Positions 1 to 64,000 of a DNA stretch of 64,000 nt are shown here, in pieces. The DNA is from Nitrospirota bacterium (GTDB taxonomy: Bacteria; Nitrospirota; JACRHL01). The stretch is from positions 62,001 to 126,000 of the forward strand of contig JAOUFN010000003.1 of the NCBI GenBank assembly GCA_029858285.1, given 5' to 3'. Position 1 is the first letter of the stretch; each line of letters starts with the position of its first letter. The position numbers were made by a program, and so were the translations under genes. The notes under the pieces are model-generated. The model was not told the DNA's origin. It saw nothing but the letters and a program-made list of their open reading frames with translations, and ran no database searches.

Positions 1-967
1 GCACCGGAATCGTCTCCAGCCAGCGGTCCCCCAGCAACAACGGCACCAACGGGTCGGCCCACACCGCCAGCCCCACCCCCACTGGCGCAACCGCCACCGA
101 GAGAACCCGCACGCACTGCTGATAGCTGATGCGCAATGCCTCTGGATTGTGCTGGCGCCGGGAAAAGGCCGGAAACAGCACCCGCCCCAACGCCTGCGAG
201 AGCGCCGATACCGGCATCATCGACAGGGAAAAACCCATGCGGTAGAAACCCAGTTGCCGTGCTCCCAAAAACCGGCCGGCGAGGGCCTGGTCCGAGTAAC
301 TGATAACCCACCCCAAAAGTCCCTCCAGGGTCACCCATCCGCCAAACCTCAGCAGATGGGCCCAGTTCGCTCCCCGCTTGGGCGCGCCGGGCCTCCAGCC
401 GACGTGGGCCCATAGCCCGGCGATGCGCAATACGTCCGCCGTCACCACACCCGCAACCAGCGACCACACGCCGTGCCCGGTCCACGCCAGGCAGATCGAC
501 ACGACACCCGAGGCCAAAGAGGGAAATATCTGCACCGAAAACAGGCGCCGGAAAGCCATGGAACGGACCAGTAGCGCCTCCGGCACCACTGCCAGGGAGC
601 GCAACACAAACAGCCCGGCCAGCACCCGCAACAGACTGGTCAGGCGCGGATCGCCGTAGAGTGAGGCCCATAACGGTGCCACCATCAGCACCACCACACA
701 CCACATCACCCCCAAGGCCATGCTGCCCCAAAACACAGCTCCCGTCAGGGCGTCATCCAGTTCCGGACGCTGCACCAGCGCAGGCTTGAAACCGGCATCC
801 TGAAACAGTCCCAGGAATGCGACCAGCACCATGGCGACTGCCAGCAAGCCAAAATCTTCGGGGGTGAGGATACGCGCCAACGCGATGGTGAACAAAAACT
901 GGCCACCACGCGCAAGCAGGTCTCCCGCCAGCGTCCATCGCAACCCGGTTGCCACAGACCCGTTCAC
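1..967 (-). CDS. Oligosaccharide flippase / lipopolysaccharide biosynthesis (Wzx/MATE-like) protein, truncated at window edge
   Basis: Open minus-strand frame running off the left edge: VNGSVATGLRWTLAGDLLARGGQFLFTIALARILTPEDFGLLAVAMVLVAFLGLFQDAGFKPALVQRPELDD..., typical N-terminus of polysaccharide flippases; not in ORF track because it has no stop inside the window. GTG start inferred. Confidence 0.75.
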   Translation of the reverse strand, partial: MNGSVATGLRWTLAGDLLARGGQFLFTIALARILTPEDFGLLAVAMVLVAFLGLFQDAGFKPALVQRPELDDALTGAVFWGSMALGVMWCVVVLMVAPLWASLYGDPRLTSLLRVLAGLFVLRSLAVVPEALLVRSMAFRRLFSVQIFPSLASGVVSICLAWTGHGVWSLVAGVVTADVLRIAGLWAHVGWRPGAPKRGANWAHLLRFGGWVTLEGLLGWVISYSDQALAGRFLGARQLGFYRMGFSLSMMPVSALSQALGRVLFPAFSRRQHNPEALRISYQQCVRVLSVAVAPVGVGLAVWADPLVPLLLGDRWLETIPV

Positions 968-1090
968 GAACCACCCTGGAGAGCGGCCACGCCCCTCCCC
1001 GAATGAATGCGATGCAATGGCTGAAAACAGGTGGCAAACACTCGCCGAGTATAGCGCACCACGCGGCACGACCAACGCCCGAAGGCGGCG

Positions 1091-1140
1091 GAAAACAACT
1101 GTGGCCCGAAGGGGGATTCAATTTCCCCTCCGGGCCACAG
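1091..1140 (-). terminator. Rho-independent terminator of the TSP3-repeat gene
   Basis: CTGTGGCCCG...CGGGCCACAG 10-bp perfect stem, extended inward by AGGGG/CCCCT, followed on the minus strand by GTTGTTTTCC, just past the stop at 1170. Confidence 0.75.
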
Positions 1141-1169
1141 TCTCTCATCATCCCGCGCGGGCGGACGGG

Positions 1170-6185
<5,016 letters not shown>

Positions 6186-6313
6186 ACCCCGTTTCCTCTT
6201 TGTGTTCCGTGGACCCTGTTCGGATCCGACTTCCGCAAGTCCTTAAGTCAGGAAGCGGCCACCGCGTGTGACCCACACGCCCCCTGCCGCACTCCCCACT
6301 CCATCGCTATTAC

Positions 6314-6616
6314 TCAACCGTTGGGATTGGGATTTTTTTTCGGATTCACAATCCCGGCGTCCACGCCACCCGGGGGCAGGTGCTCAATAACCGGGTGATA
6401 GACGGTGCCAGTGCCCCCCGTCGTACCGCAGTCCTGGTAGCGGCTGTCACAGCCGCCACCACCGTTGCCTCCGCCGCCCCCATTGCCGCCGCCCATATCG
6501 CCCAGGGATGCCCCGCCACCACCGCCGCTGCAAGCGGCGAGGAACGTCAACCCTGCCAGAAGGCACAACACACCGCTCAAGCGGACGATTTCCTGAACCA
6601 GACTGCTACGGCGCAT
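6314..6616 (-). CDS. Small glycine-rich lipoprotein
   Basis: MRRSSLVQEIVRLSGVLCLLAGLTFLAACSGGGGG...: lipobox LAAC, Gly-rich stretch, upstream of and codirectional with the TSP3 gene. Internal Met chosen over ORF-track start. Confidence 0.7.
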   Translation of the reverse strand: MRRSSLVQEIVRLSGVLCLLAGLTFLAACSGGGGGASLGDMGGGNGGGGGNGGGGCDSRYQDCGTTGGTGTVYHPVIEHLPPGGVDAGIVNPKKNPNPNG

Positions 6617-7422
6617 CGAAAATCCCTTTTTCTTCGGCTCCTGAAAACCGCAGGAACCGCCGCACCTGGCGGCAACCCAAGACACCACTCTTTCAGCACA
6701 CCACCAGCCCCCAAACCCTCGCGGAACTCAGACCGGTGACAAACCGGGGCGGGCTGGCACACCCCACCCACGCTCTGGTATTAAGAGACTGGCGAAGCCC
6801 AAGCTACTGCAAGAGCGGTGCCCCATGAATGGAAAAACTGTTCGGTGCTCGGCAAATGTCCTGAAGGTGTTCAGTTATTACCGGAATTTTTTCTGGGAAA
6901 AATGGCCGCAGACGGCATCGCCAATTTTCTGGCTATATCTGTACCGGGGGGGAAAGGGAACCCCGCGGATACTTTTGGGAAAAAATTTTCCCACACATCC
7001 CCACCCGGAAGACCAATTTCTTGCCCATGGGTTGTGAATTGGTACTGGTGCTTCACACTCCAGCAGGTCCCCCCCGGAGTTCCGCACCGAAAATTTGGCA
7101 TGGGCACGCAGACCGGCCCGCCGGGGGAGGCGGTATGCCCCACCCCCCCCCCGTCAAAAGCCAGGGACAAAGGGGGGGGGCGCAGCCCTTTGTGGACAGA
7201 AATACCCGCAGACGGTTGATGGGATGGGGGGAAACAAAAGGCCCCCCGGCCGACACACCTACCGGTGCGCGGCCAGAGGGCCGAAGGATCAGCGGGGGCA
7301 CAAAGGGACGCCGAACGGCGCACAATTGACTCCCCTTGGCGGTAGCATCACACCTGACCCGCACACCCCTTTCGGGATGAAGGCGAGCGGCGCCATGCCA
7401 CCCGGATCGGGAACGATCCTTT

Positions 7423-7614
7423 TTAGTTCGTGGCCGGAGCCGGAGCGGCGGCGTCGTGCATCGGGCTGGCCGCACCCTCAGGGGCGGTCATTGCCGGTGC
7501 GGGCGGGGGGGTCGGGGCGACCTCTTCCTTCTTGCTGCAGGCGGCCAATGCCAGCACCAAGCCAGCCGCGACGCCCATGCCAAGGACACCCAGAACCACG
7601 CGATTCTTGTACAT
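7423..7614 (-). CDS. Small lipoprotein, Ala/Pro-rich (63 aa)
   Basis: MYKNRVVLGVLGMGVAAGLVLALAACSKKEEVAPTPPP...: signal peptide with lipobox LAAC. Confidence 0.7.
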   Translation of the reverse strand: MYKNRVVLGVLGMGVAAGLVLALAACSKKEEVAPTPPPAPAMTAPEGAASPMHDAAAPAPATN

Positions 7615-7807
7615 TGACTTTCCTCTCCGATGCGATGATCGGTAAATAACTTTTCAGACTTCACCCGGCAGCCAACCATTGGCTTGGGGCGATCCCAGAC
7701 TTAAATCCTCGTAAAACCGGGGTATCGTGACGCTTTCTTTCTGGAGTTGTCAACGTGGAAAAAAGTTCCTCAATGGCAAAACGTCCGCCGGGAAGTGGCG
7801 AAAAACA

Positions 7808-9007
7808 TTACCAGGGCAACCCTGTTCCCCTGCCTCGTGCCCTGAATTCCGCCAACAGTTCCCCTCCAATGGCGCCAGCCGTGCAGCGGGATCGGTAACG
7901 GCGGTAACCGGCAGCCCCGACTGCCGTGCGCAACTCCGGGTCGGCGGCAAGCTGGCGCAGCACAGCTACCAGCGCGCGGGAATCACCCGGGGGAACCAGA
8001 ATGGCCTCTTTTGCTTTGCTCCGCCCTCCCCCGGCACGGCCTTCCGGAAACAATTCTTCCCCCAGCAACTCCCGCACTGCGGGATTATCCGCAGTCACTA
8101 CCGGGCGCCCCATAGCCAGGGCGTCGAACACCTTGCACGGAATCACCCGCTGGCTCTTGCTGCCGGTGCCAAACACCCCCAGGCAGATGTGGGCGGCGGC
8201 GATTTCGTCGAGAAGTTCCTCCCGCTCCATCCAGCGCTCCACGAACTCCACGTTGTCCAGCCCCCGCGCCTGTCCCCGCGCGGCAGCCAGTTCCTGTCCC
8301 CGCCCCACCATGCGAAAATGGATTCCGGGATCGGTCGCCAGTTCCCGTGCGGCGGTCAGGATCGTCGGCACCCCATGCAAGGCAATGTAGGTACCAAAGT
8401 ACAGCACCCGCACCGGAGGAGCGGAAGGTGGGGGCGGCGGGGTTTCGGGCAGGCCCTCCGGATCGGCCCCCACCGGCACCACAATCCAGCGCGAGTCAGG
8501 GACGCCGAATGTTGCGGACAAGTGTCGGGCGTGGGCGTGGGTATCAATGAGAATGGCGTCGGCCAATTGGAAAGCCGTCCGGTCCAGCCACCATAGCAGG
8601 CGCGCCAGCGGATTTGCCGGGGATAACAACCGCCTGTCCAGCACCACGGTGTCATACAGGGAGATGAGGGCGTTCAGCACCACCGGGCGGCGGCGGAACA
8701 GGGACAAAAAACGGGCAAGCACAATATCCAGGTGCCCTACATAGCCGACAATCAGCAGGTCGTACTCCGGCAGACGCGCAAAGCGCACCGCCAGGCGCGC
8801 CCACGCCCCCGTCAGACGCAGGATCCGCGCCACCAGCCGCAGCGGACCGCCCACCCCGGCCATTTTGTCCGCCGCGTCCGCCCACACCGGCTGGTGACAG
8901 GTGATCACCTGCGCCCCCGCCTGCTCCAGCCCGGCCAGCAGCACGCGGTTCATGGGGTAGCCGGACTGTCCGGAGTAGGTGCCGAAATAACAGATGCGCA
9001 TGCTCAC
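7808..9007 (-). CDS. Glycosyltransferase (GT4/GT1 family)
   Basis: 399 aa; RVLYFGTYIALHGVPTILTAARELATDPGIHFRMVGRGQEL...IPCKVFDALAMGRPVVTADNPAVRELL, typical GT-B C-terminal region. Confidence 0.85.
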   Translation of the reverse strand: MSMRICYFGTYSGQSGYPMNRVLLAGLEQAGAQVITCHQPVWADAADKMAGVGGPLRLVARILRLTGAWARLAVRFARLPEYDLLIVGYVGHLDIVLARFLSLFRRRPVVLNALISLYDTVVLDRRLLSPANPLARLLWWLDRTAFQLADAILIDTHAHARHLSATFGVPDSRWIVVPVGADPEGLPETPPPPPSAPPVRVLYFGTYIALHGVPTILTAARELATDPGIHFRMVGRGQELAAARGQARGLDNVEFVERWMEREELLDEIAAAHICLGVFGTGSKSQRVIPCKVFDALAMGRPVVTADNPAVRELLGEELFPEGRAGGGRSKAKEAILVPPGDSRALVAVLRQLAADPELRTAVGAAGYRRYRSRCTAGAIGGELLAEFRARGRGTGLPW

Positions 9008-9050
9008 CGAAGGGACGGAAAAACGATCCGCCGCCCGTAGGGTAGCGGGG

Positions 9051-9383
9051 TCAGTTATAGCGGGGGATTGCAGGGTCCACGCTCACGGACCAGGCATCAA
9101 TGCCGCCGGCGAGATTGTACACCTGACCGAAACCGTTGGCTTTGAGATAGGCGGCTACCTGAAAGCTGCGCACGCCGTGGTGGCAATAGACCACAATCTC
9201 CTTGTCTGGATCCAGTTCCCGCAGGCGGTGCGGGATCTCCCCCATGGGGATGTGGACGCTGCCGTCAATGGAGTTGAAAGCTCTCTCCGGGGGCTCCCGC
9301 ACGTCCAGCAGGAAGAGGGCGTCCCCGCTCTCCAGACGTTGTTTGATCTGCTGGCAGGAGCGCTGGATATCTGCCGGATTCAT
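9051..9383 (-). CDS. Rhodanese-like domain protein
   Basis: LFLLDVREPPERAFNSIDGSVHIPMGEIPHRLRELDPDKEIVVYCHHGVRSFQVAAYLKANGFGQVYNLAGGIDAW, active-site CHHGVRS. Confidence 0.92.
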   Translation of the reverse strand: MNPADIQRSCQQIKQRLESGDALFLLDVREPPERAFNSIDGSVHIPMGEIPHRLRELDPDKEIVVYCHHGVRSFQVAAYLKANGFGQVYNLAGGIDAWSVSVDPAIPRYN

Positions 9384-9444
9384 GCTTCACCCAAAATAAT
9401 GTGGAAGGGAAAAATGCGGTTCACGATCGCCGCCGGGCGGTGCA

Positions 9445-9948
9445 TCACCCCTTGAGTAACCAGGCCATGTGGCGTAGTTCGGGCAACACCAGTTCCTCCA
9501 TGGCCAGGCGCACGGCAGCACGGGAGCCGGGCATGGCCACGATCACCACCCGCCCCGCCACCCCGGCCACGGCACGGCTCATCATCGCTGCGGAGCCAAT
9601 CTCCAGAAAACTCAAGTGGCGGAACAGTTCACCAAAACCGTCGATGCGCTTGTCGAGCATGGACGCCACCACCTCATAGGTGGAGTCTCGGGGCGAGATG
9701 CCGGTACCACCGTTGATGAGCACCACCCGGGTAGCGGCGTCGGCGGCGGCCGTGGCCAAGGTCTGGCGAATGGTGGCCGGTTCATCTTTCACCAAGGAGT
9801 AGCCGGTGACGGTGTGGCCGTCCTTCTCCAGTAGTGAGCGAACCAGAGCGCCGCTCTCGTCGGTGTCCTCGGTACGAGTGTCGGAACAGGTCACCACCCA
9901 CGCCCCCACTGGCTCTTTGGCCTGCTCCTTGTGCTGTTTGTGCGCCAT
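9445..9948 (-). CDS. moaB: MoaB/Mog family molybdenum cofactor biosynthesis protein
   Basis: MAHKQHKEQAKEPVGAWVVTCSDTRTEDTDESG...VVLINGGTGISPRDSTYEVV...AMPGSRAAVRLAMEELVLPELRH. Start moved to internal ATG. Confidence 0.9.
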   Translation of the reverse strand: MAHKQHKEQAKEPVGAWVVTCSDTRTEDTDESGALVRSLLEKDGHTVTGYSLVKDEPATIRQTLATAAADAATRVVLINGGTGISPRDSTYEVVASMLDKRIDGFGELFRHLSFLEIGSAAMMSRAVAGVAGRVVIVAMPGSRAAVRLAMEELVLPELRHMAWLLKG

Positions 9949-10103
9949 GTGGCCCCCCGTACTGTGGAATAGACGATTGCTGCGGACACCGGTCTGCGGT
10001 GGTACAAAAGGGGGCCGTGAAGATCGCGGTTTCCCAAGCCCCCGACTCGAAGTATAGTGGCCGTTTCCGGCGCCGGGCAACCACAGTAAGGACAACAAAG
10101 CTC

Positions 10104-11915
10104 ATGACCGAACATACCGCCCGGGGCGTCACCTGGGATCTGACTGACCTGTACGGCAGCCCCGCCGACCCCCGTATCGACGCCGACCTGGAGCGCCTGC
10201 AAGCGGACGCGCTGGCCTTCGAAACGTGCTGGCGTGGCCATATTTCCGGTAAACACAATCACGGGATTCAGGCGGCGGAACTGATCACTCTTTTGAGCCA
10301 ATTGGAGGAGATCTGGCAAGGCGCCGGGGTGCTGTCGGCTTTTTCCTATCTGATCTTTGCCGCCGACACTGCCAACCCCGCCCACGGCGCTCTGCTCACC
10401 CGGGTACGCGAGCGCCTGACCGACCTGCGCAGCCACCTGCTGTTCGTGGAATTGGAGTGGGCCGCACTGCCGGAAGCTACCGCCCGCCCCCTGCTTGACG
10501 ATCCCAGGCTGGCCCGTTTCCGCCACCACCTGATCCGTGAGCGCGACTTCACTCCCCATCGGCGTAGCGAGGCCGAGGAAATCATCCTCGACCAGAAGAC
10601 CAACACCGGCAGTCAGGCGTTCGCCCGCCTGTTCGACGAAACCCTGGCGCGGGCGCGCTTTACCGTGACGCTGGAAGCCGGCCCGAAGGAAATGTCGGAG
10701 CAGGAGGCACTGGCACTGCTGGCTAACCCCGACCGCCCCACCCGCAAGGCCGCCGCAGACGCCCTTACCGCAGGGCTTGCCGAACTGGCACCGCTGCTAA
10801 TCTTCATCTACAACACGCTGATTGCGGACCACTCCACCGACACCCGCATCCGTTCTTTTGGCGGTCCCATGGCTGAACGCAACCTGGCCAATGAAATCTC
10901 CCAGGGGGCCGTGGACAGCCTGATGACCTCCTGTGAGCGGGCATTGCCGATGGTGGCGGATTATTATCGCATCAAGGGCCGCCTTTTGGGACTGGAGCCC
11001 CTTTATGACTACGACCGCTACGCACCTCTGGTGGGTGGCGGAGAAATTCCATTCTCCGAGGCGCGGAAAATTGTGCTGGAGAGTTTCGGGGCGTTTTCAC
11101 CGCGCATGGCTGAGATCGCCCACATGTTTTTCGAAAACCGCTGGATTGATGCGGAGACCAGGCCCGGAAAACGCGGCGGGGCGTTTGCCCACCCGGTCAC
11201 TCCTTCCCGCCACCCCTTCGTATTGATGAACTACCTGGGCCACCCGCGCGATGTGATGACTCTGGCCCACGAACTGGGGCACGGCATCCATCAGTGGCTG
11301 GCAAGGGAGCGGGGCTATTTTGGTTCCTCAACCCCACTTACCACCGCCGAGACCGCCAGCGTGTTCGGCGAAATGCTGGTGTTTTCCACCCTGCGTCGCA
11401 AGTTGGCGGGTACTCCAGAGGCCCTGCCCCTGCTGTGCGGAAAACTGGAAGACACCTTTTCGACGGTATTTCGCCAGGTGGTGATGACGCGTTTCGAACA
11501 GGCCGCCCACGCGGCGAGGGCCACCGAGGGGGAACTGACCGGGGAGCGGCTGAACGCCCTGTGGATGGAAGTGAACCGCCCCATGTTCGGTGACGCCCTG
11601 CACCTGCGGGACGACTATGCCAACTGGTGGAGCTACATCCCCCACTTCATTCACACGCCGTTCTACTGCTACGCCTATGCTTTCGGGGAATTACTGGTGC
11701 TGGCCCTGTACGCCCGCTACCTGGAGGAGGGGGAGACATTCGTGCCGCGCTATCTGGAACTGCTGGCCGGAGGCGGCAGCGACCGGCCGGAGGCGTTGCT
11801 TAAGTGCGCCGGTGTGGATATCGGCGCGCCCGGCTTCTGGGACGGGGGGCTTGCGGTCATCCGCAGCTGGGTGGACGAGGCTAGGGAACTGGGGGTGCCG
11901 GCAAGAACAGGCTGA
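10104..11915 (+). CDS. M3 family oligoendopeptidase F
   Basis: MTEHTARGVTWDLTDLYGSPADPRIDADLERL...; zinc motif MTLAHELGHGIHQWLA (HExxH). Confidence 0.93.
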   Translation: MTEHTARGVTWDLTDLYGSPADPRIDADLERLQADALAFETCWRGHISGKHNHGIQAAELITLLSQLEEIWQGAGVLSAFSYLIFAADTANPAHGALLTRVRERLTDLRSHLLFVELEWAALPEATARPLLDDPRLARFRHHLIRERDFTPHRRSEAEEIILDQKTNTGSQAFARLFDETLARARFTVTLEAGPKEMSEQEALALLANPDRPTRKAAADALTAGLAELAPLLIFIYNTLIADHSTDTRIRSFGGPMAERNLANEISQGAVDSLMTSCERALPMVADYYRIKGRLLGLEPLYDYDRYAPLVGGGEIPFSEARKIVLESFGAFSPRMAEIAHMFFENRWIDAETRPGKRGGAFAHPVTPSRHPFVLMNYLGHPRDVMTLAHELGHGIHQWLARERGYFGSSTPLTTAETASVFGEMLVFSTLRRKLAGTPEALPLLCGKLEDTFSTVFRQVVMTRFEQAAHAARATEGELTGERLNALWMEVNRPMFGDALHLRDDYANWWSYIPHFIHTPFYCYAYAFGELLVLALYARYLEEGETFVPRYLELLAGGGSDRPEALLKCAGVDIGAPGFWDGGLAVIRSWVDEARELGVPARTG

Positions 11916-13752
11916 ACTCGGCGCCGCCCTCCGGCGGGTTGCTGGCAAGCAGTGTGCCACCGTGGGCGCGGGCGATGCGGTAGGCAATAGCCAAAGACAG
12001 ACCCCGGCCTCCGCCCTCGCGGGTAGAGTAGAACGGCTCGAAGACGTGGGCCAGGGCTTCCTCGGAAATTCCCGTTCCACTGTCACGAATCGAGATGCAC
12101 ACACCTTCCGCGCGTCGTCCCGGCAGCGGGAAATAGCAGCGCTCGGTACGCAGGAACACTTCGCCACCCAGGGGCATGGCCCGCTCCGCGTTGTCGAGAA
12201 TGTGGTTCAGTGCACACTCCACGCGTTCCGGGTCCATCGGTACCAGGCAGTCTGAATTCAGTCGCGGCACTACAGCGATGCCACACTCCCCCAGCCGTTC
12301 CCGGCGGGCTTCGATCACGGCGGCAACAAAGGTATCCACCTCGCGCCGTTCCGGGCGGATGGTGTCGGCGCGGGCGAACTCCAGCACCTGATTTAGGAAC
12401 GCACCCATGCGTTCGGTTTCGCGCAGCACCATGCTCAAATAAGTAGTGCGTTGGTCGGCGTCCAGATCGTCCCGTTGCAGGCGGCGCAGCAGCCCCTCCA
12501 TCGGCACCAGCGGCACACGCAGTTCCTGCACCACGGCGTCGGACATGCGCCCGACGGCGGCCAAAGCCTCGTTGCGCACCAGCAAGTCGCGGGTCTGGCG
12601 CAAGTCTTCCACTGTGCTGGACAGGGCATCGCAGGCGCGGGCGTTGCGGATCGCCACCGCCACCTGATTTGACAGGGACTTGAGCAGGGACTGGTCGTCC
12701 TCGGTCAGACGACCGACGCCATGTTCACCCGGTTCCCGGTCGAACACCGAAATGGTGCCGATGCAGCGGCCCTGATCCACCACCGGCACGCACAGGTAAT
12801 TGGATACCACCCCCTGGGGGAGCAAGTGGGCGTAACGACTCCCCTCCCGGCCTTCTACCAGGTAGCCTTCCTGCTTCAGGGCGGCCATTCCGGGAAGGCC
12901 CTCCCCCAAGTACAGGGGGCGCAGTTCCGGCTCCGGTAACGGCTCACCGGTGGTGACCTTAACCACCAGTTGTTGACGCTCGTCGTCCCAAAGACGCAGC
13001 AGCCCGCCGCGGGTCTGGGTGAGTTCGCGGCTCTTTTCCATCACCATGCGCAGCAGGGACTCAAGATTCAGGGTGGAGGCCAGCGCCTGCCCCACGCCAT
13101 TGATGATGCGCAGGTGTTTGAGCTGCTTGCGGGTGTCTTCGTAAAGCTGGGTGGTACGGATGATGCCCCCCAGGTGCATGCCGATGGTCTCCAGGAGACG
13201 CACCTGTTGTGGCACATACTCGCTAACCTGCCGCCCCTGCACGTTGATGACGCCGATGAGGCGCTGTTCCAGACGAATTGGCGCCGCCAGAATGGCGTGC
13301 AGTTCCTCCTCGCCCATGCCGGAGATCATCTTGAAGCGCGGGTCGTGGGAAATGTCGCTAATGGGCAGCGCCACTTGCTCCCGGCCCACCCAGCCCGTTA
13401 CCCCCTCGCCCGGGGCCAGGCTGATCCGGCCCACCGCCTCCGGGTTCAGGCCGTGGGTGGCAGTGAGAACGAAGCGGCCCCCGTGGGCACGGTCTTCAAG
13501 GTAAATGGAGCAGGCGTCGCTGCGCAGGTGGAAGGCCACCACCTTGACGATGGCCGACAGGCGCTCCGCCAGGCTCAAGCCGCTACTATCGGCAATGCGG
13601 TGCAGGGTGTTGAGCACCTCCAGGTCGTGCAGGAGAAGACCGTCGTCGGGACTCCGCCCCGTCCCGGTCCCCGGAACACCAGCCGACACCGCTCCCGCGA
13701 CGCCGGAATCCACTTGCTGTGCCCTGCCGGTTGTCTCGCTCATCCGCACCAT
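11881..13752 (-). CDS. GAF-domain sensor histidine-kinase-like protein (H-box His replaced by Gln)
   Basis: GAF-like regions, then GRMSDAVVQELRVPLVPMEGLLRRLQ (H-box region) and HATPase motifs HILDNAERAM, IRDSGTGI, EPFYST, GRGLSLAIAYRIARAHGG. Confidence 0.9.
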   Translation of the reverse strand: MVRMSETTGRAQQVDSGVAGAVSAGVPGTGTGRSPDDGLLLHDLEVLNTLHRIADSSGLSLAERLSAIVKVVAFHLRSDACSIYLEDRAHGGRFVLTATHGLNPEAVGRISLAPGEGVTGWVGREQVALPISDISHDPRFKMISGMGEEELHAILAAPIRLEQRLIGVINVQGRQVSEYVPQQVRLLETIGMHLGGIIRTTQLYEDTRKQLKHLRIINGVGQALASTLNLESLLRMVMEKSRELTQTRGGLLRLWDDERQQLVVKVTTGEPLPEPELRPLYLGEGLPGMAALKQEGYLVEGREGSRYAHLLPQGVVSNYLCVPVVDQGRCIGTISVFDREPGEHGVGRLTEDDQSLLKSLSNQVAVAIRNARACDALSSTVEDLRQTRDLLVRNEALAAVGRMSDAVVQELRVPLVPMEGLLRRLQRDDLDADQRTTYLSMVLRETERMGAFLNQVLEFARADTIRPERREVDTFVAAVIEARRERLGECGIAVVPRLNSDCLVPMDPERVECALNHILDNAERAMPLGGEVFLRTERCYFPLPGRRAEGVCISIRDSGTGISEEALAHVFEPFYSTREGGGRGLSLAIAYRIARAHGGTLLASNPPEGGAEFSLFLPAPPVP

Positions 13753-13873
13753 TTCTCGGGTTGAGACCCTACGCTAACCGACTTTTCCGTTTTTGACAAG
13801 AAACGGGCAGTTCCCCAGTCCGAACGATAACCGGATGGGCAACACGGGGGATTCCCGACCGCCGTCCGGGGGG

Positions 13874-14092
13874 TCAGACGTTCTTGTGGGAGCCGTCGCA
13901 ATAGGGCTGGCTTCCGGAGCGCCCGCATGCACACACTGCGGCAGTGCGATCTTCGGGTACATTGACGACGCGCGGCCCGACGCCGCTGCCCTTGTGGGAG
14001 CCATCACAGTGCGGCAGTTTTTTGGAATGGCCACAGGCACAGTAGGCCACCCTGCCCCTGGTTTCCTTCAGGACGTATGGTGTCTTGCCCAT
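13874..14092 (-). CDS. CDGSH iron-sulfur domain protein with two CDGSH motifs
   Basis: MGKTPYVLKETRGRVAYCACGHSKKLPHCDGSHKGSG...AAVCACGRSGSQPYCDGSHKNV. Confidence 0.9.
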   Translation of the reverse strand: MGKTPYVLKETRGRVAYCACGHSKKLPHCDGSHKGSGVGPRVVNVPEDRTAAVCACGRSGSQPYCDGSHKNV

Positions 14093-14139
14093 GCGGAACT
14101 CCCCACCCACCAACAGGCGGGTATATATGGTAGAGACTG

Positions 14140-14173
14140 CCGGGCGGCGGCCGGATATTCCGCCGCCGCCCGG
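14140..14173. other. Strong hairpin between yceI-like gene and CDGSH gene
   Basis: CCGGGCGGCGGC-N10-GCCGCCGCCCGG, 12-bp perfect stem; no clear U-tract. Confidence 0.6.
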
Positions 14174-14188
14174 AAAGTCATTGGCCGC

Positions 14189-14821
14189 CTACTTTTTAGG
14201 TGCGGGCGGCAGCATGGCCTCAATGTCGAGGCGCAGGCTAACCTCCTCACCCACCAGTAGACCGCCGTTGTCCAGCACCTTGTTGAAGGTCATGCCGTAA
14301 TCCTTGCGGTCGATGGTGGTGGTAGCAGTGAAACCGGCACGGGTACCGCCCCATGGATCGGCGCCAACGCCCAGAAATTCGATCTCCCAGGTCACCGATT
14401 TGGTTACCCCCAAAAGGGTGAAATCACCGGTGACGACCTGTTTTTTGCCGTCCTGGCGAAAGGTTTTGCCCACGAAGGTCATGGTGGGGATTTTTTCCAC
14501 GTTGAAAAAATCCGGGGACTTGAGGTGCCCGTCGCGCTTCTCGTGGTTGGTGTTGACCGATGCGGTCTTGACCACGCCCTTCACCGCCGACAGCACGCCG
14601 GTCTTGGGGTCCAGGGAGAGGGTACCGGAAAAATCATCGAAGCGTCCGGTGGTGTTCGAGAACATGTGTTTGACCGTGAAACCCACAGTTGTGTGACCGG
14701 GGTCGATCATGAATTCGACATCCTTGGCATTCGCCACAGGCGCAGCCAGCAGCCCCATGGCCAGTGCCACCGCCGATACCCACGAGAACCGACTGCCGCG
14801 CATCTGCCTGCCGTTGCTCAT
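14189..14821 (-). CDS. YceI family periplasmic protein
   Basis: Signal peptide then FMIDPGHTTVGFTVKHMFSNTTGRFDDFSGTLSLDPKTG...VTGDFTLLGVTKSVTWEIEF. Confidence 0.93.
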   Translation of the reverse strand: MSNGRQMRGSRFSWVSAVALAMGLLAAPVANAKDVEFMIDPGHTTVGFTVKHMFSNTTGRFDDFSGTLSLDPKTGVLSAVKGVVKTASVNTNHEKRDGHLKSPDFFNVEKIPTMTFVGKTFRQDGKKQVVTGDFTLLGVTKSVTWEIEFLGVGADPWGGTRAGFTATTTIDRKDYGMTFNKVLDNGGLLVGEEVSLRLDIEAMLPPAPKK

Positions 14822-15066
14822 CCCTATCTCCTCTCCTGTGTTTATGTGTGCGGCCCGTGCGCAAAGTCGCGCAAGTGCCGGAAGCAGCAAGGTACTCCAG
14901 ACCGAGGGGGAGGTCAAATGCAGGGTGCCCCTGTGCCGGGAGTTTCCGGGGGGACGTGGGTTGTCATCGGTCAGGTTCCTGCCTACACGGACAGGGTATC
15001 GGGACAAGGGCCATTGAAAAATGGTGGCGCCGACTGGGCGAAGGGCCGGGATGCGCCGAGGCGCCC

Positions 15067-15741
15067 TTAGTCGTGGTAAAGCAAACCGTCCAGCATGCGC
15101 ATCCTGCGATCACAACGCGCCGCCAGTTCGTTGTTGTGGGTAACCATGAGTACCGCCACACCGGCCTGACGGGTGAGGGCCACAAACATGTCGAACACCT
15201 GGGAACCGGTGTGGCTGTCGAGGTTGCCGGTGGGTTCGTCCGCCAGCACCAGTTCCGGGCCGCCGATCAGGGCGCGAGCGATGGCCACGCGCTGCTGCTC
15301 ACCACCCGACAGTTCCCCTGGCCGATGGTGCAGACGATGCGCAAGGCCAACTTGCTCCAGCGCGGCGCAGGCCTGCTCACGGGCCTCTGGATCGCGTCGC
15401 AGCAACAGCGGCATGGCGGCGTTATTGAGGGCATCGAACTCCGGCAGCAACTGGGAAAATTGAAAGACAAACCCAAGATGCTGGTTGCGGAAGCGCGCCC
15501 GCTCGGCCTCGCTGCCTGCAAACAGATCGCGACCACGGTAGCTGACGCTGCCAGCGGTGGGGGTGTCCAGCGTGCCAAGAATCCCCAGCAGGGTGCTCTT
15601 TCCGGTGCCGGAGGCCCCTACCACCGCCACCATTTCGCCCGCGAACACGTCCAGGCGCACCCCCTTGAGCACATCCACCGGGCGTTGTTCCATGGTGTAG
15701 GTCTTGGAAATGCCGGTTGCGGACAGCAGCAGGTCACTCAT
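15067..15741 (-). CDS. lolD: Lipoprotein-releasing ABC transporter ATP-binding protein
   Basis: Walker A GASGTGKST, signature LSGGEQQRVAIARAL, Walker B LVLADEPTGNLD; next to lolC/E. Confidence 0.92.
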   Translation of the reverse strand: MSDLLLSATGISKTYTMEQRPVDVLKGVRLDVFAGEMVAVVGASGTGKSTLLGILGTLDTPTAGSVSYRGRDLFAGSEAERARFRNQHLGFVFQFSQLLPEFDALNNAAMPLLLRRDPEAREQACAALEQVGLAHRLHHRPGELSGGEQQRVAIARALIGGPELVLADEPTGNLDSHTGSQVFDMFVALTRQAGVAVLMVTHNNELAARCDRRMRMLDGLLYHD

Positions 15742-17008
15742 AGCGCAGCCCCTCCGCCGGTATCAGCCGCGCCGCCTGCCACGCCGGATAGAGTGCTGCC
15801 AGCAACGAAATGAGCATCGCCGCACCGCAAACCGCCAAGGCATCGCTCCACACCAGCTTTACCGGAATCTGGCTGATGTAATAGACGTCCCCCGGCAGGT
15901 GGTAGTACTTCATGATGAGTCTACAAATGGTTAACCCCAAGGGTAGGCCGATGGCGGTTCCGGCGCTGCCGATGAGCAGGCCGACCAGTGTGAAAATTTT
16001 CAACACGTCGCCGCCGGTTGCCCCCATGGCCTTGAGGATGGCAATTTCTCGGCCCTTGTCCAGGACCATCATCACCAAGGTGCCGATGATGTTGAATGCG
16101 GCCACCACGATGATGAGAGTGAGGATGATGAACATGACCGCTTTTTCCAGCGCCAAAGCCTCGAAGAAATTGCGGTTCAGGTCGCGCCAGTCGCGCACCG
16201 CAAACTCTCCCCCCAGTGTGGCGCGTAACTGCCGGGCAATAGAGGGGGCAGCTTCGAAGTCTGCCGCCCGCACCTCAATCCCGGTCACCCGGTCGCCCAG
16301 TTCCAGAAATTTCTGGGCGTCGGCAATGGACACGTAGGCGATGGAAGAGTCGTACTCGTACATTCCGGAGGAAAAGATGCCCGCCACGGTAAACGGCTGG
16401 ATACGCGGGATGAGTCCCATGGGCCCCACCTCGCCCGCCGGGGAGATGACGTTGATGCTGTGACCCACCATGGCCCCCAGCTTGAGGGCCAATTCTTGCC
16501 CCAGAATGATGCCCGGTTGAGGCTTGCTGGCCTGGGCCGGGTCGGCGTCCTGCTCCAGATCGGCCACACCAAAATTGGGCCGCACCGGCTCCTTGAGAAT
16601 CTCCAGCGACCCCAGTACCAGGTTGCGCTCCAGGTCGGTGACCGTTCCCTCCAGGTCGGGGTCCACCCCGCGTAACACCACCCCCTGCACCCCCATTTCG
16701 GTGGTGATCAGCGCCTGACCGTAGATGAACGGCGCAGCCGCCATCACACCTGGCGTGGCCGCCACAACCTCAAGATTTTTTCGATAGTCGGGCAACGCGG
16801 TGCCGTGGGTGATCACCACATGGGAGTTGGTGCCCAGAATCTTGTCGCGAATCTCCTCCATGGCACCGTTCATCACCGACAGTGTCGCGATTAACGCCGC
16901 CACCCCGAAGGTCACACCCAGGATGGATACCAGTGTGTTTACCGCCAGGGCCCGGTGGCGTTTTTTGGCGCGCAGGTACCGGACCGCGACATACAACGAA
17001 AACGGCAT
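15734..17008 (-). CDS. lolC: Lipoprotein-releasing ABC transporter permease (LolC/E)
   Basis: MPFSLYVAVRYLRAKKRHRALAVNTLVSILGVTFGVAALIATLSVMNGAMEEIRDKILG...; FtsX-like C-terminus. Confidence 0.9.
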   Translation of the reverse strand: MPFSLYVAVRYLRAKKRHRALAVNTLVSILGVTFGVAALIATLSVMNGAMEEIRDKILGTNSHVVITHGTALPDYRKNLEVVAATPGVMAAAPFIYGQALITTEMGVQGVVLRGVDPDLEGTVTDLERNLVLGSLEILKEPVRPNFGVADLEQDADPAQASKPQPGIILGQELALKLGAMVGHSINVISPAGEVGPMGLIPRIQPFTVAGIFSSGMYEYDSSIAYVSIADAQKFLELGDRVTGIEVRAADFEAAPSIARQLRATLGGEFAVRDWRDLNRNFFEALALEKAVMFIILTLIIVVAAFNIIGTLVMMVLDKGREIAILKAMGATGGDVLKIFTLVGLLIGSAGTAIGLPLGLTICRLIMKYYHLPGDVYYISQIPVKLVWSDALAVCGAAMLISLLAALYPAWQAARLIPAEGLRYE

Positions 17009-17030
17009 GGATATCCCCCGGGAAATGTGC

Positions 17031-18578
17031 TTACCCCCCACTCGCGTGACGTGGCCGCATCTGCGGGAACAGCAATACGTCGCGGATCGACGGATTGCCG
17101 GTGAGCACCATCACCAGCCGGTCAATACCGATGCCGGCACCGCCGGTGGGCGGCATACCGTGCTCCAGCGCCCGCAAAAAATCCTCGTCCACGCTGTGCG
17201 CCTCATCGTCCCCGGCGGCCTTCTGGGCGGCCTGAGCCTCAAAGCGGCGACGCTGGTCCAAGGGGTCGTTCAACTCGGCGAAGCCGTTGGCGATCTCCCA
17301 CCCAGCAATGAACAGTTCGAAACGGTCGGTAAGTTCCGGATTGCCCGCCTGGCGCCGCGCCAGGGGTGACAGCTCCACCGGATAATCGGTGACAAAAGTG
17401 GGAGCCACCAAGCGCTCCTCGGCAAGGCCGAACAGGACGTCCCACACCTTGGCCAGCGAAGCGCCCTTGGGAACTTCAAGCCCACGCTCCCCTGCCAGTG
17501 TGATCAGGCCGTCCCGGTCGCGCAAAAGCCCCCGGGGGACTCCGGCGGATTCCACCAGAAGATCGAAAAAGGGAATTTTTGGCCAGGGACCGGACAGCTT
17601 GATGGTGTGCTCGCCAAAATGGACCTGATCGGACCCCAGCACAGTATCGGCCACGCCGCAAATGAGAGACTCGGTGAGGTGCATCAGGTCGGTGTGGTCG
17701 GCAAAGGCCTGATAAAACTCGAGCATGGTGAACTCGGGGTTGTGGGTCAGGTCCATCCCCTCGTTGCGGAAGTTGCGGTTGATTTCGAACACCTTCTCGA
17801 AGCCACCGACCACCAGACGCTTGAGATACAGCTCCGGGGCGATGCGCAAAAACAGGTTTACCCCCAGGGCGTTATGGTGGGTAACAAAGGGGCGTGCGGT
17901 GGCGCCCCCCGGCTGGTCCTGGAGCATGGGGGTTTCCACTTCGAGGAATCCGTTGCCGGTGAGGAAGTGGCGTACCGCCGAGATGATTCGGGAGCGGGTC
18001 TGGAAGGTTTCCCGCACCTCCGGATTGGCGATCAGGTCGAGGTAGCGCTGCCGATAGCGGGTTTCCTTGTCGGTGAGACCATGAAATTTTTCCGGCAGGG
18101 GGCGCAGCGCCTTGGCCAGGTGAGTGAGGCTGGACACGTTCACCGACAGTTCGCCGCTGCGGGTGCGCATGAGCACCCCCTCGACACCGATAATGTCGCC
18201 CAGATCGCATTCCTTGTAGATTCTGTAACCGGCCTCACCTAGCAGTTCCTGCTTGAAGTAGATTTGCATGCGCCCGGTGGCGTCCTGCAGGTGGGCAAAC
18301 CCAGCCTTTCCCATGCGCCGCTTCGACACCACCCGCCCGGCCACCGAAACCCGCACCGGGTGAGCGCTCAGGGCCTCCTCCCCCACCGGGCAATCGGCGC
18401 CATCGTATTTTTCCAGCAGGATACGGGTACGGTCCGTGGCCTCGAATCGACCACCGTAGGGAGCGATGCCCATCGCTTCCAGTTCGGCCACCTTGCGCAG
18501 GCGCTCGGCCACCTGATCGTTCATGTCGGGCAGTTGCGGGAGATTCGGGTTGGAGGTGTGATGGGGGGCGTCGGCCAT
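17031..18578 (-). CDS. lysS: Lysyl-tRNA synthetase, class II
   Basis: [20 protein letters not shown] (motif 2), [31 protein letters not shown] (motif 3). Start uncertain. Confidence 0.96.
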
Positions 18579-18671
18579 GATGGGAAACGGCAATCCGGTC
18601 TAGATGATCCGCAGGTGATCCATTGGTGGCGCCGCTCCCCGATGGAGGGCCGGACGGCACGGTTGCGCATG

Positions 18672-19541
18672 TTAGGGGTTTGCGGACCCCGGTGCAAGGG
18701 GTAGGTTTGCGGATGAGTTTCCAGACAGGTTGGTAGACCGGCTTGCGGAAAGCCCCGGAGGCACTGCCGGAAACGCCGACAAAAACAGTTGAATGTCCCT
18801 GGGGAGCGGGCTGGCGAAGCTTAAGGGGGTGCTGTCCACAGGATGCTCGAAAGCCAGTTCCGAGGCGTGCAGTGCGTGGCGAGGCAGCAGCAGGGCGGCG
18901 TCCATCTCCGGCGACGATCCGTGGGCAAAAAAACGCAGGTGCCAGCGCTCATCCGGCCCATAAAGTTTATCCCCAACCAGAGGATGGCCAAGAGCGGCCA
19001 GGTGAACACGAATTTGGTGCAATCGACCACCCTCCGGCGTAACCTCCAGAAGGGTCAGGTCGGCGCGCCGCTCTAACACCCGAAAGTGTGTTACGGCGGT
19101 TTTGGCATCCCGGCCATGCACCTGCTGCTTCTTGCGCACCAGAGAGCCGATGGCGCGGCCGATGGGCAGATCCACCGCGCCATCTGCTGCCACCGTGCCA
19201 TGGACCAGGGCCAGGTAGCGCTTGGCGACGCGGCGCGCCATGAACTGGCGCCCCAGGGCGGCGGCGGCACCGGGAGTGCGGGCCAACGCCACCAGACCGG
19301 AGGTTTCCCGGTCCAGCCGATGCACAACGTACAGCGCTCCCCCCTGCCACAATTCGCGGCCGAGGAGGTCCTGCAAAAACATCTGAGGTCGCGGGTGGGT
19401 ACGATGCATCAACACCCCCGCCGGCTTGTCCACCACCACCAGATCGGGGTCGATGTGGTGCACGGTCAGCCCGAACAGGGGGGTGACTTGCTGATGCTGC
19501 ACGGTCAGCCCGGAGCCGGGCATGACCGAGGGGACGCTCAT
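18672..19541 (-). CDS. RluA/TruC family pseudouridine synthase
   Basis: VVDKPAGVLMHRT...YVVHRLDRETSGLVALART...GRLHQIRVHLAALGHPLVGDKLYG. Confidence 0.93.
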   Translation of the reverse strand: MSVPSVMPGSGLTVQHQQVTPLFGLTVHHIDPDLVVVDKPAGVLMHRTHPRPQMFLQDLLGRELWQGGALYVVHRLDRETSGLVALARTPGAAAALGRQFMARRVAKRYLALVHGTVAADGAVDLPIGRAIGSLVRKKQQVHGRDAKTAVTHFRVLERRADLTLLEVTPEGGRLHQIRVHLAALGHPLVGDKLYGPDERWHLRFFAHGSSPEMDAALLLPRHALHASELAFEHPVDSTPLSFASPLPRDIQLFLSAFPAVPPGLSASRSTNLSGNSSANLPLAPGSANP

Positions 19542-21127
19542 GCCGCCCAGAAGTGGTAGTCGATCTCCTGGAAGGCGGTGTCCAGCCACTCGCACTCCTT
19601 GAGAAAGCCTTCGTCGATGCGATTACCGAGTATCTGCTCGTAGAGGCGGGTAAACCGCAGGACGTGTTCCCGGGTGCGCTTGACCGCGTAACCCACGGTG
19701 GTACCGGTGCGCATGATGAAGGCCCAGTCGCTGCTCTGGGCCAGCAACAGTTCGCGGGCGGCCTGATTCAGGGCGCGCTTGAGGAGTCCGTCGGACTGGG
19801 GAAAACGGTCCACCAGTTCGCACATGCGATCCGCAGCCTGATGCAGGTGACGATAGACCCAGGCGTTGGTACCGTCGAGCCAGAATTCGTTGTAACCTCC
19901 GGCACCCCAACTGGACAGTCCCGGGGTGGCCTTCTGACAGACCGGATTTTCTTCCAGATACTGCATCGGGGTGACCAGCCGGACGGTGTTCTGGTCGTAG
20001 GCGGCCTTGCGGATGAAGAAGTCGAGGAACTCGGGCCCCTCGTACCACCAGTGGCCGAACAACTCGGCGTCGTAGGGGGCGACAACCATCGGCTTGCGGC
20101 CATCCAGAATCCCTAACAGGTGCTCCACCTGGCGCTGACGGTTGAACAGAAAATTGCTGGCGTGACGCGCCGCCTTTTCCATTGCCCAGTCGCGCCGGTA
20201 CGGTTCCTTGTGGTCGCTGCCCTTTGCGGTGATGCGATGGTACTTGATGCCGGTGTGGGTGCGGATGCCATCCGGGTGGATGTAAGGGGCGATGTACTCG
20301 TGATCCAGGTCGAAGCCGATGTCGCGGTAAAAATCGCGGTAATCGGGATCACCCGGATACCCCTCCTCGGCGCTCCACACCTGCCGTGACGACTCCACGT
20401 CGCGACCGAACGCAGCCACTCCCTCCGGGGTGAGAAGGGGGGCGAATACCCCGTATTTAGGGCGCGTGGAGGCGTTCAGGATGCCGTGGGTTTCCACCAG
20501 GAAAAACTGGATACCCTCATCGTGCAAAAATTTTTCGACCCCCGGGTAATAGCCACACTCGGGCAGCCAAATGCCGCGCGGGCCTCGGCCAAAATGTTTG
20601 CGGTAGTTGGCGGCGGCGGCGCGGATCTGTGCCCGCACTGCACGGTCGTTGACCTGCATCAGAGGCAGAAAGCCGTGAGTGGCACCGCAGGTGATGATCT
20701 CGAGCACCCCGCGCTCCTGCAGGCGCCGGAACGCCCCCAGCAGGCTGCGGCCACAGACTTCCTCGAACAGTCGCAATTCTTCGGAAAGGCGCCCGTGATA
20801 GAAATATGCCAGACGATTGAAATCTTCGTGGCCCCGGGTGCGCTCGATTTCCTTGGCGGCCAGTTCCACCAGCTTGCGCAGACGCCGGTCGTAGCGCTCC
20901 ATCAGCAGGGGGTCGGCCAGCATCTCGCACAGGGGCGGCGTGAGGCTCATGGTGAGGGCAAACGGCACCCCCTCCGTGACCAGCCGGTCCATCATGCCGA
21001 TCAGCGGCAGATAGGTCTCGCCGATGGCCTCGAAAAGCCAGTCCTCTTCCATGAACTCGGGGTGTTCCGGATGACGCACGAACGGCAAATGCGCGTGCAG
21101 AACGAGGGAAAGGTACCCCTTTTCCAA
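19538..21127 (-). CDS. GH57 family glycoside hydrolase / 1,4-alpha-glucan branching enzyme-like
   Basis: YLSLVLHAHLPFVRHPEHPEFMEEDWLFEAI...GIWLPECGYYPGVEKFLHDEGIQFFLVETH...MVVAPYDAELFGHWWYEGPEFLDFFIRKA. Confidence 0.93.
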   Translation of the reverse strand: MEKGYLSLVLHAHLPFVRHPEHPEFMEEDWLFEAIGETYLPLIGMMDRLVTEGVPFALTMSLTPPLCEMLADPLLMERYDRRLRKLVELAAKEIERTRGHEDFNRLAYFYHGRLSEELRLFEEVCGRSLLGAFRRLQERGVLEIITCGATHGFLPLMQVNDRAVRAQIRAAAANYRKHFGRGPRGIWLPECGYYPGVEKFLHDEGIQFFLVETHGILNASTRPKYGVFAPLLTPEGVAAFGRDVESSRQVWSAEEGYPGDPDYRDFYRDIGFDLDHEYIAPYIHPDGIRTHTGIKYHRITAKGSDHKEPYRRDWAMEKAARHASNFLFNRQRQVEHLLGILDGRKPMVVAPYDAELFGHWWYEGPEFLDFFIRKAAYDQNTVRLVTPMQYLEENPVCQKATPGLSSWGAGGYNEFWLDGTNAWVYRHLHQAADRMCELVDRFPQSDGLLKRALNQAARELLLAQSSDWAFIMRTGTTVGYAVKRTREHVLRFTRLYEQILGNRIDEGFLKECEWLDTAFQEIDYHFWAA

Positions 21128-21174
21128 GGAAATTCTCCGTATGCTCGGGGCGACCGGAAGCCGCCCGTCGTTGG

Positions 21175-21244
21175 GCGGCCAAGGGCCGCAAAATCAATTG
21201 GCGGCCAAAGGGCCGCGAAAACACCCTGTGCGGCCAGGGGCCGC
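21175..21244. repeat. Three tandem small palindromes (GCGGCC-N3/4-GGCCGC)
   Basis: gcggccAAGggccgc (21175-21189), gcggccAAAGggccgc (21201-21216), gcggccAGGggccgc (21230-21244), with similar flanks. Confidence 0.8.
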
Positions 21245-21341
21245 GAGATCAACGCGCACCGAGGGCCGCAAAGTCATGGCCCGGTAGCCGCGACAACATA
21301 ACACCAACGGAGCCCGAAAATGCGGGCACCAGGCAAAACAC

Positions 21342-22424
21342 CTAGAGCGACGGCGAGCCCGAGGTGGGCAACCACCCTTCGCGCAGGATGCGCTGAATTT
21401 CCCCCGATCCGGCCACCCGGCTGAGTCCGCCCGAGAGGGCATAGATGCGCTCAAAATCCTGGTCGCGCACCGCCCACTCCGGGTCCACCCGGTCCGAAGG
21501 TCGTCCAGCCGGAACGGTCACCACATTGCTGGTGGCCAGCACAATGAAGCGCCCGTCCTTGCCCCGAACCCCCAAGTCCAGTTGCACGCCCTGGTCCACC
21601 CACTCGGAACGGAAGAACCAGTCACCCACCTGGCTGTGGATGGTGATGTCAAACCACTCCGGCCCGCCCACGCGGTGTACGCGCAACGCCAGGGTGCCCA
21701 TCTCGCCCAGTTGCTGGCGGGCACCATCCAGGTGATCATCACGCAGTTCCCAGTAGGTATACATGTAGCCCGGCTTCTGCAGCATCAGCACCACACGGGT
21801 CTGGCCGTAACGGTCGGGCAGATCGCCCAGGTCACTCAGGTTGACCTGCGGCCTCACCCGTCGCGGGGCGGCCGCAGGCGCCGCCCTTGTCTGGGGTTGA
21901 ATGATGGCTTCCGGGGCCACACCTACTGCGTGCACAGGCGCCGGCTTGGCCTTCGGTTTGGCTGCCGGCTTGGCTTTCGGCTTGGCTTTCGGCTTGGCTT
22001 TCGGCTTGGCAGCCGGCTTGGCTTTCGGCTTGGCTTTCGGCTTGGCTTTCGGCTTGGCTTTCGGCTTGGCGGCCGGCTTGGCCTTCGGTTTGGCAGCCGG
22101 CTTGGCTTTCGGCTTGGCAGCCGGTTTGGCTTTCGGCTTGGCAGCCGGTTTGGCCTTCGGCTTGGCGACCGGTTTGGCTTTCGGCTTGGCAGCCGGTTTG
22201 GCTTTCGGCTTGGCAGCCGGTTTGGCCTTCGGCTTGGCGGCCGGTTTGGCCGCCGCCTTGGTCTTGCCCGCAGCCTTCATGGCGGTGGTAGCGCCAACCG
22301 GAGCAGCCAACAGGGCTTCCACAAGCTGTGTCTTGTTCATGCCGGTACGGCCTGAAACCCCCGACTTCCCTGCCAGGGCACGCAGCTTCTCAACGGTCAT
22401 CTTCTGGAGTGTGTTACGGTCCAT
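21342..22424 (-). CDS. Rho_N-like / Lys-Ala-Pro repeat / DUF4912 protein
   Basis: N-term MTVEKLRALAGKSGVSGRTGMNKTQLVEALLAA (Rho_N-like); (AKPKAKPA)n linker; C-term LPDRYGQTRVVLMLQKPGYMYTYWELRDDHLDGAR... resembles DUF4912. Confidence 0.85.
   Translation of the reverse strand: MDRNTLQKMTVEKLRALAGKSGVSGRTGMNKTQLVEALLAAPVGATTAMKAAGKTKAAAKPAAKPKAKPAAKPKAKPAAKPKAKPVAKPKAKPAAKPKAKPAAKPKAKPAAKPKAKPAAKPKAKPKAKPKAKPKAKPAAKPKAKPKAKPKAKPAAKPKAKPAPVHAVGVAPEAIIQPQTRAAPAAAPRRVRPQVNLSDLGDLPDRYGQTRVVLMLQKPGYMYTYWELRDDHLDGARQQLGEMGTLALRVHRVGGPEWFDITIHSQVGDWFFRSEWVDQGVQLDLGVRGKDGRFIVLATSNVVTVPAGRPSDRVDPEWAVRDQDFERIYALSGGLSRVAGSGEIQRILREGWLPTSGSPSL
21940..22280. repeat. Tandem 12/24-bp degenerate repeat coding (AKPK)(AKPA) linker
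   Basis: Repeated ggcttggctttc / ggcttggcagcc units. Confidence 0.9.
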
Positions 22425-22504
22425 CTCTCCCCCTAATCTGGCACTCTTTCCCGCATCATCCGAGTGCAGTCAGTCGCCAAGCCCTGTGCCCGGCGGATGC
22501 CCCC

Positions 22505-23542
22505 CTATCGGCCCCCTCCCCTGGCGCCATTATAGCGCGCCATAAATTCCGTGACGGCTTTGTCCGGATCCACGCCTATGGCCTCCGCATATTGGCGCAA
22601 ATATCCACGCAAGTAAATCTCCGGGGGAAGCTTTTTGAATTCTTCCTGTTCGATGGCCTCAATGTAGAACTCGCTGATGCGGGTTCGGGTGGCGATGGCA
22701 GTGCGGGCAATGCCTTGCTGTTCGCGGGCGACACGCATGGCAGGGCCATCGAAAGTTTCCAGCACCACCCGTGGCGCCGGGCGCGAGGCGCGTGCGGTGG
22801 GCACCACCCCTGCTCCCTCTGGCTGCGCACCTGGAACCGGGTTGCGCCAGCCGGGCAACACCGGACGTGACGGAGAGTCTGTTGGACGAGTCTGCGGTTC
22901 CATCGGACGAGCCTGCGGCTCGATCGGGCGGGATGCCGGAGGGCGCTGCGGCGCCTCTGGTCGCGGAGACCGACCACTGTCACCGGTTTTGGCGGCATCC
23001 GCCGCCGGGGAGGGGCTACGGAACGTGACGGAGGGAGGAGGCGACGCCGGCATGCGCACCTGTCCGGGGGGAGAGTCCGGCCTGGAAACGGACGATTCGG
23101 AATCACCGGATGCAACATCGACTGGAATTTCAGGAGTGACTTCGTCCGATCTTTCGGGCGACATCTCGGACGGTGTCTCACCCACCGCGGCTTCCGTCTC
23201 CCGGCCTCGTGCCCCCGCCCCGCCTGCGGTACCGGCCCGCACGGCCTGGACGGCTGCCTCGGACGCCGCACGCGCCACATCGGCTTCGGTAATGATTGAT
23301 TCGTTGAACTGTTCCAGATCGTAGGCGCGCCGCCGTTCCGGGTCGGTGAGCACCCGATGTGCCTCCTCCACCCGGGTACGGGCGTGGATCAAGTCGTCGC
23401 CGACAAACAGACCGTAGGTCGCCAGGGAGTCTCCGGAAAGCAGCATCATCTGCTGGCGATGGGCACGGTCGATTTCGGCACGGGTCGCCCGGGGAGAGAT
23501 CTCCAGCAGTTCGTAATAATTGGCCTCGCCGTAGTAAGTCAC
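22505..23542 (-). CDS. Degenerate J-domain plus C-terminal HTH (RodZ-like) protein
   Basis: VTYYGEANYYELLEISPRATRAEIDRAHRQQMMLLSGDS...EEAHRVLTDPERRRAYDLEQF (J-like, no HPD); C-term MRVAREQQGIARTAIATRTRISEFYIEAIEQEEFKKLPPEIYLRGYLRQYAEAIGVDPDK. GTG start overlaps upstream stop (GTGA). Confidence 0.82.
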   Translation of the reverse strand: MTYYGEANYYELLEISPRATRAEIDRAHRQQMMLLSGDSLATYGLFVGDDLIHARTRVEEAHRVLTDPERRRAYDLEQFNESIITEADVARAASEAAVQAVRAGTAGGAGARGRETEAAVGETPSEMSPERSDEVTPEIPVDVASGDSESSVSRPDSPPGQVRMPASPPPSVTFRSPSPAADAAKTGDSGRSPRPEAPQRPPASRPIEPQARPMEPQTRPTDSPSRPVLPGWRNPVPGAQPEGAGVVPTARASRPAPRVVLETFDGPAMRVAREQQGIARTAIATRTRISEFYIEAIEQEEFKKLPPEIYLRGYLRQYAEAIGVDPDKAVTEFMARYNGARGGGR

Positions 23543-24525
23543 CGCTTGCCCATCACCGCTTCGAGGTCGAGCTGGGTTCCGGCCATCAGGTTGCGCACCA
23601 CCCGGTCCACGCACCGCGCCGGGCTGGAGTAAGGGTATTCGGCCACCACCGGGCGCCGTTGCCGGGCGGATTTCCAAACCACGTCGTCGTATTCGATGTA
23701 GCCCACATAATCCATGCGCATGCCAAAGTATTTTTCCACGGAACTGCGCATGGCGAATCCCAGTGTCACGTCTTCCAGAGAACGCACCTGATTGACGACC
23801 AGGTGCGGCCGCATGGACAGCAGCGCTTCACGCAAGCGGCGGCCCATCTCCGGGTCGGAGGCCCCGATCATCTCGAGCAATTCATGCACGGTGCGAATGC
23901 CCCTGTCGTTTTTGAGGTCCATCCCCTCCTCCACCAGACGCCGAATGTTCAGGGTGGTGGAAACTCGCTTGAGGTAACGGAAGTAGGCGCTTTTAATAAA
24001 CCTGTAGGCATTTTCCACTGCGGTCGGTTCCGGCATCACCATCAGGATGGATTTGTCGGCGGCGAGGAAAAAATCCAGTGTGTTGTAGTGGGTACCTGCC
24101 CCCAGATCGAACACCAGATAATCAAAATCCAGGCGTTTGAGGGCGCTCAGTAGTGCCTCCTTCCGCGAGAACGTGGGGTTGGCGACCTCCAGAAAATCGT
24201 GAGCGCCGCTGATCAGGCGCAAATTGGGGTAAGGGGTGTCCACCACCACCCCATCCAGGGTGTTCACTCGCCCGGTGAGAAAATCAGACAGGGTGCCGGA
24301 CACCAGGCTCATGCCCAAGCCGGTGTGCAGGTTGGCACACCCCAGATCGGCATCCATCAGGATCACCTTCTTGCCCATTTTGGCAAGGGTAATACCAATG
24401 TTGGAGGAGAGGAACGTCTTGCCCGTCCCCCCCTTGCCGCTGCCGACAGCCCAGATTTCGCGCCCCTCTCCGACTCCCGCGGATGGAATCCGCGCGGGCG
24501 GCACAGACTGCTTTCGAGTGCTCAT
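23539..24525 (-). CDS. MinD/ParA-family ATPase (FlhG-like)
   Basis: IWAVGSGKGGTGKTFLSSNIGITLAKMGKKVILMDADLGCANLHTGLG (deviant Walker A). Confidence 0.93.
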   Translation of the reverse strand: MSTRKQSVPPARIPSAGVGEGREIWAVGSGKGGTGKTFLSSNIGITLAKMGKKVILMDADLGCANLHTGLGMSLVSGTLSDFLTGRVNTLDGVVVDTPYPNLRLISGAHDFLEVANPTFSRKEALLSALKRLDFDYLVFDLGAGTHYNTLDFFLAADKSILMVMPEPTAVENAYRFIKSAYFRYLKRVSTTLNIRRLVEEGMDLKNDRGIRTVHELLEMIGASDPEMGRRLREALLSMRPHLVVNQVRSLEDVTLGFAMRSSVEKYFGMRMDYVGYIEYDDVVWKSARQRRPVVAEYPYSSPARCVDRVVRNLMAGTQLDLEAVMGKR

Positions 24526-24607
24526 AACCTCCCTTTTTACCGTATGTTATGTTTTCGACACAAGCCGCCACAAGTGCGGCGCCACTTTTTTTCAGGTTTT
24601 GTGCCCC

Positions 24608-25612
24608 GTGAACCCGATCGACATCCGAGATGGAGCGACCCTCCTGATGAACCCCGTCTCCGGGTCCAGAAATCGGCGCGCCCGCAATCTGCGCCTGGCC
24701 CAGGCCCTAGACGAACAGGTAGCGGGATTGACGGTGCAACGGACCTCTGGTCCAGGAGATGCATCCCGCCTGGCCGCACAGGCCGCCGCCGCCGGTGCGG
24801 CCAGCGTGTGGGTGGCAGGCGGTGACGGCACCATCAACGAGGCGTTGCAAGGGCTGGTGGGCACATCGACAACTCTGGTTCCGCTGCCAGCGGGTACCGC
24901 CAACGTGCTGTGCCGGGAGATCGGTCTTTCCATGGATCCGTTCGCCGCCATTCCCCGCCTGCTGAGGGGCAACACCCGCCCCGTCACCGTCGGCGAGGTC
25001 ACCTGGAACAGGTACATGGGTGGAAACACAAAAAGATTTTTTTTACTGATGGCGGGCGCGGGGCTGGACGCAGAAATCTGCCAGTCGGTGCCATCGGGCC
25101 TCAAGCGCTACCTGGGTGCCACCGCCTTTATGCTGACCGGGGCGGTGTGCGCGGTGCGTTATCCCTATCCGGGCATTACCCTGTCCACGCAGACCCCGCC
25201 GACAGGGTCCGTTCCGGCGACGGCCCCGACGCCTGACGCACCTCTTGTCATTATCGCCAACAGCCGAAACTATGGCGGGCCGTTCCGTCTGGCGCCGGAG
25301 GCCGGACTGGAACAACCCGGCCTGTGCAGCGTGGCCCTTTCCGCCCGGGGACCGGTGGCACTGTTGCGATTGGCGTGGGCAGTTTTGCGGGGCACCCACA
25401 CCCGCCTGAAGGGAGTCACCCTGGGCGTTGGCGAGCGCTTTGAATTATCCAGCCCCCACCAGGTACCTTTCCATGTGGATGGCGAACCCGTCGGCTACCT
25501 GCCCGCCGTAATTCGCGCCATCCCCGATGGGGTGCTTCTGCGCTATCCTGTCCCCGTCGGCGCGCCGTCCGGCGTGGATGCCATTGCAACTGTCCCCGCA
25601 TCACAGGCATGA
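24608..25612 (+). CDS. Diacylglycerol kinase / LCB5-YegS family lipid kinase
   Basis: ATLLMNPVSGSRNRRARN...VWVAGGDGTINEALQGLVGTSTTLVPLPAGTANVLCREIG. GTG start inferred. Confidence 0.9.
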   Translation: MNPIDIRDGATLLMNPVSGSRNRRARNLRLAQALDEQVAGLTVQRTSGPGDASRLAAQAAAAGAASVWVAGGDGTINEALQGLVGTSTTLVPLPAGTANVLCREIGLSMDPFAAIPRLLRGNTRPVTVGEVTWNRYMGGNTKRFFLLMAGAGLDAEICQSVPSGLKRYLGATAFMLTGAVCAVRYPYPGITLSTQTPPTGSVPATAPTPDAPLVIIANSRNYGGPFRLAPEAGLEQPGLCSVALSARGPVALLRLAWAVLRGTHTRLKGVTLGVGERFELSSPHQVPFHVDGEPVGYLPAVIRAIPDGVLLRYPVPVGAPSGVDAIATVPASQA

Positions 25613-25619
25613 TTTTCCC

Positions 25620-26132
25620 ATGACGATGCCCATGCTCAACCTGATCGACGCGGTCCTGATCGGAATTGCACTGGTCACGGTGTTGTTTGGCACTGCACGC
25701 GGATTCGTCCGCGAACTGCTGAGCCTGATCGCCGTGGTCGGAGGCTTTCTGGTGGCCCAGACCGGATACGAAGCCGTGGAACCCAGCCTGCGATTTGCCA
25801 TTCGCGTGCCGGAACTGTCCAGTGCCGTCGCCTACTTGTTCACCTTTTTTTCCTGTTCCCTGGCCTTTGCCGTGGCAGGGCGCATGCTGGTGAAGGCGTT
25901 GGACATCAAGAAAACTTTCCACGTTGTGGATCACTTGGGAGGCATGCTGCTGGGCGGCGCCAAGGGGCTGGTTCTGGTAGGTGTGCTGCTGGCTACCCTG
26001 CCGGTGTGGCCGGAGGGTCGGACTGCCATTGCCCACTCCTATTTCGCCCCCGAGTTTGCCCCGGTGGTGCAGTATTTCCATAATGGCCTCAAGGCAGCGC
26101 CGGAAAAGGCTCTGCTCCCCTTCAATCGTTGA
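25620..26132 (+). CDS. cvpA: CvpA family membrane protein
   Basis: MTMPMLNLIDAVLIGIALVTVLFGTARGFVRELLSLIAVVGGFLVAQTGY, four TM-like segments. Confidence 0.88.
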   Translation: MTMPMLNLIDAVLIGIALVTVLFGTARGFVRELLSLIAVVGGFLVAQTGYEAVEPSLRFAIRVPELSSAVAYLFTFFSCSLAFAVAGRMLVKALDIKKTFHVVDHLGGMLLGGAKGLVLVGVLLATLPVWPEGRTAIAHSYFAPEFAPVVQYFHNGLKAAPEKALLPFNR

Positions 26133-26221
26133 GCCATCCGCCCAGGAGCGGTATGCTGGTGCCTCCTCCAGCCTGCGGATTTGCGATGCATACCCCACAC
26201 CACACCCCCAAAGGGGACCCC

Positions 26222-27079
26222 GTGAATGGTGCCACCACCGTAGTGGGCATCATCGGCCATCCGGTGTCTCACTCGCATTCGCCGCAAATGCACAATGCGG
26301 CCTTTCATGCCTTGGGCCTGAACTGGGTGTACGTGCCGTTCCCGCTGACGCCGGATCGGCTGGCCGACGGCGTGCGCGGGCTGGCCGCCGCCGGGGTGCG
26401 GGGCTTCAACGTCACCATCCCTCATAAGGAGAAAATCCTGCCGCTGCTGGATGAAATTTCCCCGCAGGCTCGGGCCATCGGCGCAGTGAACACCGTGGTC
26501 ATCGACAACGGGAAACTGGTGGGACACAACACCGACGGGGTGGGATTTTCCCATGCCCTGCATCAGGCCCACCGCTTCAAACCGGAGCGCAGCCGCGTGC
26601 TTGTTCTTGGAGCCGGGGGCTCTGCCCGGGCAGTGTGCGACCAACTCGCCCGCGAGGGGGTGCCCGCCATGTACATCTGCGCCCGCCGGAGCGAACAGGC
26701 GGCGGACTTGTCCGCCGACCTGCGGAGTCACCACCCCGGTTGCGACATCAAAACCCTCGACTGGAGCCCCCTTGATCACCGTTGCGGCATCAACTGGGCG
26801 GAGTTGATTGTTAATACTACCCCCATCGGCATGCGCCCCGGGGACGGATCCCCCCTCGACACCAACGGCATTTCTCCGGGGCACATCGTGGTGGATCTGA
26901 TCTACGCTCCGCCGGAAACGGAACTGCTGCAAAAATGCCGTGCCCTGCGCGCGCGCTGCCTGAACGGACTGGGCATGCTGCTCCATCAAGGTGCTGCCGC
27001 CTTTACCCTGTGGACCGGCAAGGAGGCGCCGCTGGACGTGATGCAGGCTGCATTACCAAACCATAACGGCCCTGCTTGA
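26222..27079 (+). CDS. aroE: Shikimate dehydrogenase
   Basis: GIIGHPVSHSHSPQMHNAAF...GFNVTIPHKEKI...GHNTDGVGF...VLGAGGSARAV. GTG start with AAGGGG upstream. Confidence 0.95.
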   Translation: MNGATTVVGIIGHPVSHSHSPQMHNAAFHALGLNWVYVPFPLTPDRLADGVRGLAAAGVRGFNVTIPHKEKILPLLDEISPQARAIGAVNTVVIDNGKLVGHNTDGVGFSHALHQAHRFKPERSRVLVLGAGGSARAVCDQLAREGVPAMYICARRSEQAADLSADLRSHHPGCDIKTLDWSPLDHRCGINWAELIVNTTPIGMRPGDGSPLDTNGISPGHIVVDLIYAPPETELLQKCRALRARCLNGLGMLLHQGAAAFTLWTGKEAPLDVMQAALPNHNGPA

Positions 27080-27113
27080 CGGCATTTCACCCCCCCCGTA
27101 TCATCGACCGATT

Positions 27114-27749
27114 ATGCGCATTTCCGAGATTTTCAGTAGCATTCAGGGGGAATCGACCTATGCGGGTCGGCCCTGTTCCTTCGTGCGTACTACCGGCTGC
27201 GACCAGCGCTGCACCTGGTGCGATACGGCTTATGCCTTTCACGGTGGCGAGGAGATGTCCCTGGACGATCTATACGCCGCCGTGACCGCTTGCGGAAATG
27301 AGTTGGTAGAGGTCACTGGTGGCGAACCGTTGCTGCAACCGGAGGTGCCCGAGTTCACGAAGGAATTGTGCGACCGGGGCTACACCGTGCTGATCGAGAC
27401 CGGTGGCAGCCTGCCCATCGCAGGTCTCGACCCCCGGGTGCGCCGCATCCTGGACCTGAAGGCCCCCGCCAGCGGCATGACCACACGCGTTCACTGGGAC
27501 AACCTGCACCACCTCAAGGCAGGGGACGAGATCAAATTCGTCCTCGCCGACCGGTCGGATTTTGACTGGGCAGCCAAGGTGATGGCCAATCACCGACTGA
27601 CGGAACGGACGACGGTGCTGTTTGCACCGGTGTTCGGCGTGCTGGAGCCGCGACTGCTGGCGGAGTGGATTCTTGCCGATAGGTTGCCGGTGCGGTTGCA
27701 ACTCCAGTTGCACAAGTATATCTGGTCCCCCACTGCCCGAGGAGTGTGA
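27114..27749 (+). CDS. queE: 7-carboxy-7-deazaguanine synthase
   Basis: EIFSSIQGESTYAGRPCSFVRTTGCDQRCTWCDTAYAFHGGEEM, radical-SAM CX3CX2C. Confidence 0.95.
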   Translation: MRISEIFSSIQGESTYAGRPCSFVRTTGCDQRCTWCDTAYAFHGGEEMSLDDLYAAVTACGNELVEVTGGEPLLQPEVPEFTKELCDRGYTVLIETGGSLPIAGLDPRVRRILDLKAPASGMTTRVHWDNLHHLKAGDEIKFVLADRSDFDWAAKVMANHRLTERTTVLFAPVFGVLEPRLLAEWILADRLPVRLQLQLHKYIWSPTARGV

Positions 27750-27829
27750 ACAGGGGCTGGATCAGGGACAGGACGAAGGCCGTTCCAAAATTTTCTCCGG
27801 TCATTGCGCCGGCTTCATAAGGAGTGACC

Positions 27830-29338
27830 ATGGAAATTCGCGTTGCGCAGGCGGCCCCGGCCAGCTTTACCACCGATATGCTGATCGTGCCAGTCGCCAA
27901 GGGTGACACGCCCCGCGGCACCGCAGCGGAGGTGGATCAGGCGCTGGGCGGTCTGCTGGCGGACGCCATGCGGCGCGGCGAATTCAAGGCCGGCGCTGGT
28001 GCGGTGCTGTGCTTTCCCTCCGGTGGCGCCGTGCGCGCCCGGCGCGTCTGCTTCGTCGGCGTGGGCGAGACCGCCAAAATCGACGCCGAGGTGCTGCGCC
28101 GTCTGGGCGGCAGGAGCGCTCGCACCGTGAACAACGCCCGACTGGAAAGCGCCGCCGTCGCCCCCCTGGCGTCGGACTCCCCCTTTGCAGGGTTGACCGC
28201 CACCGATTATGCCGAGGCCGTCGTCACGGGTGCGGTAATCGGCGTCTACCGCTTCGACACCTACAAGACCGATGAGGATTCGCGGGTGCCGGACACCCTC
28301 ACCCTCCTTACCCTGCTGTGCCCCGATGGCCAGCGCGGCGCCGTGGCCGATCTGGAAAGCGGCGCAAACTACGCCCGCATCGTGTCCGAGGCCACCAACT
28401 ACGCCGCCGACCTGGCCAATCACCCGTCCGCCGTGGTCACCCCCACGCGTCTGGCCAGGGAGGCCAAGGAACTGGCCGATCGGTTGGGACTGTCCCTTAC
28501 CGTGCTCGACAAGGAGCAGATGATTGCCCAGAACATGGGCGGCATGATCGGCGTCTCCCAGGGTTCGGTAGAGCCGCCCAAGTTCATCGTGCTGGAGTAC
28601 AAGGGGGCAACCTCCGCGCCGGTGGTCATGGTGGGCAAATCCATCACCTTCGACAGCGGCGGCATTTCCATCAAGCCTTCTGCGGGCATGGAGGAAATGA
28701 AGGGGGACATGACCGGCGGCGCATCGGTGTTGGCTACTGTGCGGGCCGCCGCCGAGTTGCGCCTGCCGATTCACGTGGTCGGTATCCTCACCGCCGCCGA
28801 GAACATGCCCAGTGGCACCGCCACCAACCCCGGCGATGTGCTGCACATGCACTCCGGCCTCACCGTGGAGGTGGTCAATACCGATGCCGAGGGGCGGCTG
28901 GTAATGGCGGACGGGCTGTCGTACGCCCAGCGCTATTCGCCGCGCCTGCTGATGGACATTGCCACCCTCACCGGCGCCTGTGTGGTGGCTCTGGGGCACT
29001 ACGCCATCGGCCTGATGGGCACCGATGAGGACGCCAAAACCGCCCTCACCGAGATCGGCGAGGCCACCGGGGAGCGGCTGTGGACACTGCCCCTGTGGGA
29101 GGTGTACGAGGAAGACATCAAGAGCGACATCGCCGATGTGAAGAACACCGGTGGGCGCGCCGGGGGCACCATCACCGCCGGGTGCTTTCTGAAAAAATTC
29201 ACCGGCAATACTCCTTGGGTGCATCTGGACATCGCTAGCACCGCCTGGGCCTCGAAGGCCACTGACTATCTGCCCAAGGGGGCGCGGGGCACCGGGGTGC
29301 GCCTGCTCACCGGCCTGCTGCGCCGCCTGTCTTCCTGA
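27830..29338 (+). CDS. pepA: Leucyl aminopeptidase (M17)
   Basis: GKSITFDSGGISIKPSAGMEEMKGDM and NTDAEGRLVMADGLSYA. Confidence 0.97.
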   Translation: MEIRVAQAAPASFTTDMLIVPVAKGDTPRGTAAEVDQALGGLLADAMRRGEFKAGAGAVLCFPSGGAVRARRVCFVGVGETAKIDAEVLRRLGGRSARTVNNARLESAAVAPLASDSPFAGLTATDYAEAVVTGAVIGVYRFDTYKTDEDSRVPDTLTLLTLLCPDGQRGAVADLESGANYARIVSEATNYAADLANHPSAVVTPTRLAREAKELADRLGLSLTVLDKEQMIAQNMGGMIGVSQGSVEPPKFIVLEYKGATSAPVVMVGKSITFDSGGISIKPSAGMEEMKGDMTGGASVLATVRAAAELRLPIHVVGILTAAENMPSGTATNPGDVLHMHSGLTVEVVNTDAEGRLVMADGLSYAQRYSPRLLMDIATLTGACVVALGHYAIGLMGTDEDAKTALTEIGEATGERLWTLPLWEVYEEDIKSDIADVKNTGGRAGGTITAGCFLKKFTGNTPWVHLDIASTAWASKATDYLPKGARGTGVRLLTGLLRRLSS

Positions 29339-29470
29339 GGCCGGAAGAAATTTCCGGGACCGCAAAAGATTGCCCGGGGCGGAGGGCTGGCCTATGCTGG
29401 GCACAGGGGCGGCGTGGAATGCGGTGCGGGTGCGCCGTGCCGGGCGCTGCTCCGATTCCGAGGAGTCCCC

Positions 29471-29803
29471 ATGCAAAGCACATTGGCCGAACGATCCTGC
29501 ATTCCCTGTACCGGCGCCACGCCACGCCTGTCGCCGGAGGCCATCGGGTCCCTGTTGGCGGAACTCGGTGGCGGCTGGCGGGTGAGCGGTGGGCTGCGGC
29601 TGGAAAAAACCTGTAAATTTGCTGATTTCCGCTCAGCACTGGCCTTCACCAACCGAGTGGGGGAAGTGGCCGAGGCCGAAGGGCACCATCCGGACATCCA
29701 CCTGACTTGGGGCCGGGTGGATCTGGGCATCTGGACCCATGCAGTGGACGGCCTCACCGAGGCGGATTTCATCCTCGCGGCAAAAATAAACCGGCTGGCG
29801 TAA
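29471..29803 (+). CDS. Pterin-4a-carbinolamine dehydratase
   Basis: FRSALAFTNRVGEVAEAEGHHPDIHLTWGRVDLGIWTHAVDGLTEADFILAAKI (HHP...W...TH motif). Confidence 0.95.
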   Translation: MQSTLAERSCIPCTGATPRLSPEAIGSLLAELGGGWRVSGGLRLEKTCKFADFRSALAFTNRVGEVAEAEGHHPDIHLTWGRVDLGIWTHAVDGLTEADFILAAKINRLA

Positions 29804-29890
29804 CCGGAAAAAGGTGCCCAGGCGCGGGTGACAGGCCGTTTCCGCCCAGACTGCTTGAATCGCGACAAACCCTGGTCAGCCACATGTTGT

Positions 29891-30337
29891 ATGCGAACCG
29901 GCCCGCAGCCCCCCCCCACTTCCAGCGAAGGCCCGATCCTGTTTTTTGATGCCCCGTGCGGCTGGTGCCGGGGCTGGACGGGCTGGCTTGCCCGTCGTGC
30001 CCCCCATCTGCTCCTGGCACCGCTCCAGGGAGAAACCGCGCGCTGCCTCCTGAAAAACCTTCAGGATGGTTCCCCGATTCCCCCCAACACGCTGATCCTG
30101 TTCCAGCCCGGCCCGGAGGGGGGAGTGGAGATCCACGCCCGCGCCCTGCTGGGCGCCCTGACACTGGCCGGGGTCGGCGGCGCAGCAGGTAGAATGCTGT
30201 GGTTAACACTGGCGCGGCTGCCGCGCGGGGTGCTGAATCCACCCTACCGCCTGCTTTCCCGTCACCGTCAGTGGCTGACGCCACTGGCCCCCGCCTGCCC
30301 GCTTCCGGACACCTCCGACCCGCGCCTGCTGCCATAG
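29891..30337 (+). CDS. DUF393 / DCC-family thiol oxidoreductase-like protein
   Basis: GPILFFDAPCGWCRGWTGWLARRAPHLLLAPLQGETAR (DxxCxxC). Confidence 0.8.
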   Translation: MRTGPQPPPTSSEGPILFFDAPCGWCRGWTGWLARRAPHLLLAPLQGETARCLLKNLQDGSPIPPNTLILFQPGPEGGVEIHARALLGALTLAGVGGAAGRMLWLTLARLPRGVLNPPYRLLSRHRQWLTPLAPACPLPDTSDPRLLP

Positions 30338-30419
30338 CAGTCTTGTATTGCGCCGAACGGTTGCCTCGACAGGATGGATTGCGTATGGTGTGCCGCCCCA
30401 CCCCCCGAGGAGCCACCAC

Positions 30420-31766
30420 ATGATTTTCAGCTGGAGCCGTCGTCTGGCCCAACGCCTGGCACTGGACCGCCCCGAGGCCCGCGCCTGGGCCATATACGAC
30501 TGGGCCAACTCCGCCTACATCACAGTGGTCATCACGGCGGTATTTCCGGTTTTTTTCCAAAAATCACTGGCCACAACCCTCACCCCCGCCGATGCCACAG
30601 TGCGTTTTGCCTTTGCTACCGCCGGGGCCATGTTGCTAGTGGCGTTACTGGCACCTGTTTTGGGGGCTATTGCCGACTACTATCCGATCAAAAAAAAGTT
30701 GCTGGCGCTGTTCGCCGGGATCGGGGTAGCGGCGTGCGCGGCGCTGGCTCTGCCCGGCCCAGGCGACTGGTGGACGGGCTTGCTTCTGTTCGCCGTGGGC
30801 AATGTGGGCATCTGGGGCAGCCTGGTGTTTTACGACGCCTTGCTCCCCCACGTGGCACGCAGTGGGGAGCTGGACCGCCTGTCCACCTCCGGCTATGCAG
30901 TGGGATATCTGGGGGGAGGCCTCATTCTGGCCGGGGCACTGGGGGTGATCTCCAATCCCGTTTTCTTCGGTCTGGCGGACGCCGGCATGGCGGTGCGCGG
31001 TGTGTTCGTGGCCGTGGCGGTTTGGTGGGCGGTGTTTTCCATCCCCCTGCTGCGGCGGGTGGAGGAGCCTGCCCTGCACCCGCACCAATCCAGAGACAAA
31101 AACAAAACAACGCCCGACGCCCGATCGGCCGGAGATCCCGGTGGCGTGCTGCGCGGCGGGCTTACCCGTATCGTCGAGGGGGTGCGGATTTTGCGTCGTC
31201 ACCCGCAGGCGGGGCTGTTTCTGTTGGCGTTTCTGGTCTACAACGACGGCATTGTCACCATCATCCGCATGGCCACGGTGTACGGCGCGGAGATCGGGCT
31301 TGCGTCGAACGCCATGATCGGTGCAGTGGTGCTGGTGCAGTTTGTGGGTGTCCCGTGCGCCTTCCTGTTTGGCGCGCTGGCGGGACGCATCGGCACCCGC
31401 CCGGCCCTGTTCATCGGCATCGGGGTTTACGCGCTCATCGCTCTGGTGGGACACCACATGGATAGCACCGCCGACTTTTACCTTCTGGCCCTGCTGGTGG
31501 GGCTGGTGCAAGGGGGAACGCAGGCGCTGTCGCGCTCCCTGTTTGCCAGCCTGATTCCCCGCGCCCATTCGACGGCCTGTTTCGGGCTGTTCGCGGTGGC
31601 AGAAAAAGCCGCCTCGGTGTTTGGCCCCCTGGTGTTCGCTGTGGCCGCTGCCCAATGGGGCTCGGGTCGCGCCGGGGTGCTGGCGGTGGGCGGGTTTTTT
31701 GTGGTGGGGGGATTGCTGCTGCTGAAGGTAGATGTGGCGGAAGGCCGGAAACAGGTGGGTGACTGA
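30420..31766 (+). CDS. MFS transporter, UMF1/Atg22-like
   Basis: EARAWAIYDWANSAYITVVITAVFPVFFQKS...; ~12 hydrophobic segments. Confidence 0.9.
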   Translation: MIFSWSRRLAQRLALDRPEARAWAIYDWANSAYITVVITAVFPVFFQKSLATTLTPADATVRFAFATAGAMLLVALLAPVLGAIADYYPIKKKLLALFAGIGVAACAALALPGPGDWWTGLLLFAVGNVGIWGSLVFYDALLPHVARSGELDRLSTSGYAVGYLGGGLILAGALGVISNPVFFGLADAGMAVRGVFVAVAVWWAVFSIPLLRRVEEPALHPHQSRDKNKTTPDARSAGDPGGVLRGGLTRIVEGVRILRRHPQAGLFLLAFLVYNDGIVTIIRMATVYGAEIGLASNAMIGAVVLVQFVGVPCAFLFGALAGRIGTRPALFIGIGVYALIALVGHHMDSTADFYLLALLVGLVQGGTQALSRSLFASLIPRAHSTACFGLFAVAEKAASVFGPLVFAVAAAQWGSGRAGVLAVGGFFVVGGLLLLKVDVAEGRKQVGD

Positions 31767-31806
31767 TGCCACATTCCGACGGTGTCGGCCTGGCAGGGGG
31801 GGGGAC

Positions 31807-32529
31807 CTACTCCGCCGGTTTTGTCCTGGCCTTCCACTCCTGCACCAGCTTCCGCGCCTCGGCGAGTTGAGCAGAGGTCATGTGCATGGCCACTTTGTCC
31901 CGCTCACTGGTAACACTCGCATTGCTCCGGGCGGCGGCCAGATCCAGCCACAGGTAGGCCTGTACCCTGTCCCTCGGCACGCCCCTTCCCTCGGCATACA
32001 GCATCCCCAGGCGATACTGGGCACCGGCATCGCCCTGATCGGCGGCCCGACCGTACCATTTCAGGGCCTCGGACATGTCCTGCGGAACGCCGTGACCGCT
32101 TTCATACAGAGCCCCCAGACTGTATTCGGCCTCGGCACGCCCCTGATCGGCGGATTTGCGGATCCAGGTAAAAGTCTGTTCCCAGTCTTGCGGCACGCCC
32201 TGTCCGCCCGCATACATCATCCCCAGGTCGTACTGGGCCTCGGCGTGCCCCTGATCGGCAGCCTTGCGATACCATGCGGCCGCCTCGGCAAAATCCTGGG
32301 GCACACCAAAACCGTCGTCATACAGCATCCCGAGGCCGTACTGGGCCTCGGCGTCGCCCTGCTCGGCCAGCGGTTGCCATAGCTGGAACGCATTGGCATA
32401 GTCCTCCCCATCATAGGCGGACTGCCCGTCCTCCAACGGCCCGGATGCTGCCGGAGTGGTCAGGCTGGCCAGCAAAATAAAGGCAAAACAAAATGTCCTG
32501 AATGAACGGCTCAAGCGCTCCTCCTGCAA
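31807..32529 (-). CDS. Secreted Sel1-like repeat protein
   Basis: Signal peptide plus four or five repeats AEAQYxLGMLYxxGxGVPQDxxxAxxWYRKAADQG. Confidence 0.93.
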   Translation of the reverse strand: MQEERLSRSFRTFCFAFILLASLTTPAASGPLEDGQSAYDGEDYANAFQLWQPLAEQGDAEAQYGLGMLYDDGFGVPQDFAEAAAWYRKAADQGHAEAQYDLGMMYAGGQGVPQDWEQTFTWIRKSADQGRAEAEYSLGALYESGHGVPQDMSEALKWYGRAADQGDAGAQYRLGMLYAEGRGVPRDRVQAYLWLDLAAARSNASVTSERDKVAMHMTSAQLAEARKLVQEWKARTKPAE

Positions 32530-32536
32530 ATTCCCT

Positions 32537-34063
32537 TCACATCACCGGTTCCGGCGCGCGGTATTGGATCGCCTCGGCCACGTGGGCGGCACCCACCTTG
32601 TCGTCCCCCTCCAAATCGGCCACTGTGCGCGCCACCTTGAGTACCCGGTGGTAGGCGCGGGCTGACAGCCCCATACGCGTCACCGCCTGACGCAGAATGC
32701 TCTCGCCGTCCTTCCCCAGGCGGCAATGGTTACCCACCTCCTCGGTGTTCATGCGGCTGTTGGAGCGGCTGTCACCGAGGCGCTCCTGCTGGCGCTGGCG
32801 CGCCTCCGCCACGCGCTTGGCAATCGCCTCCGACGGCTCTTCCCGTGCTCCGCCCATGAGCTCCCCCACCGGCACCGCCGGGACCTCCAGATGCAGGTCG
32901 ATGCGGTCCAGCAGCGGGCCGGAGATGCGGCTGCGGTAGCGGGCCACTTCGCGCGGGGAGCAGCGGCAGTCGCGCCCCGGGTCGGTCAGGTAGCCGCACG
33001 GACAAGGGTTCATCGCCGCCACCAGAATGAAGCGCGCCGGGTAGGACAGGGACGCCGCCGCGCGGGAGATGGTGACAGTGCCATCCTCCAGCGGCTGGCG
33101 CAGGACTTCCAGGGCGTTGCGGCGGAACTCGGGCAATTCGTCGAGGAACAGCACGCCGTGATTGGCCAGACTTACCTCGCCGGGGCGGGGCATGGCACCG
33201 CCGCCGATCAGGCCCACGTCGGAGATGGTATGGTGCGGGGCACGGTAGGGGCGCTCCGCCACCAACCCCTGCCCCCCCGGCAGCATGCCCGCTACACTGT
33301 GGACGCGCGTCACGTCCACTGCCTCGTCCAGCGACAGGGGGGGTAGAATTCCCGCCATGCGCCGCGCCAGCATGCTTTTTCCGGAGCCGGGTGGCCCCAC
33401 CATCAACACGTTGTGTCCCCCTGCCGCCGCCACCTCCAGTGCTCGCTTGGCCGAAGCCTGACCAGAGACTTCGGAAAAATCCGGAAAACCCACAGTCCGC
33501 GCCGCCAGGGGCCGCCGGTCCGCCACCACGCGAAGTGCCGAAGCCTCCACATCGCCCCGCAGGAACGAAACCAACTCCGCCAGGGACGCCACGCCGTAAA
33601 CCGCAATACCTTCGCACACGGCGGCCTCGGGGCCGTTTTCACGGGGCACCACCAGCCCGCGCACGGTCTTGTCGGCGGCCGCCGAGATCGCCAGCGACAG
33701 CCCCCCGCGCACCGGCTTGACGCGGCCATCCAGTGCCAGTTCCCCCACCACCATAATTCCCTCAATGGAAGACGGGGCGACGATGCCGTCGGCCACCAGG
33801 ATGCCGATGGCGGCAGGCAGGTCGAAGGACGATCCCTCCTTGCGCACGTCGGCTGGGGCCAGGTTGACGGTGATGCGCTTGACCGGAAACGGCATCCCGC
33901 TGTTCTTGAGGGCCGCCTGCACCCGTTCTTTGCTCTCCTTGACCGCCGCGTCCGGCAAACCAACGATGGAAAACGCCGGAAGGCCGTTGGCAATATCCAC
34001 CTCGACCTCGACTGGATAGGCGTCCAGCCCCAGTACCGCCCCGCTCATGACCCGTGAAAGCAC
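32537..34063 (-). CDS. comM: YifB/ComM family Mg-chelatase-like AAA ATPase
   Basis: MLSRVMSGAVLGLDAYPVEVEVDIANGLPAFSIVGLPDAAVKESKERVQAALKNSG...MVGPPGSGKSMLARRMAGILPPL. Confidence 0.95.
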   Translation of the reverse strand: MLSRVMSGAVLGLDAYPVEVEVDIANGLPAFSIVGLPDAAVKESKERVQAALKNSGMPFPVKRITVNLAPADVRKEGSSFDLPAAIGILVADGIVAPSSIEGIMVVGELALDGRVKPVRGGLSLAISAAADKTVRGLVVPRENGPEAAVCEGIAVYGVASLAELVSFLRGDVEASALRVVADRRPLAARTVGFPDFSEVSGQASAKRALEVAAAGGHNVLMVGPPGSGKSMLARRMAGILPPLSLDEAVDVTRVHSVAGMLPGGQGLVAERPYRAPHHTISDVGLIGGGAMPRPGEVSLANHGVLFLDELPEFRRNALEVLRQPLEDGTVTISRAAASLSYPARFILVAAMNPCPCGYLTDPGRDCRCSPREVARYRSRISGPLLDRIDLHLEVPAVPVGELMGGAREEPSEAIAKRVAEARQRQQERLGDSRSNSRMNTEEVGNHCRLGKDGESILRQAVTRMGLSARAYHRVLKVARTVADLEGDDKVGAAHVAEAIQYRAPEPVM

Positions 34064-34169
34064 CGCATCTCCCCCAATCTGGAATTGCCGCTAAAATGAT
34101 TCCAATGGCGGGCACGGTAGCACCCGCCCCACCGCGCTTTCAAGGGGGCGGGCGGGCACTTCTCGCTGC

Positions 34170-34450
34170 GGTATTCGTGTAAAACATACGGCACGGCCAA
34201 GTTCGTCGCGTAGAGGGAAACTCCAGCGGTGGGCGGGGCCATTCAATATCCCCGTTCACCCCAGGCTTGTCGAAGGGTACCCTACGCCACCCATCCCGAC
34301 CGGGGGGCGCTCGCTCTTCGAAACCCGTCGGTCCGAAATGCGGGCTGCGCTTCGACAGGCTCGGCGCGGGCGGGTTTATTTTGGACATTGGAAATGGCGT
34401 GGCCGGATTCGCGATGCATCCGCCCGTGCCGTATGTTTTACGCGAATACC
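34170..34450. mobile_element. MITE-like imperfect palindrome with 27-bp terminal inverted repeats
   Basis: GGTATTCGTGTAAAACATACGGCACGG (34170-34196) versus reverse complement of CCGTGCCGTATGTTTTACGCGAATACC (34424-34450): 26/27 identical; interior arms also show diverged inverted similarity (e.g. GGCTTGTCGAAGGG / AGCCTGTCGAAGCG). Confidence 0.7.
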
Positions 34451-34472
34451 TCAGGGGGTCCGGGCCCCCCAC

Positions 34473-34507
34473 AAAAAAGGGCCACCCCCACCGGGGGTAG
34501 CCCTTTT
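34473..34507 (-). terminator. Rho-independent terminator of HU gene
   Basis: AAAAGGGC..CCCCC acc GGGGG..GCCCTTTT; minus strand ends in T6 tract. Confidence 0.8.
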
Positions 34508-34527
34508 GCAACAGTCAGCGGGGCAGA

Positions 34528-34803
34528 CTAGAGCTTGGACTTGAAAGTCGGAGAGGCCTTGAAGCCGACGTTTTTGCTGGCGGGAATCTGGATCGACTTC
34601 CCGGTCTGCGGGTTGCGGCCGACACGGGCGGCGCGCTTCTTGACGGTAAAGGTGCCGAAGCCGGGGTAGGCAAAGCGCCCTTCCTTGGCGATGGCCTTCG
34701 CCATGGTGGCGAATACGGAGTCGACGATGGTCTCGACTCCCTTCTTGCTGACGTCCTTGCCACCCTTGCTGGCTACCGCGTTAATCAGTTCTGCTTTGGT
34801 CAT
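34528..34803 (-). CDS. HU family DNA-binding protein
   Basis: MTKAELINAVASKGG...GFGTFTVKKRAARVGRNPQTGKSIQIPASKNVGFKASPTFKSKL. Confidence 0.97.
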   Translation of the reverse strand: MTKAELINAVASKGGKDVSKKGVETIVDSVFATMAKAIAKEGRFAYPGFGTFTVKKRAARVGRNPQTGKSIQIPASKNVGFKASPTFKSKL

Positions 34804-34974
34804 GTGCGCTCCACCTCCATCGAATGGTTGGGCAAACGGTGAGTTCAGATGCTGGCGGACGCTGTGGGAATCCGCACAAATCCTCGTGCCGGGCCGTATC
34901 GTAGGTAAGCTAAAAAACCTTGTCAAGCGCTTGGGACAAGGTTTTGCGGGACTTTTTTCCCGCGCCGGGCGTGA

Positions 34975-35808
34975 TTACGTGGCGTTATTGTTCAACACCC
35001 CGCCACGGCCTGTTCCCTGCATACGGTCGCGCAAGGCGTCCCCCAGCAGGTTAATTCCCAATACGGTCAATAAGATAGCAACTCCTGGCCAGATGGTAAG
35101 GTGGGACGAGAACAGGATGTAATCACTTCCCTCCGCCAGCATCGCGCCCCAACTGGGCGTGGGCGGCTGGGTACCCAATCCGAGGAAAGAAAGTCCCGCT
35201 TCGGCCACGATGGCGCCCGCCATGCCGAAGGTGGCTTCCACCAGGACCGGGGCCATGACGTTGGGCAGAATGTGCCGCAACAACACCCGCCGGGCCGAGC
35301 AACCGGTGGCCCGCGCGGCCTCCACCCATGACAATTCACGCGCCAGCAACACCTGTCCGCGCACGATGCGCGCATACCCCACCCAGCCCATGATGCACAG
35401 GGCCAGCACCACGTTGTTGAGGCTTGGCCCCAACACCGCAGTCAGAGCAATTGCCAGGAGAATGCCAGGGAAGGCCAGAAACACGTCCACCAGCCGCATC
35501 AGCGCCTCGTCCACCCATCCACCCCGGTAACCGGCAATGGCACCGATCAGCGTCCCCAGCAGCACCGACACGGTGACCGTCACCACCCCCACATAGAGGG
35601 ACACCCTTGAGCCATAAAGGATTCGGCTGAAGATGTCGCGCCCCAAGGCGTCCTGCCCCAACAGATGCCCCGGGCCTGGCCCCAGCAGGCGGTTGGGAAG
35701 GTCCATGGTGGTAGGGTCTGCGGTCGCCAGCCATGGTGCAAACAGGGCAGCCAGCACCAGAAGCGACAGGCAAATGCCGCCGAACAGTACTGGAAAACGG
35801 CTCACCAT
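34975..35808 (-). CDS. Peptide/nickel ABC transporter permease (DppC/OppC-like)
   Basis: LLGQDALGRDIFSRILYGSRVSLYVGVVTVTVSVLLGTLIGAIAGYRGGWVDEALMRLVDVFLAFPGILLAIAL. Confidence 0.93.
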   Translation of the reverse strand: MVSRFPVLFGGICLSLLVLAALFAPWLATADPTTMDLPNRLLGPGPGHLLGQDALGRDIFSRILYGSRVSLYVGVVTVTVSVLLGTLIGAIAGYRGGWVDEALMRLVDVFLAFPGILLAIALTAVLGPSLNNVVLALCIMGWVGYARIVRGQVLLARELSWVEAARATGCSARRVLLRHILPNVMAPVLVEATFGMAGAIVAEAGLSFLGLGTQPPTPSWGAMLAEGSDYILFSSHLTIWPGVAILLTVLGINLLGDALRDRMQGTGRGGVLNNNAT

Positions 35809-36833
35809 CCCCTCCCTTGCTCCTGGGGAACGGGGGTCTGCAGCGAAGCAGCGTCCACCAGCATTAATCGCTGCTCCGTGTAGTCGTAGAGGTAGAGACG
35901 CTCCCCGTCCGGGTGAGGAGTAGAAAGTATCTGCGTGCCCGGCAGGGCAATTTTGTGGGTAATCAACCCGTCGTGCCGGTTCCACAGGCAGATGGCTCCG
36001 GCGGAACTGGAGGGGGGGAAGATCAGATATTCAGTGCCGAATGGCACCACATTGGTGCTCGCGGTCCACGGCCAGCTGAAATTGTATTCCCCGGCCACCG
36101 AGCGCGCCGCTACGTCCACCGCCTTTACCACCACGCGGCTGGCCACATAGGCGGCATAAATCAGAGGATCGTCGGGGGTGAACTGGGCAAGCAGGTACGG
36201 GTGGTTGAAGCGCGGACACGCCCGCTCACCAAGGCTGAAATCGTCCAGTGACAGGGAACGCACTTCACGCCCCACGCTCACCAGGGCACGCCCCTCGGCG
36301 GAACGGTAGAGCACATTGTTCACCGGTGCATCCATGGCGCGGGTGACGGTTACGGTCATGGATTCCAGGTCCACCGCGCGCAATTCGTAAAACTGCACCT
36401 GATCTCCGTTGTTGCCGTTGTAGATGGACAGGGCCGTGGCGCCGTCCGGGCACGCAGAGACATAGTTGAAGCCCAGAGGGCCGGCCGACAAGCGCCGCTC
36501 CTCGCCACTATCCACATCAATACGGGTGAACACGCAATCCGGCGCGAAGGCGTTTCCAGAGTCGTCCAGCAACTCTCCCCCTACCAGCACCACGCGGCGG
36601 CCGTCCGGGGTCAGTTGGGCGTCCAGATGGAACAGCCGGTTTCCCCCTGGCGCCTCGAAGCGCCATCGCCCCAGAATTTCCTGGGTTGCGGTATCCACTA
36701 CCAACAGTTGCTGGCGGTAGGGAGTGCCAAAGGTGTTAAGGATCACCATGCGTCCGGCGGCGCAGTGCACCCGGAAGGGGATGGACAGGACCGGGTCGCG
36801 TTCGAGGGGGATGTATGCCGCAGGTGAGGTCAT
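35802..36833 (-). CDS. YncE/WD40-like beta-propeller protein
   Basis: LLVVDTATQEILGRWRFEAPGGNRLFHLDAQLTPDGRRVVLVGG... repeated propeller-blade-like strands; no signal peptide obvious. Confidence 0.65.
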   Translation of the reverse strand: MTSPAAYIPLERDPVLSIPFRVHCAAGRMVILNTFGTPYRQQLLVVDTATQEILGRWRFEAPGGNRLFHLDAQLTPDGRRVVLVGGELLDDSGNAFAPDCVFTRIDVDSGEERRLSAGPLGFNYVSACPDGATALSIYNGNNGDQVQFYELRAVDLESMTVTVTRAMDAPVNNVLYRSAEGRALVSVGREVRSLSLDDFSLGERACPRFNHPYLLAQFTPDDPLIYAAYVASRVVVKAVDVAARSVAGEYNFSWPWTASTNVVPFGTEYLIFPPSSSAGAICLWNRHDGLITHKIALPGTQILSTPHPDGERLYLYDYTEQRLMLVDAASLQTPVPQEQGRGW

Positions 36834-36855
36834 GGATTCCTTGATTTGTCCGCCG

Positions 36856-37776
36856 TCACCGCAGGCGTACCCGGGGATCGGCGGCAGCGTAGCAGATGTC
36901 GGCAATCAGGCTGGCGCACACATAACCCAAACAGATGACCATCACGCATCCCTGCACCACCGGGTAGTCACGGGTCTGAATGGCCTCCACTGTCAGGCGC
37001 CCCAGTCCCGGCCAGGAAAAAATGGTTTCGGTGATGATCGCTCCTGCCAGCAGGGCGCCAAACTGCAAACCGATCACGGTGATGACCGGGATCAGCGCGT
37101 TGGACAGCACATGTCGCACCAGCACCTGCCAGCGCGACAGCCCCTTGGCCAGCGCGGCGCGCACAAATTCGCGGTCCATCACCTCCAGCAGGCTGGCGCG
37201 GATCATACGGGTGAGGATGGCGGCCATGGCCGACCCCAAGGTAATGGCCGGCAGCACAAAGGAGTCGATCCCCTCCATGCCGCCCAGGGGCAGCCACCCC
37301 AGATTCACCGAAAATACCAGCAACAACAGTGGTCCCAGCCAGAAATGGGGCATGGACACCCCCAGCAGGGCGGCTATCATCGCCCCATGGTCCACGACTG
37401 TGCCCGCGCGAATGGCGCTCAACAGGCCGAGGGGAAAGGCAATAGAAAGGGCCACGCCCATGGCCGACAGGGTCAGAAGCAGGGTGGGCAGCATGCGCTC
37501 CGCCAGCACTTCCCGAACCGGTCGCCCGGAATGCAGGCTCACCCCCAGATTGCCTTGGGAAATTCCCCGCACATAGCGGCCAAACTGCATCAGCAGCGGC
37601 TCGTCCAGGTGGAGTTCGTGGCGCAGGGCCTCGCGGTCGGAAGGCATGGCCATCTCGCCCAGCATGACCTCCACCGGGTCGCCCGGAATCATGTGGATGA
37701 GCAGAAACACCGCCGTCAGTACCCCGGCCAGAACCGGGATGAGGGTGGTCAATCGCCGCAAGAGGAATGCGCCCAT
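36856..37776 (-). CDS. Peptide/nickel ABC transporter permease (DppB/OppB-like)
   Basis: MGAFLLRRLTTLIPVLAGVLTAVFLLIHMIPGDPVEVMLGEMAM...GALLAGAIITETIFSWPGLGRLTVEAIQTRDYPVVQG. Confidence 0.94.
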   Translation of the reverse strand: MGAFLLRRLTTLIPVLAGVLTAVFLLIHMIPGDPVEVMLGEMAMPSDREALRHELHLDEPLLMQFGRYVRGISQGNLGVSLHSGRPVREVLAERMLPTLLLTLSAMGVALSIAFPLGLLSAIRAGTVVDHGAMIAALLGVSMPHFWLGPLLLLVFSVNLGWLPLGGMEGIDSFVLPAITLGSAMAAILTRMIRASLLEVMDREFVRAALAKGLSRWQVLVRHVLSNALIPVITVIGLQFGALLAGAIITETIFSWPGLGRLTVEAIQTRDYPVVQGCVMVICLGYVCASLIADICYAAADPRVRLR

Positions 37777-38195
37777 GGCGACGGATTGTTCCACGCCCAC
37801 CCCCCCCAGCACAATAGCCGGGGGCGCATCTCCGGCAACTCCGGACCCGGGTTGGGGGACGCTCGGCCCGGTTCCCCCAATTCCCCCGAAAGTGGGATTG
37901 CCATCCCTGGTTTCGGCAGCTAGAGTGAGAAGTGAACGGAATGCGGAGTTTATGTGTCCGCCGCAAACCGGGTCCCTTCGTGCCTGACAGAAAAAAAACG
38001 CAGTTGGGCGGTGTCGCTGGATTGGTCTCCGGTGCGGCACCGCCCGATGCGTTTTGGGGGCGATGAAAGAAATTTTTCTGGTGGCGGGCCCTGCCCCGGG
38101 TTAGGCCGGGCGCTTGCTGAGATGCGGTACGACCCGTGCGACGCCGCCTACGGGTAACCTGGCACCGCTCGCTGCCGTGGAGTCCGGGACTCCCC

Positions 38196-39428
38196 CTAGA
38201 TGCCTTGGGAGAAGTGGAACGGATAGGTACCTTCCACCACGCCCTTGGGGACCGGCGGGAAGGTCCACTCCTTCACCCGGCTGACCAGTTCCCGGTCGAA
38301 GGCCGGGGCACCGGTGTCGGAACTTTCCACCCGTGCGTCGGTAACTCTCCCGTCGGGGGCAATCACCATGCGCACCACCACAGTGCCCTTCAGACCCGGG
38401 ATGCGGGTCAGTGATTTGTCGTAAAAATGCTTCAGTTCGCCGCGGTGGCTGCGGATTATGCGCATGATGTCTTCCACCTTGCGGATGCCGCTGCCCCCCA
38501 CTTCGCCTTCAATCTTGAACGGGCTTTCCACGATGGTGGTGGCGCGGGCCACCATCTTCTTCACGTCCACACGACCAGCGGAGACATCGTTGAGGAAGGC
38601 TTGCAACTCCTCGCGGCTGACGGCAGAGACATCGCGGTCGCCAAGGGCGATCTTGATCTGCTCCATGTCGCCGATGTCCCGCAGCAGCGCGTCGATGTCG
38701 GCCATGTCGTCGGCACCCCCTGGTTTGTTGCCCTTGCGGGTACCAGGGACGGTGGCTGACGGAGCTCCGGCGCGCCCCCCGGCGGGACCGCTCACCAGAG
38801 GTGCCTTGGGTTTGCTGGCCAGCACATCGGCAAACTCATCGTCCTCCTCGTCGCCCATGGCCCCGAGTACTCCGGCGGACATGGCGGCCTCGGCGTTGCG
38901 GCGGGCTTCTTCCTCCCGCTGGCGCTTCGCCTCCAGCGCCGCTTGGATGGCGGCCAGTTTGGCGGCCTCGGCAGCCTGTTTTCTGGCCTGCTCCTCGGAC
39001 TGCCGCTGGGCCATGGCCTCAGCCCTTTGGCGGGACTCGGCATCCATCGCCTGCCGTGCCTGTTCCTCGGCTGCGCGTCGCCGGGCTTCCTCCTCGGCCT
39101 GCCGCCTGGCTTCTTCCTCGGCCTGTCTACGGGCGGCATCGGCCTGCTTTCTGGCTTCTTCCTCGGCTTGCCGTCTGGCTTCTTCGGCCTGCTTTCTGGC
39201 CTCCTCCTCGGCCTGACGCCGGGTCTCTTCCATGGCCTGCTGGCGGGCCAGGTCTTCCGGGTTGATCAGCAGCCTGGCGACGTGGAACTGCTCCCCTGCC
39301 TCCCGGGGTTGCGGCGCCGCGTGCAGGAAGGTAAGCAATGCGGCCACCACTGCGTAGACCCCGAGGGTAACGGCCAGAAGCCGACGGAAACGGTCCGTCT
39401 CGTAGGGAGGATAAAAATCGTGGTTCAC
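38196..39428 (-). CDS. TonB/TolA-like protein with AgmX/PglI-type C-terminal domain
   Basis: One N-terminal TM, long (RRQAEEEARKQAEE)n coiled coil, C-term GGSGIRKVEDIMRIIRSHRGELKHFYDKSLTRIPGLKGTVVVRMVIAPDGRVTDARVESSDTGAPAFDRELVSRVKEWTFPPVPKG. GTG start. Confidence 0.88.
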   Translation of the reverse strand: MNHDFYPPYETDRFRRLLAVTLGVYAVVAALLTFLHAAPQPREAGEQFHVARLLINPEDLARQQAMEETRRQAEEEARKQAEEARRQAEEEARKQADAARRQAEEEARRQAEEEARRRAAEEQARQAMDAESRQRAEAMAQRQSEEQARKQAAEAAKLAAIQAALEAKRQREEEARRNAEAAMSAGVLGAMGDEEDDEFADVLASKPKAPLVSGPAGGRAGAPSATVPGTRKGNKPGGADDMADIDALLRDIGDMEQIKIALGDRDVSAVSREELQAFLNDVSAGRVDVKKMVARATTIVESPFKIEGEVGGSGIRKVEDIMRIIRSHRGELKHFYDKSLTRIPGLKGTVVVRMVIAPDGRVTDARVESSDTGAPAFDRELVSRVKEWTFPPVPKGVVEGTYPFHFSQGI

Positions 39429-39447
39429 GGTATGAGGCTGTGTGGCA

Positions 39448-39834
39448 TCAGCGGGAAAGGCGGTGCTCAAGGGCGCGGAGACGGCGCAGGGTCTGGCGGT
39501 CAAGCGGCTCCGCCAGTTCCTGGCGGAGCCACTGCATGTAATCGATGCCGGGGTCCATCTGGAAACCCTCCGGCTCGCGCCACGGCAAGCGCGTTTCACC
39601 ACTGGGGGTTTCGGCCATGCCGGTAATGTCGAGGGCGCCGCCGGAGATCACCTCGTGTTCCCCCGGTGCGTGACCCCTGCCACCCCCGGGCCTGTCCTGA
39701 GCCAGCGCCGCCGGGATCAAGGCGAGAAGGGACAGTGCCCCGGTCAGCAAGACCACGACCGACAGCCTGCCAGCCCGAACGGGCAAAACCAGGAGATACC
39801 GGAGAAATGGGGTGTGGAACGAATTACGGAACAT
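39448..39834 (-). CDS. Hypothetical secreted protein (128 aa)
   Basis: MFRNSFHTPFLRYLLVLPVRAGRLSVVVLLTGALSLLALIPAALAQDRPGGG..., start overlaps preceding stop. Confidence 0.7.
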   Translation of the reverse strand: MFRNSFHTPFLRYLLVLPVRAGRLSVVVLLTGALSLLALIPAALAQDRPGGGRGHAPGEHEVISGGALDITGMAETPSGETRLPWREPEGFQMDPGIDYMQWLRQELAEPLDRQTLRRLRALEHRLSR

Positions 39835-42800
39835 AGACCGGCTGCATCGGAATTTCGGGACGATCATACCACTCGGGACTGAGGCGCCCCAATGCCTGCA
39901 TGCTGGCGAGCACATCCTGGGTAAGCACCCCCTCCCTGGCCCGCTCCAGGTTGTCCTGGTGCGCCTGAATGGCGCGCTGGCGATAAGGTTTTGCCTTCTT
40001 TTCCACCGCACGGCGGTAGATTTCTACCTGCTCCGGGGTGAGGTTGTCCGGAACCGGGGCTCCCAGCAGGGCCACCGCAAACGCTTCGAACATTTCGCCG
40101 ATGTTGCGACTGGCGGCGGGAGTGACCGACAGGGCGCGCAGGTCACGGGCCTGTGAAAACAGATCTACTGACTCCTTGAGAGCGGTCTTCTTTGCCTCCA
40201 GCGACTGGTCCAGGGGCGGCACCAGGCGGATGCGATCCAGCCGGGCACGGGAGTCACGGGCGCGGGTCAGCAGAATTTCAGCGGCGATGCGGCGCCCCCC
40301 TCCCTCCAGGGAGTCCGACTCCGCCAGCGGCAGCAAGTCGGCCAGCAGGCGATCGGCGACACGATCGGCGTCCCTGGATCCGGATTTGGGTTCGGCACGT
40401 TTTCCGGTCTGCTGCAACCACACCAGTTGTTGGTGAACGGACATCCACGGATCGCTGCCCGCAGGATGACGGTCGCGCACCACGCTGAGGGCGGAGACCG
40501 CAAGGTCATTACGTTTGGCCCCCTCAAAAATTTCCACCGCACGCATTTGCAACCCGTCGGCCTCGGCGGGCACCGCCTGGGTTGCCAGAAGCTGGTAATG
40601 CATGCCCGCCTCCACCGGCTGCCCGGCGGCCAGCAGCAGTTCACCCAGATGGGCGTGAACGGCCTCGGCGGGTGGTTCGCCGGGGAAATCCGCCAGCAGC
40701 CGTTCGGCGGACTCCAAGGCACCAGCCGCATCACCGGCGGCCTCCAGCGCCGAGACCTGTGCCTCCAGAGCTTTGGACACCAGTCGTGACCCGGCCAGAT
40801 CATCGGCGATGGAGCCGAACAGGCGCGCAGCCTCGGCGGGTTTTTTGGCCTTCAGTCGCTCAGCCGCCCGCTTGTAGCGTATGCCGGACAGCATATCGAG
40901 AACCTCCTCTGGAGCCTGCCCCTTGGGCTGCGAGGCAATGGCGCGCACAAAAGCGGCGTCGGCCCCCTCCAGATCACCAGCGTCCATCAGCGCCCGCCCC
41001 TCCAGACGAGCCACGGCCAGATCGCGCTCCGGCCACTCCCCCTCGAACCACTGGCGATAGCGTTCCCAAGCGCGCCGCGCGGCCTCGAGATCGCCATTTT
41101 CCTGGGCGCGTTCGCCAACATTGAGCACGGAGCGCGCCACCCGGTCCCGGTGCGGCGTATTGGGCCAACTGGCCAGCAGGCTGCCGAACACCGCCAACGC
41201 CTGGCCGAATTCCTCGGCGCGCAGGAAGGACAAACCGGCATCCAGTCGCGCCGACTGGGCCAGGGGGTCGCTGGCTGGCAATGTGGCGGAAGCCTCCAGC
41301 AACTGTACCGCCAGAACGGCACCGTCGCCGCTTTCGGCCTCAGCGCGGGCAATGGTGGCGGCGGCCAGCAGTTTATGCACCTCGGCCTTCTGCCCCGGAT
41401 CGTCATCCAGATAGGTCAATGCCTGACGGAAGGCGGTGTCAGCCTGGTCCAGCTTCCGGATCTCCAGCGCCGCCTCACCCAGAGCCCGCCACGCCTTGGC
41501 GTGCAGTGTGCGGGAACGTGGCCCGAAACGCACCACGCGATCGCTGATGTCATACAGGCGCGCGTAATCGCCGGCCGAAAAGCACAGTGCGGCAATGCGT
41601 TCATAGGCGGTGGGCAGGCGTGGCTCACGGGGGAACTGTTCCACCAGTCGAAGGAAGGCGTCCGCCAGCAATTGCAGGTGGGGTGCAAACTGCAGGCCGT
41701 CCGGGTCCATCCCGGCCATACCCTGTTCCCGCGCATAGACCATTGCGTAGGCCGCCTCGGCCGAGCGTTGGTGGACCGGAAAATCGTAAGCCGACTGTTC
41801 GTAGGCCGAGGCGGCGCCCGCAAAGTCGCGGGTTTCGAACAACAGTTCACCGAGCAAAAAGGCCGCCTCGGGAGCATCCGCTCCGTACTGTCCGTTCTTG
41901 AAACGGGACAGGAAGGTGCGGTAGCTGTCCACCGCCCGGGCATAGTCTTCTTTTTTGTGGCTCTGCTGGGCCACCGAGTGGTAGTGCCGCGCCAGTCGGA
42001 ATGAGGTTTCCTCGAACACCGGCCCCAAACGGCGCCGGGTGGCCGCATCCTGCTTTCGCCACCACGCAGTCTGGGGGCCGTACTCCTCCACCAGCCGTAC
42101 GCGGGCGCGGATCGCGGATTCCAGATTCTGTCCCTCGGTGTACCGGTCTACGATGTAGCCGACAAACACGGGGGCGTCCGGACTATCGGGGTAACGTTTC
42201 AGGAAAGCCTCGTACACAGGAACTGCGGCTGCGGGGGATTCGTAGGTGATGGTCACCTCTGCCAGCTTGCCGTAGACCATGGGCAGGTAGTCGCGCTCCT
42301 CTGGAAAAGCCTTCAGCAGGGCCTTTACTCCGCCCTGGTCGTGGAGCATGCGCGCCAGAATGCCATTGACCTCGCGCACCCGCTCCCAATCCGGTTCCGG
42401 CATCGTCTGGCTGTCCAGCACCAAGGTCTTGCCGATGCGCACCCGCTTTTCATCCATGAACGCCACCGCTGCGGGCACCGCTACCGGGTAGTCCGGGGAC
42501 AGGAACAGTGCCCACACCCGTTTGTAGGCAGCGTAATCCCGCAGCACCGGCGGGGCATCGCGGTCGGCCAGAACTCCGGCATATTGCTCGGAGGCGCGCT
42601 GGAAACGACCGGTTTCGAAAGCCAGTTCACCCAACCGGTAGCGCACCTCGGTGGACTGGGGCCCCTTGGGAACCACTTTCAGGAACGCCTCCAGTGCGTC
42701 CCGTTCACCGGTTTCCTCGCCAATGTCGTCGAAGGCGCGTGCCAATTGGTAATAAACCCCGGCGTTGGCGGCGCGCCCCGGATAGTCGGTAAGCACCTTG

Positions 42801-43174
42801 CGGTACAGGGCGATGGAGCGGCGGTGGTCAGGTCGCAGGGAGGCGCTGTCCTCACCCCGGGCCGATATGCGCCGGAGGGCGCGCTCGTAGGTACGCACCT
42901 CGATGTCCATGTAAAGATCGGCAAGCTGGGTGGTGATGCGCGCCAGCCGCTCGCTACGGTTGGGCGTGGTGATGAGGAAATTCTCCAGTTCCGCCAGCGC
43001 CGCCAGTTTTTCCCGGGGATCGGCGATGGCCTGGCCGGACAGTACCGCACCCACGATGCGGTTTACCTCCGCCCGGTCCACCCCAGTGGGCGGGGCGCTG
43101 GCGCAGCCCCATGGCAGCACAACCGCCACCAGCATCCAGGCGAACCATTGCCAGACGACCTTCGGCCCACTCAT
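39824..43174 (-). CDS. Large TPR-repeat lipoprotein (about 1116 aa)
   Basis: MSGPKVVWQWFAWMLVAVVLPWGCASAPP (lipobox-like WGC) and many TPR helices. Confidence 0.87.
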   Translation of the reverse strand: MSGPKVVWQWFAWMLVAVVLPWGCASAPPTGVDRAEVNRIVGAVLSGQAIADPREKLAALAELENFLITTPNRSERLARITTQLADLYMDIEVRTYERALRRISARGEDSASLRPDHRRSIALYRKVLTDYPGRAANAGVYYQLARAFDDIGEETGERDALEAFLKVVPKGPQSTEVRYRLGELAFETGRFQRASEQYAGVLADRDAPPVLRDYAAYKRVWALFLSPDYPVAVPAAVAFMDEKRVRIGKTLVLDSQTMPEPDWERVREVNGILARMLHDQGGVKALLKAFPEERDYLPMVYGKLAEVTITYESPAAAVPVYEAFLKRYPDSPDAPVFVGYIVDRYTEGQNLESAIRARVRLVEEYGPQTAWWRKQDAATRRRLGPVFEETSFRLARHYHSVAQQSHKKEDYARAVDSYRTFLSRFKNGQYGADAPEAAFLLGELLFETRDFAGAASAYEQSAYDFPVHQRSAEAAYAMVYAREQGMAGMDPDGLQFAPHLQLLADAFLRLVEQFPREPRLPTAYERIAALCFSAGDYARLYDISDRVVRFGPRSRTLHAKAWRALGEAALEIRKLDQADTAFRQALTYLDDDPGQKAEVHKLLAAATIARAEAESGDGAVLAVQLLEASATLPASDPLAQSARLDAGLSFLRAEEFGQALAVFGSLLASWPNTPHRDRVARSVLNVGERAQENGDLEAARRAWERYRQWFEGEWPERDLAVARLEGRALMDAGDLEGADAAFVRAIASQPKGQAPEEVLDMLSGIRYKRAAERLKAKKPAEAARLFGSIADDLAGSRLVSKALEAQVSALEAAGDAAGALESAERLLADFPGEPPAEAVHAHLGELLLAAGQPVEAGMHYQLLATQAVPAEADGLQMRAVEIFEGAKRNDLAVSALSVVRDRHPAGSDPWMSVHQQLVWLQQTGKRAEPKSGSRDADRVADRLLADLLPLAESDSLEGGGRRIAAEILLTRARDSRARLDRIRLVPPLDQSLEAKKTALKESVDLFSQARDLRALSVTPAASRNIGEMFEAFAVALLGAPVPDNLTPEQVEIYRRAVEKKAKPYRQRAIQAHQDNLERAREGVLTQDVLASMQALGRLSPEWYDRPEIPMQPVYVP

Positions 43175-43284
43175 ATGCCGATCCCCATCGGAATCTGGCC
43201 CGAGCGGTACACCAGGTTGACCGCCAGCAGCACCAGCGCTGCGGCACGGATGAGCAGAATCAGCAGATGCCCTTGATCGGTCAT
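43171..43284 (-). CDS. 37-aa putative single-TM membrane microprotein
   Basis: MTDQGHLLILLIRAAALVLLAVNLVYRSGQIPMGIGI; ATGA overlap with both flanking genes; below size cutoff of ORF track. Confidence 0.7.
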   Translation of the reverse strand: MTDQGHLLILLIRAAALVLLAVNLVYRSGQIPMGIGI

Positions 43285-45062
43285 TTGCCGCGAGGCTCCT
43301 CAAACACCAGGTCCCGCGCCCCGGTCTGGTCCGACAGCACACTCTGGGTGATACCGACGGCGGCGGCGATGGACAGGTCGGACAAGCGCACCCGTTCCGC
43401 CTCCAGCAACGTGGTCACCTGTTCGCGGGCGCCTGCTTCCAGACCGCCACGTAGTGCCGTCACTTTGTCGCGCAAGGCTGCGCCGCGTCCGGCGTCGCCA
43501 CCGGCAGAACTTCCGATGGCCACCTGCTCCAGCCGTTCCAGGGTGAACGCCACCTGATGGTGGTCCGCCACCGCCGCCACCAGCGCCGGATGCCGCGCCA
43601 GCACCTGGATGGCGACCCCCTCAATGCCCACAGGCGGAATGTCGCCGGTACGCTGTGGGGCAAACAGGTGGCCGGTCAGCCCCTGGCCGAACGGGCCGCC
43701 GCGGACGGTGACGATCAGAGCCTCCAACTGTCGGGTGCGCTCGCGGAAGGCCGACAAGGCTTTGCGGTATTCAGCCACGGCTTGATAGGGGACATTCAGA
43801 CGCCGGTAGATTTCCGCCTTCATCAGGCGCCCCTCCGGCAGGTAGGCGCTCTCCGGCCGTTCCCGCTCCATGGCATTTATCTCAGCCACCGATTTCACCA
43901 GATCGCCGCCGCGCAAAAAGGCGACGGCGCGGCCAAAGCGCACCCGGTCTGCAATTTCTCCCGCACTGATGGCGTCGAAACGCTGCAATGCCTCGGCACT
44001 GCGCCCTTGCTCCGCAAACAGGCTGGCTGCGGCCAACAGAGCTCGTTCGCGCAGGGCGGAGATTTCCGGAGCCGTCCCTGTGGCCAGCCGCGCGGCGTCA
44101 TCGTACTCGCGGATGGCGGAAAATGGATCACCCACGGCCACGAACGCCTGGGCGCGGGCGGCCAGCACAAAGGCGTCGCCCCCGGCGGGCGGCAGGGCCG
44201 AGATCAGTGCGTGGGCCGCCTCGGTACGGCGCAGGGCGGCAATTTGCAGGGTGGCGGCCTCGGCAGCCAGTGACGTTCCGGCAGGGGGCTTGAGGGCCCC
44301 AAGAGTTTTGAGGGTGGCCGAGGGATTTTTTTCCAATTCCAGGTAAGCCTGCCCGATCCGCACCCGCAGTTTCACCCCGGCATCTGGATGCTCCGCCAGA
44401 GCGGCATAAATGTCCGCTGCCGGTGCGTCAATACCGGCCTCCCGGTATACGTCGGCGAGCAGAAGCTGATCGGGAATCGGCAGGGTGCCTGGTGCGACGG
44501 CCAGCACAGCCGCGGCTCCCAGTAAATCGCCACGGGCGCGGTCCCCCAAGGCAACGCGATGCACCATATCCGCGTCCGGGGTCTGGGGGGGGTGGACCAG
44601 AAGTGCCTTTTCAGTTGGCTCCACCAGCACCACGCTGCCCGCCGGAGGCAGGGTGATGGCGGCCGAAAGGGGTTTCTCCCCGCTCATTTCCCAGTTCAGG
44701 GTGACGCTGCCGCCGGGTCGGCCATCCAAAGCCAGAGCCACCCAGCCTCCCTCGGCAAAGGCCGCAGACAGGCGCCGGGCGATTTCCGCCTCGTCCACGC
44801 CGCTGATCCGCACGCGGTGCCCTTTGGCGCACGCTTCGGCGCTGCACCCGAGTACCACCACAGGTCGCCCGGGGATACCGGTAAGGCGGGCATCGGCGGA
44901 GCGACGCAACGGTTCTTCCAGACGCAAGAGCTGGCCCTTGATATCTGGCGCCGCCGGAACCGCCGGAGCTCCGGCCGCCACAGGCGGGACTGTAGCCAAC
45001 AGCAGGACCAACAGCACAGCAGTTGGTAACGGGTGGATTGGGCGGCGCAATAGAGGCATCAA
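43281..45062 (-). CDS. Secreted TPR-repeat protein (593 aa)
   Basis: Signal peptide MMPLLRRPIHPLPTAVLLVLLLATVPPVAAGAPA; TPR-like helical repeats. Confidence 0.82.
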   Translation of the reverse strand: MMPLLRRPIHPLPTAVLLVLLLATVPPVAAGAPAVPAAPDIKGQLLRLEEPLRRSADARLTGIPGRPVVVLGCSAEACAKGHRVRISGVDEAEIARRLSAAFAEGGWVALALDGRPGGSVTLNWEMSGEKPLSAAITLPPAGSVVLVEPTEKALLVHPPQTPDADMVHRVALGDRARGDLLGAAAVLAVAPGTLPIPDQLLLADVYREAGIDAPAADIYAALAEHPDAGVKLRVRIGQAYLELEKNPSATLKTLGALKPPAGTSLAAEAATLQIAALRRTEAAHALISALPPAGGDAFVLAARAQAFVAVGDPFSAIREYDDAARLATGTAPEISALRERALLAAASLFAEQGRSAEALQRFDAISAGEIADRVRFGRAVAFLRGGDLVKSVAEINAMERERPESAYLPEGRLMKAEIYRRLNVPYQAVAEYRKALSAFRERTRQLEALIVTVRGGPFGQGLTGHLFAPQRTGDIPPVGIEGVAIQVLARHPALVAAVADHHQVAFTLERLEQVAIGSSAGGDAGRGAALRDKVTALRGGLEAGAREQVTTLLEAERVRLSDLSIAAAVGITQSVLSDQTGARDLVFEEPRGK

Positions 45063-45359
45063 ATCCGTTTAATGGCGCGGGTTCCGTCCCTCGCAAAAAC
45101 AACACCCAGGCGGGCCGCGTTCCGGCAACTTGCGTCACGGCAGATACCTGACGACTTGTTTTTCCCGCAAACACGGCCCCCAAGCCAAGCTAGTTAGTAT
45201 CTCATACTGCCCTCTTTTCCTCCACGCGCCACAAAACGGGTGATTCGAGGCGGTTCCGGCACTTATACTGTTTTTTGGCAGACTGTTCCGGGCGTGGTAC
45301 CCCGGTGCGGGATGATTCCCTTCGTGTCAGGCGATATACATCAGGACGACGTACAGCCA

Positions 45360-46316
45360 GTGAAGCCCCGCGTTTTCGTCACCCGCGCCGTACCCGAGCC
45401 GGTGCGGGAGGCCCTCCAGAGTTGTTTTGACCCCCGCTGGCCGCGCACCGACGCCGGGCCCATTGCGCCTGCCGATCTGCTGGCGGCCGCACAAAACTGC
45501 GACGCGCTGGTGACCATGCTTACCGATAGCGTGGACGAAGCCGTGCTTGCCGCCGGTCCGCGTATGGTGGCCAATTATGCCGCAGGGACGAACAACATCG
45601 ATCTGGTTGCCGCGCGCCGCCTGGGCGTGACTGTGACCAATACACCCGGTGTACTCACCAACGCCACCGCCGATCTGGCCTTCGGCCTGCTGTTGGCGAC
45701 CGCGCGGCACATCATCGAAGGCGATAAACTGGTACGCGACCACGCGTGGACCGGCTGGGGCCCTCAACTGATGCTGGGCAGCGAACTGTCAGGCCACACC
45801 CTGGGCATCATCGGCTTTGGACGTATCGGTCAGGCCATGGCGCGGCGGGCGAAGGGCTTTGGCCTGACTGTGGTATATGCCGCACGGCGCGACGCCGACC
45901 CCGCACTGAGCCGCGAGCTTGGAGCGCGACGCATGGAACTCGGGGAATTCCTTGCCTGCAGCGATTTTGTCTCGGTGCACTGTCCGCTCACACCAGAAAC
46001 CCGTCTGCTGCTGGATTCCAGTGCGTTTTCCCGCATGCGGCCGGGAGCCATCCTGATCAACACCGCCCGTGGCGAGGTAGTGGACGAAGCCGCCATGTTG
46101 GACGCTCTGGAGAGTGGCCGTCTGGGGGGGGCGGGGCTGGATGTGTTCACCGGCGAACCCGCCATTAACCCGCGCCTGCTGGCGGCCAAAAACGTGGTGG
46201 CAGCACCGCACCTGGGCAGTGCCACCGGGGAAACGCGCCTCCGCATGGGCATGATGGTGGTGAAAAATCTCCAGGAATTTTTTGCGGGCAACACACCACC
46301 CAACCGGGTGGACTGA
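45360..46316 (+). CDS. D-2-hydroxyacid dehydrogenase (glyoxylate/hydroxypyruvate reductase-like)
   Basis: VTNTPGVLTNATADLAFGLLLATARHI...LGIIGFGRIGQAMARRAKGFG...LINTARGEVVDEAAML. GTG start. Confidence 0.94.
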   Translation: MKPRVFVTRAVPEPVREALQSCFDPRWPRTDAGPIAPADLLAAAQNCDALVTMLTDSVDEAVLAAGPRMVANYAAGTNNIDLVAARRLGVTVTNTPGVLTNATADLAFGLLLATARHIIEGDKLVRDHAWTGWGPQLMLGSELSGHTLGIIGFGRIGQAMARRAKGFGLTVVYAARRDADPALSRELGARRMELGEFLACSDFVSVHCPLTPETRLLLDSSAFSRMRPGAILINTARGEVVDEAAMLDALESGRLGGAGLDVFTGEPAINPRLLAAKNVVAAPHLGSATGETRLRMGMMVVKNLQEFFAGNTPPNRVD

Positions 46317-46334
46317 GGGGGGAGGTCACACACC

Positions 46335-47147
46335 GTGTCACAGGCACAAATGGGGTTTGATATGGGCAGCGCCCTGAGCGGCATTGTCATCCATGCCATA
46401 GAAATGCCGGAAAAGGCCGCCAGCATCGGCTGGCTCACTGCCTTCCTGTGCCGGGACGGACAGCCGATCCCCCTCGCTGACCTGAGCCGGGAGTGGCAGC
46501 GTCTGCCCTCTGCCCTCCACGGGGACGGACGCGGGCCAGATTGCCTGTTCGGAGAACTGCCGGTATTCGCCGTGGCCCTGAACGGTGGAGAGTTGCTCAC
46601 CGAACTGCGGGAACTGCAGGGAGTGGACTGGAACTCCCCGCATCATCGGCTGACCCTGTTCGATGGCGTGCGTGGACATATACCCTACCTGAAAGAGCGT
46701 TGCGCCCGGTACCGGGAAATTTTGGTGGAGTGGGCGCGCACCGACCCTCCCCCTTCTGGATTGCCGCGTGTCTGCTGGCAATACGCCTCGCTGTACAACG
46801 CTGGACTCTACCTGGAAGCCTACAAGTTGCTGGAATTGCGCTGGATGACAGAGGAGGGGGCTCCCCGCGAACTGCTGCGGGGCCTGATGCAACTGGCGGT
46901 GGGACTGCACCAGGTGCAGTCAGGAAAGTACGCGGTGGAGCAGTTGGAAGAGGCTTTTTTCCGCATCCGCGACCATGCCGCCGCGTTCCCGGGGCCGTCC
47001 GTGGGGCGTTTTGTGAAACGGCTGGAAAAGGCCACGCGGCTGTTCAAGGGCTACGGCCCGACGGGTTTTCGGGGATTTGACTTGCGTCTGTTTCCACGCC
47101 TGTGGATGGTTTCGCCGTGGCGCGCCCTTCTGGGGGGGAGACGATAG
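46335..47147 (+). CDS. DUF309-like domain protein
   Basis: ASLYNAGLYLEAYKLLELRWMTEEGAPRELLRGLMQLAVGLHQVQSGKYAVEQLEEAFFRI resembles DUF309; extra N-terminal region. GTG start. Confidence 0.65.
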   Translation: MSQAQMGFDMGSALSGIVIHAIEMPEKAASIGWLTAFLCRDGQPIPLADLSREWQRLPSALHGDGRGPDCLFGELPVFAVALNGGELLTELRELQGVDWNSPHHRLTLFDGVRGHIPYLKERCARYREILVEWARTDPPPSGLPRVCWQYASLYNAGLYLEAYKLLELRWMTEEGAPRELLRGLMQLAVGLHQVQSGKYAVEQLEEAFFRIRDHAAAFPGPSVGRFVKRLEKATRLFKGYGPTGFRGFDLRLFPRLWMVSPWRALLGGRR

Positions 47148-47157
47148 AAAGCGAGCC

Positions 47158-47994
47158 CTACCCGGGTAACGCAAGGAACTCCGCCACCGCCTCCTGCCAC
47201 GGTCGCATGTGGATGCCAAGGACGGCCAGACCGAAATTGTTCAGTGCCGAAAAGGCGGGGCGCGGGGCGGGGCGCGGAAACTCGGCGCTGGTCACCGGTG
47301 CCACCGGTGTTTTGAGGCCCCGCAAGCGCAGAATTTCGCAGGCAAATTCGTACCAACTGCACTCCCCCTCGTTGGTCGCGTGGTAGGTACCATAGGAACC
47401 GGTGTCGATCAATTGGGCGATGGCCCCGGAAAGGTCAACGGTCCAGGTGGGGTTACCGATTTGGTCATCCACCACGGTCAACCGCTCCCGCTCTACCGCC
47501 AGCCGCTGGATGGTGGCGACAAAGTTTCGGCCACTGGCGCCGTACAGCCAGGCTGTGCGCACAATGTAGTGGCGTGGGTTGTGAGCGCGAATCGCTTCCT
47601 CTCCGGCCAGCTTGGAATGGCCGTACTCGGTGGCCGGGCCGGTGGGGTCGAACTCCAGGTAGGGCACGGAGCCTTTTCCGTCGAACACATAGTCGGTGGA
47701 CACGTGCAGCACGGCGGCCCCGGCGCGTTCTGCCGCTACGGCCACATGGCGCGCCCCCAGGGCGTTGACACGAAAGGCCAGATCGCGCTCGCCTTCGCAG
47801 CCGTCCACATCGGTGAAGGCGGCGCAATTGATGACCAGATCGGGCTGGTTGGCATCCACGGCGCGGCACACCTGTCCGAAATCGCCAATGTCTAAGTCGG
47901 ATTTGGCGAAGGGAATTAGGGTGTGCCGCCCCTCCAGTGTGGCATGCAGATCACGCCCCAGCATCCCCGCCGCGCCGGTAAGCAGGATTTTCAT
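47158..47994 (-). CDS. rfbD: dTDP-4-dehydrorhamnose reductase
   Basis: MKILLTGAAGMLGRDLHATLEG...INCAAFTDVDGCE...VSTDYVFDG...YGHSKLAGE. Confidence 0.96.
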   Translation of the reverse strand: MKILLTGAAGMLGRDLHATLEGRHTLIPFAKSDLDIGDFGQVCRAVDANQPDLVINCAAFTDVDGCEGERDLAFRVNALGARHVAVAAERAGAAVLHVSTDYVFDGKGSVPYLEFDPTGPATEYGHSKLAGEEAIRAHNPRHYIVRTAWLYGASGRNFVATIQRLAVERERLTVVDDQIGNPTWTVDLSGAIAQLIDTGSYGTYHATNEGECSWYEFACEILRLRGLKTPVAPVTSAEFPRPAPRPAFSALNNFGLAVLGIHMRPWQEAVAEFLALPG

Positions 47995-48011
47995 GTCAGC
48001 AGCAGTGCATG

Positions 48012-49064
48012 TTACAGGGCCTTTTTGGCGGCTTTGACCCACTCTGGGTGGGACAGATACCAATCGACGGTCTCGGCGAGACCGGTTTGAAAAATATAGC
48101 GCGGCTTCCACCCCATCTCCCGCCCCATGCGGCCGGCATTGATGGCATAGCGGCGGTCGTGGCCAGGGCGGTCGGTGACAAAGCTCATCAACTGGCGCGA
48201 ACCGCTGCGACCAGTGCGGGTGTCGATCAGGTCGCAGATCAGTCCAACGATGTCGAGATTGGCCCACTCGTTGTGGCCGCCGATGTTGTACACCTCGCCG
48301 ATTTCCCCCTTTTGTAGCACCCGGTGCGCTGCCTCCACATGGTCAGCCACGTGCAGCCAGTCGCGCACGTTGCGGCCGTCGCCATAGATGGGGATAGCCT
48401 CCCCCGCAAGTACCCTGTCGATCACCACGGGTATGAGTTTTTCGGGCAACTGGTAGGGGCCGTAGTTGTTGGAGCAGCGGGTGATGACACAGGACAGGTC
48501 GAAGGTGTGGACGTAGGAGCGCACCAGCAGGTCCGACGCTGCCTTGCTGGCGGAATAGGGGCTGTTGGGAGCAAGGGGGGATTCCTCGGTGAAAAAACCC
48601 TCCGGCCCCAGACTGCCGTATACCTCGTCCGTGGAGATGTGCAGAAAGCGCACGTCGCGGCGCGCACCCCAGGCGGCCCGCGCCCCCTCCAGAAGCGCCA
48701 GCGTGCCACTGACGTTGGTGGAGACAAACGCCTCCGGCCCGGAGATGCTGCGGTCCACATGGGATTCGGCAGCAAAATGGGCCACCCGAGTGACGGGACC
48801 GAAATGACGGGAGCGCATCTCCGGATGTTCACCGGAGAAAATGGTGTGCACCAATTTTTGGTCGCGAATATCGCCGTGGACGAACAGGTGGCGCACCGGA
48901 TCCGGCAGGCCTTCGATGTTTTCACGCCGTCCGGCGTAGGTGAGCAGATCCAGGTTTACCACCCGCACCTTTGGTTCCACCGTCAGCACATGGCGCACGA
49001 AGTTGGAGCCGATGAACCCGGCACCACCGGTGACCAGCAATGTGCCATCGGTCTCCGCCATCAC
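48012..49064 (-). CDS. rfbB: dTDP-glucose 4,6-dehydratase
   Basis: LLVTGGAGFIGSNFVRHVLTVEPKVRVVNLDLLTYAGRRENI...FLHISTDEVYGSLG...YSASKAASD. Confidence 0.97.
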   Translation of the reverse strand: MMAETDGTLLVTGGAGFIGSNFVRHVLTVEPKVRVVNLDLLTYAGRRENIEGLPDPVRHLFVHGDIRDQKLVHTIFSGEHPEMRSRHFGPVTRVAHFAAESHVDRSISGPEAFVSTNVSGTLALLEGARAAWGARRDVRFLHISTDEVYGSLGPEGFFTEESPLAPNSPYSASKAASDLLVRSYVHTFDLSCVITRCSNNYGPYQLPEKLIPVVIDRVLAGEAIPIYGDGRNVRDWLHVADHVEAAHRVLQKGEIGEVYNIGGHNEWANLDIVGLICDLIDTRTGRSGSRQLMSFVTDRPGHDRRYAINAGRMGREMGWKPRYIFQTGLAETVDWYLSHPEWVKAAKKAL

Positions 49065-49648
49065 CCCTCCTCACCCCTTCCACCGGATTCTGTGGCCCAC
49101 TCGAACAGATCGCTGGGGGGCACTTCCCGTAGCAGGGGGGCCCTTTTGTCCTTGTCGGACAGGATTGGATTACTCACCGGCCAGGTGATTCCCAGGTCGG
49201 GGTCGTCCCAACGTAGCCCGCGCTCTCCCTTCGGGTAGTAGCCGTTCGTGCATTTGTAGATCACTTCGGCATGCTCGCTGGTGACGGAAAAGCCGTGAGC
49301 GAAACCCGCCGGAACCCACATTTGCAGATGATTCTCGGCGCTGAGGGGGGCGCCAAACCAGCGTCCGAAGGTGGGAGAGCCGCGCCGCAAATCCACGGCC
49401 ACGTCAAAAATTTCCCCCGCCACCACCCGCACCAGTTTTCCCTGGGGACGCTCAATCTGGTAGTGAAGGCCGCGCACTGCGCCACGCTGGGACGACGAGT
49501 GGTTGTCCTGCACGAACACGGCATCAATGCCTGCGTCGGCGAAGCGCTCCTGATGGTAGGTCTCCATGAAGAAACCCCGGGCATCGCGAAACACGGCGGG
49601 CTCCACCAGAATCACGCCGGATAGTGCCGTGGAATGAAACTTCACCAA
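49061..49648 (-). CDS. rfbC: dTDP-4-dehydrorhamnose 3,5-epimerase
   Basis: [53 protein letters not shown]. Confidence 0.97.
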
Positions 49649-50535
49649 GCCTCCGGATTTTCTTCGGTAAGCATCGCCGTGAGGTAGGCCCCGTAGGCGT
49701 TTTTGCTCAACCCCTTGGCGAGCCGCGCCACGTCATCCGCTGTGATGTAGCCCATCCGGTAGGCAATTTCCTCCAGACACGCCACCTTGAGGCCCTGCCG
49801 CGCCTCGATGGTTTCAATATAGTTGGACGCCTGCAAAAGAGATTCGTGGGTGCCGGTATCGAGCCAGGCGATTCCCCGCCCCAGCACCTCCACATTAAGA
49901 CTTCCCTGGCGCAGGTAAATGTTGTTGACGTCGGTGATTTCCAACTCTCCCCGCGCCGACGGCTTGAGTTTGCGGGCGATATCCACCACCGGATTGTCGT
50001 AGAAATAAAGGCCCGGCACCGCGTAGTGTGACTTGGGAGATTTGGGCTTTTCCTCCAACGTGGTCACCTTCCCGGCAGAGTCGAAGGTGACCACGCCGTA
50101 GCGTTCCGGGTCGCTCACCCGGTAGGCGAAGATGGTCCCCCCTTCCCTGCGGGCGGCGGCGTTTTTGAGGGTGTCCACCAGATGGTGGCCGTAGAAAATG
50201 TTGTCGCCGAGGATCAGGGCCACGCGGTCGTCGCCGATGAAATCGGCCCCCAGCACGAAGGCCTGGGCAATGCCGCCGGGGGTGGGCTGCGCGGCGTAGA
50301 CGATGGAAATACCCAGATGCGAACCGTCCCCCAGCAGCCGCTGGAATGCGGGCTGATCCTCCGGCGTGGTAATGACCAGAAACTCTCTGAGCCCGGTGAG
50401 CATGAGAGTGGACAGTGGGTAGTAGACCATAGGCTTGTCGTACACCGGCATGAGCTGCTTGGAGACCGCCCGGGTGAGGGGATACAACCGGGTACCCGAG
50501 CCGCCCGCCAGAATGATGCCCTTGGGGCTGGTCAC
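49642..50535 (-). CDS. rfbA: Glucose-1-phosphate thymidylyltransferase
   Basis: [44 protein letters not shown]...[11 protein letters not shown] start. Confidence 0.97.
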
Positions 50536-50728
50536 ATGATTTCTCCCGAAAGGGGTCGTGGCACTGCCGGGCGGGGCCGGGCGGTGAAGGGCCGCCGCGA
50601 TGATACCCAAAAAGGGGGGCGAGGGACAAAGGGCGAAGCTTGCCCGCAGACTCTGCTCCTTGACCTTCCCCACCTACCAAGGGGCAATGTATCGCCTACC
50701 GCCGTAATTTTCAGTGATTCGCCCCCCC

Positions 50729-51919
50729 TCACCCGATCCCGTAATGCAATAACTTGCACGGAATCGCGCCGTTGTACAGGGTGTTCTTTTTGTCCGCGCC
50801 CAGCCGCATGCAGTGGGCCAGATCGGGGTTGCCGGTGAACACGGCAGCGCGCCAGCCACTAAAACACCGCTTCAACGCGCCGCCCAGTTCGGCGTACAAC
50901 GCCTCCAGATCCGAATCCGTCCCCAGTCGTTCGCCGTAGGGGGGGTTCGCCACTACCAGACCTGGGGTGCCGGTTTCCGGCGTGGCCTCCGCCAGGGATC
51001 TGACCGTGACTGTCACCCTGTCCTGCAATCCGGCGCAGCGCAGGTTTTCCCGCGCAAATTCGATGGCCAGCGGATCGCGGTCGTAGCCGCGGATCGGTGG
51101 CAGCCGTGCCAGACCCGCCGTACGGCGTTGGCGCGCCTCTTCCAGCAGCCCCGCCCACAGGGCCGGGTCGTGCTCGCGCCAGCGCAAAAAGCCGAAGTAA
51201 TCCCGCTCCAACCCCGGCGCCACGTCGGCGGCCATCAGGGCCCCTTCGATTAAGAGGGTGCCGGAGCCACACATCAGGTCCACCAGCAGTCCGCCTTTTT
51301 CGGCAATCGCCAGCCAGCGGCTGTAGCCAATAATCGCAGCCGCCAGGCTCTCCTTGAGGGGAGCCTCCCCGCCATGGGTGCGATAACCCCGCCGGTGCAG
51401 GGCGTCCCCTGACAGGTCCAGCGATACAGTGGCCTCGTCGCGGTACAGGTAGACGTTTATCCGTACGTCCGGGTAGCGCGTGTCCACCGACGGGCGCAAC
51501 CCCGTCTCGTCCCGGAACTGGTCCACGATGGCGTCCTTCACCCTCAGGGCACCGTAGCGGGAGTGGGTGATGAGGGACTGGGAGGTGCTGAAATCCACCG
51601 CCAGGGTGCCGTCGGTGCCCAAGTGATCGTCCCAGTTCAGGGCGCGCACACCGTCGTAGAGGTCCTCGGGGTCGGGGCAGTGGAAGCGCGTCAGCGGCAG
51701 CAGCACGCGGCTGGCCAGCCGCGACCAAAGGCAGGCCCGGTAACCTGCCTCCAGCGGTCCCGCGAACTCCACCCCGGCACGGGTTTCGCGCACGTCATCC
51801 GCCCCCATGGCGCGCAGTTCGACCGCCAGGGGTGGCTCCATACCCTTGGCGCAGGTGGCAAAAAAACGGATGGGTGTGGACAAACGAAAATCCCCCGCAG
51901 GTGAGCGACTTGCGGGCAT
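50729..51919 (-). CDS. 23S rRNA guanine-N2 methyltransferase (RlmL-type, THUMP + MTase, no RlmK half)
   Basis: FFATCAKGMEPPLAVELRAMGADDVRETRAGVEF...LVDLMCGSGTLLIEGALMAADVAPGL...LVVANPPYGERLG. Confidence 0.93.
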   Translation of the reverse strand: MPASRSPAGDFRLSTPIRFFATCAKGMEPPLAVELRAMGADDVRETRAGVEFAGPLEAGYRACLWSRLASRVLLPLTRFHCPDPEDLYDGVRALNWDDHLGTDGTLAVDFSTSQSLITHSRYGALRVKDAIVDQFRDETGLRPSVDTRYPDVRINVYLYRDEATVSLDLSGDALHRRGYRTHGGEAPLKESLAAAIIGYSRWLAIAEKGGLLVDLMCGSGTLLIEGALMAADVAPGLERDYFGFLRWREHDPALWAGLLEEARQRRTAGLARLPPIRGYDRDPLAIEFARENLRCAGLQDRVTVTVRSLAEATPETGTPGLVVANPPYGERLGTDSDLEALYAELGGALKRCFSGWRAAVFTGNPDLAHCMRLGADKKNTLYNGAIPCKLLHYGIG

Positions 51920-51981
51920 TGTACCGGAGTGGGACCATCAGCGCGGGACAATCCGCAGAGGACACGGCCCAGTTCGGCTGC

Positions 51982-52013
51982 AAAAAGGCCGGGTGGCGCG
52001 TACCCACCCGGCC
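51982..52013 (-). terminator. Rho-independent terminator downstream of torF-like porin
   Basis: GGCCGGGTGG-N7-CCACCCGGCC followed on minus strand by TTTTT. Confidence 0.85.
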
Positions 52014-52076
52014 CACATTCCACCGGCAGAACCCAGGGATGAGCCAGCCGACCGATGGTCATGCCCTGACTGTTGG

Positions 52077-52838
52077 TCAGAAGGCGACGTTCAGGCCGGC
52101 TGTGAACTCCATCTCGGACTGGGTACCGTAAATGCGCTGCAGGCCATCCACAGATTTTCCGGCCAGGGGCACCGACAATCCCACGGAAGGGGTGACGGTG
52201 ACATCTCCCACCGCAAGGGTATGGCTGACGCCAACCTGTGCCAGGCTGAGTCCATCCTGATAGTCGTCTGCTACCCGGTTGACCGTGTCCGCCGCCCAGG
52301 AGACGTAGGAAATGGTGGCCGACAGGTCAGCCTTACCCGCCGATCCGGAGACACCCAGGTCCACCCACAGGTCACCGTTTTTATAAAAACCGCTGGTGGT
52401 GTCAGATACCGTGTAATACGCCTTCAGCGTGGGCGACAGGACACTGTCCAACGAGACCCCCAGGTACGTCTCGGTGAAGTTGGAGTGGCCATCATACAGG
52501 TAGGAGTAGTGGATGGTTCCCACCGAGTAGCCCAGCTTGCCGACGCTTCCTGAATAGTCGAGGGTCCAGTCGAACTCCACCACATCCCGCCCGCCGTAGC
52601 TGGCAGATGGAGCCGGGTAGGAATTGGAAAACCACACCGACCCCGACAGCCCCCCGGTAGATGCCCCCAGGCTGCCCTGGACTGCGGGAGAATCGAAATT
52701 CTGCGCCACGCCGCGCCACACGTACTGGCTGAACACCCCCATGCTGCCCCTCACCTCCGTCGCCGCGTAAGCCGGGGAAACTCCTACCACGCACACCAGC
52801 GCGGCAGCCCAAAAAAATGTTCTTCCGTTCAATTGCAT
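52077..52838 (-). CDS. TorF-family putative outer-membrane porin
   Basis: Signal peptide ...SPAYAATEVRGSMGVFSQYVWRGVAQNFDSPAVQGSLGAS...GGRDVVEFDWTLDYSG; alternating beta strands, C-terminal F. Confidence 0.85.
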   Translation of the reverse strand: MQLNGRTFFWAAALVCVVGVSPAYAATEVRGSMGVFSQYVWRGVAQNFDSPAVQGSLGASTGGLSGSVWFSNSYPAPSASYGGRDVVEFDWTLDYSGSVGKLGYSVGTIHYSYLYDGHSNFTETYLGVSLDSVLSPTLKAYYTVSDTTSGFYKNGDLWVDLGVSGSAGKADLSATISYVSWAADTVNRVADDYQDGLSLAQVGVSHTLAVGDVTVTPSVGLSVPLAGKSVDGLQRIYGTQSEMEFTAGLNVAF

Positions 52839-53212
52839 CCTGTTCTCCTTGTCGTGCCTGCCATGGATCCAATTGGATCGAACTGATCCGATCGGCTGAA
52901 GTGATTTCCGGTTCCCCGGACCGGTATTCAAGGGGGCGGTGTTCTGCCACTCCCTGCTGCCAATCCTGTTGAGCAAGCTGGATGCCACGCTTGAAAAACA
53001 ACACATCAGACTGATTTTATTGTGTTTAATCTTGATTTTTGGAAGCAGACTGGTGCCACACAGGCGGGATTTACGACCCTGGCGTTCGCAGTTCTACGAA
53101 TCCGTCGTGGGCCCAACCTGCCGCCTCCGATTGAGCCATCCTCTGCTGGCGGGCTACAATTCACCCTCCCCCTTTGAATGGCCCGCAAGCAGTGAGATAG
53201 CGCAGAGGCAAC

Positions 53213-53866
53213 GTGGCGGTTTCGAAATCACATGGCGCGGCTTCCGACGCGGAACGGGAATTCGACACCCGCGCCGTCGAACTGATTACGGCAGGACGGT
53301 TTATCCACGCGCGCGGCTGGGTGCCTGCCACCAGCGGCAACTTTTCGGCCCGGCTGTCGGACGGCAGCATTGCCATCACTGTATCCGCTCGCCACAAGGG
53401 GGATCTGAAACACCCCGGCGACATCATGCGCGTGGACGCCCAAGGCAAATCCCTCGACGGCCAGAAACCGTCCGCCGAAACACTTTTGCATACCTCCCTC
53501 TACCGCCGCTATCCCAAGGTGGGCGCCGTGCTGCACCCCCACTCTACCCACGCCACACTGATTTCACGGCTGTGCACGGGAGGACTGGTGCTGGAGGGGT
53601 ACGAATTATTAAAAGCCCTGGAGGGAATCGACACCCACGAGACGCGGGTGGTCATCCCCATCTTCTCCAATGATCAGAACATTCCGCGCCTGTCGGCCAA
53701 GGTGGAAAAATATCTCGACAGCCACGGAGAGATTTTCGGCTATATCCTCGCCGGACACGGGTTTTACACTTGGGGAGCTTCAGTGGCGGACGCCTTGCGC
53801 CATGTAGAGGCGCTGGAGCATCTGTTCGAACTGGAAACCCGCCTGTATGGAGTCAAACATCCATGA
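53213..53866 (+). CDS. mtnB: Methylthioribulose-1-phosphate dehydratase
   Basis: GWVPATSGNFSARLSDGSIAITVSARHKGDL...KVGAVLHPHSTHATLIS...AGHGFYTWG. Confidence 0.95.
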   Translation: MAVSKSHGAASDAEREFDTRAVELITAGRFIHARGWVPATSGNFSARLSDGSIAITVSARHKGDLKHPGDIMRVDAQGKSLDGQKPSAETLLHTSLYRRYPKVGAVLHPHSTHATLISRLCTGGLVLEGYELLKALEGIDTHETRVVIPIFSNDQNIPRLSAKVEKYLDSHGEIFGYILAGHGFYTWGASVADALRHVEALEHLFELETRLYGVKHP

Positions 53867-54423
53867 CCACACTGACCATCTCTCCCGAGGAGAACCCCAC
53901 GCCAGACGCAGTTTTCACCGATTTTTCCGACATCCAGAAGCGGCTGGAGGAGGTCGGTGTGTTGATTGAGCGCTGGCAGGCCGACCGCGTCCTGGGGCCG
54001 GACGCGGATCAGGACAGTATTCTTGCGGCCTATGCAGACCCGGTGGCGCGGCTGAAGAAAAAATATAACTTTGCCTCCGCCGACGTGATTGCCGTGGGGG
54101 CGGGCCATCCTCAAAAGGACGCCCTGCGCGCCAAGTTTTTGCAGGAACATACCCACAGTGATTACGAGGTGCGTTTCTTCGTGGAGGGGTGCGGGCTGTT
54201 CTTTTTGCACCCCGACCACCGGGTGTACGGCATCCTCTGCGAGCGCGGCGACCTGTTGAGCGTGCCCGCCGGGGCGCGCCACTGGTTCGATCTGGGGGCC
54301 ACCCCAAACCTGCGCTGCGTCCGCCTGTTCACCACGCCGGAGGGGTGGGTGGCGGACTACACCGGCAGCGACATCGCCAAAAACTTTCCCACCCTGGAGC
54401 AGTTCCAGCGGGCCCACGCGTGA
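53863..54423 (+). CDS. mtnD: Acireductone dioxygenase
   Basis: FLQEHTHSDYEVRFFVEGCGLFFLHPDHRVYGILCERGDLLSVPAGARHWFDLG (HxHxxxE...H cupin); ATGA overlap with mtnB. Confidence 0.95.
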   Translation: MTTLTISPEENPTPDAVFTDFSDIQKRLEEVGVLIERWQADRVLGPDADQDSILAAYADPVARLKKKYNFASADVIAVGAGHPQKDALRAKFLQEHTHSDYEVRFFVEGCGLFFLHPDHRVYGILCERGDLLSVPAGARHWFDLGATPNLRCVRLFTTPEGWVADYTGSDIAKNFPTLEQFQRAHA

Positions 54424-55100
54424 TTCGGGCTGTCGTCACCGACATTGAGGGCACCACGTCGTCCCTGGCCTTCGTCAAGGACGTTCTGTTTCCCTACTCC
54501 CGCAACCACTTGGCCGATTTTGTTCGTGCCCATGTGGGGCGGGGCGACGTGAGCGCGATACTGGCAAACGTGTGGGCCGAGGCCAACCTCACCATAGGGG
54601 ACACCGAGGCGGCCATCGCCTGTCTGCTCTGCTGGAGCGATGAAGACAAAAAAATCACCCCGCTCAAGGCCTTGCAAGGGCTGATCTGGGAAGCCGGGTA
54701 CGCGGAGGGGGCCTTTTGCGGCCATATCTATCCCGACGCCGAAGGACGGCTGCGGGAATGGGCAGCAGGGGGCGTGAAACTGTACGTGTATTCCTCCGGC
54801 TCGGTGCATGCGCAAAAGCTGCTTTTCGGCCACACCAAATACGGCGATCTGACGCCCCTGTTCAGTGGTTTTTTCGACACCCGCATTGGCGCCAAGGCAG
54901 ACAGGGGCTCCTATGCCACCATTGCGCGGGAAGCCGGGTTGGAACCGCCGGAGATACTGTTTTTATCCGACATTGGTGCAGAGCTTGACGCTGCGCGGGC
55001 GGCGGGAATGCAGACCTGTCAATTGCTGCGGCCGGGGAACACCCCCGCTCCCGGCCACCCGCAGGCGGCGGACTTTGACGCCGTCCCCCTTCCCACCTGA
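54420..55100 (+). CDS. mtnC: Enolase-phosphatase E1
   Basis: VIRAVVTDIEGTTSSLAFVKDVLFPYSRNHLADFV...LYVYSSGSVHAQKLLFGHT; GTGA overlap with mtnD. Confidence 0.95.
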   Translation: MIRAVVTDIEGTTSSLAFVKDVLFPYSRNHLADFVRAHVGRGDVSAILANVWAEANLTIGDTEAAIACLLCWSDEDKKITPLKALQGLIWEAGYAEGAFCGHIYPDAEGRLREWAAGGVKLYVYSSGSVHAQKLLFGHTKYGDLTPLFSGFFDTRIGAKADRGSYATIAREAGLEPPEILFLSDIGAELDAARAAGMQTCQLLRPGNTPAPGHPQAADFDAVPLPT

Positions 55101-55182
55101 GACGACGGCGCCCGGCCACTCTGCTATGCTTCTCCCGCCCGTGAGCATACTCCCATGCCGGGCATGGTGGAGGGTGTTCTCC

Positions 55183-55389
55183 ATGGATGTCTGGTCGCTG
55201 ATGTGGCAGATGGTGTTCGGCGCGGTCGGCTTCGGCTACTTCATCTATGGAAAGAAGCAGCAAAAGGGGATCCCCCTCACCTGTGGCATTGCCCTGTGCG
55301 TGGTGCCGTATTTCGTCGTAAATACCTTTGCCTTGGTGGCTATCGGCCTTGCCTTGATGGGCGCACCGTTCCTGCCGGCAAGCCGGTAA
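55183..55389 (+). CDS. Small two-TM membrane protein (68 aa)
   Basis: MDVWSLMWQMVFGAVGFGYFIYGKKQQKGIPLTCGIALCVVPYFVVNTFALVAIGLALMGAPFLPASR. Confidence 0.65.
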   Translation: MDVWSLMWQMVFGAVGFGYFIYGKKQQKGIPLTCGIALCVVPYFVVNTFALVAIGLALMGAPFLPASR

Positions 55390-55412
55390 CCGCGGCTGCC
55401 CGGGCGGGGTGC

Positions 55413-57563
55413 CTACCCGCGTCGCCAGGCGTGGAAACGCTCCAGCCATGCCAGCAGGCGTTTGGGGGCATGGGCGCGCCGCCACTCCCCGGCCACAAAC
55501 TTGTTGGCCTCCGCCAGGGTGGGGTAAGCGTGCAGGGTGCCCAGAATTTTGTTCAACCCCAACCCGTGTTTCATCGCCAGGACGTATTCCGCCAAAAGTT
55601 CCCCCGCATGCTCCCCGACAATGGTTACCCCCAAGATGCGATCCTTCCCCGGCACCGTCAGCACCTTGATGAAGCCGTGGGCAGCGCCGTCGGTGATGGC
55701 CCGGTCCAGATCGGCCAGGTCATAACGGGTGACTTCGTAAAAAACACCCTGTTGCCGCGCTTCCTGCTCATTCAGGCCAACCCGCGCAACCTCCGGGTCA
55801 GTGAAGGTAACGCGGGGAATCACGGAGTAATCCACGCGAAATTTCTTGAAGGGGCCAAACAAGCTGTTGACGGCGGCATGCCATGCCTGATGGGCGGCCA
55901 AATGCGTGAACTGGTAGGGCCCCACCACGTCACCGGCAGCGTGGATGTTGGGGTAAAGGGTTTCCAGGAACCCGTTGGTGGCCACGGCGCGGTTTACCGG
56001 GATACCCAATTCCTCCAGCCCGTACCCGTTCAGCCGCGCCTCGCGCCCCACCGCGCACAGCAGCATGTCGTAGCAGATGCGGTGTTCTGCGCCCTGCCGA
56101 TCCACCACCAGTGCCCGCTCACCACTGGCAGACTCGCAGGAGAGTGCCCGGTGGCCGGTGAGCACCGTTACGCCGTCCGCCTCCAAGGCGGCCTGGGTGA
56201 GGGCCGACACGTCCGCGTCCTCGGCGGGCAGTGGGAACTCCCCCATTTCAACCAAGGTCACCCCCGCTCCCAGACGTGCCAGTGCCTGGGCCAGTTCGCA
56301 GCCGATCGGACCTCCCCCCAACACCACTAGACGGCGTGGCGCGGCCTCCAGCCTGGATAGTTCGTCCCATAGGGTATCGCTGGTGACGTATCCGGCCTCC
56401 TCCAGCCCCGACAAGGGCGGCACCACCGGGCGGGCGCCGGTGGCGATGACGATGCTGCGTGCGGTCAATCGGCTGGTGCCACCGTCGTTGAGGGCAATTC
56501 TCACGGTCCACGGGTCCACCAGCCGTGCATGCCCCGACAGCACCTCTACCCCCAGCCGGGTGTAGCGCTCCACGCTGTCGTGGGGCTCCACGCGGGCGAT
56601 CACCTCGCGCACGCGCCGCATTACCGCCCCGAATTTCACGCTTGTGGTACCCGGTTCCAGCCCGTAGCGGTCGGCGTGGGCGATCTGGTGTGCCAGCCGG
56701 GCGCTGCGGATCAGCGCCTTGCTCGGCACGCAACCGGTGTTCAGACAGTCACCCCCCATGCGGCCGCCCTCCACCAGAGTGACCCTGGCGCGAACGGCTG
56801 CGGCCACATAAGCAGTCACCAGCCCTGCGGCACCGCCTCCGATGACGATCAGGTTGCGGTCGAAGGCCCGCGGACGCCGCCAGCGGGCGTACATCCGCCG
56901 GGTCTGAAACATGCGGACCAGCCCCCGGGCGAGGAGCGGAAACACACCCAAAAGGGCAAAGGACGCCAGCAGGCCGGGGGAAACGATGTCCGACGGGTGA
57001 CTGATGCGCGCCAACTGGGTGCCCGCGTTCACAAACACCGCAGTGGCGGGCAGCATGCCTAATTGGCTCACCCAGTAAAAAGTGCGGGCGCGGATCGGAG
57101 TCAGCCCCATCAGCAGGTTAACGAGGAAAAACGGGAAAATTGGCACCAGGCGCAGGGTGAACAGGTACGCTGCGCCACCCCGCTCCATGCCTTCGTAAAT
57201 GGCCTTCAGGCGCTTGCCAAAACGCCGCTTGACCGCATCGTGCAGCAGGTAGCGCGAGGCCAGAAACGCCAGTGTCGCCCCGACACTGGCGGCAAATGAC
57301 ACCAGCACGACGCCGGTCACCAGCCCGAACACCGCCCCCCCGGCCAGACTCATCACCGCCGCCCCCGGTAGGGAAAGGGCGGTCACTACCACGTAGATGG
57401 CCAGGTACGCGGCCGCCGTCCACACCGGCGCGTCGGCCCTCAAGGCGCTGAGGGAATCCTGTCCGGCCTTCAGGGCGTCCAGGGTCAGGTAACGATCCAG
57501 ACCAAGGCCGAAGAAGGCACTCAGCAGAGCCGCGAGCATCAGGATGAGCAGGGTCTTTTTCAT
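55413..57563 (-). CDS. TVP38/TMEM64 (VTT)-FAD-dependent pyridine-nucleotide disulfide oxidoreductase fusion
   Basis: N-term VTT-like membrane domain (GAAVMSLAGGAVFGLVTG...LRLVPIFPFFLVNLLMGLTPI) then LIVIGGGAAGLVTAYVAAAVRARVTLVEGGRMGGDCLNTGCVPSKALIRSA and dimerisation domain. Confidence 0.93.
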   Translation of the reverse strand: MKKTLLILMLAALLSAFFGLGLDRYLTLDALKAGQDSLSALRADAPVWTAAAYLAIYVVVTALSLPGAAVMSLAGGAVFGLVTGVVLVSFAASVGATLAFLASRYLLHDAVKRRFGKRLKAIYEGMERGGAAYLFTLRLVPIFPFFLVNLLMGLTPIRARTFYWVSQLGMLPATAVFVNAGTQLARISHPSDIVSPGLLASFALLGVFPLLARGLVRMFQTRRMYARWRRPRAFDRNLIVIGGGAAGLVTAYVAAAVRARVTLVEGGRMGGDCLNTGCVPSKALIRSARLAHQIAHADRYGLEPGTTSVKFGAVMRRVREVIARVEPHDSVERYTRLGVEVLSGHARLVDPWTVRIALNDGGTSRLTARSIVIATGARPVVPPLSGLEEAGYVTSDTLWDELSRLEAAPRRLVVLGGGPIGCELAQALARLGAGVTLVEMGEFPLPAEDADVSALTQAALEADGVTVLTGHRALSCESASGERALVVDRQGAEHRICYDMLLCAVGREARLNGYGLEELGIPVNRAVATNGFLETLYPNIHAAGDVVGPYQFTHLAAHQAWHAAVNSLFGPFKKFRVDYSVIPRVTFTDPEVARVGLNEQEARQQGVFYEVTRYDLADLDRAITDGAAHGFIKVLTVPGKDRILGVTIVGEHAGELLAEYVLAMKHGLGLNKILGTLHAYPTLAEANKFVAGEWRRAHAPKRLLAWLERFHAWRRG

Positions 57564-57756
57564 CTGGCCTGTACTGGGAATTTCGGCGGACGGCGCGGGC
57601 CATGGTGGCATTTGCTGACACGACAGGCAACCCGGCATTGCGGAGGAGCACGAGGGGGTTCCTCCCGCCACAACCTTCACAAGGTGAGAAAAATGGTGGA
57701 TTTTTTTTCTGCGGCATGGGGATTGGAGTCGCTTTGAATCGGATTAATTATCTTTA

Positions 57757-57773
57757 TTTATCAAATAGATAAA
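57757..57773. promoter_or_regulatory. Inverted repeat TTTATC-aaata-GATAAA in AT-rich intergenic region
   Basis: Perfect 6-bp arms in an AT island between divergent VTT-oxidoreductase and MCO genes. Confidence 0.4.
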
Positions 57774-58163
57774 ATAACCTCATATCACTTGATCATCCAC
57801 CGGGTGATCCCGTAGGTTCCCCCCTGTCGCCGATCCCCGGTGACACAACAGCAGATGGGGAAGCATGTGCCGGATTTCCGAAAACCCCCGCCCGCTCGCT
57901 CCTCCCCCTCCTGGGGACGTAGCGGCCTGGTGTGGTGTTTCGGCGCGCCGGTACCTGCCGTTGCCGGTTGCATACCCGGTTGAACCACCGGCGGACCACG
58001 AGGTTCAAGACCTGCGTGGATCGGAAGACCCGTGGTTGACGGGTATGCCACGCCCCCTCACGGTGTGACGGCCACTTATCTGGCCTTCCACTTCTCCGTC
58101 CCGACGCCTGATTCCACCATTTTGGCGGAGCGGGCTTTTTTCAACCCTCAAGGAGAGGTGCGA

Positions 58164-61100
58164 ATGCACGAATTCCATTTCAAGGCTCCTCCATCCCCCG
58201 AGGCTCCGTCGGCACCGCCGACGGGCCCGACGGGCTGGCGGCGGTGGCGCACGGGCGGAGCGGCCCGGGCGGTTGCCGCATTTACAGCCCTGCTGTTTAC
58301 CGTGCCATCCGGCATGGTAGCCGCTCAAACCACACCAGCACCTGCCGCCACCTGCACCGCAGGCACCGTTACCGCCCGCGTCGCAGTACTGGATCAGGTG
58401 CTCATCCACAACCGATTGGGTGCCCAAAACGTCAACGGCACCATCTATGCCCTGCGGGGTGATCTGGTCAATCTGAACACCCTTCAGCCCGAATCCCAGG
58501 GGGGCAGCCTGATCCCCGGTGAAGTCCAGCTTCGTCCGGACAAGCGGCCGCGTCCGCTGGTACTGCGCGTCAGCAAGGGACAGTGTCTGCAGGTGGAATT
58601 CACAAACCTGCTGGCACCGCTGCCAAACCCGAATCCGCATCCGGGACGTCACGTTCCAGCCCCCAACACCAGTCCGTTGCTGATTGCCGACAATCAGGTC
58701 AACGAGCGTCATGTGGGTTTCAACCCCACCGGGCTGGAACTGGTGAACGGTATCGCCGACAGCAGTTCGTTCGTGGGAAAGAACCTCAACAGTCTGGTGG
58801 CCCCGGGTGAAACCCGCACCTACACCTTCTTCGCCCGCGAGGAGGGTGGATTCCTGATCCACAATAACGGCGCCACCTTTGGCGGTGATTCGTCTACCGC
58901 GAACTCCGCCAACGGATTGTTCGGCGTGGTCAACGTGGAGCCGCCTGGCGCCACGTATTTCCGCAGTCAGGTGACTCAGGAGGAAATCGACCTGGCCACC
59001 ACCGGCCACACCAGCGATGGTCACCCGATCATCAACTATCAGGCCGTCTACCCGAATACCTCCCCGTGGATCGAGGAGGGCAAGGCCGGGCTGCCGGTAC
59101 TGAGCATGCTGAACGGCACCGAACTGGTGCACTCCGACATTAACGCGATCATTGTCGGACCGGGACCGGGTGGCCGCTTTGCGGCCAGCACCTACGCCCT
59201 GGAATCCCAAGGCAAGGTCAACCCGACGGTACCCAACCGACTGGAGCCGTTCCGCGAATTCACCGTGGTGTTCCACGATGAAGCGGTGGCCTCCCAGGCA
59301 TTCCCTCTGTGGTACAACGATCCCGTCCTCAAGCACACCCTGCATGGGGTACGCGACGCGTTTATGATCAACTACGGCTCGGGCGGCATCGGCACCGAGA
59401 TCATCGCCAACCGACTCGGGGTGGGCCCCATGTACGACTGTCTTGACTGTGCGTACGAGGAGTTCTTCCTGAGCGCTTACACGGTGGGTGATCCGGCCAT
59501 GGTGGTGGACATCCCGGCCAATTTCGGCCTGGAAAACTGCGCGCCGGATGGTACCGGCTGTCAGGCCGTGGGTCCCAAGGCGACCTACGCCCTGTACCCG
59601 GACGATCCGTCCAACGTTCACCACAGCTACCTGAACGATCCGGTGCGCTTCCGCAACCTGCATTCAGGCAAGGAACAGCACGTGTTCCACCTGCATGCGC
59701 ACCAGTGGCTGGCGGACGCCAACGACGATAACAGCACCTACCTCGACTCCCAGGGCATCGGCCCCGGACAGGGGTATACCTACGAGATCGCCTTCGGCGG
59801 CAGCGGCAACCGCAACAAGGAGCCGGGCGACTCGATCTTCCATTGCCACTTCTACCCCCACTTTGCCCAGGGCATGTGGGAGATGTGGCGCACCCACGAC
59901 ACGCTGGAGGCGGGCACCCGCCTGAGCGTGAGCGGCAGTGGCTTCCACAGTACTCCGTGGGCACTGATGAACGGTACCCCGGCGGCTGGCTCCCGTGCCC
60001 TGCCGGACGGCGAAATTCTGGCCGGAACACCGGTCCCGGCCCTGGTACCGATCCCGGCCCGGCCGATGGCGCCGGTTCCCGGCCATGTGGAAGTGGTGCA
60101 GAAAGACGTCAACGGCGACGGCACTCCGGATTCCAGTCAGGCCAAGGTGGATCCGGCAGATCTGGCTGCGGGTAAAAACCCCGGCTATCCGTTCTACCTG
60201 GCCGGTATCGAGGTGACCGTGGGCCAGCGGACGACCACTCCGCCGCTGGACATGGATCTGGCCACCGGCGGTTGGGACGGCGGCCTGCCGCGTCATGCCC
60301 TGGAAGGCCTGCGCGCAGGTGGTACCGTGGCCCACGAAGCCCACACCCGCCTGGACATGACCAAGGACATGGGCACCGCCAAGCCGGTGTACTTCCCGGA
60401 AGACGGCACCCCGGCAGAGAAGGCCGCGATGGCGTTCCACGCGGAGCGCTGTCACGATACCTTCCTGCCCGATGGTACCGCCGCGCTGTGCACGCCCACG
60501 AATGAGGCCGGGTTTGCCTCCAACGGCAACCTTCCCGCGCCCGGTGCCCCGTACGCCGAGCCGTGCGTGGACGACAACCGCCATGCGCTGCGGCGCGGCA
60601 TTGCCGGCATGTTCTTCGGGCCAGACGGCACCCCATCGGTGGCTCTGACCTCGGAGTTCGGCATCGACAATCCGCGTATCTACAAGGGTGCGGATATCGA
60701 GTTGGACGCCACCTTCAACAAGCTCGGCTACCACTTCCCCCAGCAGCGCATCCTCACGCTGTGGGAGGACGTGATGCCGTCCCTGACCAAGCAGCGTCCG
60801 CCCGAGCCGTTCGTGATGCGCCTCAACACCACCGACTGCGCCACGTACCTGCACACCAACCTGGTGCCTGAGTACTACGAGATGGACGACTACCAGGTGC
60901 GCACGCCGACCGACATCATCGGCCAGCACATTCACCTGGTGAAGTTTGACGTGTCGGCCTCCGACGGTTCGGCCAACGGCTGGAACTACGAGGACGGCAC
61001 CCTGTCTCCGGAGTCGGTGCGGGCACGCATCCGCGCCATCAATGCCTACAACGCGACTGTTTCCCGGCCGGTGGCGACACTGGACGGGCGCACTACGCTG

Positions 61101-64000
61101 ACCCCCCTGCCGCACCCGTTCTTCGGGGCACTGGATGAGAGCCTGCCGGATGCGCACGGCAGCAAGGAGTGGGACGGCGCGCGTACCACCATCCAGCACT
61201 GGTTTGCCGATCCGGTGCTGAACGTCAACAAGCAGGACCGTGGCCTCGGCATCGTGTTCACCCACGACCACTACGGTCCCTCCACCCACCAGCAGGTGGG
61301 GCTGTACTCCACCCTGCTGGTGGAACCTGCGCACTCCAAGTGGGTGCACAGTGAAACCGGAGACCTGCTGTACAACACCGCCACCCGTCAGGATGGTGGT
61401 CCCACCAGCTGGCAGGCGGTGATCATTCCGCAGGATGCCGCCGGTAACCCGGTGGACGCGGACGGTGACGGCAAGCTCGACACCTTCCGTGAGTTCTACT
61501 TCGAGTTCAGCGACTTCCAGCACGCCTACCTGAAGGACGTGTATGTGGGCCGCGACGCCAACCGCCAGCGGGTGTGCGCCGAAGGCGTGACGGTCTGTGC
61601 CGACCCGAACACCTTCCGCTCCGCCATCAACCCACCGTTTCGCCAGCCGGCACCGTTCCCGGATGTGCTCACCGTCCCGGCTCACTGCCCGGGCGGCGTG
61701 CCGCGCCCGTGTCCGGAAGCCATCTCGGCGGATGACGTAGGCATGCTGGTGGTGAACTATCGCAACGAGCCGGTGGCTCTGCGCGTGTATGACCCCAACG
61801 CCAAGGGGCCGGACGGCAAGTCTGGCGCCCAGGCCGCGGGCAAGGCGGGTGACCTGGCGTTTGCACTGCAGAGCCGTACCGACCGTGCGCTTCCGCAGTT
61901 CAATACCGCGCTGGGTGACACCCCCTACCCGTCCCTGACCCGGGATGTGCTGCCGGGCGACCCCTTCCCGCCGATCATGCGTGTGGAAGAGGGCGACATG
62001 GTGCGCATCAAGATTCAGGCTGGCGCCCACGAGCACGAGCACAACGGCTCCCTGCAAGGCATGAAGTGGCTCCAGACCGGCGCCAATCTCGGCCTCGGCA
62101 GCCCCAATTCGGGCTGGCGTGCGTCCCAGAACTGGGGCATCTCGGAGCAAACCACCCTCAACGTCCCCATCGGACTGGCCAAGAACTCCCCGGCGGAAGA
62201 AGACGGCGCCTCCAACGATCCGGAGCGCACCGACTACTTCTACTCGGTGGACAACAGCCAGGATGGTTGGTGGAGCGGTATGTGGAGCCTGATCCGCACC
62301 TATCAGCACCGCCCGGCGGACCTCTACCCGGCGTCCCGGACGCTGGCCGAGACCCAGGCGGCGGCTACCCCGCTGCCCACGGGCATGACAGTGCGTGACA
62401 AGCGCCCGGTCACCGTGGACCTGAGCCGCGTTGACGCGATGACCCTGGTCACCGTGCTCACCGAGAAAAAGGTGGACGATATCTTTGCCGGATCGGCCGA
62501 GATCGACACCACCGGCATGGGTGCGTCCCGCATGGCCGACGAGGCCGTTCGCATCCTGACTTCGGGCCGTGCCGAAGAAAGCGCCGCCATCCGGCAGCGC
62601 CTCTCCGGCGACCCTCGCTTCCTCACCGCCCTCAATGCGGCCATGCCCCTGTCCCAGGGCAGCGGCAAGGCGCGCCTCAAGGACGCCGTGAAGGATGCAC
62701 TGCGCGACGTGGGTGCCCTCGAAGCCGTCACCGGCATTGAGGTACGCCACGTCCCGGCCCTGGACCTGACGGTGGACTCTTCTCTGAAGGGCGTGGACGT
62801 GCGCTCCCTGAAGTTCCACCAGCACACACTGAGCCAAGCCACGGTCAGCAACCTGTCTAACCAGATTCTGGCGGCACTGCGCGCCTCCGGTGATCCGGCC
62901 ATGCTGCAGCGTTACGGTAACGGTGTCTCGGTCAGCGCCGAGCAGACCACCAACGTCGCCATGCTGCGCCGGTCGGTGGCGGTGCTGTTCCGCACCGACC
63001 TGAACATGGCCACTGCGGTGTGGAAGTCCGCCGGTGACCAGCACTTCACGCGCGAGACGTTCCCGGCCTGTCCGGCGAATGCCCCGCTGCGGCAGTTCGA
63101 GGTCCACGCGGTGGAAGCCAACGACATCCTCTCTGCCGCCACGGCGACGGGGGTGACGCTGGTGCCGACCGATGCCTCGGCCACCATGCACATGGGTGCG
63201 TTGCCCAACGCCAAGGGCGGCACCCTGGTATACAACAGCCGCCCCACCCTGCTCACGCAGATGGGCGGCACCGAGACGCATCAGGGCCCGCTGCATGATC
63301 CGACCGCGATCATGTATGTGCTCAAGGACGACCTGGCGCTCATGAAGAGCGGCAAGCTCACCCGTCCGCAGCCGGCCGTGCTGCGCGCCGCAGCAGGCGA
63401 CTGCATCGCGGTGACGCTGCACAACGACCTGCCGGATGTCACCGTGGACCTGGCCAGCTACACCAACCTGATGCCGGTGGCGCTGCGCGATCAGAACGCC
63501 GTGGGAGGCACCACCTTCTTCGACAACAACCTGATCCGCCCGTCCTCCTATGTGGCGCTGCAGCCGCAACTGGTGCACTACGCCGCCCATGCGGGTGACG
63601 GCCTCAACGTCGGCCGCAACGCCGAAGAGACCGTGCCGCCCAAGGGCAAACAGACGTTCTACTGGTTCGCCGGTGACGTCGATCAGCAACTGGTGAATGC
63701 CAGCTATCAGCTGGTATACACCCCGGTGGAGTTCGGCGGCTCGAACCTGATGCCCGCCGACCGCATCAAGCAGGGTCAGAAGGGCCTCATCGGAGGTCTG
63801 ACCGTGCTTCCCCAGGGCGCAACCTGGAGCAACGACAGCGACGCCAGCGGCAACCCGCTGCGCGCCTCCGCCACCGTTACCCCGGCGGGTAACGCCCCGG
63901 CGTTCCGCGACTTCGTGACGATGACCCAGAAGGGCCTGGCCTTCCGCTATGCGGACGGCCAGGCCGCCAAGACCATCGCCGCCGAAGACAACGGCGCCCC
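58164..64000 (+). CDS. Giant multicopper oxidase (>1945 aa), possible Mn(II)-oxidase-type, truncated at window end
   Basis: Continuous + frame with no stop to the edge. Copper motifs QHVFHLHAHQW, FHCHFYPHFAQGMWEMW, GQHIHLVKF, FTHDHYGPSTHQQVGLYSTLLVEP; signal-peptide-like N-terminus; repeated cupredoxin-like strands. AAGGAGAG upstream of ATG. Confidence 0.88.
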   Translation, partial: MHEFHFKAPPSPEAPSAPPTGPTGWRRWRTGGAARAVAAFTALLFTVPSGMVAAQTTPAPAATCTAGTVTARVAVLDQVLIHNRLGAQNVNGTIYALRGDLVNLNTLQPESQGGSLIPGEVQLRPDKRPRPLVLRVSKGQCLQVEFTNLLAPLPNPNPHPGRHVPAPNTSPLLIADNQVNERHVGFNPTGLELVNGIADSSSFVGKNLNSLVAPGETRTYTFFAREEGGFLIHNNGATFGGDSSTANSANGLFGVVNVEPPGATYFRSQVTQEEIDLATTGHTSDGHPIINYQAVYPNTSPWIEEGKAGLPVLSMLNGTELVHSDINAIIVGPGPGGRFAASTYALESQGKVNPTVPNRLEPFREFTVVFHDEAVASQAFPLWYNDPVLKHTLHGVRDAFMINYGSGGIGTEIIANRLGVGPMYDCLDCAYEEFFLSAYTVGDPAMVVDIPANFGLENCAPDGTGCQAVGPKATYALYPDDPSNVHHSYLNDPVRFRNLHSGKEQHVFHLHAHQWLADANDDNSTYLDSQGIGPGQGYTYEIAFGGSGNRNKEPGDSIFHCHFYPHFAQGMWEMWRTHDTLEAGTRLSVSGSGFHSTPWALMNGTPAAGSRALPDGEILAGTPVPALVPIPARPMAPVPGHVEVVQKDVNGDGTPDSSQAKVDPADLAAGKNPGYPFYLAGIEVTVGQRTTTPPLDMDLATGGWDGGLPRHALEGLRAGGTVAHEAHTRLDMTKDMGTAKPVYFPEDGTPAEKAAMAFHAERCHDTFLPDGTAALCTPTNEAGFASNGNLPAPGAPYAEPCVDDNRHALRRGIAGMFFGPDGTPSVALTSEFGIDNPRIYKGADIELDATFNKLGYHFPQQRILTLWEDVMPSLTKQRPPEPFVMRLNTTDCATYLHTNLVPEYYEMDDYQVRTPTDIIGQHIHLVKFDVSASDGSANGWNYEDGTLSPESVRARIRAINAYNATVSRPVATLDGRTTLTPLPHPFFGALDESLPDAHGSKEWDGARTTIQHWFADPVLNVNKQDRGLGIVFTHDHYGPSTHQQVGLYSTLLVEPAHSKWVHSETGDLLYNTATRQDGGPTSWQAVIIPQDAAGNPVDADGDGKLDTFREFYFEFSDFQHAYLKDVYVGRDANRQRVCAEGVTVCADPNTFRSAINPPFRQPAPFPDVLTVPAHCPGGVPRPCPEAISADDVGMLVVNYRNEPVALRVYDPNAKGPDGKSGAQAAGKAGDLAFALQSRTDRALPQFNTALGDTPYPSLTRDVLPGDPFPPIMRVEEGDMVRIKIQAGAHEHEHNGSLQGMKWLQTGANLGLGSPNSGWRASQNWGISEQTTLNVPIGLAKNSPAEEDGASNDPERTDYFYSVDNSQDGWWSGMWSLIRTYQHRPADLYPASRTLAETQAAATPLPTGMTVRDKRPVTVDLSRVDAMTLVTVLTEKKVDDIFAGSAEIDTTGMGASRMADEAVRILTSGRAEESAAIRQRLSGDPRFLTALNAAMPLSQGSGKARLKDAVKDALRDVGALEAVTGIEVRHVPALDLTVDSSLKGVDVRSLKFHQHTLSQATVSNLSNQILAALRASGDPAMLQRYGNGVSVSAEQTTNVAMLRRSVAVLFRTDLNMATAVWKSAGDQHFTRETFPACPANAPLRQFEVHAVEANDILSAATATGVTLVPTDASATMHMGALPNAKGGTLVYNSRPTLLTQMGGTETHQGPLHDPTAIMYVLKDDLALMKSGKLTRPQPAVLRAAAGDCIAVTLHNDLPDVTVDLASYTNLMPVALRDQNAVGGTTFFDNNLIRPSSYVALQPQLVHYAAHAGDGLNVGRNAEETVPPKGKQTFYWFAGDVDQQLVNASYQLVYTPVEFGGSNLMPADRIKQGQKGLIGGLTVLPQGATWSNDSDASGNPLRASATVTPAGNAPAFRDFVTMTQKGLAFRYADGQAAKTIAAEDNGA

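Follow-up and report, generated by a model that had tools for sequence, protein, structure and literature searches.

Genes at the locus

The window, meaning the whole 64,000-nucleotide stretch of Nitrospirota DNA that was analysed, carries five genes in a row on its reverse strand, from position 45062 down to 38196. In the order of transcription, these encode a TPR protein (TPR1), a microprotein, a second TPR protein (TPR2), a small secreted protein and a TonB/TolA-like protein. The genes and the two junctions that flank the microprotein gene are as follows.

43281..45062, reverse strand: TPR1, first gene of the operon, a periplasmic TPR protein of 593 amino acids with a signal peptide; the start is TTG at 45062 or, equally, ATG at 45059
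43281..43284, reverse strand: ATGA overlap of the TPR1 stop and the microprotein start; ATGA or GTGA in each of the four genera compared
43171..43284, reverse strand: microprotein gene, 37 amino acids, one predicted membrane-spanning helix, invariant Arg13, HLLILLIRAAALVLLAVNLVYR
43171..43174, reverse strand: ATGA overlap of the microprotein stop and the TPR2 start; likewise ATGA or GTGA in each of the four
39824..43174, reverse strand: TPR2, a TPR lipoprotein of 1116 amino acids with the lipobox ...LPWGC at Cys24; the start is ATG at 43174, not GTG at 43342
39448..39834, reverse strand: small secreted protein of 128 amino acids with the motif ITGxxExPxGxTxxxW, overlapping the end of TPR2 by 11 nucleotides
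38196..39428, reverse strand: TonB/TolA-like protein with an N-terminal membrane helix, charged repeats and an AgmX/PglI (GltG-type) C-terminal domain; the GTG start at 39428 is a predicted one

The microprotein ORF extends from an ATG at 43284 to a TGA at 43171 on the reverse strand and encodes the product MTDQGHLLILLIRAAALVLLAVNLVYRSGQIPMGIGI. Its ATG is the sole possible start, because the nearest in-frame stop lies six codons upstream and no other start codon intervenes. One copy is present in the window's genome (2.56 Mb in 57 contigs). The TPR2 frame remains open upstream of its ATG and across the microprotein gene, from 43174 to 43342. An automatic caller that favours the longest ORF would therefore extend TPR2 over the microprotein gene, which could be overlooked in this way. 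A programmed -1 frameshift that would fuse the microprotein to TPR2 was considered and found no support: the runs of G near the end of the microprotein gene vary among genera, and a signal peptide and lipobox belonging to TPR2 itself come immediately after the TPR2 ATG. The lipobox cysteine, C24, is invariant in the family alignment.

The small secreted protein matches no Pfam or NCBIfam family. Its family members are 108 to 128 amino acids long and overlap TPR2 by 11 nucleotides in all four genera. Other families encode a protein of 113 amino acids in the same place, and a profile comparison of the two (hhalign probability 8%, E 0.004) is suggestive only, so that the 128-amino-acid protein is perhaps its counterpart. 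The TonB/TolA-like protein scores 80.3 bits against NF033768, the model for the AgmX/PglI C-terminal domain (cut-off 40), and its relatives score 73 to 82 bits.

Several other regions of the window were noted. Near the operon, a row of four reverse-strand genes (47158-50673) resembles, on inspection of the sequence, dTDP-rhamnose synthesis genes (rfbD, B, C, A). At 831-6185, a forward-strand ORF of 1736 amino acids and a reverse-strand ORF of 1671 amino acids overlap almost fully, and at most one of them is likely to be a gene. At 58005-63689 on the reverse strand, adjacent ORFs of 552 and 1341 amino acids have no Pfam match at 1e-5; these are possibly large surface proteins or wrong frames.

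Conservation of the microprotein

The window's genome was compared with three other genera of its family, each represented by one genome, and all four genomes are drafts. This family is the sole one sampled in its class within the phylum Nitrospirota. ORFs of 41, 38 and 38 amino acids lie between TPR1 and TPR2 in the three other genera, and NTGA overlaps are found at all eight junctions of the four genomes. The relatives' microproteins are 66, 58 and 46% identical to that of the window, while the corresponding values are 49, 41 and 36% for TPR1 and 61, 47 and 45% for TPR2. The microprotein is therefore no less conserved than the two proteins encoded beside it. An alignment of the four sequences reads (H/R)Lx(I/V)Lx(I/V)RAAxLVxxxxxLxYR, with the common core LxxLxxRAAxLVx(5)LxYR, and the invariant residues include R13, A14, A15, L17, V18, L24, Y26 and R27. 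A glycine near the C terminus, Gly34, is also invariant, and may reflect the ribosome binding site of TPR2 rather than the microprotein itself.

The pattern of substitution is that of a coding sequence. Values of dN/dS range from 0.19 to 0.48 over the six pairs in an ungapped core of 22 codons, and 65 of the 119 pairwise differences fall in the third codon position. When alignment columns were shuffled, none of 5503 stop-free shuffles reached the observed amino acid identity. Shifting the region by one base introduces stops in all four genomes, and shifting it by two introduces a stop in one. Purifying selection acts on the microprotein frame.

The initial annotation had described a 37-amino-acid ORF that exactly fills the gap between TPR1 and TPR2, with ATGA at both ends, and had argued that it was a real gene unless the interval proved to be closed in relatives or to lack synonymous bias. 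The coordinates agree, each of the four genera keeps the frame open and shows both overlaps, and synonymous bias is present (mean pS 0.50 versus mean pN 0.22). With this conservation and the purifying selection on the frame, it is virtually certain, short of direct detection of the product, that the gene is real. This G+C-rich window has many short frames (220 ORFs of 30 to 50 amino acids), but there is a negligible chance that this one arose by accident in a short spacer, since it is open and conserved across four genera whose neighbouring proteins share only 36 to 61% identity, and the shuffles never match the conservation observed.

A predicted membrane helix

Among the window's 220 ORFs of 30 to 50 amino acids, the microprotein ranks first in hydrophobicity. 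Its best 19-residue Kyte-Doolittle mean is 2.69, versus an average of 0.02 for these ORFs. Structure prediction for the four sequences gives a single helix at residues 3 to 30 (mean pLDDT 80). This predicted membrane helix carries an internal arginine, and its end is marked by a belt of aromatic and arginine residues (LxYR). A conserved face on one side of the helix would have favoured contact with a partner. However, the clustering of invariant positions among the four sequences is not significant (P 0.16-0.26), and a reading of the helix as a partner interface on this ground was dropped.

Distribution and origin

A profile built from the four microproteins retrieves just these four from 396 Nitrospirota genomes, each with an E value of 1e-19 or better, and no homologue beyond the family was found in those genomes or in Pfam, NCBIfam and PDB. 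Weak profile matches outside the family (E 0.017-0.05) were treated as background, as no TPR or TonB-like genes adjoin them, and weak hits in PDB to LptC, at its N-terminal helix, are not significant (E 0.8). The microprotein represents a new family within a known kind of small protein, and its location is unexpected.

The surrounding system is much more widespread, and a TPR2 profile detects it in 36 of the 396, spread over many families. A search of genome contigs for related loci recovered the three known relatives and no others with the TPR2 alignment, and gave no match with TPR1. No cistron lies between TPR1 and TPR2 at the 16 cleanly readable loci of other families. At 13 of these, the two genes overlap directly by four nucleotides (ATGA or GTGA); the other three overlap by eight nucleotides (two loci) or by one. 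The direct overlap is likely to be the ancestral state.

TPR1 of the window's family and TPR1 of another family, f8, are homologous up to their C-terminal ends (profile comparison, E 1.3e-11). Because TPR1 is homologous to its end and is directly coupled to TPR2 elsewhere, the microprotein appears to be a lineage-specific cistron that was added cleanly within the ancestral coupled junction, converting one overlap into two 4-nucleotide overlaps. It may have originated de novo or through the duplication of a region for a signal peptide. The locus offers a clean case of a new cistron entering a tightly coupled operon, in which an ATGA junction became two NTGA junctions flanking a protein of 37 to 41 amino acids.

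An Agl/Glt-like operon and its probable motor at a second locus

Judged by its gene content, the operon encodes an envelope machine related to gliding motors and resembles the Agl/Glt core of Myxococcus. In Proteobacteria, this core complex consists of the TPR proteins GltD and GltE, the TonB-like protein GltG and the motor AglRQS (Luciano et al. 2011, PMC3169522), and one additional gene has been reported for the core outside myxobacteria (PMC3169522). The window's operon likewise encodes a long and a short TPR protein; TPR repeats were found in them, and they are candidate counterparts of GltD and GltE. The TonB/TolA-like protein shares the AgmX/PglI-GltG C-terminal domain, and the family has a TolQ gene and two ExbD-type motor genes, as in AglR, AglQ and AglS. 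In contrast to the Agl/Glt core, the motor genes of the window's family are at a second locus, the operon has the extra microprotein cistron, and the TonB/TolA-like protein falls below the cut-off of the GltG equivalog model NF033760, which it matches only in the C-terminal domain (68.2 bits, cut-off 650; E 5e-19). The proteins of the relatives behave alike.

Adjacent TolQ, ExbD and ExbD genes are found in all four genomes of the family, on a contig other than that of the operon, and the cluster is headed by a TPR lipoprotein gene where inspected. The features at this second locus are as follows.

L077 (G000:C4), about 5600-7695, also L078, L079 and L080: cluster of genes for a TPR lipoprotein, TolQ, ExbD and ExbD, which probably encodes the motor that serves the window's operon
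L079:344-3738, reverse strand, and the same in L080: Wza-like and Wzz/Wzc-like genes

Other Nitrospirota have the core genes in a single cluster (for example, L040), whereas the window's family has them at two loci. In family f8 (L038 and L040), the contiguous order is TPR1, TPR2, the 113-amino-acid protein, TolQ, ExbD, ExbD and the TonB-like protein. In two of the four genomes (G001 and G002), the motor cluster has as its divergently oriented neighbours Wza-like polysaccharide export genes and Wzz/Wzc-like chain-length genes, suggesting that the motor has a role in handling surface polysaccharides. This fits with the reported link between Agl-type motors and surface polysaccharides (PMC3858216). 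The window's lineage thus departs twice from the usual plan of its phylum, by the split motor locus and by the microprotein; any connection between them would rest on a single lineage.

Possible roles of the microprotein

The arrangement and the predicted structure suggest that this genuine gene probably encodes a microprotein that crosses the inner membrane once, is produced along with the Agl/Glt-like machine and serves as an accessory subunit of it. The overlaps point to translational coupling of TPR1, the microprotein and TPR2. Ribosomes that finish TPR1 would restart at the ATGA to translate the microprotein, and a second restart at the microprotein's TGA would lead into TPR2, so that all three proteins would be made in fixed proportion. 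The helix would insert into the inner membrane, where the invariant arginine and the LxYR belt might touch a membrane helix of the machine, either in the TonB/GltG-like protein or in the TolQ/ExbD/ExbD motor. The microprotein could then stabilize or adapt the assembly of the machine, akin to the action of CydX on cytochrome bd. This is the reading best supported, and we lean slightly towards this mechanism of a single-pass accessory subunit. The microprotein is not a core part of the machine, because other families encode the machine without it. A more specific scenario, held only tentatively, is that the lineage-specific microprotein became a working subunit of the proton-driven Agl/Glt-like machine after scarless insertion into the 4-nucleotide junction, perhaps to compensate for the relocation of the motor.

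The main rival is that the microprotein helps in the assembly or export of TPR1 and TPR2, for example as a membrane tether near the secretion machinery, and is not a subunit of the machine. Both TPR proteins have signal sequences, and the microprotein gene sits exactly between theirs, joined to each by an overlap. However, other families make the same TPR pair without any microprotein, and we regard this role as unlikely.

It is improbable that the microprotein is a small membrane regulator or a toxin-like protein that rides in the operon without a structural tie to the machine. Many small single-helix proteins are regulators or membrane-active peptides, and the lack of a family match would suit such a protein. 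Yet its synteny is strict, and in each of the four genera its gene overlaps both neighbours. No second copy occurs in the 396 Nitrospirota genomes, and a partner gene of the toxin-antitoxin type is absent.

Alternately, the frame might be a mere relay of translation from TPR1 to TPR2, or a means of tuning their ratio, with the peptide as a by-product. A relay would fit the overlaps that the gene has at each end in all genera, and also a G-rich stretch resembling a ribosome binding site near its 3' end. However, a conserved hydrophobic helix with an arginine is not needed for this purpose, and a direct 4-nucleotide overlap suffices in other families. Because the amino acid sequence is constrained, with a core dN/dS well below 1, and other families relay without the microprotein, a pure relay is quite improbable.

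The analysis supports and extends the initial annotation. Its core claim, a real small gene for a membrane protein, stands, with one helix predicted and the highest hydrophobicity among the short ORFs of the window; added to it are the Agl/Glt-like nature of the operon, the restriction of the microprotein to one family and the direct coupling of the junction elsewhere.

Comparison with known small subunits

Literature searches found no small subunits of ExbB/TolQ systems. If the microprotein did become a working subunit of the machine in this lineage, it would be the first small-protein subunit for a motor of the Tol/Exb/Agl type, as far as the literature searched shows. It is a concrete candidate for a component by which the motor is tuned or attached, in a class-level lineage of Nitrospirota whose genomes, as far as found, are all drafts.

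Small single-helix proteins that bind to the membrane portion of larger assemblies are known, and KdpF is one of them. AcrZ, another, does so in the AcrAB-TolC pump (PMC7267776). Unlike these, the microprotein is found in the context of a TonB/TolA-like, force-transmitting system, and it is not homologous to them. None of the four microproteins matches a CydX or KdpF family model in Pfam or NCBIfam, and their neighbours are TPR and TonB-like genes, not cydAB or kdpABC.

A close parallel is CydX of cytochrome bd oxidase, a protein of 37 amino acids that is lineage-restricted and encoded in the operon of its oxidase (PMC4325964). The microprotein differs from CydX in having no Pfam or NCBIfam match and no neighbouring cydAB genes, and in sitting between two genes for exported proteins. 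It shares with CydX the same length, a single helix, an operon that also encodes a larger membrane machine and presence in some lineages only; the likeness is only an analogy in how the two proteins might work.
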